Below, one piece after another: positions 1 through 46,021 of a DNA stretch of 46,021 nucleotides. The DNA is from Vicinamibacteria bacterium (GTDB lineage: Bacteria; Acidobacteriota; Vicinamibacteria; Fen-336), in the NCBI GenBank assembly GCA_035570235.1, contig DATMML010000025.1, positions 1 through 46,021 on the forward strand, read 5' to 3'. The position numbers and the translations under genes are program-made. A model generated the notes under the pieces. That model was not told where the DNA came from. It ran no database searches and saw only the letters and a program-made list of their open reading frames with translations. How positions within the stretch are numbered: the first letter of the stretch is position 1; every line of letters starts with the position of its first letter.

Positions 1-59
1 AGATCCACAAACTTCGCCTTGTTCTCTCTCGCCTTCTTGATGGCGTCCTTCGGTCCCAT
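1..59 (-). CDS. Probable glutamine synthetase, N-terminal fragment cut by the window edge
   Basis: Reading leftward from an ATG at 59-57, the sequence encodes MGPKDAIKKARENKAKFVD and the next codon begins CT (Leu). This resembles the start of type I glutamine synthetases, where a short helix (xPKDV/AL...) leads into a VDLRFxD strand. An AAAGGAG ribosome-binding site lies about six bases upstream. Glutamine synthetase makes glutamine from glutamate, ammonia and ATP in the cytosol. Only 19 codons are visible, so the call rests on N-terminal similarity and the good RBS. No catalytic residue can be checked. Confidence 0.5.
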   Translation of the reverse strand, partial: MGPKDAIKKARENKAKFVD

Positions 60-359
60 ACACGCTCCTTTCGCCGCGACCCCCTTCCGGGTCCGCCGCC
101 GCCCTCACTCTATATCAACTTCCCGGCTCCGGCTGTCGGCCGTGGTCCGCACATGCTCGACAGAGGAGTGGGCGGAGACGGCGGGGGCGGGCCCGGAGGC
201 GCCCTCCCTCCCGACCGACGGCCCCTGGGGCCGATCGCTGACAAACCGTTTCGCGGTCAAGGAAAGGACCCGCGGAGGAAGGCGGAGTCTCGCCCTCGGC
301 CCATGTGGGGAGCGGGCGGGAGGGTTGCGCGTGCCGGGATCTACGCTAGACTGAGCCCC
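60..359. other. Intergenic region between divergent genes (glnA-like fragment and M20 protein)
   Basis: This 300-base stretch separates two divergent starts and must hold promoters for both. It is very GC-rich. I see no convincing -35/-10 pair, no hairpin with a T-run and no credible small gene. Long open frames cross it, but they have no RBS and no recognisable protein character. Confidence 0.4.
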
Positions 360-1868
360 ATGCCTCCCCTTTCACGACGTGAGTTTCTGGGTTCGACCGC
401 CGCATCGGTGGCTGCACTCTCCCTTCCAGGTTTCGCGCTCTCTGACGACCGTCTCGGAGGGATCGAGGCGGAGATTCAGAAGCGCCACGAGGAGGGCGTG
501 CAGCGCCTCCAGGAATGGGTGAGGCAGCCGTCGATCGCCGCTGAGAGCAGGGGGATGGCGGAGGGCTGCGAGCTCATGATGCGGCTGGCGCGGGAGGCCG
601 GCTTCCAGGCCGTCACCCGCATGTCTACGGATGGGCAGCCCGGGGTCTTCGCCACCCTGGACGCCGGCGCGGCGCGGACGGTCGGGCTCTACTTCATGTA
701 CGACGTCAAGCAGGTCGACCCCTCCGAGTGGTCTTCGCCGCCGTGGGCGGCTGCCCTCGTCGACAAGCCCGGATTCGGCAAGGTCCTCATGGGTCGGGGC
801 GCCGTGAACCAGAAGGGGCCGCAGGCCGCCTTCTTGGCCGCCCTGCACGCGATCCGCGGTGCGGGCAAGAAGCTGCCCGTCAACCTCGTTCTCGTGGCGG
901 AGGGTGAGGAGGAGATCGGCTCGCCGCATTTCTCCCAGGTTGTGAGGCGGCCGGAAGTGAGCGCCGCCCTCGCCCGGTGCGCGGGTGTCTTCATGCCCTC
1001 CGCCGCCCAGGACCCCGACGGCACGGTGACGGTCTCGCTCGGTGCCAAGGGGGTCGTCGAACTCGAGCTCGTCGCGAGCGGCGAGAAATGGGGCCGGGGC
1101 CCCAAGAAGGACGTTCACTCCAGCAACCGGGCGCGCCTCGACAGCCCCTCGTTCCACCTGGTGCAGGCGCTAGCCACCTTGGTCACTCCCGATGGCGACC
1201 CCGCAATTGATGGTTTCGCCGACGCCGCCCGACCCGCCTCGGCCGCCGAGCGCGACATGCTCGACGCGGCGGCGGCGCGCATGCAAGAGTCCACGGCCAA
1301 GCACCTGCTCTCGGCCGACCGGTGGGCCCATGATCTGCCCTGGCGCGCTTCCCTGGAGAGGTTCCTGTTCGCGCCGACCGTGAACATCGAAGGGCTGGTG
1401 GGCGGGTATACGGGGCCGGGGGGCAAGACCGTCCTCCCGCACCGCGCCGTGGCCAAGCTCGATCTTCGCCTGGTGCCGGACATGACGTACGAAGGCGCGC
1501 TGTCCGCCCTCAAGGGCCACCTCCGGAAGCGTGGCTTCGGGGACATCGAGGTGAACGCAAGCGGCGGTTACGACCCCACCGGCACGCGCGCGGACGCAAT
1601 GCTAATTCGGGCGGAGCTCTCGGTCTACCGGCGGGCGGGGCTGGACCCGATCCTATGGCCGCGCAACGCGGGTTCCTTTCCCGGGTATGTCTTCACGGGG
1701 GAGCCGCTCAAGCTGCCCGCGGCCCATTTCGGTCTCGGCCACGGTAGCGGTGCCCACGCCCCCGACGAGTACTTCGTGATCGAGTCATCAAACCCGAAGG
1801 TCACGGGATGGGATGGCGCGGTGCGCTCCTTCGTCGACTACCTCCAGGAGCTGGCCGTCACCAACTGA
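360..1868 (+). CDS. Tat-exported M20-family metallopeptidase-like protein with substituted metal ligands
   Basis: The 502-residue product starts at ATG 360, chosen because it opens with a twin-arginine signal (SRREFLGSTAAS, hydrophobic stretch to about residue 34). The open frame runs further upstream without protein character. The fold is M20/dipeptidase: the usual YGHYDVQPVDP loop appears as YFMYDVKQVDP (residues 111-121), the GRGASDDKG loop as GRGAVNQKG (N150, Q151), then EGEEEIGS (E184/E185) and a C-terminal GHGSGAHAP (H466). Typical members use His and a bridging Asp as metal ligands. Here those positions are Met113 and Asn150, while D115, the Glu pair and H466 remain. It may be a peptidase with altered metal use or a non-catalytic binding protein. 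It stands alone, with no operon partner. Confidence 0.85.
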   Translation: MPPLSRREFLGSTAASVAALSLPGFALSDDRLGGIEAEIQKRHEEGVQRLQEWVRQPSIAAESRGMAEGCELMMRLAREAGFQAVTRMSTDGQPGVFATLDAGAARTVGLYFMYDVKQVDPSEWSSPPWAAALVDKPGFGKVLMGRGAVNQKGPQAAFLAALHAIRGAGKKLPVNLVLVAEGEEEIGSPHFSQVVRRPEVSAALARCAGVFMPSAAQDPDGTVTVSLGAKGVVELELVASGEKWGRGPKKDVHSSNRARLDSPSFHLVQALATLVTPDGDPAIDGFADAARPASAAERDMLDAAAARMQESTAKHLLSADRWAHDLPWRASLERFLFAPTVNIEGLVGGYTGPGGKTVLPHRAVAKLDLRLVPDMTYEGALSALKGHLRKRGFGDIEVNASGGYDPTGTRADAMLIRAELSVYRRAGLDPILWPRNAGSFPGYVFTGEPLKLPAAHFGLGHGSGAHAPDEYFVIESSNPKVTGWDGAVRSFVDYLQELAVTN

Positions 1869-1971
1869 GACGCTCCGCCGAACCCCCGGCCCCGTTTGCG
1901 ACTCCCTCAGGGTTTCTGCGTACGATGCGGCCACCCGCTCGAAGCGTGCCTTAGGAGTCGGCGAGGGGACC

Positions 1972-2154
1972 CTAGCGATAGAGGCGGTGCAGGATGGGGG
2001 CCAGCAGGATGCCCCCGAGCGCAGAAAGCCCGGCCACCGGGCGCAGTGCCGGTATCGCGATCAGCACTACGGCGACCATGCCCAGGGCGAAGATGAGACC
2101 CCCTCCCCCCTGGGCGGGGATGCTGTCGATCCGAATGCCGGGATGGCTCTGCAT
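1972..2154 (-). CDS. Small hypothetical membrane protein
   Basis: This 60-residue product has one long or two short hydrophobic segments (about residues 20-38 and 40-55) and a basic end (HRLYR). I start it at ATG 2154-2152 because GGAAG sits seven bases upstream. An in-frame ATG at 2202 would add 16 residues. The N-terminal MQSHPGIRIDSIPAQGGGG is soluble and Gly-rich before the membrane part. I recognise no family and no partner gene. Its strand matches the following Fis-like gene but the gap is 240 bases. Confidence 0.5.
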   Translation of the reverse strand: MQSHPGIRIDSIPAQGGGGLIFALGMVAVVLIAIPALRPVAGLSALGGILLAPILHRLYR

Positions 2155-2394
2155 GACTGATCTTCCAATTAGTTGGACGGCCACCGGGCCCTCCTGATAC
2201 AAGTGAGACGCTCGCCCGGACCGAAAGGTTCACTTCTTTATCAACGGGGGGGCGTCGGATGGCGGCGGTTCGCGCTGATGGGTTTGCCGGCACTGGCCGA
2301 GAGAGCGGCCTTAGGGTGGGGGTCAACAAAGGAGGGTCGATCTCATCCCACCCCGCTGAGGGCGTGGACAGATGTCCGCTTCTTCTCGGCCGCG

Positions 2395-3060
2395 CTAACG
2401 GGTTGGGTTCGGCTCCGGATCCTCGGCCCGGCACGACGGCGCGCTCCCGCGCTCCTGAGCCTTGGCCGAGCGCCGGCGCACACCCCCGCGTAGTCCGAGA
2501 CGCTTCATCTTTTCGCTGAGGGTGGTCGGCAGGACGCCCAACAGCCTGGCCGCCAAGAGCTGATTCATGCCGCAAGCCTTGAGGGCAGAGAAGACCAGCT
2601 CCCTTTCGTATTCCTCCAGTTTCGTTTTGAGATCCTTGGCGGGGTGCTCGTCCCCGGAGACACCGAGTTCTCGCTGGTAGGCTTCGACTCGCTGTCTCAA
2701 GTCCTCGACCAAGTCCTTGACCAGGTCCTTGACTTCATCGGCGATGACCTCCAAACGGATGATTTGCCGGTTCAGCCTATGGGGCAGGCCATTGACGCTG
2801 GCACTGGGCGGGCGGGAGCGGGAGGCACGACTGGCATCGAGGGCCGACCTCACCAGCTCACGCTCGTAGTTTCCGAGGTGAGCCTTCAAGTCCCGCGCCA
2901 ACTCCTGGGCCTCGGTGGTGACGAGCTTGAGCCTTTGGAGCTTGCCGTGGACCGTCCGGGGCAGGACGGAGGAGCTGCTCGGCACGGCGCCGGGTGAGAC
3001 CGGAGGGAGCGGAGCGGCCGCGGCGCTCAAGTCACCCGGGGGTGTCTCAAGCGCCGGCAT
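2395..3060 (-). CDS. Fis-type helix-turn-helix protein, copy 1 (internally duplicated)
   Basis: The product is 221 residues from ATG 3060; a GTG at 3099 would add 13, and neither start has a strong RBS. The last ~60 residues carry a Fis/NtrC-type DNA-binding domain: a YERELVFSAL helix, GMNQLLAARLLG, then LPTTLSEKMKRLGL. That is the only recognised domain. There is no receiver or AAA+ domain, so it is not a sigma-54 activator. A second YEREL-S-AL block occurs near residue 80 without a following HTH, after coiled, charged sequence (EVKDLVKDLVEDLRQRV). A Pro/Ser-rich N-terminus and a basic tail flank these. It probably binds DNA as a dimer. A close paralogue lies at 6745-7506 on the same strand. 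Confidence 0.75.
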   Translation of the reverse strand: MPALETPPGDLSAAAAPLPPVSPGAVPSSSSVLPRTVHGKLQRLKLVTTEAQELARDLKAHLGNYERELVRSALDASRASRSRPPSASVNGLPHRLNRQIIRLEVIADEVKDLVKDLVEDLRQRVEAYQRELGVSGDEHPAKDLKTKLEEYERELVFSALKACGMNQLLAARLLGVLPTTLSEKMKRLGLRGGVRRRSAKAQERGSAPSCRAEDPEPNPTR

Positions 3061-3243
3061 TCGATCCTGCAGGGGAACCGTAGCGGCTGCGCTGACCACC
3101 CGGGCTGGGCGACGCTGAACGCGTGGGTGTCCGCCGGTATTTGTTCAATGCTCGAACCGTCACCAGCATAAGACGCCAGACCACGGGAAGAACAGGCGCC
3201 TTCGGGACAAAGTGCGGACAGTTCCGGCCGAACTTTGAGCAGG

Positions 3244-3912
3244 TTACGGCCTTGGGCCCCTTCTTTCGAAGCCGAGGGCAAGCATTCTCTTATCGTCCGC
3301 AACGAGTCTTTCTGCGAAGTAGCTCGGGGCAAAGCCCTGCCGCTGGAATTCAGCTTCGACCTCCGACCGCGGGATGAGCACAGGGCCGCATTCTCGAAAC
3401 ACGTTCATGGTCCCGACGAGCGGTCGATTGAGCGTGATGGCGGTGGCTAGGGTGGGGGGATTCTCCTGAATCACGATGAACGCACGCTCCTCCGCGAGCC
3501 GACACATGGTGGACACGGCCCGACGCCAGGCCACGTGCTCGAGCACGAGCACCCCCAGCACGACCTTGAATCCGCCCGTCAGGCGACTCTCCTCGATATC
3601 GTCCAGTAGTTCCGTGTGGCGCAGTCCCTCCACCGGCTCAAGTCGTGCGGCGAGACGCTGAAGGTACTCGCGATTGATGTCAGCGAAGGTGGTGGCAAAG
3701 GGCAGGAGAAAGGTGGGCGGAGCGAAGTCAAACATCTGCCCGGTCCCGGCGCCGACGAACAAGAGACTTGCGCCTCGCTCCGTTGGTTGGAGACGAAGGT
3801 ACTCCACGACCAGGATGGCGTTGGCCTGGGCCTGCCCCGCCTCCGCCATGTGAGCTTCGTAGTCCTCGGCCTTGACCAGCGACATCCAGGCCTCCCGCAG
3901 CCGAGTGCTCAT
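3244..3912 (-). CDS. Class I SAM-dependent methyltransferase-like protein
   Basis: The product is 222 residues from ATG 3912, preceded by GGGGAGG at ideal distance; the longer open frame upstream is not needed. Around residues 50-60, LLFVGAGTGQMFDF matches the glycine-rich motif I of Rossmann methyltransferases. TFADINREYLQRL follows as motif II with the acidic Asp that usually holds the SAM ribose. FKVVLGVLVLEHV corresponds to motif IV/post-I. The C-terminal half (NPPTLATAITLNRPLVGTMN) probably shapes the acceptor site. The substrate cannot be told. It is divergent from the GlxA-type regulator at 4041 across a 128-base gap with a palindrome, so that regulator may control it. Confidence 0.7.
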   Translation of the reverse strand: MSTRLREAWMSLVKAEDYEAHMAEAGQAQANAILVVEYLRLQPTERGASLLFVGAGTGQMFDFAPPTFLLPFATTFADINREYLQRLAARLEPVEGLRHTELLDDIEESRLTGGFKVVLGVLVLEHVAWRRAVSTMCRLAEERAFIVIQENPPTLATAITLNRPLVGTMNVFRECGPVLIPRSEVEAEFQRQGFAPSYFAERLVADDKRMLALGFERRGPRP

Positions 3913-3984
3913 GACCTCCCCTCGAGGCCCTGAACCCTGTAGGGCCCCGCGGGCGCTTGGCCAGAAATGTCCACAGATAGTCTC

Positions 3985-3998
3985 AAAAAGGCCTTTTT
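3985..3998. promoter_or_regulatory. Perfect palindrome AAAAAGGCCTTTTT between divergent starts (candidate operator)
   Basis: A 14-base perfect inverted repeat sits in an A/T-rich patch of otherwise GC-rich DNA, 72 bases upstream of the methyltransferase start and 42 bases upstream of the GlxA-type regulator start. A tandem TCTAGTCTAG lies just downstream at about 4015-4024. Position and symmetry suit a dimeric regulator site or a core promoter element. The regulator it binds is inferred, not shown. Confidence 0.4.
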
Positions 3999-4040
3999 TA
4001 AAGGGTCCCAATCGTCTAGTCTAGTGGCCGGATCTGACAT

Positions 4041-5045
4041 ATGACTCCTTCCGCCCTCTCCCCGATCGCTGAAGTCCGCCCCGTGCGCGTACTCGTGTTG
4101 CTCCTACCCAGTGTCCACATCCTCGATCTGGGGGGGCCCATTCAAGCCTTTTACGAAGCGAACGGCTTCGGGGCCCAGTATGACCTCGTCTATTGCGGAA
4201 CCGAACCGAGGGTGCGAACGGCCCAGGGACTGGTCCTCGCGGACGTGGCCCCGCTGCCGGACCCGGTCCCTTCCGACCTTGTTCTCGTGCCGGGCATAGA
4301 CTCCTCCACCCTGGAGCGCCTGGAGCGCGTGCCGACGGCTTGGCTCCGTAGGGCCCACGCCCAAGGGTCTCGTGTCGCGTCCGTCTGCAGCGGAGCCTTC
4401 GCCCTTGCGTTCGCCGGACTCCTCGATGGGCGCGCTTGCACGACGCACTGGAAAGTGGTCGACCGACTACAGGAGTCATACCCGGCGGCTCGGGTCGCCA
4501 AGAACCGCCTCTATGTGCGAGACAACAACGTGGTCACGAGCGCCGGCATTGCCTCCGGTATCGACATGGCGCTCGCCCTGATCGAGGAGGACTGCGGGCC
4601 GCATGTTGTGGCCAAGGTCGCGCGGGAGATGGTCGTGTACTTGCGTCGGGAGGGGGACCGCGAGCAGAACAGCGTCTATCTTGACTACCGGACGCATCTC
4701 CACGCTGGCGTGCACCGAGTGCAAGACTGGTTGATCGCGCACCCAGATCAAAAACCCACGCTGGCCGTGCTCGCGGATCTCGCGGGAATGAGCGAGCGGA
4801 ACCTCAGCCGGGCCTTTCGCCGGGCGACGGGCATCACACCGAAAGTCTTCGCCAGCAGGGTCAAGGTGCAGGTCGCCCGGGAGCTGCTGCAGACTCCCGG
4901 GCTGACCGTCGAGGCCATCGCCGCGAACTGCGGCTTCGAAGACGCCCGCCAGCTGCGGCGGCTCTGGAAGCAAAGCTTCGGCGTGAACCTTTCTCAGTGG
5001 AGACGCGAGGTGGAAACGGATAACGCAGGTCTGTCATGTCGATGA
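4041..5045 (+). CDS. GlxA-family transcriptional regulator (DJ-1/PfpI domain + AraC HTH)
   Basis: The 334-residue product has the two-domain GlxA layout. Residues 14-180 form a DJ-1/PfpI (class I glutamine amidotransferase-like) domain with the nucleophile-elbow motif VCSGAF around Cys116. Residues about 220-325 form an AraC-type double HTH (LAVLADLAGMSERNLSRAFRRATG and LTVEAIAANCGFEDARQLRRLWKQSFG). Such proteins are cytosolic DNA-binding regulators whose DJ-1 domain is thought to sense a small molecule. The stop overlaps the next gene's start by ten bases, so the two are translationally coupled. It is divergent from the methyltransferase gene. The RBS is weak (GGA about 10 bases upstream). 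The call is firm; the ligand is unknown. Confidence 0.9.
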   Translation: MTPSALSPIAEVRPVRVLVLLLPSVHILDLGGPIQAFYEANGFGAQYDLVYCGTEPRVRTAQGLVLADVAPLPDPVPSDLVLVPGIDSSTLERLERVPTAWLRRAHAQGSRVASVCSGAFALAFAGLLDGRACTTHWKVVDRLQESYPAARVAKNRLYVRDNNVVTSAGIASGIDMALALIEEDCGPHVVAKVAREMVVYLRREGDREQNSVYLDYRTHLHAGVHRVQDWLIAHPDQKPTLAVLADLAGMSERNLSRAFRRATGITPKVFASRVKVQVARELLQTPGLTVEAIAANCGFEDARQLRRLWKQSFGVNLSQWRREVETDNAGLSCR

Positions 5046-6175
5046 CAGGGGGCGACGGGAGACTCGTCTGCACGTTGCTGCTGGTGGCCACCCTCGTGGG
5101 CAGCCGCCACAACGCCTTTGCCGGGGATGCGGAGCACCCCCGCAAGGGCTACACCCGCCGAGTGGCCATTGTGCTCTACGACGGCGCCGAGGTGCTCGAC
5201 TTTGCGGGCCCGACCGAGGTCTTCGAGGCGGCCGGCAACCTTGGCAGTTTCCGTGGTCAGGGCGCCTTCGCCCCCTACACGGTGGCCGCCTCCACGAGCC
5301 CCGTAACGAGCCAGCGGGTTCTCAAGATCGTGCCCGAGTATACCTTTGCCGATGCACCCCCTCCGGACATCCTGGTCATCCCCGGCGGTGACACGAGCTC
5401 CCTCCAGCGGGACCCCACATTCCTCACCTGGTTCCGGGAGGCGTCCAAGAATGCCGAGGTCACGCTCACGGTGTGCACGGGGGCCTTCGTGCCCGGAGGC
5501 CTGGGCCTGCTGGACGGTCTCGAGGTCACGACCTGGTACGGGGCCATCCCCGCCCTGAGGGCCACCGCGCCTAAAGCCATGGTCCAGGACGGCCGCCGCT
5601 TTGTGGACAATGGCTCGATTGTGACCACGGCGGGGGTGTCCGCGGGAATCGATGGGGCTCTTCACACCGTGGCCCGGCTCGTCGGGCGGGGGGTGGCGGA
5701 CAGGACGGCCCGCTACATGGAGTACCACTGGACGCCGGAGTCCTATCTGGCCCAGCGGTATTCCTACCTGAACCCCAGCCTGGACGGGGACGGGCGGCTG
5801 CTGCAGCAGGCCGAGCTCGACGCGGACACGAAAGACTACGCGGAGGCCTCCCGGGCCTATCACACCCTGCTCGAGCGGGACCCCGCGGACGCCTTCGTCT
5901 GGTACCGCCTCGGTAGACTCCTCCATCTGATGGGCAAGTGGGCCGAAGCCATCGACGCGGCGAGCCACGCCCTGGCCTCTCCCGAATGGCGACCCGAGGC
6001 TCTCTACAACATGGCGTGCGCCTATGCCTTGAAAGGCGATGCGGATTCAGCCCTGCACCGTCTCCGAGAGGCCGTGGACGCGGGGTTTAAGAAGAGGTGG
6101 GCCCTGGAGGGCGATCCGGACTTGGCCAGCCTCCGCGGAAGCCAGCGCTTCCAGGAACTGTTGAAGAGGCTCTGA
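5036..6175 (+). CDS. Exported DJ-1/PfpI-family protein with C-terminal TPRs
   Basis: This 379-residue protein begins with a signal peptide (hydrophobic about 10-22, possible cleavage near AFA-GD at residue 30). A DJ-1/PfpI domain follows (about 40-235) with the conserved acidic residue in LYDGAEVLDFAGPTEVF and the nucleophile elbow VCTGAF at Cys147, as in isocyanide hydratase-like and ThiJ proteins. Residues about 260-375 form TPR-like helical repeats (AEASRAYHTLLERDPADAFVWYRLG, ALYNMACAYALKGDADSAL). The start overlaps the regulator's stop by ten bases. The family includes isonitrile hydratases and glyoxalase/deglycase-like enzymes, but nothing here fixes the reaction. A periplasmic DJ-1 protein with TPRs, coupled to a DJ-1-containing regulator, is uncommon. 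Confidence 0.85.
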   Translation: MSMTGGDGRLVCTLLLVATLVGSRHNAFAGDAEHPRKGYTRRVAIVLYDGAEVLDFAGPTEVFEAAGNLGSFRGQGAFAPYTVAASTSPVTSQRVLKIVPEYTFADAPPPDILVIPGGDTSSLQRDPTFLTWFREASKNAEVTLTVCTGAFVPGGLGLLDGLEVTTWYGAIPALRATAPKAMVQDGRRFVDNGSIVTTAGVSAGIDGALHTVARLVGRGVADRTARYMEYHWTPESYLAQRYSYLNPSLDGDGRLLQQAELDADTKDYAEASRAYHTLLERDPADAFVWYRLGRLLHLMGKWAEAIDAASHALASPEWRPEALYNMACAYALKGDADSALHRLREAVDAGFKKRWALEGDPDLASLRGSQRFQELLKRL

Positions 6176-6324
6176 ACGGCGCGCTGGGCAAGGCGAGAGA
6201 CCCAAACGACCCATCCCGCGTCAAGGCCCCGAGCCCGCCTCGATCCGATCCGGGGGCGCAAGGGGAGTGTTTTTCCGCCATTGTCGCCCTGGGGTGGGGG
6301 ACAATCGGGGCGGAGGGAATGGGC

Positions 6325-6663
6325 ATGACCGACGCCGGGATCGCGCACACACCGAAATCACCGTACTACGCGGTCATCTTTACCTCAGTGCGAACGGCCG
6401 TGGATGAGGGCTACGCGGAGACGGCGGAGCGGATGCTCCAGCTCGCGGCCCAGCAGCCGGGCTACCTTGGGGTTGAGAGCGCGCGCGAGGGAGGCCTCGG
6501 CATTACCGTCTCCTATTGGCAGGACCTCCAGTCGATCAAGTCCTGGAAGGCGGTGGCCGAGCATACCCTGGCCCAGCGGCTGGGCCGCGAGCGCTGGTAC
6601 CGTGCCTATAAGACGCGCATCTGCAGGGTTGAAGACGACTATGACTTTGCGCGTCCCGCCTGA
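6325..6663 (+). CDS. Antibiotic biosynthesis monooxygenase (ABM)-like domain protein
   Basis: The product is 112 residues from ATG 6325, chosen because GGAGGG lies eight bases upstream; an ATG at 6319 is too close to that site. The pattern YYAVIFTSVRT...GYAETAERMLQLAAQQPGYLGVES...ITVSYWQD...SIKSWK matches the dimeric alpha+beta ABM/DUF3291-like fold. In that fold the PGxxGxES and YWxD/SxxxW signatures are typical. Members include heme-degrading and quinone-forming monooxygenases, and many of unknown substrate. It follows the DJ-1/TPR gene by about 150 bases on the same strand and may belong to the same transcription unit. Confidence 0.75.
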   Translation: MTDAGIAHTPKSPYYAVIFTSVRTAVDEGYAETAERMLQLAAQQPGYLGVESAREGGLGITVSYWQDLQSIKSWKAVAEHTLAQRLGRERWYRAYKTRICRVEDDYDFARPA

Positions 6664-6744
6664 AGCGATGAAGGAAGACCGAGGGCACTCCGAGGCTTGG
6701 GGGCCCCTAGCCGCTACCGGAAGCCGGCACTCCGACCGAGAGCT

Positions 6745-7506
6745 CTAGCCTCTCCACGCCCGCCCCCGCCCGCGCAGTCCCAGACGCTTCATCTTTTCGC
6801 TCAGCGTGGTCGGGAGGACGCCCAGCTCCTTAGCCGCTAAGACCTGATTCATGCCACAGGACTCGAGGGCGGAGATGACGAGCTCCCGCTCGTATTCCTC
6901 CAGCCGGGTCTTGAGATCCACGGGGCGCTCGTTCTGCGGCGCGACGGGGTCCCGTCCGTTCACTTCGAGGTGCCGCTTCAGGTTCTCGACCAAGCTTCCC
7001 ACCAGGCTGTTGACGTTGTCGGCAGTGAACTGAAGACGCTTGATCCTTCGGCTCAACCGGTCCGGCAGCGTGTTGAGAGTCGCCTTCGGTGAGCGGGAAC
7101 GGTGGCGCCGGGAGGCCTCGAGGGCGGAGATCAGGAGTTCTCGCTCGTATTGTCCGAGGCCCAGCCTCAACTCCTCGGCTAGCTCTTGGGCCTCGCTTGT
7201 AATGAGCTTGAGCCCCTGGTGGATCTTCCGGCCCAGGGTCTTGGGAAGCACCTCCTCGAACACGCTTGCCACCGCGTCGTCCGCGGGGGCGAGGATCGGC
7301 GGAGTTGGTCCGGCAAGCGGGTCGGGACGGACATCGGCCGGGAAGCCGTCCCGGATCTGAAGCGTCGTCCTGGTCTCGATCATCGCGGTGCCCGGTGGTT
7401 CGGAGTCGGCGGGCGCTTCGCTGACATCCGCATCCTCGCCTTCGGCTCCCCCATCGTTGCCTTCCTGACCGGCCGGGAGAAAAGCGGTCCGGGCGCCGGC
7501 CTCCAT
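6745..7506 (-). CDS. Fis-type helix-turn-helix protein, copy 2 (internally duplicated)
   Basis: The product is 253 residues from ATG 7506; a TTG at 7539 would add 11, and no start has a clear RBS. It parallels the 2395-3060 protein along most of its length: LKLITSEAQELAEELRLGLGQYERELLISALEAS, then LPDRLSRRIKRL, then the C-terminal Fis-like HTH (YERELVISALESCGMNQVLAAKELGVLPTTLSEKMKRLGL). Only the acidic N-terminal ~75 residues differ clearly. The 3' 150 bases of the two genes are also very similar at DNA level. It has no receiver or AAA+ domain. It is probably a DNA-binding protein of unknown targets, arising by duplication. Confidence 0.75.
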   Translation of the reverse strand: MEAGARTAFLPAGQEGNDGGAEGEDADVSEAPADSEPPGTAMIETRTTLQIRDGFPADVRPDPLAGPTPPILAPADDAVASVFEEVLPKTLGRKIHQGLKLITSEAQELAEELRLGLGQYERELLISALEASRRHRSRSPKATLNTLPDRLSRRIKRLQFTADNVNSLVGSLVENLKRHLEVNGRDPVAPQNERPVDLKTRLEEYERELVISALESCGMNQVLAAKELGVLPTTLSEKMKRLGLRGRGRAWRG

Positions 7507-7687
7507 GAGTAAGGTTGGCCCCCGCGGGAGTTCAGGCAATGCGTTGGAGCTACGTTTAAGCTGAGTTGAAGCTGAGCCCCTAACCGGCTGTCGGGGATGG
7601 GCTTTCCGACAGGAATGAGCAGGCGGGTTCTTGGTTTCCCGCCCGCGCTAACGAATTGGGAACCCTCGAGAAGGGCCCGGACACTCC

Positions 7688-9808
7688 CTACCGGACATCC
7701 TCGGCCACATGGAGGTCGGAGAGGATCCGTGCGCTGCTGTATGCGTAGGAACGGCCATCACGGGAAACGGTGATGCTGCCAACACCGACAAACCCCGTCC
7801 GATCCTTGGGGCCGAGCTCCTTCCAGGTCGTGCTCTTCCCCGTGTTCAGGTCGAGTCGAAGAATTGTCGCCACGCCCTTCTCCTTTGAGCCCTTTCTTAC
7901 GTAGAGGCGCCCACGGCTGTCCACCCCGACGGGCGACGACCCCCTCTCGGTGTTGGGCAGGGGCTGAGGCTCTCCTCCCTCGAGCGGGTAGAGGCACAGC
8001 CCTGCCTTGCAGCCGCCCACGAGGGATCTCCCATCGGACGTGAGGGCGTACTTCCAGAGGGCGACCCCCGGGGGAGTCACGGGTCGGGGCTTCGCCTCCT
8101 CCAGACCCCGTAAGTAGGTGCGTCGCTGGCCGCTTCCCTTCTCCCGGCCGGTGAAGAAGAACGACCGCCCATCCGGGTGCCACCCGGCCATCTCGTATTC
8201 CGCGATGCCCTCGTCCTTGATGGTGCGTGCTTCCCCGGGTCCCGTGGGCAGGAGGTCGATGTGGCTCGGGTCTTTCAAGGGGATGGTGAGCACCCATTTC
8301 GCGTCGGCGCTCAGGCCCATCGGCCGCCCCGGACCGATCCGGACGGGGGGAGAGCCATCCGTCCTCCGAACAAAGACCGTGTAGTCCGGCCCGCCGCCCT
8401 CGCCGCTCTCCCCGAACAGAAGCAGCCGGCCGTCGGGGGAGAGATCGCTCACGCTGGTGTAGTCCAGCCAGGAGAGATCCCGTTCGTCCGTGTCATCTTC
8501 CGAGCGGAAGCGGCTTTCCATGCGCACGGTCGCCCGCTCGATCAAAGCGCGGCCGTCCCGTGATACGTCGTGCAGGATGAGACGACCCATGGCGGGCGCG
8601 AGGGGGCGCTCGTGGCCACCCAGGTCGACGGCGTAGAGGGCGGAGTCGCTCCCTGCCCGCGTCGCGGTGAACCAGACCTCGTTCCCGCGGGGAGACCAGG
8701 CCAAGCCTTCGATGCTCCCCCAAGGGCCGGAAAGCCGCGTCGCCTTTCCCGCCCGGTCCACCACCGTCACGTACCCACGGTCGTCCCAGAATATCGGGTG
8801 CTCGAGAAAGGCCACGCGCTCGCCGTTCGGGGCTATCCGGATGTGGCTGGGGGAGAGCGCCTCGCAGAGGACGGTCCCTATCGGGAATTCGATGCGGCCG
8901 GGGCCGAGGCTATAGCGAACAACCGCGAAGTCCGAACCGTCCGGCAGCCAATCGGCCTGCACGACATTGTCCAAGACTTCCTTGGCCGGGCCCCCGGCGA
9001 GCGGGGCCCGGACCAGGGTGCCCTCCTTTATGAAGGCCGCCTCGCCGCTCCGCGATATACCCACGAGTCGACCGCCCGGACCGTCCAGGCGGCGAGAGTT
9101 GCGGCTCTCGACCTCGGCCGTGAAAAGAGCCGGGGGCTGGCCCTCCCAGGACGCGCCGTAGACGACGTTCCCATCGGAAGTGAAACGGGCGGACTCGACG
9201 AACCCGCGACTGAAGGTCAGACGCCGGAAACGCGGGACCGGACTCGGCCCACGTTGAAGGGTCAAGTACGCGATCACACCAAGACCGGTCACGGCCAGGG
9301 CCGTGGCCGTGGCCACGAGCCAACGCCGGTGGCGGTAGGTCGCCGTTTCGGGAGTGGTCACCCGGGACGCAAACAGGCCCGTCCGCTCGCCCGCCCCCCC
9401 CACGGTCCCAATCGGAACCAGGGGCGCGGCGCGCTGCCCCCCGGCCATCGACTCCGACGGGCCGATCCAACGATAGCCGCGTCGGGGAAGGGTCTCCAGG
9501 TAGCGGGGCGAGAGCGCGGAGTCTCCGAGTGCGCTGCGGATTTGGCGAACGCAGAAATTGAGCGACTGTTCGAAGTCCACGAACGTGCCCGCCGGCCAAA
9601 GCTCTTTCTGGATCTCTTCGCGGGTCACCAGTTCTCCCGCCCGCAGAGCCAGAAGCTCGAGCACCTTTGAAGGCTGTGGCTGCAGATGAACGAGTACGCC
9701 GGAACGCCGAAGTTCGCCGCTCCGAAGGTCGAGTTCGAAGGGCCCGAAGCGCAGGGCCTGCACCGCCCTCTCGCCATTCAGCGGCCCTAGGCTCTCTTCG
9801 GTTCTCAT
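7688..9808 (-). CDS. Winged-helix DNA-binding protein with one TM helix and TolB-like propeller
   Basis: The product is 706 residues from ATG 9808; a GTG at 9889 would add 27. Residues about 17-115 are an OmpR/CadC-type winged helix (LRFGPFELDLRSGELRR, PSKVLELLALRAGELVTREEIQKELWP, LNFCVRQIRSALGD, YLETLPRRGYRW). A single membrane segment follows at about 161-183. The rest, outside the cytoplasm, is a repetitive beta-propeller of TolB/WD40 type (WSPRGNEVWF, LSPDGRLLLFG, WHPDGRSFFFTGR). This CadC-like plan lets an envelope domain control a cytoplasmic DNA-binding head. Such fusions are strongly expanded in Acidobacteriota. Ligand and target genes are unknown. It is divergent from the cNBD gene at 10093. 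Confidence 0.88.
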   Translation of the reverse strand: MRTEESLGPLNGERAVQALRFGPFELDLRSGELRRSGVLVHLQPQPSKVLELLALRAGELVTREEIQKELWPAGTFVDFEQSLNFCVRQIRSALGDSALSPRYLETLPRRGYRWIGPSESMAGGQRAAPLVPIGTVGGAGERTGLFASRVTTPETATYRHRRWLVATATALAVTGLGVIAYLTLQRGPSPVPRFRRLTFSRGFVESARFTSDGNVVYGASWEGQPPALFTAEVESRNSRRLDGPGGRLVGISRSGEAAFIKEGTLVRAPLAGGPAKEVLDNVVQADWLPDGSDFAVVRYSLGPGRIEFPIGTVLCEALSPSHIRIAPNGERVAFLEHPIFWDDRGYVTVVDRAGKATRLSGPWGSIEGLAWSPRGNEVWFTATRAGSDSALYAVDLGGHERPLAPAMGRLILHDVSRDGRALIERATVRMESRFRSEDDTDERDLSWLDYTSVSDLSPDGRLLLFGESGEGGGPDYTVFVRRTDGSPPVRIGPGRPMGLSADAKWVLTIPLKDPSHIDLLPTGPGEARTIKDEGIAEYEMAGWHPDGRSFFFTGREKGSGQRRTYLRGLEEAKPRPVTPPGVALWKYALTSDGRSLVGGCKAGLCLYPLEGGEPQPLPNTERGSSPVGVDSRGRLYVRKGSKEKGVATILRLDLNTGKSTTWKELGPKDRTGFVGVGSITVSRDGRSYAYSSARILSDLHVAEDVR

Positions 9809-10092
9809 CCTTAATGTTCTGAGTGTACCGGAGCGATCGTCCACGCGCGATCCAACGGATTGGATGCTAGGTGGCGCGCTGAGCGTCACCGAGGAGCTCG
9901 CGCGTCACTATGGCCCCGAAGACAACATCGGCATGACCGACCCAGGTAGGGGGGATTTTGGGAGGTCGAGGCCGTCCTGTCCGGCTTCCGCCCGCTTGAC
10001 CCCATCGCGATGTGCGCCTTACGCTTCCGTCAAGGCCTAAGCCGGACGGGGCCGCGCCCGCCCAACCAGGCTTCCCTCATCGGGGAGAAGCG

Positions 10093-12843
10093 ATGGCAAT
10101 CGACTGGCGTGGGGGATCGCACGAGGAGTCGATCAACGACCTGATCGTCCGGAAGAAGTATGCGCGGGCCATCGAGCTGCTGAGGCTTCACCTCCAGAGG
10201 CGGGGGCGGAGCCCGGTGGTGAGGCTGCAGCTTGCCGACGCCTTGGTGATGGCGGGTAGAGGTGGGGAAGCGGTGCCGATCTTCCTCGGGCTCGCGGATG
10301 AGTTCGCCGCCGACGGCTTCATGGCGAAGGCCGTGGCGGCCCTCAAGCGAGTCGAGAAGATCGAGCCCGGTCGGCCCGATGTGGAGGCCCGATTGAAGGG
10401 TCTCACCCGTCGACCGACGGCCCCCACCGAGCGAACGAGTCCGGGCTCGCAGACCGTGACCACATCGCGGGATGCAGAGATTGGGATGGAGGAGGTGGGG
10501 TCCGCGACTTTGGCCCGGCTCCAGGCGAAAGGCCGGCCGGCCATCGAGAAGGTCCCCGACCCCCCTTCGGGAGTAGAAGCCGGTCCGAAAGCGGTTTCCG
10601 AGACCCCCGCCCCGAGGTCGACTCCCGAGGGCGAGGTCCCGGTCTTGGCTTTGGAGGCCCCCCGGGGGGGAACGGAGGACGCACCACCCTTGGGGCCGAT
10701 CGGCGGGGGAGAAGGCGTTCCTGACCAAACGCCGCTCGTCCAGGCCAGCGGAGGCAAGGCTACGTCGGCGCTCACGACTCGCATTCGGGGCGCCTTCCGC
10801 CGCTTCCTTACCTTGCTTCCGGTTCCGGCCGGCGCTGCCACCGGGGTGGAGCCGGAGGCGCCGCCCCTTCCGGAGGGGGCGGCCCCGGTTCCAGACACCC
10901 GCACGATCCCGGCTCCGCAGGGGCCCTCCGAACCCCCCAAGATCGAGACGCGAACAGCCGCCGAGGCCTCCGGCGAGCCTGCCTCCGCGGAAGAGGCGAG
11001 CGGACCGGAGCCCGCTCCCGGAACGAACCTCGAGCCGCCGCAGGGAGTGACGCCGCTGGGAAAGAGGGAGGTGGAGGCGCCCGAGCTTTTCCTTGAGTTG
11101 CCGCCCGCGGAGGCGACCCCGGACGGCGCTTCCGCCGAAGAGGAGCTGCCGGCTCTCGAAATCGAGGTGCCGGAGCCGGAGAGCGGCCTCGTTGGCTTGC
11201 CCGGCGATGCCGAGGACGAAGGCCTTCCCCCGTTGGAGATCGATGAGGACGTCGAGGAGGCCCCTCCCCTTCCTGCCCTGGCCGTCGTCGAGGATCCGCC
11301 CCCGCTCGCGCCCGTGGAAGCATCTCCAATAGTGGACGTCGTGGCCACCCCCTCCGGACTGAGCGTCGGGGAGAAGGTGGGCGGAACCGCTCAAGACGAC
11401 TTCTTCACCATGCCGGAGGAGGTCTTCCAGGACCGGGTCACCGATCTGATAGGGGAGCTTCTCAATCCCGCGGAAGCGGGGACCCCGATGGGGGAGGGCG
11501 CGGACGAGAGTCGCCGCCCCGCCTCGCCTCTCTCGCTCCTGACCGGACCCTTCCTGGAGGACCTTACGGAAGAGGAGCGACTGTCTGTCCTCCAGGGGTT
11601 GAGTCTCCGCGGCGTCGAGGCGGGCGACATCCTCCTCACGGAGGGCGAGGCCGGCCAGAGCCTATTCCTGTTGACCACGGGCGAGGTCAAGGTCTTCGCA
11701 AGGGATCCTACCGGGCACAACGTCCGTATCGGCGCCCTCAAAGAGGGCGATGTCTTCGGGGAGATATCGGTGCTCCAAGGCCGTCCGCGCACGGCCACCA
11801 TCACCGCCGCTGCGCGGGGGGAGCTCCTCGAGCTGGACCAAGAGTCCCTGGCGCGACTGACTCGGGATCATCCTCGGGTCATGGCGAAGATCGACGCCTT
11901 CTCGCGGGAGAGGAGTGATGACCGAGAAGCGGCCGCGGTCCGGGCGGGAGCGCGGCCCCTCGATCGCGCGCAGGCTCACCTGGGTCCCGATCTGGACGTC
12001 CATTTCGGGGGCAAACGACTCGAGCCACGCTTGCGGCTGCGGCTCGCGGACGCCTTCCTCAAGGGGGGGGAGGACCGGCAGGCGGTCCAGATCCTGATCG
12101 CCCTTGCCGATGACTTGGTGCAGAACGACTTCATCGAGAAAGCGGTGGCCCTTCTGAAGAAGGTGGAGGAGATCCAGCGCCGCCGAGCGGCGGCGCCCCC
12201 AGGGGAGGGGGCGCACCCCGCCCTCCCCTCCGGCCGCAGGCCGCCCGCCTCGCCTGAGCTCCCCCCCGGGGTTGGCGACTCCGCGGTCAGCGACCGCTTC
12301 CAGGATTGGCTGCTCGATCTCGTTCGGGCTACGGTCCAGCGCCGGCCGGGCGGGCCGGCGCCGCCGGTGGCGGCTCGGCTCCTGGACACGGCTGCTCTCC
12401 GAGCCTACGGCCGCGGCCTGCTGGCGAGTCGCCTGTTCAAGGGTCTTTCCGAGGAGGAGCTCCTCGCCGTCATCCAGGGACTGCGGCTGCTCACCTTCGA
12501 GCCGGGGGACATTGTCCTTACCGAAGGCGAAGCGGGGGGGAGCGTCTACATCCTGGCTACGGGACAGGTGAAGGTCTTCGTCCGGAACCGCTCGGGACAG
12601 GACGTGGCCATAGACGAGCTCGGTGAGGGAGCGTTCTTCGGGGAAATGGCGGCCATCTCGAGCCGGTCACGGGCCGCCACCGTCACTGCCGCTTCCGCGT
12701 GCACCTTACTTGAGTTGGACGGGCCCGGCCTCCGCTCCATCCTCCAGTCATACCCGGCCGTGCGGGACGTTCTCGAGCGCGTCTTCATAGAGCGGGCGAC
12801 CGACCCTCACGCCGCCTCCGTGCGAAGCCTGGAAGGGCGCTGA
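10093..12843 (+). CDS. Protein with duplicated TPR-like and cyclic-nucleotide-binding domains
   Basis: The product is 916 residues from ATG 10093 with a GGGGAGAAG RBS; an upstream GTG in frame is not supported. Layout: TPR-like helices at about 20-105 (VRLQLADALVMAGRGGEAVPIFLGLADEF, KAVAALKRVEKIEP); a long Pro/Glu-rich, probably disordered linker (about 110-470); cyclic-nucleotide-binding domain 1 (about 484-600, GDVFGEISVLQGRPRTATI); a second TPR-like unit (about 640-695, RLADAFLKGGEDRQAVQILIALADDL); a basic/Pro linker; and domain 2 (about 772-896, GAFFGEMAAISSRSRAATV). Both phosphate-binding cassettes keep the Gly-Glu and the Arg expected to contact a cyclic nucleotide. No HTH, kinase or channel is attached, so it looks like a scaffold or sensor. 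No partner gene is adjacent on the same strand. Confidence 0.85.
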   Translation: MAIDWRGGSHEESINDLIVRKKYARAIELLRLHLQRRGRSPVVRLQLADALVMAGRGGEAVPIFLGLADEFAADGFMAKAVAALKRVEKIEPGRPDVEARLKGLTRRPTAPTERTSPGSQTVTTSRDAEIGMEEVGSATLARLQAKGRPAIEKVPDPPSGVEAGPKAVSETPAPRSTPEGEVPVLALEAPRGGTEDAPPLGPIGGGEGVPDQTPLVQASGGKATSALTTRIRGAFRRFLTLLPVPAGAATGVEPEAPPLPEGAAPVPDTRTIPAPQGPSEPPKIETRTAAEASGEPASAEEASGPEPAPGTNLEPPQGVTPLGKREVEAPELFLELPPAEATPDGASAEEELPALEIEVPEPESGLVGLPGDAEDEGLPPLEIDEDVEEAPPLPALAVVEDPPPLAPVEASPIVDVVATPSGLSVGEKVGGTAQDDFFTMPEEVFQDRVTDLIGELLNPAEAGTPMGEGADESRRPASPLSLLTGPFLEDLTEEERLSVLQGLSLRGVEAGDILLTEGEAGQSLFLLTTGEVKVFARDPTGHNVRIGALKEGDVFGEISVLQGRPRTATITAAARGELLELDQESLARLTRDHPRVMAKIDAFSRERSDDREAAAVRAGARPLDRAQAHLGPDLDVHFGGKRLEPRLRLRLADAFLKGGEDRQAVQILIALADDLVQNDFIEKAVALLKKVEEIQRRRAAAPPGEGAHPALPSGRRPPASPELPPGVGDSAVSDRFQDWLLDLVRATVQRRPGGPAPPVAARLLDTAALRAYGRGLLASRLFKGLSEEELLAVIQGLRLLTFEPGDIVLTEGEAGGSVYILATGQVKVFVRNRSGQDVAIDELGEGAFFGEMAAISSRSRAATVTAASACTLLELDGPGLRSILQSYPAVRDVLERVFIERATDPHAASVRSLEGR

Positions 12844-13066
12844 GCAGCCGGGAAAGCGATTCGCCCCCGGAACCTCCGCCGCGGAAACCGTAGGGGTGCG
12901 ACCCGCGGACGGCTCAGTGATCCGTGACCCTCTGACCAGAGCCACCCAGGCTCCGGAGGCTCACCGACGCGCGCACGACTTCAACCCTCTGTCGCCAACC
13001 GTCTGGCTGTCAACGGAGAGCGCTCGCGCTTTGGAGGGCAGGAGGGTCGGGGCGACGACGACGCTG

Positions 13067-14326
13067 TCACCAGAAGAGAGGTGCGAGGCCAAGCGCGGCA
13101 AGGCCGAGCAGCAAGCCCAGACTCTGAATACCGGCCTGTCGGCTGGAGAAAGCGTAGGCGTAGACCCCCTTGACCACGTTGTTGCTGGCGGCCGCTATCA
13201 GGATTCCTGTTGACGCCAGCGGGAGGGGAGTGAGCGTGCCCGCGGCTTGGGTCAGGCCCATAATGAATGGGTCTACGTCCGTGACGCCCATGACGGCAGC
13301 CAGCGTGTAGACGCCCGTGCTTCCCAAGTACAAGACGGCCAAATGGGTACCGGCCAGCATAACCACGAAGAGCAGGGCAAAGAGAAGGGCGGTGCCCAGG
13401 GCCAAGGGGTTCTTGGGCTCGAACTCCCGCTTGGCGACCCCTGGATCCCCGCCACTTCGGGACCACAACCAGCCCCCGCAGATGGCCAGCGCGCTGAGGC
13501 TTAGGAAAGACGGTGCCAGCAAAAGCATCAGCGGTCGATTAAAGATGCCAATGAGCACGACTAGCCTCAAGTACATCATTCCCGAGGCGGTGAGTATCGC
13601 TCCCGGGACCAAGCGGCCATGGTCTTCGCGAGCCGCCCTCTTGGCCAGGACCACGGTCGTCACCGTGGAGGAATAGGCCCCACCCAGTACCGCGGCGAAG
13701 AGCAGGCCGCCCCGCTCCTTGGTGAGCCGTTGAAGGACGTAGCTGCCATAGGAGACGGTGCTCACCGCTACGACGACCAGCCAGGTCTTCGAGGGATTGA
13801 TCTGGAAAGGACCGATTTCGCGATTGGGCAGTACGGGGAGTGCGACCGCGGTCAGGAGTAGGAACTTAGTGAAGGTGAGGATCTCTTCCTGAGGGAGGCG
13901 GCGGGCAAGTCCCTCCAAAGCGACCTTCAGCTCCAGCAGCAGCGCGCTGGCCACGCTCAGCGTCGTCGCTATCCAGAAGTGTTCGTAGGACACGAGCGCC
14001 CCCACCAAATAAGTGGTAAGGGCCGACATTTCGGTGGTGATGCCGGCGAGCCCGGAACTGGCGAGTTTGTTCCGATAGGACAGGAGAAGAAACCCAGCCA
14101 CCACGACCAGTCCTAGGGTGACGGGGAGTACCTGCGGGCCCGAGAGAAGAGCAACCGCGTAGCCCATGAGGCCAATGAGAGGAAACGTGCGGACGCCTCC
14201 GAACGCATAGTGCTCGAGCCCTACCTTGTGCTCCTCCCGCTCTAGCCCGATGAGGAAGGAGAGGAAGAGCACCACCACGATCTTGATTCCTTCCGGGGGT
14301 AGCCACTGACCGAGCGATTCCACCAT
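13067..14326 (-). CDS. MgtC/SapB-like, DUF4010-family polytopic membrane protein
   Basis: The 419-residue product has about 11-12 hydrophobic segments. The N-terminal segment (IKIVVVLFLSFLIGLEREEHK...GGVRTFPLIGLMG) carries the G-L-E-R/GxRTF signature of MgtC/SapB proteins. The C-terminal part (GGAYSSTVTTVVLAKRA...SNNVVKGVYAYAF) matches DUF4010. Start ATG 14326 has a GAGG about 12 bases upstream. Family members sit in the inner membrane. MgtC itself is linked to magnesium limitation and F-ATPase modulation, but the role of DUF4010 proteins is unsettled. It is followed on the same strand by nothing for 220 bases, and the next upstream gene is 380 bases away, so it is probably monocistronic. Confidence 0.85.
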   Translation of the reverse strand: MVESLGQWLPPEGIKIVVVLFLSFLIGLEREEHKVGLEHYAFGGVRTFPLIGLMGYAVALLSGPQVLPVTLGLVVVAGFLLLSYRNKLASSGLAGITTEMSALTTYLVGALVSYEHFWIATTLSVASALLLELKVALEGLARRLPQEEILTFTKFLLLTAVALPVLPNREIGPFQINPSKTWLVVVAVSTVSYGSYVLQRLTKERGGLLFAAVLGGAYSSTVTTVVLAKRAAREDHGRLVPGAILTASGMMYLRLVVLIGIFNRPLMLLLAPSFLSLSALAICGGWLWSRSGGDPGVAKREFEPKNPLALGTALLFALLFVVMLAGTHLAVLYLGSTGVYTLAAVMGVTDVDPFIMGLTQAAGTLTPLPLASTGILIAAASNNVVKGVYAYAFSSRQAGIQSLGLLLGLAALGLAPLFW

Positions 14327-14705
14327 GGGTTTCGGGCCTCGTTCCCCCGCGGGTGCCGATGGTCATCGGCCTTCGGGGGGCGGAATCTATTGACTAAGGG
14401 CTCCACACCATACCAGAAACGACAGCCGGGCAGACCGTCCGCCGATCGGAGAGCCCCGGCGCCAGGCCCAAGCCAAGGATGCGGGACGGTAGGGGGAGGC
14501 CCATCCACGCTCGGGTCGAGAGATGCCGCCGGCCGGCTCTAAGTCCGGCGAAGGGGCTGGACCGGGCTCGCGCGTGATTCCGGCGTCCTACGATTCGCGC
14601 CGCGGGCGAACTCTCCCGAGCCGCCCGCCGCGAATCTGGATCTTCCGAGCCTTGGGGGCCGTTCGATCAAAAGCAGGGGGGACGTCGGCGCCGGTGGCGG
14701 CTGGT
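14327..14705. other. Intergenic region, no feature recognised
   Basis: This stretch of 379 GC-rich bases lies between two minus-strand genes and should hold the promoter of the DUF4010 gene. No open frame here has an RBS plus protein-like composition. I found no tRNA-like fold and no hairpin with a T-run. Confidence 0.4.
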
Positions 14706-16166
14706 TCAGAGCTTCAGCCAGCACCATTCCTTGGTGTAGGGGACGCGGCTCATTCGGTAGCCGGACTTCAGGCCGACCACGACGGTGTCGCTCCAGTTGA
14801 AGCCGCAACCGTGCTCCGTGTCATAGAGCCCGGGTTCCTCGGAGAAGCACATGCTTCGACGAAGCATGGTGTAGTCCCCGAGGGACAGATACGGGGGTTG
14901 GTGGCCCTCCACTCCTTCGCCGTGCCCGGGGCGGTGGTAGATGTACTTCTGGACTCCTTGCTCGAGCTGGAATCTCAGAATCTCGTGGGCCACGTGGGAG
15001 CAGGTGGAACCTTCCACGGACAGCTCGACCTGCATGTCGCAGCTTCGCTGGCTCACCTCCCACAGCTTGCGCATGTGGGCGTCGAATCCGCCCGCGGGGT
15101 CGGCCAGGATGAAGGCCCGGTAGTTCTCCCCCCCGTAGCCCCCGATGGAGGCACCCCCCGAGATCTGAAGGGCCATGTTGCGGCCGATCCGGTTGAAGTA
15201 GGGCTGGTTCGGGTGTGGGTAGGCGGTCACCGGCCCCACCCGCACCTCGATCCCGATGGTGGCTCCCACGCCATGGTGGGGTGTCCCCCCCGCCAGATCG
15301 AGGTCGGAGTAGAGCTGGTCGTTGATCCAGAGCTCCGTGGCCTTGGCCACCTCCCAATCCGTGACGTCCGTCCCATGGCTGAGGATGTAGTCGCGCGCAA
15401 AGCAGTGAGCCCGGTCGAAGTAGACGTAGGCCCGGCGCCAGAGGGCCAGTTCCTCCGCCGTCTTCACCTCGCGCATCTTCATAAGGATGTCTGAGATGTT
15501 GACGAAGTCGATGCCGCCCAGGACCTTCTTGGCCTTTTCGAGCTCCGAGGGGTAGAGTTCGCCATCGATTCCGATCTTGCTCCCCTGGATGCCGTGCTCC
15601 TTGATGCCCCGGAGCAGGAACTCGAAGAGGTCGACGGTATCTCCCTGGTCGATCGTCCCTTTGTAGGGGTACGCGCCTTCGGCGTGGAGGAAGTCGAAGT
15701 ACGTCCACCCCCCCCCGAACCACCAGCCTGTGACGAGGTCCCGGTCCAGGCCCGGATAGAGATACCAGGGAGCGGCGTCGTCCTTATTCATGAAGGCCGC
15801 CTGGGGCCGCTCCGTCTCGATGTGCCAGTACCCGGTGAGGTAGATGATGTTCAGGTGGTCACGGATGAGGAAGGCCTGGATGTCCCGGTCGGCCAGCTTG
15901 GCCTTGAGGCGGGTGACGGTGGCTTTGTTCCAGTCCAGGCCTAGCCGGTCGGCTTTCGCGGGAGCAGGGGGGCCTTCTTCGCCGGGCGCCGGCTTCAGGA
16001 GGAGCGCTTCGCTCTTCCCGGCCTTAGCCCGATCCCCGAGCATCCGGGTAAGGGACGACGCCCCCCCCGTCTGCATCGCGGCCACGTGGTCCACGCGGGA
16101 GAGAAAGCCCGAGCCCAGGAGCGCCAGACCACCACCTTTGATCCAGCGACGCCGATCCCTATCCAT
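14706..16166 (-). CDS. Tat-exported M24 (pita-bread) Xaa-Pro peptidase/creatinase-like protein with degenerate metal site
   Basis: The product is 486 residues from ATG 16166, backed by an AGGAGG site and a twin-arginine-like leader (DRRRWIKGGGLALLGSGFLS). The N-terminal creatinase domain (about 60-220: RDHLNIIYLTGYWHIETERPQAAFM) is followed by the pita-bread domain (about 230-480). In metal-dependent M24 peptidases the ligands are Asp, Asp, His, Glu, Glu. Here the aligned residues are Ser336 (ISGGASIGGY), Glu347 (GENYRA), His415 (PGHGEG), Glu444 (EEPGLY) and Ser459 (NWSDTVVV), so three of five are changed. Creatinase is a known metal-free member of the fold. The protein may be a metal-independent hydrolase or non-catalytic rather than an aminopeptidase. 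Confidence 0.85.
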   Translation of the reverse strand: MDRDRRRWIKGGGLALLGSGFLSRVDHVAAMQTGGASSLTRMLGDRAKAGKSEALLLKPAPGEEGPPAPAKADRLGLDWNKATVTRLKAKLADRDIQAFLIRDHLNIIYLTGYWHIETERPQAAFMNKDDAAPWYLYPGLDRDLVTGWWFGGGWTYFDFLHAEGAYPYKGTIDQGDTVDLFEFLLRGIKEHGIQGSKIGIDGELYPSELEKAKKVLGGIDFVNISDILMKMREVKTAEELALWRRAYVYFDRAHCFARDYILSHGTDVTDWEVAKATELWINDQLYSDLDLAGGTPHHGVGATIGIEVRVGPVTAYPHPNQPYFNRIGRNMALQISGGASIGGYGGENYRAFILADPAGGFDAHMRKLWEVSQRSCDMQVELSVEGSTCSHVAHEILRFQLEQGVQKYIYHRPGHGEGVEGHQPPYLSLGDYTMLRRSMCFSEEPGLYDTEHGCGFNWSDTVVVGLKSGYRMSRVPYTKEWCWLKL

Positions 16167-16510
16167 ATGACATCCTCCTGCCTTAGGAGCGGGTGAAGCG
16201 CGGCCCTCGGCTTCGGCTCTCGCCGCCGCCGGAGCGACGTAGGCGCAAGGATACAGCGAAGCGGGTTGGCCGAGGAACCGGCACCTCTGCCCCTGGCAAG
16301 GCCAGGCCGGAACACCCAGTTCGATCCTGGTTTTTCGAGAACGCGCGGCGCGCTCGAGGCCGAGGACCATATCCAACGGAGGTGGCGTGTGGCTCGCGGC
16401 ACTTGCTCCGACCCTCCTCCGCGATACGAAATCTCGGATCGATTCAACGTGGTGGACTTTCTGGTGACGCAGTCTCTGGGAGCGTGTAGCTGTAACCAAT
16501 TGAGGGCTTT

Positions 16511-16536
16511 AGACCTGCAGAGCTCACCTGAGGTCT
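16511..16536 (+). promoter_or_regulatory. Inverted repeat AGACCT-N14-AGGTCT upstream of TonB receptor
   Basis: A perfect six-base inverted repeat with a 14-base spacer lies about 95 bases upstream of the receptor start. It may be a regulator half-site pair. No known consensus is assigned. Confidence 0.25.
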
Positions 16537-16560
16537 TTGCTCCTTGGCTCGATCCTTGCT

Positions 16561-16576
16561 GATTGAAGGGTCAATC
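16561..16576 (+). promoter_or_regulatory. Short hairpin GATTGA-AGGG-TCAATC in the leader of the TonB receptor gene
   Basis: A perfect six-base stem with a four-base loop lies 53 bases before the start codon and 35 bases before the AAGGAGGG site. It could be an operator or a leader-RNA hairpin. Its function is inferred from position only. Confidence 0.3.
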
Positions 16577-16628
16577 GCTGCTTCATGAAAGTTGAGACCG
16601 CACTCTCTGTACATAAGGAGGGTCGTAA

Positions 16629-19571
16629 ATGAGAAAAGGCTTTGGCTGGTTCCTGGTTCTCGTCCTGGGCCTTGTGCCTGCAGTTTGGGCACAGACCACG
16701 GGTGGCAACGTCTACGGAACGGTCGTCGACCAGTCGGGTGCCGCGCTGCCCGGCTCCACGGTCACGATCGCGTCCCCCGAGCTCGGGGGTACCCGTTCCA
16801 CGGTGACGGGGAGCTCAGGTGATTTTCGCTTCCTGAACCTGGATCACGGCTCCTACAAGCTGACCGTCGCGGTTCAGGGCTTTGCCACCGTGACCCGGGA
16901 CGTCATCGTCAATACGGGGGTCAACGTCGAACTGAACTTCAACATGAAGGTCGCCGGGCTCCAGGAGACGGTGGCCGTGACGGCCGAGACCCCGGTGGTG
17001 GATTCCAAGAAGGTAGGAACCTCCACCACGCTCACCAAGGATGAGCTGTCCGAGGTTCCGCAAGGACGCGACCCCTGGGCCATCCTGAAGAACGTGCCCG
17101 GCGTGGTGGTAGATCGGGTGAGCATCGCCGGAAGCGAGGCCGGACAACAGTCCCTTTTCGTGGGCAAGGGCGCTTCGGGAAACGACACGATGTGGAACTT
17201 GGACGGCGTCGCGATCACCGACCCGACGTCGTTCGGGGCCAGCTCGGCCTACTTCGACTTCGATGCGTTCGACGAGATCAACGTCAGCACCGGCGGCGGC
17301 GATTTGAAGGTCCAGTCGGGAGGAATCGGGCTCAACTTCGTCACCAAGCGCGGGACCAACGCCTTCCACGGTAACGTGCACCTGTTCGGCACGAACCACA
17401 AGTTCGGCGAAGGCACCAACGTGCCGAGCAGCATTCCGAGCTCTAGCCTGCGAGACGGTCGGGCGGACCAGATCCGTCAGATCGGAGACTACGGCGGCGA
17501 TCTGGGCGGCCCGATCATCAAGGACAAGCTTTGGTTCTGGGGATCCTACGGAAAGCAGGACATCCGCCTGTACCGCTTGCTGGGCAACACCGATGACAGA
17601 ACCCTCATCAAGAGCATCAACGGCAAGCTCAACTGGCAGGCGGACTCGAACACCATGGTCTCCCTCTTCTATTTCAACGGCGGGGAGAAGAGCAAGTTCA
17701 ACCGGGACCCCGGTCAGGCCGGCCACGAGGCGGCCTCCTTCCTCTGGAACCAGGGGACATTCTTCGCGACCCAGGACTGCGGGGTTCCCTGCGGCGTCCA
17801 CGGGCTTTGGAAGGCGGAGGTCAACCACACCTTCGGCCCCAACCTCTTCATAAACGCCAAGTACGCCTTCTACAACTGGGGCTATGGCTTCGATCCCGTC
17901 GGTGGCACGGGTCAGGACGCCAGCGTGGACAAGGTCGCCGACACGGCCGCGGGCTCCTGGGTCAAGACGCGATTCTTGAAGCCCTGGCACACCGCGAACC
18001 TGGACGGAAGCTATTTCTTCAACGGCCTCAACGGACGGCACGAAATGAAGTTCGGCTTCGGCTTCAAACACTGGCCGAACTCCTCCTCCATCTCCTTCAG
18101 CGGGAACGGGATCGTGGCCTACCACAACAACGACGACCCCAATGATCCAACGTCCCGCGTGGCCTGGGTCACCCGCCCCTTCGTGGCCACGTTCAAGGGG
18201 GACAACCTGAGCGCGTACCTGGGAGACACCTATTCGAGTGGCCGACTCACGGTGAACGGCGGCGTGCGCTGGGACCTCCAGAAGGCTAGCAACGGACCGA
18301 GCGTGGCCCCCGGCAACCCGCTTTTCCCCGACCTCCTGCCGACCCTCACCTTCGACGGCAACGTCCCTGGGATTAAGTGGAATGACTTCTCGCCCCGGGT
18401 CGGGGTCACCCTAGCGCTCGACGACGCACGCAAGACGGTGGCCCGTGCCTCTTACGCCCACTACGCCGGCTCCCTGGCTTCGCCCGACGCCACCTTCAAC
18501 AGCCCCATCCCCTACGGCTACACGTACCTGGCCTACAAGTGGGTGGATCGCAACGGGGACGGCTTTGCACAGAAGGACGAGATCCTCACCAACCAGGGAG
18601 TGCTCTACGCCGGCAACGTGAATCCGAACAACACCACGTCGCTCGTGGCTCTGAACAAGCTTGATCCCAACTACCACGCGAACCATGACGACGAGATTGT
18701 CGTTGGCCTCGAGCGCGAGGTGATCCCCAACTTCTCCGTGGGCGTCGCCTACACCTGGCGCAAGGGACAAGGCTATCCCGATTGGTTCCCGCGAGTCGAT
18801 GCGAACGGAAACCTCCTCACCCCGGCCGACTACACCGTGAACGCGCCGGTATCGGCGAACGGCTACACCGTCCTCACCTACTCGCCGAATCCGGGCAGCA
18901 TCGGCAACAACGCCCGCATGCTGACCAACCGAAACGACTTCAACCAGACCTACAACGGAATCGAGCTCACGGCCCTGAAGCGTCTTTCCAACAAGTGGAT
19001 GCTCCGTGCCGCCGTCTCCTACAACGATTGGAAGGAGCACCTCACCGGGCCCGGGGCCTTCCAGAGCCCGACCCCCACCGACGTGGAGAATTTCGGGGGC
19101 ACTCAGAACCTCATAGGGAACGGGGCTTTGATTGAAGGCGGCATCGTGGCGCCCAAGTCCTACGGGGCAAAGACCAACTCGTTCATCAACTCGACGTGGC
19201 AGGTTACTGCGAGCGGGCTCTACCAGCTCCCCGCGGGATTCGAGGTGGGAGCGTCTCTCTTGGGCCGGCAGGGGAACCCGAAGGTCCTAGAAATTCCCGC
19301 CAGTGCCGGTGCCGACGGCACGCCCCGAGTCCCGGTCGGCCCCTTGGATCTCCAGCGCTACGCCACCGTTTGGGACTTGGACTTGCGTGTGGCCAACAAC
19401 ATCAAATTGGGGGGAAGCGCCACGTTGGGCATCACCGTTGACCTGTTCAACGCCCTCAACACCGGCCCGATCCTCCAGGAGGTCCGCAACGTGGGATCCA
19501 CGGCGTTCCAACAGCCGCTTGAGGTACTCAACCCCCGCGTCTTGCGTTTCGGCTTCCGTCTGGGCTTCTGA
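16629..19571 (+). CDS. Oar-like TonB-dependent outer-membrane receptor
   Basis: The 980-residue protein has a strong AAGGAGGG site and a signal peptide (MRKGFGWFLVLVLGLVPAVWAQ). Residues about 25-110 form a carboxypeptidase-regulatory-like beta-sandwich (GNVYGTVVDQSGAALPGSTVTI...GDFRFLNLDHGSYKLTV). A plug domain follows at about 120-240 (TLTKDELSEVPQGRDPWAILKNVPGV, NTMWNLDGV-like motif and GGDLKVQSGG). The rest is a 22-strand-type barrel rich in aromatic/Asn turns, ending in the C-terminal Phe (LRFGFRLGF) used for outer-membrane insertion. This architecture is typical of Acidobacteriota receptors for large substrates such as glycans or peptides. The substrate cannot be read from sequence. It is monocistronic, with a strong terminator 19 bases after the stop. 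Confidence 0.93.
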   Translation: MRKGFGWFLVLVLGLVPAVWAQTTGGNVYGTVVDQSGAALPGSTVTIASPELGGTRSTVTGSSGDFRFLNLDHGSYKLTVAVQGFATVTRDVIVNTGVNVELNFNMKVAGLQETVAVTAETPVVDSKKVGTSTTLTKDELSEVPQGRDPWAILKNVPGVVVDRVSIAGSEAGQQSLFVGKGASGNDTMWNLDGVAITDPTSFGASSAYFDFDAFDEINVSTGGGDLKVQSGGIGLNFVTKRGTNAFHGNVHLFGTNHKFGEGTNVPSSIPSSSLRDGRADQIRQIGDYGGDLGGPIIKDKLWFWGSYGKQDIRLYRLLGNTDDRTLIKSINGKLNWQADSNTMVSLFYFNGGEKSKFNRDPGQAGHEAASFLWNQGTFFATQDCGVPCGVHGLWKAEVNHTFGPNLFINAKYAFYNWGYGFDPVGGTGQDASVDKVADTAAGSWVKTRFLKPWHTANLDGSYFFNGLNGRHEMKFGFGFKHWPNSSSISFSGNGIVAYHNNDDPNDPTSRVAWVTRPFVATFKGDNLSAYLGDTYSSGRLTVNGGVRWDLQKASNGPSVAPGNPLFPDLLPTLTFDGNVPGIKWNDFSPRVGVTLALDDARKTVARASYAHYAGSLASPDATFNSPIPYGYTYLAYKWVDRNGDGFAQKDEILTNQGVLYAGNVNPNNTTSLVALNKLDPNYHANHDDEIVVGLEREVIPNFSVGVAYTWRKGQGYPDWFPRVDANGNLLTPADYTVNAPVSANGYTVLTYSPNPGSIGNNARMLTNRNDFNQTYNGIELTALKRLSNKWMLRAAVSYNDWKEHLTGPGAFQSPTPTDVENFGGTQNLIGNGALIEGGIVAPKSYGAKTNSFINSTWQVTASGLYQLPAGFEVGASLLGRQGNPKVLEIPASAGADGTPRVPVGPLDLQRYATVWDLDLRVANNIKLGGSATLGITVDLFNALNTGPILQEVRNVGSTAFQQPLEVLNPRVLRFGFRLGF

Positions 19572-19589
19572 AAACCCGTCGTTCGTAAG

Positions 19590-19624
19590 CGGCCCCGGGG
19601 CTCGGCTCCGGGGCCGTTTTATTT
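19590..19624 (+). terminator. Intrinsic terminator of the TonB receptor gene
   Basis: A nine-base perfect GC stem (CGGCCCCGG / CCGGGGCCG, loop of nine) at 19590-19616 is followed by TTTTATTTT. It is the clearest rho-independent terminator in the window and sits just after the receptor stop. Confidence 0.9.
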
Positions 19625-19832
19625 TGGCCCCGCCCTCGGCGATGGCAACGGCGGCCATAACCCTGAGAGCGGACCGCAACTCGAGAAAAGTCGTCGATCA
19701 TCGGGACGGCCAGGCCAGAGGCCTCCCAACCAACAGCGGCTCGAGAGCCGCACCCACACCAGGGGACCGGGGCAGTGGTTGACCGCCCGACCCCGGCCCT
19801 GCCTGAAGCGGGCCGTCGGTGTCGCCCTTACA

Positions 19833-22052
19833 ATGCCGATTGTGGGAAAGAGACAAGGGAGTCGGCGGGAGCGGAACCCTCCTCCGACTCCAAAGGCCAG
19901 GCGGGCGGTTCCGGCCCGCTCCCTCGGCCTGCTCGCGGTGGTCTTAGCGGCCGCCGCCGGGGCTTGGTTTCTGCGGCCGCTCGCGTCTCCCCATCCCAAC
20001 CTCCTTCTGGTTACGATCGACACGCTCCGCGCCGATCACGTGGGAGCGTACGGCTATGGTCTCGCCTCCACCCCCGTTCTGGACGGCCTAGCCCGGCGGG
20101 GAGCGCGCTTCGAGCATGCGGAGAGCGCGGTGCCTCTGACCGGCCCTTCCCACTCCACGATTCTCACCGGTCTCTACCCGCCCGCTCATGGTGTGCGCGA
20201 CAACGTCAACTTCGTGCTCGAGCCCCGGCACCCTACCCTCGCCACCCGTCTCAAGGGGCTGGGCTACGGGACGGCTGCATTCGTGGGCGCCTACCCCGTC
20301 GCGGCCTCCCTCGGGTTCGCACAGGGCTTCGACGAATTCGAGGAGGGCTTTCACGTGAGCCCGGTCCCCGGCCAGGGGGCGGAGCGCCCCGGCAACGAGG
20401 TGGCAGACTCGGTCATAGCATGGCTGGCTAAGAGCGACCGGGCGCGGCCCTTCTTTGTGTGGATGCACCTTTACGACCCCCATGCCCCTTACAAGCCTCC
20501 TTCCCCCTACAGCGAAAGATTCCGAGAGCGGCCCTACGATGGCGAGATCGCCTTCGCCGATGCCCAGATCGGCCGGGTCCTTCAAGCCCTCCTCCCGGGG
20601 GGCCGAGACAAGAACACGCTCGTCATCGCCGTGGCCGACCATGGCGAGTCCCTCGGGGAACACGGCGAAGCCACGCACGCCGTCCTCATCTACGAGGCCA
20701 CGCTGCGCATCCCGCTGATCATGGCGGGGCCGGGGGTCCCCGGGGACCGGGTGGTCCACGAACGGGTGGCCACCGTGGACATCGTCCCCACCGCCATGAG
20801 CCTTCTGGGCTTCCCGCCTCCTCCCGGTCTTGCCGGGCGGGATCTCCGACCCGCCCTGGCCGGGGAACGCCTACACGTGGAGGCCCTCTATGGCGAGAGC
20901 CTGTTCGGACGCTTGAACTGCCGGTGGTCGAGCCTGCGGAGCTGGACCGAGGGCGACTGGAAGCTCATCAACGGAGCCAATCCGGAGCTCTATGACATCG
21001 GGCGCGATCCGGACGAGACGCAGGATCGCGCGGCCGAGGAGCGGGTGCGGGTGGACAGAATGCGACAGGCGCTGGGCGCGGCCCTGGCACGGATGGCACC
21101 GGCTGGGGACAACGCCCATGCGGTGGCGCTGTCCCCGGAGCAGCAGGAACGTCTGCGTAGTCTGGGCTACGCGGGGGGAGGGTCCGGCGGTTCGGGATCC
21201 ATCGACGAGCCGGGGCTGCCCGACCCCCGGACCCGCGTTCATCTCTACGAGCGCCTCCAGGGCCTGCTCGCGTCTCCCCCTTCTGCCGCCCCCCAGGCCG
21301 CCGACGAGGTGGCGGCTCTGGCCGGCCAGGATCCCGGCAATCCCTTCGCCCAGTTCGCCCTCGCCGCCCTTGCCTACCACGCCGGTCAGCTTGCCCGCGC
21401 TGATCACGCTTTCGCGCGCACCCTCGAGCTGGACCCCGACCGGCCGAGCATCCGCCAATACTACGGCCGGCTCTTGCGGGACCGCGAACGGCTGGAGGAG
21501 TCGGAGAAGCAGCATCGGATCGCCCTTGAACAGACGACCGAGGACGACCTCAAGACCCGCATCAGCCTGGCGGAGACGCTGATCGCGTTGAAGAAGACGG
21601 ACGAGGCGGGCCGGCTGCTGGAGGATGTCCTCAAGCGGGCTCCCCGACACCTGGACGCGCTAGGGGCCAAGGGGAGGCTCTTCCTTGCTCTCGGCCGAAG
21701 GGAGGAGGCGATCTCCTATTTGAGGCAGGCCTGCTCGGAGGGAGACGAAGAGTCCTGGCTCGAGCTGGCGAGCGCGTACCTTCTCCTCGGTCAGCCCGAC
21801 AAGGCCCGGGAGGCGGCGGCCCAGACGCTTCGTCAGACCCCGGGACACCCCTGGGCCCAGGTCGTGATCGGTCACTGCCTGATTCTGGAGGGGAGGCGAG
21901 CCGAGGGGCTGGCGGTCCTGAAGCGCGCGCTCATGGCAGGCCCACGCCGACCCCGCGTCTGGCACGACCTCGCTCGGGCCTTCGCCGCCGCCGGGGACGC
22001 AGGTAAGGCTGCGGAATGCGACCGGCGGGCGGCCGCCCTCATCCAGGGCTAG
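19833..22052 (+). CDS. Membrane-anchored sulfatase-like hydrolase with C-terminal TPRs (Thr nucleophile), copy A
   Basis: The product is 739 residues from ATG 19833; a TTG at 19779 would add 18, and neither has a good RBS. A basic N-terminus and one hydrophobic segment (about 30-48) suggest a signal anchor. Residues about 55-440 are an alkaline-phosphatase-superfamily sulfatase domain: LLLVTIDTLRADH (metal ligand Asp63), PLTGPSHST, and VADHGESLGEHGE. At the sulfatase CxPSR position it reads T-G-P-S-H, so Thr103 replaces the Cys that becomes formylglycine. Residues about 450-735 are TPRs (ALEQTTEDD..., GHCLILEGRRAEGLAVLKRAL). Thr is the nucleophile in related phosphotransferases, so a phospho- rather than sulfo-substrate is plausible. 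It is convergent with copy B. Confidence 0.85.
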   Translation: MPIVGKRQGSRRERNPPPTPKARRAVPARSLGLLAVVLAAAAGAWFLRPLASPHPNLLLVTIDTLRADHVGAYGYGLASTPVLDGLARRGARFEHAESAVPLTGPSHSTILTGLYPPAHGVRDNVNFVLEPRHPTLATRLKGLGYGTAAFVGAYPVAASLGFAQGFDEFEEGFHVSPVPGQGAERPGNEVADSVIAWLAKSDRARPFFVWMHLYDPHAPYKPPSPYSERFRERPYDGEIAFADAQIGRVLQALLPGGRDKNTLVIAVADHGESLGEHGEATHAVLIYEATLRIPLIMAGPGVPGDRVVHERVATVDIVPTAMSLLGFPPPPGLAGRDLRPALAGERLHVEALYGESLFGRLNCRWSSLRSWTEGDWKLINGANPELYDIGRDPDETQDRAAEERVRVDRMRQALGAALARMAPAGDNAHAVALSPEQQERLRSLGYAGGGSGGSGSIDEPGLPDPRTRVHLYERLQGLLASPPSAAPQAADEVAALAGQDPGNPFAQFALAALAYHAGQLARADHAFARTLELDPDRPSIRQYYGRLLRDRERLEESEKQHRIALEQTTEDDLKTRISLAETLIALKKTDEAGRLLEDVLKRAPRHLDALGAKGRLFLALGRREEAISYLRQACSEGDEESWLELASAYLLLGQPDKAREAAAQTLRQTPGHPWAQVVIGHCLILEGRRAEGLAVLKRALMAGPRRPRVWHDLARAFAAAGDAGKAAECDRRAAALIQG

Positions 22053-22088
22053 TCGGCCGGGGGCAGCAGGGGAGGGCGGGTCGCTCCC

Positions 22089-24263
22089 TCAGAAGCGAAA
22101 ACGCGGATCAGAGGGAAAACGCGCCTGGGCTCGACCCGCAAAAAGCCGCGCTCCCTCCACGTCGCCCAGGACGCTCAGGGCGTGCACCACCGTCCAGTAG
22201 GTTTCAGCGCTCGGCGGCGACTCCGCGGTGACGAGGCTAGCCAGGACGGCCCGGGCTTCGTCGTCACGTCTCTGCGAGCGGTAGAGTGTGGCGAGGCCCA
22301 CCCGCCCTTCGCGGGTGGCGGGGAGGATCTTGATCTCGGTCCGAAACTCCTGCTCCGCCTCGGCTTCCTTGCCGAGACGAGCCAGGCAGTCTCCGATATT
22401 CGCGTGCAGGCTGCGCACGACCGTCCCTTTTTGCCGCTTCTGGATCTCCTCCGCTTTTCGAAAGGAGCCCAGGGCCTCGTCATAATGTCCTGCCTTCTGG
22501 GCCAGCACCCCCAGGATGAAGTGACTCATCAGCCGTTGGGGGTCCGCGGCCAGGCTCTGGCGCGCGAGGGCCCCGGCCCCGGCCGGGTCGCCGCGGTCCA
22601 TCATGAGCTGGGCGGCCACCTCGTAGCCTTCCCCCGGGTCCCGTTGTGCGGCCAGCTCCGCGTGCTTCGACGCCAGAGCCAGGTTGCGCTCGAGGCCGTA
22701 GATCTTGGCCAGCATGAGATGGATCTGCGGGTTCAGGGAATCGATGGCCAGGCCTTCGCGCAAGGCGGCCAGCCCTTCCTGCGTGCGGCCCGCCCGTACC
22801 AGGGTGAATCCCAGCATCTCCCAGGCGTCGAGCATCCGTGGGTTCCCCTCCAGGACGCGACGGAATAGCGCGATCGCCTCCTGGTCCTTGCCGGCCTGCC
22901 GCAAAGAAAGGGCGCGCTTGAGGTCTTCGTGAGCCGCGATCCGGTCCTTGGGGTCGGGTAGTCTAGCCGCGGGTGTGGCGACCGCGCTTCCGCCCAGGTA
23001 GCCCAGGGCCTGCAGCTTCTCCCGGACCTCGGCCGTGGCCTCCTCCGGAGCCGTGACGTCACCGATCCGGTGCTCCAGCCATTGGGCCAGGGTGCTTCCC
23101 CTCGACGCCTGCGAATCGACGAGGTTGTGCTTCTCGCCGGGGTCGGTCTCGAGATCGAACAGCTCGGGGTGGGGGGCCCGGATGTACCGATGCCGGCCCT
23201 CGGTCACCGCGTAGAGGTCGCTCCACCCAAGGTGGTAGCGGGGGTAAAGCGTCTCCGAGTAAACCGGTCGCCCCTCCGCCGCCCCCCGCCGGAGGGCCGG
23301 ACGCAGGGACACCCCGTCCAGGCCGTCGGTGGGCAGGCCGGCGAGGTCGAGGAGGGTAGCCGCCAGGTCCACCCCCCCCACGGTGCCCGCGATCCGCGTC
23401 CCGCCCTGGGTGGCCCCCGGCAGCCGCAGAATCATGGGGACGTGGAGGGCTTCACGATAGAGAAGCAAGCCATGCTCGTCCTCACCGTGGTCCTTGAGTC
23501 CTTCGCCGTGATCGGAGACCACGGCTAGAACGGCCTGCTGCAGCCGTCCCTGCCCTTGCAGGCGATCCAGGAACCGACCGACCAGCTCGTCGGCGTAGGC
23601 CACGGCTCCGTCGTAGGGTTGGGCCAGGCCGCGGTAGCGGTCGGGTGGAGCGCAGGGTGCGTGGGGCTCGTACAAGTGGAGGAAGGCAAAGAAACGGCGG
23701 CTGCCCTGGCTCTCGATCCAGCGCGCCAACGCCTCCACCGCGATCGCCCCGTCACGCCGCAGGTCGGCCAAGGATTCGGGAGCCCCCTCGACCTCCAAGG
23801 CGTCCTCGTAAAAGTCAAAGCCTTGGGCGATGCCCGTCGGCGAGCGGAGAACAAAGGCCGAGACCGCCGCCCCCGTGCTCCACCCCGCGGCCTTGAAACG
23901 GGCGGCCAGGGTCCGGTGCGTTGGGCGTAACGTGAAGCCAAGGTTGTCGCGGACGCCGTGGTGAGGGGGGAGCAGGCCGGTAAATAGGGAGGCGTGAGAG
24001 GGAAGGGTGAGGGGACAGTGGCTGTAGGCGGCGTCAAATACCACTGACTCCCGCCCCAGACCCTCCAGGCGGGGCGTGCTCCCCTGTCGGTAGCCGTAGA
24101 GCGAAAGGTGGTCGGCCCGGAGGGTGTCGATGGAAACGAGGACAACGGGAGCGTTCGGGTAAGGGCCGACGGCAGACGAGGTGCAGCCCGCGACAGCACT
24201 CGTCAGGAGGGCGAGGGCGGGAACGAAACGGCGGGAGGCGGGGGCTCCCCGAACTCGGGACAC
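22089..24263 (-). CDS. Lipoprotein sulfatase-like hydrolase with C-terminal TPRs (Thr nucleophile), copy B
   Basis: The product is 724 residues from GTG 24263, with TAGGA eight bases upstream. It opens with a lipoprotein signal (lipobox AVAGC, Cys27). The sulfatase-like domain (about 35-420) carries VVLVSIDTLRADH, PLTLPSHAS with Thr86 at the usual Cys/Ser nucleophile position, and VVSDHGEGLKDHGEDEH. The C-terminal ~280 residues are TPRs (DQEAIALFRRVLEGNPRMLDAWEMLGFTLV and further repeats). It has the same plan as copy A and ends 36 bases from it, tail to tail. Copy A is a signal-anchor protein and copy B a lipoprotein, so the two may sit on different membrane faces. The substrate is unknown; absence of Cys argues against a formylglycine sulfatase. 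Confidence 0.85.
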   Translation of the reverse strand: MSRVRGAPASRRFVPALALLTSAVAGCTSSAVGPYPNAPVVLVSIDTLRADHLSLYGYRQGSTPRLEGLGRESVVFDAAYSHCPLTLPSHASLFTGLLPPHHGVRDNLGFTLRPTHRTLAARFKAAGWSTGAAVSAFVLRSPTGIAQGFDFYEDALEVEGAPESLADLRRDGAIAVEALARWIESQGSRRFFAFLHLYEPHAPCAPPDRYRGLAQPYDGAVAYADELVGRFLDRLQGQGRLQQAVLAVVSDHGEGLKDHGEDEHGLLLYREALHVPMILRLPGATQGGTRIAGTVGGVDLAATLLDLAGLPTDGLDGVSLRPALRRGAAEGRPVYSETLYPRYHLGWSDLYAVTEGRHRYIRAPHPELFDLETDPGEKHNLVDSQASRGSTLAQWLEHRIGDVTAPEEATAEVREKLQALGYLGGSAVATPAARLPDPKDRIAAHEDLKRALSLRQAGKDQEAIALFRRVLEGNPRMLDAWEMLGFTLVRAGRTQEGLAALREGLAIDSLNPQIHLMLAKIYGLERNLALASKHAELAAQRDPGEGYEVAAQLMMDRGDPAGAGALARQSLAADPQRLMSHFILGVLAQKAGHYDEALGSFRKAEEIQKRQKGTVVRSLHANIGDCLARLGKEAEAEQEFRTEIKILPATREGRVGLATLYRSQRRDDEARAVLASLVTAESPPSAETYWTVVHALSVLGDVEGARLFAGRAQARFPSDPRFRF

Positions 24264-24426
24264 GCACGAATCCTACTCAACGGCCGCGGAGAGCTGCAAG
24301 GCGGTCACCTTCATGAAAACGCCCAGAAGGCTACCGGCTACGGCAAGGAATGCGAACGGCCGGCGGCAAGGGGAAGGGCACGACCCGACGGGGGCGCCTT
24401 CGTATTGCGGAGGGGCCTTTTCCGTC

Positions 24427-26457
24427 TCAGCGGCCAGGCCCGCTCCCAGCGTCAGGCGCGACGGGCAGCAAGATCTCGACGGTTGTGCCCGCGTTGAGCT
24501 GGCTCCGGACCCGGATCTCTCCGCCGTGGTCTTCGACAATCTGACGGGCAATGGCAAGACCCAGACCCGTCCCCTTGGCTTTGGTCGTGTAGTACGGCTC
24601 GAAGATCCGCTCGACGTCCTCCATCCCCAGCCCCTCGTCTGCCACCGAGAGCGTGATGAAGGCGGAGCCATCGGGATGTGCGGTGGCGAGGGTCAGGGCT
24701 CCGCCCCGACCCTCCATAGCCTCGATGGCGTTGTTGACTACGTTGAGCAGGACCCTCTTGAGTTGCTCGCGATCCGCCTCCACCGCGGGAAGGCGCGGCG
24801 CCAAGTGCCGGTGGATGACGACGCCCGCGATCGTCGCTTGCTCGAAGGGCCGGAGCACGTCCTCGACGAGCAGGTTGAGGTCCTCCCTTCGCTGCTCCCT
24901 CCTGGGAAGCCTGCTGAATCGGCTGAACTCCGAGATCAGGCCCTTGAGGTCCTGAACCGCGGTCAAGATCATCTCGATGGCGGAGGGGAAAAGCTCGTCG
25001 AACTTTTTCCGGTCGGCGGCATAAGCGGAGCGCAGGGTCTGGGCCGCGAGGCCGACGGGGGTCAGCGGATTTTTTATCTCGTGGATCACCCGCTCTACGG
25101 CCTCTTTCCAGGCTTCAAGTCTCTGACTGGCAAGGAGTTGTGTGAGATCATCGAAGACCACGACCGTCCCCGCACTGGTCCCGCCAACCTCCGGCAACGC
25201 TGAGGCCACGACGGACAGCGTCCGCCGGCCCGGCGCCAACCGCAGGTGCACTTGGCCTTTCTTGACCGCGGCCTCGCCCCGGCGGACCGCGTCCACGAGG
25301 GCCAAGAGCCCTTCGTCGCGAGGGGAGAGGACCTCCGCCAGGGCGTGGCCCTCGGCGGCGGCTCGGGGAATGGACAAGATTTCGCAAGCCCGGTCATTGA
25401 ATGTGGTGATTCTGCCCCCGCCGTCGAGTGACACCACGCCCGTTGCCACATGCGAGATAACCGTCTCCAGGTGATTCTTCAAATCCCGGAGCTTCTGCTC
25501 CGAAGCTAGGAGGGCTTGCGTGCGCTCCTGGACCATTCCCTCGAGGTTTCGGCTGTAGCCCTCGATGTTCTGCTTCGAGATCGAGAGGTCGGTCACCATC
25601 GTGTTGAAGGCTTCCGCCATGCTTCCGATCTCGTCGCGGGAACCGGCGACAAGCCGCATTTCAAGCTGACCCTTGCTGGCCTGGCTCATAGCGAGCTGTA
25701 CTCGGTGAAGGGGGGCGATCACTATCCGGGAGAGCAGGAAATTGAGTAGAAGGAGCAGAACGAGAAGCGTGGTCCCGACCAGGCCCCAGAAGAGAGTGCT
25801 GGTGCGAGATTCGCTTTGCCGGTCGGCGGCGAGTGAAAACAGGACGTCGAGACGTCCGAAGGAATCACCCCCCGCCTGGAGCTCAGCTTGGTGCCTCAGC
25901 ACGATCTCCCCTTTCCAGGGCATCTCCTGAAAAGCCTCCCTCGGTCGCAATGGGGTGTCGAGGGGCGGGAGCTTGGAGCTCACAACGGCCAGATCGGCCA
26001 TAAGCGGGCGACCGCCGGCCCCCACCACCGTCCCGCGTCCGTTCTTCCCTACCAACAAGATGGTGTCGTTCGGAACCTGCCCCTTGCCGTTTGGGTCCTG
26101 ACCCAGCAGGTCCTGTTGAACACGCCAATCGCCCGTGGCGGCCAGGCCGATGGCTCCGCTCTGGATCTGTACCCAGAGGATCTCGGGCTGGCGCGCGAAA
26201 TCCGCCATGTCCGCGGCCAGGGAGTGCTGGTTCTCACTGAGAACGTCGTAGATCAAATCCCGCGTGTACTTCTCCCGCAGGACGGACAGAAGCTTTTGGT
26301 CACGACTCATTAGGCGGGCGCGTTGCTGGCGCTGGAAGGGCACGAATACCAACAGAAAGACAATCATGATGCCGCTGACGGCGGCCGTGAGCGTCAAGGC
26401 GACCTTCCAGTTCAGGCTGAGGTCTCGCAGGCCCGTCGCTGGCCGATCCGTGCTCAC
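24427..26457 (-). CDS. NtrY-like membrane sensor histidine kinase (HAMP-PAS-HisKA-HATPase)
   Basis: The product is about 676 residues from GTG 26457. I chose this start because the upstream gene ends at 26459, leaving one base between them; longer frames would run into that gene. Two membrane helices (about 17-40 and 218-245) flank a ~180-residue periplasmic region. Then come a HAMP linker (about 245-297), a coiled coil, a PAS domain (VISHVATGVVSLDGGGRITTFNDRACEIL), the dimerisation/phospho-acceptor helix with His459 (IHEIKNPLTP), and an ATPase domain with NVVNNAIEAMEG, DEGLGM and GTGLGLAIARQIVEDHGG. All kinase boxes look intact. No response regulator lies in the window. It forms a two-gene operon with the binding protein upstream. 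Confidence 0.92.
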   Translation of the reverse strand: MSTDRPATGLRDLSLNWKVALTLTAAVSGIMIVFLLVFVPFQRQQRARLMSRDQKLLSVLREKYTRDLIYDVLSENQHSLAADMADFARQPEILWVQIQSGAIGLAATGDWRVQQDLLGQDPNGKGQVPNDTILLVGKNGRGTVVGAGGRPLMADLAVVSSKLPPLDTPLRPREAFQEMPWKGEIVLRHQAELQAGGDSFGRLDVLFSLAADRQSESRTSTLFWGLVGTTLLVLLLLLNFLLSRIVIAPLHRVQLAMSQASKGQLEMRLVAGSRDEIGSMAEAFNTMVTDLSISKQNIEGYSRNLEGMVQERTQALLASEQKLRDLKNHLETVISHVATGVVSLDGGGRITTFNDRACEILSIPRAAAEGHALAEVLSPRDEGLLALVDAVRRGEAAVKKGQVHLRLAPGRRTLSVVASALPEVGGTSAGTVVVFDDLTQLLASQRLEAWKEAVERVIHEIKNPLTPVGLAAQTLRSAYAADRKKFDELFPSAIEMILTAVQDLKGLISEFSRFSRLPRREQRREDLNLLVEDVLRPFEQATIAGVVIHRHLAPRLPAVEADREQLKRVLLNVVNNAIEAMEGRGGALTLATAHPDGSAFITLSVADEGLGMEDVERIFEPYYTTKAKGTGLGLAIARQIVEDHGGEIRVRSQLNAGTTVEILLPVAPDAGSGPGR

Positions 26458-26458
26458 C

Positions 26459-27712
26459 TTAGTGGGCCCCCAGCCACTCGTAGGGCCGAACTTCGTACTC
26501 GTGGACTCCCGGGACGACTTCCGAGATCGCAACGCCTCGGGAGACGTCCCCGTGTTCATCGAATCGTATCGATCCCGTCTTCCCGATGAAGGCCACCCTG
26601 GACAGGGCGTCACGGAGACGCACCCTCGTCACGGCAAGGCCCGAGCGAAGCTGATCATCGGTGAGAGGACCAAGCGCCGAGAGCGCGGCGGCGATGGCCT
26701 GAACCGCGTCGTAGGCCAACGGAGCTCGGCAGCCATCAGCCTCCTCGCCATAGCGGGCACGGTAGGCTTCCAGAAAGGCGGGGAGTGGAAAACAGTGATT
26801 GACGTAGTACGCGGGGGTCGCCGGCCCACCCCTCTTGAAGAGGAGCTGGCTTGACCAGGCGTCGCCTCCCAACAGGGTCGCCCGTATCCCTGACCGCCGG
26901 GCCTGCATGGCCACCAGGGTCGCATCCGTGAAGGACCCCGGTACGAACAAGGCGTCGGCTCCGAAGGCCTCTACCTCTCGCAGCTGACTTCCAAAATCGA
27001 TCTCCAGGGGCAAGTACGAGAACTCCGCCGTCACCCTGGAGGTCTTGGAGTCTTGGAAGTGCTCAATGAAGCTCTTGGCGAGCTTGGCGCTGTAGGTTCG
27101 GCCCACCTCGTACATCACCGCAACCCGAGTCGCGCGCAGACGCTCCTTCACAAACTCGGCCAGCAAGCGACCGAGAACAACATCTGAATTGCAGACCCTG
27201 AACACGAAGCGATGGCTCGCCCCCGTGACGGGGTCCCAGGTGAGGTCTTGAGCCGTCGAAACATTGGAGACCTGAACCAGGCGGTCGGCCTCCGCCACCT
27301 CCGCCATGGCCTTCGACAGCGAGCTGGCATTGGAGCCGACCATCGCCAAGGCCCCCGAACGCGACACCGCGTCTTCCGCCGCGAAGCGGGCATCCAGGAA
27401 ATAGCTGCCCGTTCGGTACTCGAGGAGCTTGAGGCGCCTACCGCGCATCCCGCCCCGGCGGTTAAGGTCGTCCACGGCCATCCTGGCGCCCCTCTGAGAC
27501 TGGATTCCCGACAGCGCAAACCGCCCGAAAGTCGGAAAAATCGACGCGATGGGAAGAGTTCCATCGAAGCGGACATCGGATGGTGCCTCGACCAGAGGTT
27601 GGACGGTGTCTCTGGAATCGAGAGCTTTCGACGGGGGGAGGACGTCCCGAGAACACGAGCTTGCGATCGGAAGGGCCAGGATGAAGGCGATCCTTGGAAG
27701 ATCTCGGGTCAT
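26459..27712 (-). CDS. ABC-type (LivK-like) periplasmic ligand-binding lipoprotein
   Basis: The 417-residue product starts at ATG 27712 with a weak AGGGA about 12 bases upstream. A lipoprotein-type signal ends at ASSC (Cys20). From residue 50 it is a Peripla_BP_6 protein: LPIASIFPTFGRFALSGIQSQRGARMAVDDLNRRGGMRGRRLKLLEYR, then MVGSNASSLSKAMAEVAEADRLVQVSN, RVAVMYEVGRTYSAKLAKSF and the C-terminal lobe (APLAYDAVQAIAAALSAL). This family binds branched-chain amino acids, amides, urea or aromatic acids for ABC import. No permease or ATPase gene accompanies it. The next gene, one base away, is a sensor kinase, so it probably presents a ligand to that kinase. The ligand is unknown. Confidence 0.88.
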   Translation of the reverse strand: MTRDLPRIAFILALPIASSCSRDVLPPSKALDSRDTVQPLVEAPSDVRFDGTLPIASIFPTFGRFALSGIQSQRGARMAVDDLNRRGGMRGRRLKLLEYRTGSYFLDARFAAEDAVSRSGALAMVGSNASSLSKAMAEVAEADRLVQVSNVSTAQDLTWDPVTGASHRFVFRVCNSDVVLGRLLAEFVKERLRATRVAVMYEVGRTYSAKLAKSFIEHFQDSKTSRVTAEFSYLPLEIDFGSQLREVEAFGADALFVPGSFTDATLVAMQARRSGIRATLLGGDAWSSQLLFKRGGPATPAYYVNHCFPLPAFLEAYRARYGEEADGCRAPLAYDAVQAIAAALSALGPLTDDQLRSGLAVTRVRLRDALSRVAFIGKTGSIRFDEHGDVSRGVAISEVVPGVHEYEVRPYEWLGAH

Positions 27713-28113
27713 GGTGCGTCGAGTCCCTGCGTGGAGCGGCTCCGAGCCGCTAGCCTCGCTTCGGCTGATCTCGCCTCGGACAGCCGCCCCAGCCGAACAC
27801 GCGTGCCCCGGGTAGCGCCCTTCTACAATCCTAATCCAAAGCGAGGGGCCTTCTTCCCCAGGTGCCGTTGGAGCATGGCCTAAGCTTCGGGCCGTGACCT
27901 ATCTCTCTGATCCAGAGGGGATTAGGCAGGATCGCCCGGAGCGGCCGCGAGCTTCCCGGCCTCGGCTTGCGACGCTTTTCCTCCTTGCCTGACAGGTCGC
28001 GGGGAGTTAGCGTGTGCTTGGCCCTGAGGGAGCGAGCCATGTAGTCAGCCGGCCATTCTCTTTCTCGTCGCTCGCGTTCGGGTACTTTGGCTTTGTAGCA
28101 ATAAGGAGGTCCC
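27713..28113. other. Divergent intergenic region, no gene recognised
   Basis: This stretch of 401 bases lies between the binding-protein gene (minus) and the membrane-protein gene (plus). It must contain both promoters. Open frames crossing it lack RBS and protein character. An AAGGAGG site at 28103-28109 belongs to the plus-strand gene. Confidence 0.4.
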
Positions 28114-28770
28114 GTGGCCAACGAAGTCCAGATCAAGAAGCTGATCCTTGTCCCCTCCGTGATCACGCTCGCCGTTACCTTGCTCCGCCTGGCCGGAGAA
28201 CTGATGCACTGGTCACCGACCCTGTTCAACACGCAGGCGGGGGGCGGGGGAGCCATTGTCGGCATCGCCTGGCTGGTGCTGGTCTTTGGGGCTTACTTCG
28301 GGTGGAAACTGGCGAACGCGGGTCAGGGCCCGGCTGCGGTGGGGCCGGCCATCCTCTATTCCATCGTCGGCTTCGCCCTCGTGCCAGCCCTGGGTTTCGG
28401 GGCGGTCAAGCTCGGCCTGCCCGCGCAGGGGTTCGCGGCTTTCGGAACCTTCCTCGTTCTTTCCCTTATAGGTGCGGTCGTGGCCTACCGCGCTTGGCCG
28501 GCTCTGGGGCAGACCCTACTGGCCTACGGCCTGGCGGCCCGCATTCCCGTGACGATCGTCATGCTCTTCGCCATCCTTGGAAACTGGGGAACCCACTACG
28601 ACGTGTCCCCGCCGGATCTCCGCGACATGAACCCCATCGCCAAGTGGTTCCTCATCGGAGTCCTGCCCCAGCTCACGATCTGGATCTGGTTCACGATCGC
28701 AGGGGGGGCTGTCTTGGGGACGCTCGCGGTGGCCGTGACCGGCCGCGGGCGCCGTCCGGCCACGGCCTAG
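28114..28770 (+). CDS. Hypothetical polytopic membrane protein
   Basis: The 218-residue product starts at GTG 28114 behind a consensus AAGGAGG. It has about six hydrophobic segments (near residues 12-26, 46-64, 78-98, 108-124, 132-155 and 180-208) separated by short loops. A conserved-looking loop, NWGTHYDVSPPDLRDMNPIAKW, may face the periplasm. The N-terminal ~10 residues are charged (VQIKKL). I recognise no family or transporter signature. It is convergent with the exported protein at 28842 and has no same-strand partner. Confidence 0.7.
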   Translation: MANEVQIKKLILVPSVITLAVTLLRLAGELMHWSPTLFNTQAGGGGAIVGIAWLVLVFGAYFGWKLANAGQGPAAVGPAILYSIVGFALVPALGFGAVKLGLPAQGFAAFGTFLVLSLIGAVVAYRAWPALGQTLLAYGLAARIPVTIVMLFAILGNWGTHYDVSPPDLRDMNPIAKWFLIGVLPQLTIWIWFTIAGGAVLGTLAVAVTGRGRRPATA

Positions 28771-28808
28771 ACCCTGTACCGCCGCGGTGACCCAGATGCG
28801 GCAGGGTC
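28770..28808. other. Stable hairpin between convergent genes
   Basis: GACCCTG (28770-28776) pairs with CAGGGTC (28802-28808) and CCGC with GCGG inside it, giving an 11-base-pair stem with a two-base bulge. There is no T-run on either side. It may help end both convergent transcripts in a rho-dependent or non-canonical way. Confidence 0.35.
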
Positions 28809-28841
28809 CCAAGGCGCGCCGAGAGGAGGAGTTCTTCTCAG

Positions 28842-29912
28842 CTAGCTTCCGTTGCCGGCCCTCGCGAAGTCTCCTTCCATTCCGGTCTTCAGACGCTGGA
28901 GGTCGGCTGCCATCTGGTCGCGGAGCTTCGCGATCACCTTGCCGCGGATGTTGAGGAGGCCCCCGCTAGGCAGGTCGTCGAAGAGGCAGCGACGCAGCAG
29001 AAGCAGGTAGGTTTTCGCCGGGTGGACTCCCTTGTCGGCCACCAATATCAGGACCTCGAGCCCTCCTTCGAAATAGTGGTCCGCGTATATCTGCTTCGCG
29101 CCGACGACGGTCAGCTCGGGGGTCTCCGGCGGCGTGTACACCACGAGGTGCGTGATGCTCACGATCGGCTTCAGCCCTTGCATCTGATCGGTCGACCAGA
29201 ACAGGATCTCGGTGATGCCGGGTGGTTTGGCACTCGGACACTGCTTTAGGTACTCGTGGAAGGCGGGGACGTAGTCGTACAAGTAAGGGGATTCCGCGAG
29301 CAGGCTGGCAAACGCCTCGCTCGCGGAGACCTCTCCAGTGTCGTTATAAACGACCATCGCCGCGTTGCCCAGGGTCCGATAGGAGGTGACGTAGTCGAGC
29401 ATGCCCTGGCGCGCCATCCTCGAGAGCTGATCTTCTGCGCCCGGCCGGGACAGATCGATCTCGCGCCGCACACGCGTGATCAGGGATGCCGGAAGTTTCA
29501 CCTGGCAGTCGCGAAGCTTGCAGTGCTTGAGTTCCTGGGCGTCGTCATGACTTACCGCGAACTCCGCCACGTCGGAGGCGGCGGGCGGGTCACTGAAAAT
29601 CCCGAGCCGCGTGCGTCCGGGAGCGCGCAGCGACGTCGGAAAATCCACCAGCCGCTTCACGCAAAAGGTCTTGGGCGCGTCTACGCGCGCCAGCCCGAAA
29701 AGGGCAACCTCGCGCTTGTTCGGCGCGTCGAGCACCTTCACCACACCGTGTCCGCCTTCCACCGCCGCGAGCTGAGCAGGCTGAAAGGCGATTCGGTTCT
29801 GAAGAAAGTGTGTCAGCTCGGAACGCATCCCCTGCGCGCTTGCTCCCCAGCCGCCGAAAAGGACGAGGCCGGCGAATGGGACCAGAAGACCTCGGGACAC
29901 ACCGTAACGCAT
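28842..29912 (-). CDS. Hypothetical exported protein
   Basis: The 356-residue product starts at ATG 29912 behind GGAGGAGG. A signal peptide is evident (MRYGVSRGLLVPFAGLVLFGGWGASAQG, probable cleavage at ASA-QG). The mature part has no membrane segment. It contains a Cys pair (KHCKLRDCQVKL, near residue 130), FCVKRL near residue 83 and a C-terminal CLFDDLPSGG. The rest is alpha/beta with features such as YRTLGNAAMVVYNDTGEV and ITHLVVYTPPETPELTVVGAKQIYADHYFEGGLEVLILV. I recognise no known domain; similar proteins are annotated as hypothetical in soil bacteria. It probably acts in the periplasm. Confidence 0.75.
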   Translation of the reverse strand: MRYGVSRGLLVPFAGLVLFGGWGASAQGMRSELTHFLQNRIAFQPAQLAAVEGGHGVVKVLDAPNKREVALFGLARVDAPKTFCVKRLVDFPTSLRAPGRTRLGIFSDPPAASDVAEFAVSHDDAQELKHCKLRDCQVKLPASLITRVRREIDLSRPGAEDQLSRMARQGMLDYVTSYRTLGNAAMVVYNDTGEVSASEAFASLLAESPYLYDYVPAFHEYLKQCPSAKPPGITEILFWSTDQMQGLKPIVSITHLVVYTPPETPELTVVGAKQIYADHYFEGGLEVLILVADKGVHPAKTYLLLLRRCLFDDLPSGGLLNIRGKVIAKLRDQMAADLQRLKTGMEGDFARAGNGS

Positions 29913-30254
29913 CGAATGGCCTCCTCCGGGAGGGCGGTTGCGCTCTCCGCGGTGCCGCTAGGGCCCCATGATAGAGCCGTCAGCCATGGTACGGGAAACG
30001 CCTATCGCTCTGAGTCCACCTCGCCCGCCCTCGGGGGTGAGGGCGGGGCACAGGGTACGGCGGGCCTCGCTTACGAGGTCAAGTTCCGGCTGTGGGGGCG
30101 ACTGCGCGCCGGTCCGTACCCCTGCCGCCGTTGGCGAGAGTGCTGCCTCGGGTACAATCGCAACTAGGGCTCGGCCCGCTTCCAGTGTGGTAGCCCAAGC
30201 ATGGCCGCGTGCTTTGGCGACGCGAGGCACGGGGTCCGTCGAAGGGAGAGGCCG

Positions 30255-31430
30255 GTGAGCGAGGGGCTGCTGGCGGTGGAGGCCCAAGGGGGCCCGAGAC
30301 AGGGAGCACGCCTGGAATGGCTCCTCGATCGCGGTCGAGAGCTGAATGCCCTCCTTGTCCTGGCTGCGTTGATGACCCTCTCTGTTCCCGGCAGCCTGCC
30401 CGCGGCAGAGAGCCACCCCACGGCGTTTTCCGTCCGGCGAGGCACCAACATCTCCCACTGGCTTTCCCAGAGCAAGCGCCGGGGCGAGGAGCGGCGGCAG
30501 TGGTTCGGTAGCGACGACGTGAAGCGACTCGCCGCGCTTGGCTTCGATCACCTGCGGATACCGGTGGACGAGGAGCAACTCTGGGACGAGCAGGGCCGGC
30601 CGGATGCCGAGAGCTTCGCTCTGCTGGACGGCGCCTTGGACGCGTGTCGCCAAAACGGCCTCCGCGCGATCGTGGACCTCCACATCGTCCGCTCACACCA
30701 TTTCAACGAGAAGGTGAGGCCGCTGTGGACGGAACCAGCGGCCCAAGAGCGGTTTCTCGCCTGCTGGCGGGACCTCTCCTCGCGTCTTCGTACGCGGTCT
30801 GTCAGCGACGTGGCCTACGAGCCGATGAACGAGCCCGTGGCGGACGACCCCGAGCTCTGGAACCGTCTGGTCGGGCGAGTCATCAAGCAGGTTCGCGAGG
30901 CTGAGCCGACGCGCGTCATCGTCGTCGGCTCGAACCGCTGGCAATCCGTGGACACGTTCGCGGACCTGCGCGTCCCGAGCGGCGACCCCAACATCCTTCC
31001 CAGCTTCCATTTCTACACTCCGATGGCCCTCACGCACCGCGGGGCGAGCTGGACGAAGGTCGGCGAGTACAAAGGACCCGTTCGCTACCCCGGCCGCACC
31101 GTGGACGAAGAGAACCTCGCCGGCCTCGCCCCCGACCTCGCGCGTGCTCTCCGCGGCGACACGCGGCCCTTCGACAAGGACGAAATGGAGCGTCGACTGG
31201 CTGGACCTCTGGCCTTGGCTAAGAAGAGCGGCCTCCGGCTCTACTGCGGGGAGTGGGGCTGCCTGCCCTCCGTCCCGCGGTCGGACCGGCTCCGATGGTA
31301 CGCCGACCTCCGAGCGGTTCTGGAAGGCCACGACATCGGCTGGGCGACCTGGGACTACAAGGGTGGCTTCGGGATCGTGGACAAGGACGGGCTCGAGGAC
31401 AGAGGTCTGATCGACACCCTCCTCAAGTGA
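30255..31430 (+). CDS. Glycoside hydrolase family 5 (cellulase-like) protein
   Basis: The product is 391 residues from GTG 30255, preferred because GGGAGAGG precedes it; ATG 30201 is an in-frame alternative without RBS. A membrane or signal segment lies at about 32-48 (LLVLAALMTLSVPGSLPAA). The mature protein is a GH5 TIM barrel: RRGTNISHWLS, GFDHLRIPVDE (conserved Arg), IVDLHI...H, the acid/base Glu193 in YEPMNEP, SFHFYTP, and the nucleophile Glu333 in LYCGEWGC, then WATWDYKGGFGI. Both catalytic Glu are in place. Family members hydrolyse beta-1,4-glucans, mannans or related glycans outside the cytoplasm. The exact substrate cannot be fixed. Neighbours give no polysaccharide locus. Confidence 0.88.
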   Translation: MSEGLLAVEAQGGPRQGARLEWLLDRGRELNALLVLAALMTLSVPGSLPAAESHPTAFSVRRGTNISHWLSQSKRRGEERRQWFGSDDVKRLAALGFDHLRIPVDEEQLWDEQGRPDAESFALLDGALDACRQNGLRAIVDLHIVRSHHFNEKVRPLWTEPAAQERFLACWRDLSSRLRTRSVSDVAYEPMNEPVADDPELWNRLVGRVIKQVREAEPTRVIVVGSNRWQSVDTFADLRVPSGDPNILPSFHFYTPMALTHRGASWTKVGEYKGPVRYPGRTVDEENLAGLAPDLARALRGDTRPFDKDEMERRLAGPLALAKKSGLRLYCGEWGCLPSVPRSDRLRWYADLRAVLEGHDIGWATWDYKGGFGIVDKDGLEDRGLIDTLLK

Positions 31431-31526
31431 GGCTTGAGGTGGTGCTCAGCAGATGGTCCCGACCGCAGCGGTCGAGAGTGAACGCCGCGGTGAACAAGAA
31501 GATGGTGTGTGTTAGCCTCCGTGGCC

Positions 31527-32873
31527 ATGGCTGTGAATCTCAGAGCGGCTTTCCTCATTGCCCTGGCGATCTTCACACTCGCCCTCAAGCCCGGTGAAAG
31601 CGCCGACCGCAAGCCCACCCTGGCTCTAGTCGGCGGGCAGGTCATCGACGGCTACGAGGGCCCACCCATCCACAAAGGCACGGTACTGATCGCGGGCGAC
31701 CACATTCTCGCCGTGGGGCCGCAGAGCGAGGTGCCGGTCCCAGCCGGCACGCCCGTGATCGATACCGACGGGATGAGTGTGCTACCCGGCCTGATGGATA
31801 TGCACGTCCACCTGATGATCGTGGGCCACGCCGACTACGAGCACTGGGACAAGACCTACATGTCAAGGTTCCGTGACCTGATCATGCCCATCGCGGCCAA
31901 ACAACTTCTTATGAGTGGTGTGACCACCGCCCGGGAGTTGGGAGCACCGCTCGAAGATATCCTGGACGTGAAAGCCCGGATCGAGAAGGGCGATATCCCC
32001 GGCCCACGCCTCTACGTGGCCGGTCCATTCATCCAGCGGGCGCCGTATGCCGAGTACGAGAAAACCTTCCGCTGGGGAGTGAACGGTGCCGACGATGCCC
32101 GGGCCAAGGTTCAGAAGCTCGTGGACGCCGGGGTGGACGTCATCAAGCTCATTGACCAGGACCAGCTCACGGACGACGAGGTGGCGGCCGTCGTGGAGAC
32201 GGCGCACAAGGGAGGCAAGCCGGTCGTGGCTCACGCCCACCGCGAAGAGGAGATCCGCATGGGGCTCCGCCACGGCGTCGACTGCTTCGAGCACACCGGT
32301 CTGGCCACGGAGCCTGGATACCCCGAGGACATCCTCGCCGCAATCCGGAAGCGCAACAACACCCTCTACTGGTGCCCGACGATCGAGGGCCTGTTCCTCG
32401 CCGACTACACGGCGCGGACCTTCCCCGAGCGGCTCGACGACCCGGCGTGGCAGAGGGATCTACCGAAAGAGATCGCGGCGGACATTCGCCGCTCACTGCA
32501 AAATCCGACCTCCCTCGACTACTTCACCCTGACCTTTCGCCGCCTGCCCACCCTCGCCAACAAGTTCCGCCAACTCCGGGAGGCCGGGGTCACCCTCCTC
32601 GTGGGGACCGACAGCGGCATACCCGCGAACTTCCACACCGACTCTACCTGGCGTGAGCTGTATACCTGGGTCCAGCTGGGGATGACGCCCATGCAGGCCA
32701 TCGCGGGCGCGACGCGCTGGCCGGCGCGGTTCCTGAAGAAGGAGAAGGAACTGGGCACACTGGCCGCTGGCCGGTTTGCCGACGTGATTGCGGTACGAGG
32801 AGACGTGCTCACGCACGTCGACCTTCTGCAGAGAGTGGATGTCGTGGTCAAGAATGGAGTGAGGGTTAAGTGA
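31527..32873 (+). CDS. Exported metal-dependent amidohydrolase (imidazolonepropionase/prolidase-like)
   Basis: The product is 448 residues from ATG 31527 with a signal peptide (NLRAAFLIALAIFTLALKPGESA). No good RBS is visible. It is an amidohydrolase-superfamily TIM barrel with flanking beta-sandwich. Metal ligands visible are HVH (His93, His95), a Lys in VDVIKLID that may be carboxylated, VVAHAH, CFEHTG and the catalytic Asp in VGTDSGIP. The order and spacing match the Pro-Xaa dipeptidase/imidazolonepropionase-like group. Members of that group hydrolyse dipeptides, lactams or related cyclic amides. As an exported protein it probably acts on peptides or amides in the periplasm. It follows GH5 by 96 bases on the same strand. 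Confidence 0.88.
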   Translation: MAVNLRAAFLIALAIFTLALKPGESADRKPTLALVGGQVIDGYEGPPIHKGTVLIAGDHILAVGPQSEVPVPAGTPVIDTDGMSVLPGLMDMHVHLMIVGHADYEHWDKTYMSRFRDLIMPIAAKQLLMSGVTTARELGAPLEDILDVKARIEKGDIPGPRLYVAGPFIQRAPYAEYEKTFRWGVNGADDARAKVQKLVDAGVDVIKLIDQDQLTDDEVAAVVETAHKGGKPVVAHAHREEEIRMGLRHGVDCFEHTGLATEPGYPEDILAAIRKRNNTLYWCPTIEGLFLADYTARTFPERLDDPAWQRDLPKEIAADIRRSLQNPTSLDYFTLTFRRLPTLANKFRQLREAGVTLLVGTDSGIPANFHTDSTWRELYTWVQLGMTPMQAIAGATRWPARFLKKEKELGTLAAGRFADVIAVRGDVLTHVDLLQRVDVVVKNGVRVK

Positions 32874-32876
32874 ATT

Positions 32877-32896
32877 CCGCGGCCTCCGCGCCGCGG
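32877..32896 (+). terminator. GC-rich hairpin after amidohydrolase gene (terminator-like, no T-run)
   Basis: CCGCGGC (32877-32883) and GCCGCGG (32890-32896) form a seven-base all-GC stem with a six-base loop, starting three bases after the stop codon. The absence of a T-run makes it non-canonical. Confidence 0.35.
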
Positions 32897-33031
32897 GGCA
32901 GTGCTCATGAAGGGGCTGTTGGCCTCTTGGTGGGCAGCTTAGGCGCCGGAGACGCTGAGCCTCGGCGGTACCCTCGAAGGGGGCCCCCGGTATCGTTGTC
33001 TCGGTGACGGACGGCAGTCCGGTTGAACTCC

Positions 33032-33331
33032 ATGACGAGAGAGTTGGCGGCAGCGATCGTCACCTGGCTGGGGGGCTTCCTCATCCTTTCCCTGATCGTT
33101 GCTCTCAAGCGCCGGGCCCGTCGCCATGGTGGGGCGGCAAGAGCCGGGGTTGTGGGAGCTATCTATGAGTGGCAGAACCAGGACAAACAGAGAGCCCTTG
33201 ACGTCATCGTTGAAGGCAGGGCTGCGGAAACGCGACCCGAGTATGCGGAGGGCAACCTGCCGGAGTTGGAATCGCCGAAAGGCAAGAAATCTAACGCCTC
33301 GCCCACCCCCAAGGAACCGTCTGAACCGTGA
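33032..33331 (+). CDS. Small single-pass membrane protein of unknown function
   Basis: The product is 99 residues from ATG 33032; an in-frame TTG at 33023 is possible. One membrane helix (about residues 5-25, AAAIVTWLGGFLILSLIVAL) is followed by a basic stop-transfer patch (KRRARRH). A cytoplasmic domain then contains GVVGAIYEWQNQDKQRALDVIVEGRAAETRPEYAEGNLPEL. The tail is Lys/Ser/Pro-rich. The IYEWQNQDKQRALDVIVE helix suggests a conserved small family, but I cannot name it. It precedes the MetE-like gene by 190 bases. Confidence 0.6.
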   Translation: MTRELAAAIVTWLGGFLILSLIVALKRRARRHGGAARAGVVGAIYEWQNQDKQRALDVIVEGRAAETRPEYAEGNLPELESPKGKKSNASPTPKEPSEP

Positions 33332-33523
33332 GGGAGGAGAATCAACGGTGGGATGGGGAAACACCAACAAGGGGCCGTTCAGGGCAACGATGGCCTGCCG
33401 GGCAAGCCAGTGCCGCGTTCGGATAGCATCAGGGGTCGAAGGCGCGAGCTGGATCAGCGTCCACGAACCGCCTTCCCTCGTGTCGGTTGAAGCAATGGCG
33501 CGGAGCCCTCTCCCACGCCCGCC

Positions 33524-34636
33524 ATGCTAAGCGCACACACCGATGTCGTCGGTAGCCTGCTTCGTCCGCCGGAGTTGCTTGCCGCTCAGGAGCAATTGGC
33601 GGGCGGGGCGCTCACCCCGGGCGCTTTCAAAGCGATCGAGGACCGGGCGGTGGACGAGGCGGTCGCCCTCCAGGAGCAGGCCGGCCTTGGAATCGTCACC
33701 GACGGCGAGATGCGCCGACAGTCCTTTCAGAGCCAGATGACAGCGGCCGTAGAAGGGTTCGGGGAGCATACCCTCGATGCATTTCTCTGGGGAAGCTGGC
33801 GTGGAGGACGGGAAGCGGGGGATCGGAGTCAGCCCCGGCCCTTGAACCTGGGGGTGGTGTCGAAACTCCAGCGCAAGAGGCATCTTGCCGCGGAGGAGTT
33901 CACGTACCTGCGGGCCCGGACCCGGCTCACCGCGAAAGTCACGCTCCCAAGCCCGAGCCTGTGGGTGAACTTCTGGTCAGCCAAGAGCTCTCCCCAGGCG
34001 TATCCAACGCTCGAATCCTTCCTCGCGGACGTGGTCCGGATCCTTTGCGAGGAAGTGGAGGAGCTGACCCGCCTGGGGGCGAAATACATCCAGATCGATG
34101 CCCCGCACTACGGTCTGCTCATCGATCCCCGGACTCGGGCCTTCTACGAGAAACAGGCGGGAGGGATGGCGTTGTGGCTGGAGAAGGCAATCGAGGCGGA
34201 CAACGCGGTGATCGCCGCCGCCCCATCGGACACCACCTTCGGCCTTCACGTCTGCCGCGGCAACCAGGGGAGCCGCTGGCTCGCCGAAGGCGGTTATGAG
34301 CCGGTGGCGGCCACGCTATTTCCCAAGACCCGTGCCCACAGGCTGCTTCTCGAGTACGACGATGCCCGCTCCGGCTCCTTTGAGCCCCTCCGCCACGTGC
34401 CCGAAGACAAGGTGGTGGTCCTCGGGCTCGTCACCACGAAGACGCCGCGCCTGGAAAGCCGTGAGGCGCTTAAGGGCCGGATCCAGGAGGCAAGCCGATA
34501 TGTTTCCCTCGAGCGTTTGGCTTTGAGCCCGCAGTGTGGGTTTGCCTCCTCGATCGTCGGCAACCGCCTCTCCGTCGACGACGAGAGGCGCAAGCTTCGA
34601 CTACTCACAGATCTGGGCCGTGAGATTTGGAGGTGA
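33524..34636 (+). CDS. Cobalamin-independent methionine synthase (MetE C-terminal)-like protein
   Basis: This 370-residue protein equals the catalytic half of MetE, without the N-terminal domain, as in archaeal and short bacterial forms. Visible hallmarks are VGSLLRP at the start, GIVTDGEMRRQSF, IQIDAPHYG, the zinc motif LHVCRGN (His and Cys), DKVVVLGLVTTKTPRLES, and the last zinc Cys in LSPQCGFAS. These shape a zinc site that activates a thiol for methyl transfer. Short forms may use a corrinoid or other methyl donor, or act in catabolism rather than methionine synthesis. The start ATG 33524 has no strong RBS. No folate or corrinoid gene lies nearby. Confidence 0.85.
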   Translation: MLSAHTDVVGSLLRPPELLAAQEQLAGGALTPGAFKAIEDRAVDEAVALQEQAGLGIVTDGEMRRQSFQSQMTAAVEGFGEHTLDAFLWGSWRGGREAGDRSQPRPLNLGVVSKLQRKRHLAAEEFTYLRARTRLTAKVTLPSPSLWVNFWSAKSSPQAYPTLESFLADVVRILCEEVEELTRLGAKYIQIDAPHYGLLIDPRTRAFYEKQAGGMALWLEKAIEADNAVIAAAPSDTTFGLHVCRGNQGSRWLAEGGYEPVAATLFPKTRAHRLLLEYDDARSGSFEPLRHVPEDKVVVLGLVTTKTPRLESREALKGRIQEASRYVSLERLALSPQCGFASSIVGNRLSVDDERRKLRLLTDLGREIWR

Positions 34637-34911
34637 CCGATCATCGAGGCGGAGGCGCGTTGTTCCCCGCCGCTACATAAGTGGAGGTCGCTAGGGAGCC
34701 AGCTTCTAGCCATCCCGCTGACTCAGAGGAGCTTGCGACCTGCAAGCTCCGTGATCGCGTCCACGGTTCTGCGGCAGAGCACCTCGGCCGCCCGCTCTCG
34801 AGCGTCCTTAAGGCCGCGCAGATGGACAAGCAGGGATTTCCAGCCGTATGTCCGTCAACTAGTTGTCGAGGGTGCCATTCATCGATATGGATTAGGCATC
34901 GTGGTAAGGCG

Positions 34912-34939
34912 TCGACTTTAGAAAGCGCTTTGCTATGAT
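34912..34939 (+). promoter_or_regulatory. Candidate sigma-70-type promoter of the S9 peptidase gene
   Basis: TCGACT (34912-34917) and TATGAT (34934-34939) are 16 bases apart in a locally A/T-rich patch. The -10 matches consensus at five of six positions, the -35 at four. Transcription would start near 34946, giving a leader of about 75 bases. Confidence 0.45.
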
Positions 34940-34953
34940 TTCCATCGTTCACC

Positions 34954-34979
34954 CAACCCCGGCGGAAGGGGTGGGGTTG
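34954..34979 (+). promoter_or_regulatory. Leader hairpin CAACCCC/GGGGTTG before the S9 peptidase gene
   Basis: A seven-base perfect stem with a 12-base purine-rich loop lies between the candidate promoter and the start codon. There is no T-run, so it is not a plain attenuator. It may affect mRNA stability or bind a regulator. Confidence 0.3.
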
Positions 34980-35020
34980 CCCTTATCAACTCTTCTGTTC
35001 GCACGCCCTAGGAGGCCGCG

Positions 35021-36952
35021 ATGAGCGCCACTCTGTTCCGTCCCCGCCTCCCCCAGGCGGCCCTTTTCCTTGCCGCGGCCGTTGCCGGCGGTACTGCCGC
35101 CGCTGCGCCCAGGCCGTCAAAGCTCTACACAATCGAGCAGTTCATGGCCACGACCGCGGTGAGCGGGGCGTCGTTCTCTCCTGATGAGACGAAGCTCCTT
35201 TTCTCTTCAAATGGGACTGGCATCTTTAACGCTTTCGTCGTTCCGTTGAAGGGTGGAGAAGCAAAACCGGTCACCACCTCGACGACCGACACAACCCTGG
35301 CCGTCTCCTACTTTCCTAAAGACGAGCGGATCCTTTTCACGCGCGACCAGGGTGGCAACGAATTGAATCATCTCTACGTGCTGGAGGTGAACGGCAAGGA
35401 GAGGGACCTGACGCCCGGGGGAAAGCTAAAGGCGCAGTTCGCGGGATGGACCCGTGAAGGCGACGCTTTCTACGTAGCCACGAACGAGCGGGATCCCCGA
35501 TTCTTCGACATCTACCGCTACGATGCAGCATCCTACGCCCGCGAGCTTCTCTACCAGAATGAGGCGGGGTTCTTTCCTGGACCCGTCTCCAACGATGGCA
35601 AGTGGCTCGCTCTCACCAAGGTCATAACCACCGCGGACAGTGACATCTACCTGTGGAACGCGAAGAGCAAGGAGATCCTGCACATTACCCCCCACCAAGG
35701 CGAAGCGAGTTACACGCCGGAGGCTTTCGATCCAGCGTCTCAAGCTCTCTACTACTCGACGAACGACGGGGGTGAGTTTGCGCGTATCCGTCGCTACGCT
35801 TTGGTCACGGCCCAGCACGAAGAAGTCGAGCGGGCAGATTGGGACATCGTGAGCACGTCCTTCTCGCACGACGGAAAGTACCGCGTCACGGCGATCAACG
35901 AGGATGGCCGCACGGTGATCAAGGTCCGGGAAACCAAGACCGGCTCTGAAGTAGCGATGCCGAAGCTTCCCGCCGCTGACCTGACGTCAATCGTGATTTC
36001 GCGTAGCGAGGCAAGGATGGCCTTCTACGTGAACGGCGACCGCTCGCCGAGCAACCTCTACGTGTATGCCTTCGGCGAGGCGAGCCCGCATCGGCTCACG
36101 GACTCCCTCACCAAGGAGATCGATCCGGAGGACCTCGTAGAGTCGGACGTCGTCCGCTTCAAGTCGTTCGACGGTATGCAAATTCCGAACGTACTCTGGA
36201 AGCCCCAACAAGCGACGCCGGAGGCAAAGGCCCCCGCCCTCATCTGGGTCCACGGGGGGCCGGGGGGCCAGACCCGGAAGGGCTATAGCGCTCTCATCCA
36301 GTATCTGGTGAACCATGGCTACGTCGTACTGGGCATCAACAACCGGGGCAGCTCCGGCTATGGGCAAAGCTTCTTCACCGCGGACGACCAGAAGCACGGG
36401 CACGAGCCCCTCTGGGACTGCGTCGAAGCCAAGAAATATCTGGCCGCCCAGCCCTATGTGGACAAGGGCCGGATCGGCATCATCGGGGGCAGCTACGGTG
36501 GCTATATGGTTCTGGCTGGGCTGTCCCTTCAGCCCGATGTCTTCGATGTGGGTGTGGATCTCTTCGGGATCTCGAACTGGGTGAGGACGCTCGAGAGCAT
36601 CCCGTCCTGGTGGGAGGCGCAGCGTGTCGCGCTTTACAAAGAGATTGGCGATCCCGTCAAACAGAGGGACATGCTGCTCGAGATTTCACCCCTCTTCCAC
36701 GCCGATAAGATCAAGAAGCCCCTGATCGTTCTGCAAGGCGCGAATGACCCCCGCGTGATCAAGCCGGAATCGGACGACATCGTGGCCGCGGTCAAGAAGA
36801 ACGGCGTGCCCGTCGAATATGTGGTCTTCCCTGACGAAGGGCACGGTTTCACGAAGAAGAAGAACCAGATCGAGGGCTATCGTGCCATCCTCACGTTCCT
36901 GGATCGGCACCTCAAGAGTGCAGGCGGGAAGGCGGCTGCCGCCGAGAAATAA
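35021..36952 (+). CDS. Exported S9 family (prolyl oligopeptidase-type) serine peptidase
   Basis: The 643-residue protein starts at ATG 35021 behind AGGAGG and has a signal peptide (hydrophobic about 12-30, ending AAAAP). The N-terminal half is a beta-propeller (FSPDETKLLFSSNGTG, FTRDQGGNELNHLYVL, SNDGKWLALTK). The C-terminal alpha/beta-hydrolase carries the oxyanion region (IWVHGGPGGQ), nucleophile Ser491 in GGSYGGYM, Asp576 in GANDPRV and His608 in DEGHGF. The layout and length match acylaminoacyl/dipeptidyl peptidase-type S9C enzymes, which trim short peptides. It probably acts in the periplasm on products of secreted proteases. It has its own promoter and leader. Confidence 0.93.
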   Translation: MSATLFRPRLPQAALFLAAAVAGGTAAAAPRPSKLYTIEQFMATTAVSGASFSPDETKLLFSSNGTGIFNAFVVPLKGGEAKPVTTSTTDTTLAVSYFPKDERILFTRDQGGNELNHLYVLEVNGKERDLTPGGKLKAQFAGWTREGDAFYVATNERDPRFFDIYRYDAASYARELLYQNEAGFFPGPVSNDGKWLALTKVITTADSDIYLWNAKSKEILHITPHQGEASYTPEAFDPASQALYYSTNDGGEFARIRRYALVTAQHEEVERADWDIVSTSFSHDGKYRVTAINEDGRTVIKVRETKTGSEVAMPKLPAADLTSIVISRSEARMAFYVNGDRSPSNLYVYAFGEASPHRLTDSLTKEIDPEDLVESDVVRFKSFDGMQIPNVLWKPQQATPEAKAPALIWVHGGPGGQTRKGYSALIQYLVNHGYVVLGINNRGSSGYGQSFFTADDQKHGHEPLWDCVEAKKYLAAQPYVDKGRIGIIGGSYGGYMVLAGLSLQPDVFDVGVDLFGISNWVRTLESIPSWWEAQRVALYKEIGDPVKQRDMLLEISPLFHADKIKKPLIVLQGANDPRVIKPESDDIVAAVKKNGVPVEYVVFPDEGHGFTKKKNQIEGYRAILTFLDRHLKSAGGKAAAAEK

Positions 36953-37148
36953 GGATGGGATTTCCAGAAAGCCTGGTTTCGGCGCGCGCAGCGCGACTCG
37001 TGCACATGGGCTCCTGAGCTTGATGCCTCCTCGATAGCCGGACCCGTTTCGCGCCCCGGGTCGGGGGTCAGACGTGCGCTGGAGCATTGTCCCTGGCATC
37101 CGCCAGCCTCGCCTGCGATCCCCGGGAAAGCGGCCATCCCACCACGCC

Positions 37149-38366
37149 CTAGCGGCCGGTCTTCTCGCGCAGGATATCCAAGTAACGGCTCCCATACCCT
37201 TCGTAGCGATATCCCTGCGTGTAGATGGCTCCCGAGCGACTCTGATCCACGGCGGTGGCGGGCGCCAAGGCCACGGGCTCGATCGCGGTGTCCTCGCTCC
37301 ATTCATTCCACGACGTGACCAGCATCATGGGGAGGCGGGGATCGATGAGGGGGAGCGCAAACCGATCGAGCCATTCGGCGAAGAATGTTCCTTCGCCGGC
37401 ACCGGGGGCCCATTCGCGCGGGACTGCATAATGGTCGGCCTCGAGGCGCAGGCCGCGGTCGTTGTAGCCGGGAAGCGCAAGGGGGATGATCGGCTTCTCC
37501 GGAACCGCTTGGCGGTAGCGCCCGTAGAGCGCGAGGGCGTCGATGAGAAGCCGGCTCGAGGCCCCGTAGCCGGCATCCGCGGTCCGCGACGAGTCGTAGA
37601 GGTTATAGGTGGTGATGGCGTCCAGGGCCGCGATGCGAGGGCGCTGGGGCTCGTCGGTGGCCCCGGTGCCGTCGACCCTCGCCACGCTCCAGAATATCTC
37701 GTCGCCGATAACGAAGGGGTCAATCCCGAGTTGGGCCATGCGCGCTCGGAAGCGTGACATAGCCTCCAGAAACCGTCCGGTCGCGGTTCGGGTCACGTAG
37801 AGGATGATCACCGGCCGGCCTGCGACGCGCAGGTACCTCGGATGGGCGAAGTACCGGGAGGCAATCTCGTCCATGTCGGCGAGGAAGCGCTCGACGGTGC
37901 CGCCGTCAAAGACGGTCAGGCCGGACGACGGGTTGTAGCCGAGATCCCAGAGCTCGTAGAAGATGCAGAAATGGAGGTCGCCGATGTTGCGCGCGGAGAG
38001 GACGGCCTCGTCGATGAGGGCATTGCGCTCGGGGGCGCTTGGCCACCAGTCGAGGGTGAAGAAGTCGACGCCGGATGCCGCGGCCCACGCGATGTGCTGC
38101 TCGACGACCGTGGAAGACGACGAGGAGTACTCGCCCAACTGCGGCTTCTGGCCGGGGCGGAGCCGCGCCCGGAGGTAGTTCCCGCCGTCGAAGCGCGCGG
38201 GAAACCAGAGGTAGTAGTGAGCGCCCACGAGGACCTCGGAGCGGGGCGTCGTGGCCTGTGGGCGGAGGCTCTCCTGGCACGCGCAGAGCTGAAGGAGGGA
38301 GCAGAGCGCGACGGTACTTGCGACTGACGGGCGTCCCCAGCGGACCGACGAGCGGTGTTCGTCCAT
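37149..38366 (-). CDS. GH99-like (WbsX-type) glycoside hydrolase lipoprotein
   Basis: The product is 405 residues from ATG 38366, preferred because it gives a clean lipoprotein signal (LQLCAC, Cys30); ATG 38444 would bury it. The fold is the GH99-like/WbsX TIM barrel: VLVGAHYYLWFPARFDGGNY, SGVDFFTLDWW, GRPVIILYVTRTA, PLALPGYNDRG, and the hallmark LVTSWNEWSEDTAIEP with the candidate catalytic Glu. Relatives are endo-mannosidase-like or polysaccharide-modifying proteins found in polysaccharide loci. Here no other glycan gene is adjacent except the distant GH5 gene. The fold is well supported, the substrate is not. Confidence 0.82.
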   Translation of the reverse strand: MDEHRSSVRWGRPSVASTVALCSLLQLCACQESLRPQATTPRSEVLVGAHYYLWFPARFDGGNYLRARLRPGQKPQLGEYSSSSSTVVEQHIAWAAASGVDFFTLDWWPSAPERNALIDEAVLSARNIGDLHFCIFYELWDLGYNPSSGLTVFDGGTVERFLADMDEIASRYFAHPRYLRVAGRPVIILYVTRTATGRFLEAMSRFRARMAQLGIDPFVIGDEIFWSVARVDGTGATDEPQRPRIAALDAITTYNLYDSSRTADAGYGASSRLLIDALALYGRYRQAVPEKPIIPLALPGYNDRGLRLEADHYAVPREWAPGAGEGTFFAEWLDRFALPLIDPRLPMMLVTSWNEWSEDTAIEPVALAPATAVDQSRSGAIYTQGYRYEGYGSRYLDILREKTGR

Positions 38367-38777
38367 GGGTTCCCTGGGGGGCAAGAGCCGGGCCAGGGCC
38401 GATGGGTTGGGGCATGTGCACGGGAGCAGGGTCCGGAGGACCATCTAGAGTCAAAGAGAGCAAGGGCTTGCCGAGCGGACCGACCCGCGCACGAGCGGTG
38501 GCCGAACGGCGTCCACGGGGCTTCGCGTTCGGGCGAGCGCGTTCGATGCTGGTAACAGCCCTTCGATTTCCAGACAGTATTCGAGTGGCTAAGGGGGCCT
38601 GGCCAGAGGCCGAGGCTGCTGACTGTTCGAGGCAGCGGATCAAGGCCTTGCTCGGAGGGTCGCCGTGCTACTTCCACGCGGGCCCTTACAATCTGTTGGA
38701 TCTGATTCTATGTTGACAGCTGCCGGCACGGGGAGTAGCGTCGCTTGAAATCAGCACCATCCCTAAAGGAGCCACAC
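38367..38777. other. Divergent intergenic region with candidate promoter
   Basis: This stretch of 411 bases lies between the GH99-like gene (minus) and the subtilisin-like protease gene (plus). The final 100 bases are A/T-richer and carry a promoter-like TTGACA, listed separately. No gene is supported. Confidence 0.4.
38713..38741 (+). promoter_or_regulatory. Candidate promoter of the subtilisin-like protease gene
   Basis: A perfect -35 TTGACA (38713-38718) is followed after 17 bases by TAGCGT (38736-38741), a weak -10. The ten-base TTGACAGCTG also occurs at 41451-41460, just upstream of the PHP-domain gene, so it may be a shared element. Confidence 0.35.
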
Positions 38778-41072
38778 ATGGCGAGACTCGCTCGTAGGCC
38801 AGCTTCCTTGCTGGCCGGCCTCCTGCTCTTTGCCCCTGGTCTGGCCTCGGCCGCACCTGCTGTGCTCGGTAGCGGACTCCAGCAACTCGTCTCGGCCTGG
38901 GAGAACTTTGACCCGCGCTTGAGCATTGTCCTCGAGCACCACCTGAAGTCCCCGGCCGGCGACCCGCTGGTCAAGTTGCACCTCGCGGAGGGCGTCAAGC
39001 TCGATCATGTCCTGCCGAAGCTATCGAGTTTCGGCTTCCGCCTCGTCGCGCAGAGCGTGATCAACCCTCGACTGATCGAGGGTTACCTACCACTCGCGTC
39101 GGCGCGCGCGGCGGCCGGCGTGGAGGGGATCCTCTCCGCCCACGCGGTGCAGCGTCCCCACCGAAACGTCGGGCTGGTAACGAGTCAGGCCGTGGCGGTC
39201 GAGAAGGCCGACAAGGCTCAGGCGCGCGGCTTCGATGGGACCGGTATCCGCCTCGGGGCGCTATCCGACAGCTTCGACGCGTGTGCGGATTGCACAACGC
39301 ACGCGGCGGACGACGAGGCGAGTGGCGATCTGCCCCCGACCGTCACCGTGCTCCAGGAGATAGATCCAGCGAACGGCCCCGGAGCCGACGAAGGACGCGC
39401 CATGCTCCAACTCGTGCATGACATCGCGCCCGGAGCCCAACTCGGATTCGCCTCCGCATTCAACGGCGAAGTGTCATTCGCCAACAACATCATCGCGCTG
39501 CGAAAGCAGTTCCACGCCGACGTCATCGTGGATGATGTCTTCTACCTCGACGAGCCAATGTATTCCGATGGAATTATCGCGCAGGCAGTAGATACGGTCA
39601 GTGCGGACGGCGCTGCCTACTACTCCTCGGGCGGCAACAACGGACTCGAGGCCTTCGAAGCGGTGTACAGGCCGCTTTCCTTCGCGCGAGCGAAAGCCGT
39701 GGTTGCAGCGGGCACGGAGAACGTGAAGCTCGACCAGATACCAGCCAACATCCGTCCACAGACCATCCACAACTTCGCGCGTGGCGGCGATGACGGCGAT
39801 GAAAGGCCCGCCCGCATCACTCAGCGGATCAGCACGGACGGGGTCAACCAGCTCAGCTTCCAGTGGGATGAGCCGTTTTTTCTAGGGAAGGTGAAGACCG
39901 ACTTCAACATCTACGTCTTTGACATGAACGGGAACTGGATGGACCCCGCAAGTCCTGCGTTTCCCGGGTTCTACACCACCGACGACAACACGAAGACCGA
40001 CGCGCCCTTTGAGTTCATCGTTCTCGCGCCTTTCCCAGGCGAGATCCATGGTGGCGCCGCCGTGAGCGACTACCAGCTCGTCATCGGCAACGTGAACGGG
40101 GGCCCGGCCACGCACGTCAAATACATCGTGGCGAACGGCCTGGCGGTGAGCCAACGGCAGTCCGCTCCCTCCAACTTCGGCCATGCGACCGCGAACGGTG
40201 GGCAGGCGGTGGCGGCCATGTATTACGCCATTCCGCAGTTCCCCGAGGACTTTAGTTCTCCCGGGCCGACGACGATCTATCTCGATGCGCAGGGCAACCG
40301 CCTCGAGGAGCCAGAGATTCGCCGTACGCCACAGATCACCGCCGCGGATGGCGTCGACACGACGTTCTTCGGATTCGACTCCGACGGCAACGGGTTCCCC
40401 AACTTCTTCGGTACCAGCGCCGCCGCGCCCGATGCGGCCGCGGTAGCCGCACTGGTGCTCCAGGCCGGAGGTGGCCCGGGCAGCCTGAGTCCGCACCGTG
40501 TCTACGAGACGCTACAGCGCACCGCGACGCCGCTTCCGACGCCCAACGATCGCTCGCGGAGCGTGGCGCACGCCGGCCCGGTGGTCTTCACGGCGACGCA
40601 TGACTGGACTCGCTGGAGCCGGTATTTCGGGCTAGCCGTGGGGTCGGACACCTCGCATACCGTGCAGTCGGTGTCGTTCGACACCTCGGGCATCGGGCTC
40701 AGTTGGAGCGCCAACCCGAATCGGTTCAATATCGGCGAGGCGAACGGAATATCGCCGGGCGACGTTTCGTTCTCCCGGACCGCGACGACCTTCACGCTCA
40801 ACTTCGCCCCGGGCAAGTTTGGAGCGGGTGCATCCATCCGGTACGGCATGTCGGTCTTCGCTCCCATCGAAGGGTCCACCGAGGAGGATCCAGACCGCTT
40901 CCGCGGCATGACAGTGACGGTGACGTTGGATGACGGCTCGAAGCACACCTCGACCGTCTCGGCCGGGGAAAAGGAGCGGCTCAACCGCTTCACGGGCCAC
41001 GGGCTGGTCAACGCCGATGCCGCGACGCAGGCCGTGCGGAGCGGTCACGACGAAGGAGAGCACGACCACTGA
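38778..41072 (+). CDS. Exported subtilisin-like serine protease with Glu in place of the catalytic His
   Basis: The product is 764 residues from ATG 38778 (AAAGGAG seven bases upstream) with a signal peptide ([17 protein letters not shown]). The peptidase core covers about residues 155-600. The Asp motif is LGALSDSFD (Asp164). The next motif, where S8 subtilases have His-Gly-Thr, reads [19 protein letters not shown] (Glu205). Oxyanion Asn is in SSGGNNG (Asn287) and the nucleophile is Ser547 in [16 protein letters not shown]. An insert domain (about 330-480) resembles a jelly-roll. A His/Asp-rich tail ends the protein ([10 protein letters not shown]). Sedolisins use Ser-Glu-Asp, so a Glu-based triad is plausible here. 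It is otherwise closer to S8 than S53. Confidence 0.8.
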
Positions 41073-41481
41073 GTCGGGCGACGCAAGCAGGGCGCCAGGT
41101 CTGAGGGGGTCCGGCCGTGCCTCTTGGGCTAGGTTCTCGGTTCGTGGAATGCCGGCAGCCGTCTACTAACTGTGCTGCGCTCGCCGCGTTAGGTCGTGCC
41201 GCTAACGCTGCGGGATATGGGCCACCGTCTGACGCGGAAGCCGGAACAGAGTTGGGGCGTTTCCGGCTGTGATCATCGCGCTAAGTTACTGAGTGCGTGA
41301 CGGCTCGGGACAGAATGGAACCGCCAACACTCGAGTCTTCGTCCTATTCGGCGACCAGAATGAGGAGACGAGAAGCGATGCTAGGGCATCATCTTCGCGA
41401 GTTGCGGAGATTCCTCAAACATCCCTGTTGACCGATGTTTTGCCTGTTGCTTGACAGCTGGTATCCTCTGCTCCTCTGTCG
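41073..41481. other. Intergenic region upstream of the PHP-domain gene
   Basis: No RNA gene or credible CDS is visible in these 409 bases. The region is A/T-richer from about 41350 and ends with TTGCCT-N16-TATCCT (41440-41467), a weak promoter candidate, overlapping TTGACAGCTG at 41451. Confidence 0.4.
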
Positions 41482-43281
41482 TTGCTAAGAAGCGACCTCC
41501 CCCCGGGAAGAGGACCGACCGTTAGTATTCAAGACTCAGGCAGCGCTCCTCACGCTGGGCGCGTTCCTCACTGGCGGCGATGGATCGTGGCTGCGATCGT
41601 TGCCACGGGTGCTCTGTTGTTCTTCCAGGCCTTCCTCTGGCGCCCCCTCTCTCTTTCTGGAGAGTTTCCCGCGGGCCATCTGCTGACGATCGCCGGCGCT
41701 GTCCATGTCCACACGACCCTTTCCGACGGCGGAGGCACCCCTCAAGAGGTCATTGAGGCTGCCCGCGCGGCCCGGCTCTCATTCGTGGTCCTCACGGATC
41801 ACGATAACCTGGACGCAAAGCCCCTCGAGGGGTACCGCGACGGCCTGCTCGTTATCGTAGGCACGGAGGTTTCCACGACCGCCGGGCACCTGCTCGGTCT
41901 GGGAATTCCAGACCCCGCGTTCCGATTCTCCGGGGACGCGCTTGACAGCCTCGAGGACATTCGTGACCTAGGTGGAGTCTCGTTTGCCGCTCATCCCTTG
42001 AGCCCCAGGAGGTCTTTCCAATGGACGGGATGGGACCTGCCCGGCCCTTGGGGCCTTGAACTCTTGAATGGCGACAGCCAATGGCGTGAAGCGAGCCCGT
42101 GGACTCTCTTCCAGACGGCCGCTCTCTACGGTCTGAACTCCCGCTACGCGCTTCTCGCGGGCCTCGCGGCGCCAGACGCGACGCTGCGCCGTTGGGACTC
42201 ACTGCTGGAGCAGCGTGATGTTCCGGGAATCGCTGGAGCGGACGCTCACAGCCGTATCGTGATGGGAAGAGGCAACGTTCTCCGCTTCCCATCGTACGAG
42301 TCCAGCCTCAGCGTGGCTAAGAACCATGTATTGCTTGATTCCTCCTTGACGGGTGATCAGCGGCGGGATGCCCGCACCATCATTCGAGCCCTCGCGCAAG
42401 GGCGGTCTTACATCGGGCTTGATGCCTTGGCTCCTGCTGACAATTTCTACTTCGTGGGCGTGAGTGGAGGAGAGCGCTGGGAAATGGGCGATACCGCCCC
42501 GGCCGGTGCTCGCCCAGCGCTGGAGGCGGGGGGGGCGCTACCAAAGGGGACGCGCGTACGCCTTCTGAGGGACGGCACGACCGCTATCGAGGCCGAGGGG
42601 CACGTCTTCCTCCCGTCTGCTCTTCCCGGTGTCTACCGCGTGGAGTGTCGAGTGCCGGGCTGGCCCATTCCCTGGATCTTGTCCAACCCAATCTACGTGT
42701 TTGACGAGGTCCAGAAAGCATCGCGACAACGCCGGGCGGCCTGGCCACCTAGCCCCGGCCCCCCGCCGAAGGTGACCGTCCTCGACTCCTTCGAGGGCCA
42801 AACCGTCTTTGAAGGCGCCTCTGATTCTTTGTCGCGCTTGAGTCTGCCGATTCTGGATTCACATGGGGGGGTGGGTGGCGGCGGCGCTGCGCGCATGGAA
42901 TTTCATCTGGGGGTACCACAGCCGGGGCACCCACACACTTTCTGCGCGATCGTAAACAGGGGGAGGCGAGACCTATCGGGGAAGAGCGGCATAACGTTCT
43001 GGATCCGCGCCGATGGCGTCTACCGTCTATGGGTCCAGGTTCGCGACGAAAACCCAGCGTCGACGGATGATGGGACGGAATGGTGGTTCGCATCGGTACG
43101 GACATCGCCTGAGTGGCGTCACGTGGCCGTCCCATTTGGGCGTTTCCGCTCGATCGACAAGCATAGCGACGGACGACTCGACCTCGACAAAGTTCGCGCA
43201 ATCGTCTTTGTCTTGGACAAGGGAGCTGTGAAGGTGGGCACCACGGGCACGATCTGGCTCGACGACGTTGGCTTTTTCTGA
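41482..43281 (+). CDS. Membrane-anchored PHP-domain phosphoesterase-like protein with C-terminal beta-sandwich
   Basis: The 599-residue frame opens at TTG 41482; no RBS is visible and the start is uncertain. One membrane helix at about 34-53 (WIVAAIVATGALLFFQAFLW) anchors it. The PHP domain (about 70-310) shows the metal-binding motifs AVHVHTTLSDGG, VVLTDHDN, IVGTEVST, FAAHP and GADAHS. PHP proteins are metal-dependent phosphoesterases. A beta-domain (about 320-400) follows, then a C-terminal carbohydrate-binding-like sandwich (about 430-599: ILDSHGGVGGGGAARMEFHLG, GKSGITFWIRADGVYRLWVQVRD, TIWLDDVGFF) resembling CIA30/CBM11. The catalytic part should lie outside the cytoplasm. The substrate could be a surface phosphodiester or glycan phosphate. 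Confidence 0.82.
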   Translation: MLRSDLPPGRGPTVSIQDSGSAPHAGRVPHWRRWIVAAIVATGALLFFQAFLWRPLSLSGEFPAGHLLTIAGAVHVHTTLSDGGGTPQEVIEAARAARLSFVVLTDHDNLDAKPLEGYRDGLLVIVGTEVSTTAGHLLGLGIPDPAFRFSGDALDSLEDIRDLGGVSFAAHPLSPRRSFQWTGWDLPGPWGLELLNGDSQWREASPWTLFQTAALYGLNSRYALLAGLAAPDATLRRWDSLLEQRDVPGIAGADAHSRIVMGRGNVLRFPSYESSLSVAKNHVLLDSSLTGDQRRDARTIIRALAQGRSYIGLDALAPADNFYFVGVSGGERWEMGDTAPAGARPALEAGGALPKGTRVRLLRDGTTAIEAEGHVFLPSALPGVYRVECRVPGWPIPWILSNPIYVFDEVQKASRQRRAAWPPSPGPPPKVTVLDSFEGQTVFEGASDSLSRLSLPILDSHGGVGGGGAARMEFHLGVPQPGHPHTFCAIVNRGRRDLSGKSGITFWIRADGVYRLWVQVRDENPASTDDGTEWWFASVRTSPEWRHVAVPFGRFRSIDKHSDGRLDLDKVRAIVFVLDKGAVKVGTTGTIWLDDVGFF

Positions 43282-43429
43282 GACCCGGGGCTAGGGGTGA
43301 GTTGGAGACTCCAGTCAGATCTGACGGACCAGTTCCCCTCGCTTGTCTGCAGAGATCCGAGCTGGGGCTCGAAGGCCGCGTCCATTCTAACCGTCGCCTG
43401 TGAGCCTCGTTGCGATAGGGCCTACGCCC

Positions 43430-43942
43430 TCACCGACCGTTCGAGTCTTTACCGTCTTGCCGAGCGCACGACAGGAGGTCAGTAACTACCTCCGGATCCT
43501 GGAGTTGAACCGCTAGGCGCTGCCTCACGCTGGGCGGGTCGTCGACGACGTCCTCAAATCGCTCCGCAGCGACCAGCCGCAACTCGAGGTGGCTGGCGTC
43601 CGATAGCGCGTATTCGAGGTATGACCAGTCGTCTTCCAGATTCAACTTGAGTTCACGGGCACTCAAGAAGCCGACATTGTCGATTCGCGTCGCAATAGCG
43701 CGATAATGGCTGGGCGCACTGCTTCCTCCTGAAAACCGGATGTAGTACTGCCTGCCATCGAAGTCCATGAGTGTGATCAGGCTTGACGTCGGATCATCTA
43801 CTGAGGTGCACGCCCAGGTACCTAGAAGGTTCGACTCGATGAACCCGTCCTCGGCCTCCCCAAGTGGGTGTGTGAAGCCCGTGATACAAGCGCTCAAAGC
43901 AAGAGACACGCCCATGAACAACAATCGAGCCCGCCAGTACAT
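43430..43942 (-). CDS. Small hypothetical lipoprotein
   Basis: The product is 170 residues from ATG 43942 behind GAGGAGG. The lipoprotein signal is clear (RARLLFMGVSLALSAC, Cys19). The mature part begins NLLGTWACTSVDD, then LITLMDFDGRQYYIRFSGG, ARELKLNLEDDWSYLEYAL and SHLELRLVAAERF. This is a small beta-rich domain whose xLxGTWxC opening recalls lipocalin-like lipoproteins. A Cys pair (residue ~45 and near the C-terminus in LLSCARQ) may form a disulfide. It is convergent with the PHP gene, 148 bases away. I cannot assign a function. Confidence 0.7.
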   Translation of the reverse strand: MYWRARLLFMGVSLALSACITGFTHPLGEAEDGFIESNLLGTWACTSVDDPTSSLITLMDFDGRQYYIRFSGGSSAPSHYRAIATRIDNVGFLSARELKLNLEDDWSYLEYALSDASHLELRLVAAERFEDVVDDPPSVRQRLAVQLQDPEVVTDLLSCARQDGKDSNGR

Positions 43943-44152
43943 ACACTCCTCCTCTACGGAGCACCTAATCGGTCTGCCGATCATCGATGCTTACTCGCCC
44001 ACTAATACGCCATAACCCGAGCCGCAGTTCGCCCATGTGTGACACTCCTTGGAGCGTCCCAATGACCGGCGAACATCTCGGTCGGCGCGGTGTTTTGGGC
44101 TCGTGGGGCGCCCGGCGCTATAGCGGCTGGAAATTACGGCATAATCCCGTCG

Positions 44153-45088
44153 ATGGACATCGTTCTGCGGAAAAACGTTGGCGTCCCCTTGAGCGAGCAA
44201 ATAACGGCGCAGATCGAGCTTAAGATCCTTGCTGGAGATCTCAAGGCGGGTGAGCGCCTTCCCAGCGTTCGTGCCCATGCGCGGCGACTGAAAGTCCACT
44301 CGAACACGGTCTCTGCTGCATACCGGCTGCTTGAAGACCGGGGCCTATTGGAAATGCGCCGCGGGTCCGGCGTTTTTGTCCACCTCCCGGGCCCCCGGAA
44401 AGTCCAGGACGCTCGAAGCCTCGACGAGATGATTCGTCTAGGACTATACATTGCACTCCAACGTCATTCGGGAGCCGAAGTGCGCGCCGCCGTCTTGCGA
44501 TGGCTGGCTGGTACACCGCCGTCTCGCGTCGTCGTCGTTGATCCAGCGCCCGAAATGGGAGAGTTGCTTGCCCGTGAACTCTCAGGTGCCCTCAGGATTC
44601 GGGCGAGTGCGTGCTCTGTTGCTGAGCTGGAAGAACATCCGGAACTGCTCGGGGGCGCCCTGGGCGTCGCGCTGCCGTATCACCTTGAAAGGGTCCGGAA
44701 ATTGGTACCTGGCGCACCCGTCGAGAGCGTTTCCTTGGAGGTCTCCGCTAAGGACCGCCAGGCGATTCTCGAGCTGCCTGCAGGAGCCATCATCTTGCTC
44801 GTATCGCATTCGCCCGACGTCTTGCACTTGGCCCCTGGCTTTGTCGCGAGTCTAAGGGGTGACGAACTCTTGTTGGAGACACGGCTCGTGAGGGCGAGCC
44901 GCGAGTGGAAGCGACTGCTGGCGGCGGCGGACTTCGTGTTCGCCGACGTGATCGCCTTCTCCAAAGTAGAGCGAGTGCGCTCGCGGCGGCTGCGGGAAGT
45001 TCGCTTCTTGGCTGAATCGTCCGTGGACCACCTACGGTCATCCCTCAGCGTCGTGGTGCCGAGCCCACGCGGCAGTTCACGACGCTAG
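44153..45088 (+). CDS. GntR-family transcriptional regulator with unrecognised C-terminal domain
   Basis: The product is 311 residues from ATG 44153. Residues 1-75 are a GntR winged helix (VPLSEQITAQIELKILAGDLKAGERLPSVRAHARRLKVHSNTVSAAYRLLEDRGLLEMRRGSGVFV), of the YtrA/MocR-like type. Residues 90-311 are alpha/beta (VVVVDPAPEMGELLARELS, LGVALPYHLERVRKL, AIILLVSHSPDVLHLAPGFV, DFVFADVIAFSKV). That part is too short for the MocR aminotransferase domain, and no PLP Lys motif is seen. It recalls a periplasmic-binding-like sensor. A CATAAT lies at 44140-44145, only seven bases before the start, and there is no RBS, so a leaderless message is possible. The target is unknown. Confidence 0.82.
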   Translation: MDIVLRKNVGVPLSEQITAQIELKILAGDLKAGERLPSVRAHARRLKVHSNTVSAAYRLLEDRGLLEMRRGSGVFVHLPGPRKVQDARSLDEMIRLGLYIALQRHSGAEVRAAVLRWLAGTPPSRVVVVDPAPEMGELLARELSGALRIRASACSVAELEEHPELLGGALGVALPYHLERVRKLVPGAPVESVSLEVSAKDRQAILELPAGAIILLVSHSPDVLHLAPGFVASLRGDELLLETRLVRASREWKRLLAAADFVFADVIAFSKVERVRSRRLREVRFLAESSVDHLRSSLSVVVPSPRGSSRR

Positions 45089-45143
45089 TCCCAGCCCTAG
45101 CCTCGGATATCGCGATGGGATGGCGATTAAGCCTTTGAGGCGT

Positions 45144-45181
45144 CGAAGGCGCAGTGAAGTGTGTGACTGCGCGGGACTTCG
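45144..45181. other. Long hairpin between convergent GntR and UbiA genes
   Basis: GCGCAGT (45149-45155) pairs perfectly with ACTGCGC (45166-45172), and outer CGAAG (45144-45148) with CTTCG (45177-45181), with a four-base bulge. This makes a 12-base-pair stem in a 153-base convergent gap. No T-run follows, so it is terminator-like at best. Confidence 0.35.
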
Positions 45182-45241
45182 AGTGGAACCCCGCCTGGGG
45201 AGCGTTCGCAACTGACGTCTCCGTGCTGTCCTCGAGGATGA

Positions 45242-46021
45242 TCACTCGGAGAATCCCGGTGCGGGTGGTTTCACCTGCCGGCGAGAGGTCAGGTTCGATC
45301 CGGCCGACGAGCCGGGCGCCATCAAAACGGCCACCAGCATGGCCACTCCGATAGTCGCATAGATCGCGCGATAGCGCGCTTGCAGCCGGCGCATGCCCTC
45401 GAAGCTGAGGCCGTCGGAAACGGCTTTCAGCGACCAATAGAGGTGCAGGGGACAGAGAAGGGCGAGGCTCGCGAGCCAGCCCGGGATGATGGCACTGGCG
45501 GCGAGCAAGGCCAGTTGAGCGTAGGAAAGGATGAAGAGGAGGAGGCCGGCAATGAAAGTCGGCGTCTTCCCGAAGCGTACGGCGTTGGTCTTGATCCCAT
45601 TGCGAACGTCGCCGTCGAAATCTCGCACTTCCTGATTGAGGTGCCCGGCTGCGAACACCAAGCCGAAGAAGAGAGCGAGACGCACGCTAGGCCCGTTGAT
45701 GACCCCGAAGACCGAGAAGCCGAGCAGGAAATGGAGAATGCCCCCACCGAGGTGGAGGATCGAGCCGAGGATAGGGACGCCCTTACCCGGCGACCGCGGT
45801 CGAGAGTAAACAAAGCTGAGGACGGCGATGGAGGTGGCGAGCACCAGCGGTGGCTCCCCGAGCAAGCTGAACAGTGCGAGGCTGAGAGCGAGCAAGGCGA
45901 TCCACAACCACCGAATTGCACTGCGACTGATGCCTTTAGTCGCAAAGACACCTGCGACTCTGCTGGGATCGTTGAGGTCGGTGTCGGCCCCCGCCCAGTC
46001 GTTGAGCACAAAGATGTGCGC
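45242..46021 (-). CDS. UbiA-family prenyltransferase, truncated at the window end
   Basis: The frame runs off the right edge, and 259 residues are visible, beginning AHIFVLNDWAGADTDLNDP. This contains the first Asp-rich motif (NDxxxxDxD) near the usual position, so some 50 residues are missing. The second Asp motif is EVRDFDGDVRNGIKTNAVRFG. About seven membrane helices follow the family pattern. UbiA enzymes transfer prenyl groups to aromatic or lipid acceptors in the inner membrane, for quinones, chlorophyll, heme O or archaeal-type lipids. The acceptor cannot be told here. The tail (SSAGSNLTSRRQVKPPAPGFSE) is soluble. Confidence 0.85.
   Translation of the reverse strand, partial: AHIFVLNDWAGADTDLNDPSRVAGVFATKGISRSAIRWLWIALLALSLALFSLLGEPPLVLATSIAVLSFVYSRPRSPGKGVPILGSILHLGGGILHFLLGFSVFGVINGPSVRLALFFGLVFAAGHLNQEVRDFDGDVRNGIKTNAVRFGKTPTFIAGLLLFILSYAQLALLAASAIIPGWLASLALLCPLHLYWSLKAVSDGLSFEGMRRLQARYRAIYATIGVAMLVAVLMAPGSSAGSNLTSRRQVKPPAPGFSE

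Follow-up and report, generated by a model that had tools for sequence, protein, structure and literature searches.

Complex structures exist for three couples in which a binding protein acts on a sensor kinase, namely XylFII-LytS, TorT-TorS, and LuxP-LuxQ (PMC6321045). The two genes adjoin or lie close to each other in 10 of the 11 binding-protein/kinase couples that have been characterized, and the P. aeruginosa kinases AgtS and AruS do not interact with their neighboring binding proteins (PMC11113362). AioX comes from an ABC-transporter binding-protein family that was recruited for signaling, and AioR acts at RpoN promoters (PMC5908839). Our literature search returned no paper that connects a kinase with a binding protein of the LivK type, though such a search does not prove that none exist.

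We analyzed a window of 46,021 nucleotides from a Vicinamibacteria bacterium that contains a gene for a LivK-type solute-binding lipoprotein (417 aa; 26459-27712, minus strand) followed by a gene for a sensor histidine kinase (676 aa; 24427-26457, minus strand). The initial annotation had placed a single base between these genes. Reading the sequence bore this out: the binding-protein gene ends with TAA at 26459, a G occupies position 26458, and the kinase begins with GTG at 26457. The mechanical ORF for the kinase runs further upstream to 26613. Orthologous kinases begin at the position equivalent to the GTG, just ahead of a conserved RDLSLxGKV motif, which supports the shorter gene.

The annotation had also reported that no permease, ATPase, or response regulator lies near the pair. 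phmmer searches with LivH, LivM, LivG, LivF, and receiver domains agreed, returning no match in the 46-kb window or in the 10.7-20 kb surrounding the binding-protein orthologues. Pfam analysis of 20 other window genes identified no transporter of the Liv class and no receiver domain. With no transporter or receiver gene nearby, the binding protein cannot be explained simply as a component of an ABC operon, and we rejected a transport operon near the pair on the basis of the empty Liv searches in the window and the orthologous loci. The nearest genes on one flank encode two sulfatase/TPR proteins, and those on the opposite flank encode proteins that match no Pfam family. The sulfatase domain is fused to TPR repeats in each of two convergent genes (19779-22052, plus strand; 22089-24263, minus strand). 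A separate window gene (10012-12843, plus strand) codes for a protein of 943 aa that contains TPR repeats and has two matches to cyclic-nucleotide-binding domains.

The description of the first protein as a LivK-like lipoprotein held up. It matches Peripla_BP_6 with 122.5 bits against a cut-off of 31.7 (E=4e-35), and its AF2 model (pLDDT 81) aligns with LivK/LivJ-type structures over about 330-355 residues with Z scores of 33-37. The signal peptide (27653-27712, minus strand) has a lipobox-like ASSC end at Cys20. Orthologues carry a Cys at the same place, in the sequences AAAC, LGC, FAC, and FSSC, and this conservation supports assignment as a lipoprotein.

The kinase has the HAMP-PAS architecture and the outside domain of roughly 180 residues that had been predicted, the latter lying between hydrophobic stretches (roughly residues 18-40 and 220-241) as judged from sequence and model. 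Pfam analysis placed HAMP at 25585-25737 (PF00672, E=2e-11), a cytoplasmic PAS domain at 25135-25473 (PF08448/PF00989), HisKA at 24907-25092 (PF00512), and HATPase_c at 24457-24774 (PF02518, E=2e-23), all on the minus strand. The HEIKNPLTP H-box containing His459 is kept in orthologues, and the N, G1, F, and G2 boxes of the catalytic domain are intact. The label "NtrY-like" fits the HAMP-PAS-HisKA-HATPase core and its HEIKNPLTP motif, which are shared with NtrY. Among the kinases of this genome that we read, the top-scoring relative (212 bits) is the NtrY on contig C73. The label does not fit the rest of the protein. The sensor differs, and NtrY_N (PF19312) was absent from the kinase in our Pfam analysis but present in the NtrY on C73. 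We therefore rejected the name NtrY for a kinase with no NtrY_N domain and no adjoining NtrX.

We found that the adjacency of the two genes is conserved. A search of 60 relatives, with the binding protein as query, identified orthologues of 53-56% identity in four genomes of the same family (G004, G006, G012, and G001, the last cut by a contig end). The kinase gene lies directly downstream in all four, overlapping the binding-protein gene by 4-11 nt. A scan of GTDB species genomes found the pair in three same-family records and in a MAG labeled as Planctomycetota (OFTM205). The two genes are side by side in the window as well as in each of the five related loci. The pair is thus a conserved unit.

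We compared the distributions of the two proteins with profiles. A profile of the kinase sensor and transmembrane region matched 5 of 193 genomes from the class (G000, G001, G004, G006, and G012) with E values below 1e-100, and all five belong to one family. A sixth match (G005) was marginal at 5e-4 and covered part of the model only. Among 396 genomes from the phylum, the sole match was the window's own genome (0 of 395 others). The binding-protein profile identified the same genomes, four with full-length copies plus G001, whose shortened copy did not reach the threshold used. Orthologues scored at least 726 bits, and the next homologue scored 170 bits. If the genomes were independent, the same 5 of 193 would be matched by chance with a probability of about 5e-10, or 1 in C(193,5), a figure that overstates the evidence because the carriers are one family and their co-occurrence represents few independent events.

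The single-family distribution of the class carriers would fit genes that are chance neighbors, held together only by shared ancestry. We consider this explanation very improbable. The flanking genes vary between genera while the pair stays coupled, and the carriers are only about 50% identical. The OFTM205 copy (55% GC) is divergent, with its genes about 25-40 nt apart and other neighbors. Among the genomes and loci we examined, the orthologous binding protein was never found without this kinase and never adjoined permease genes. This exclusive side-by-side occurrence suggests that the pair is a small, dedicated chemical sensor, and a handful of bacteria are already known to have sensors of this kind.

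We modeled the N-terminal region of the kinase to examine its extracytoplasmic sensor domain (about residues 41-217; 25807-26337, minus strand). The model (pLDDT 71, pTM 0.54) indicates, with moderate confidence, a single Cache/PDC-type domain between long helices, giving the kinase an extracytoplasmic domain that could receive a binding protein. It resembles WalK (4ywz; Z 10.1, rmsd 2.9, 128 residues), LuxQ (3c38; Z 8.7, rmsd 3.5, 145 residues), and LuxQ from the LuxP complex (2hj9; Z 8.2, rmsd 3.7, 124 residues), with modest Z values that indicate the fold class only. Further matches include CitA and the dCache protein DctB. It is common for a single Cache domain to bind a small ligand on its own, and such matches would fit a kinase that senses its ligand directly, with the lipoprotein playing a separate role such as scavenger or buffer of the same ligand. 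The exclusive co-occurrence and gene coupling speak for more than this loose role, and we regard direct sensing by the kinase as quite unlikely.

When we looked at the next-best homologues in the class and phylum, most of their genes immediately preceded LivH/LivM, indicating that the binding-protein family is of transport stock. These permease-linked relatives are distant, with 30-36% identity, and in a tree of 40 sequences the paired proteins group as a clade with full support and a long stem. Two other arrangements of LivK-type genes were observed. In G390 (L100, 1462-3981), a kinase gene precedes a LivK-type gene, LivH, and LivM, placing a kinase inside a Liv operon. In family f3 (L043, 8176-10794; L019; L032), one or two tandem LivK-type genes occur with no Liv permease or kinase nearby.

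We asked whether the binding protein might still be a transport receptor, lending its ligand to a distant LivHMGF permease, while the kinase is merely co-transcribed and makes no contact with it. Its transport descent fits this idea, as do the Liv operons found elsewhere in the genome (at least two, on contigs C8 and C42) and the precedent of AgtS and AruS as neighbors that do not interact. However, the C8 and C42 operons have their own, distant binding proteins. AgtS and AruS are also not tight two-gene units, whereas the present pair has no transporter and shows exclusive co-occurrence. Orthologues of the binding protein keep this kinase and avoid permeases, and about 20 positions that are fixed in all or nearly all of the permease-linked relatives (n=18) differ in every paired protein. 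A transport receptor beside an unconnected kinase is, in our assessment, unlikely.

The ligand site of the paired proteins retains some transport-receptor features and has lost others. Ser79, Thr102, Tyr150, and Glu226 of LBP align with Ser130, Thr153, Tyr207, and Asp284 of the binding protein. We take Glu226 of LBP to be a ligand-anchoring residue; it is replaced by Asp in the paired protein and in 18 of 18 permease-linked relatives. All four aligned residues are kept both in the paired proteins and in these 18 relatives. By comparison with the relatives, the aromatic walls of the pocket are gone from the paired proteins: Phe68 of the relatives (at the LBP Trp18 position) is Ser, and Tyr260 (at the LBP Tyr202 position) is Ser or Phe. 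A new motif, EYRTGSY, occupies residues 98-104 and is common to the paired proteins, its longer form EYRTGSYxxDA being invariant. The ligand roles of LivJ Ser79, Thr102, Tyr150, Tyr202, and Tyr18 come from docking (PMC6983066). Because the four anchoring residues are kept, the ligand is probably amino-acid-like, with a different side chain.

We compared the pair to the described systems. It shares its fold and four ligand-anchoring residues with LivK/LivJ but has no nearby permease partner and has lost the aromatic walls along with other transport-fixed positions. LuxQ is a hybrid kinase with two PDC domains. The LuxP-LuxQ system of Vibrio (PDB 2HJ9) likewise combines a type I periplasmic binding protein with a Cache/PDC-domain histidine kinase, but the present pair has one Cache domain, no receiver, and a lipoprotein as its binding component, which is of the LivK type rather than the sugar type represented by LuxP. 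XylFII-LytS and TorT-TorS involve other binding-protein families and other sensor domains, and their regulators are encoded with them. They resemble the present pair in having a binding protein dedicated to the kinase, which in those systems contacts the sensor domain (PMC6321045). AioX-AioS-AioR also turned an ABC-transporter binding-protein family to signaling; it differs in that AioX is PhnD-like and the cluster contains a response regulator.

Kinases of this genome with the same type of core adjoin NtrC-type regulators (on C73 and C62), which suggests by analogy that the partner of the paired kinase is of the NtrC/NtrX type. We read 17 of the 24 sigma-54 activators in the genome and searched across the family for two orphans, whose genes have no kinase gene beside them. 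An orphan NtrC-type regulator on C115 is present in 13 of 14 family genomes, whether or not they carry the pair. Another on C15 is present in 12 of 14 and is missing from the carriers G004 and G001. By this phylogenetic profiling, neither tracks the pair.

We consider it likely that the two genes are a coupled unit for a two-protein chemical sensor, an SBP/histidine-kinase couple like LuxPQ, TorTS, and XylFII-LytS. The initial annotation had proposed a dedicated small-molecule sensing unit in which the binding protein delivers a ligand to the kinase. Such a unit is the best explanation because the pair is conserved and the orthologous binding protein never occurs with permease genes; ligand delivery is a plausible addition to it. 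We infer the contact between the proteins, the ligand class, the regulator, and the direction of control as follows. The lipoprotein would be anchored in a membrane facing the periplasm, where it would close around a small molecule; an amino acid or an amino-acid-like compound is the most likely ligand. In one of its states it would dock on the kinase's single Cache domain. The resulting change would pass across the membrane through the HAMP and PAS domains and reach the HisKA/HATPase core, where it would affect how His459 is autophosphorylated and, in turn, phosphorylation of a response regulator that is encoded elsewhere and is probably of the NtrC/NtrX type.

A second family of the same class, f10, contains LivK-type genes that are each followed by a kinase gene. 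These loci occur in G030 (twice), G040, and G042 (L045, 2345-5036, plus strand; L046, 769-3138, minus strand; L050, 4306-7038, minus strand; L021, 1-1348, minus strand). Pfam scans of two f10 kinases showed both to be dCache-HAMP-HisKA-HATPase-REC hybrids, and one of them has an extra PAS domain. The f10 binding proteins fall in a separate clade of our tree, subject to a long-branch warning, so LivK-type proteins may have been recruited to kinases more than once in the class. We tentatively suggest that a LivK-type transport receptor could have become a full-time signaling receptor by keeping its anchors for the amino-acid backbone, losing the aromatic side-chain pocket, and gaining EYRTGSYxxDA. 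Such a receptor might inform a Cache kinase of an unusual signal that resembles an amino acid, and the f10 combination of a LivK-type protein with a dCache hybrid kinase might be a further instance of the same change.

Sensors in which a binding protein acts on a kinase are well established, and the present pair adds a member to this kind. Most sensor kinases lack a known signal, and part of the reason is that some receive theirs only by way of a binding protein. In a minimal pair that lacks a transporter, the usual doubt about the purpose of the binding protein disappears, and two proteins with a predicted ligand class make a manageable system for testing how transport receptors turn into sensors. 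The pair comes from a soil phylum in which such pairs appear to be little studied.
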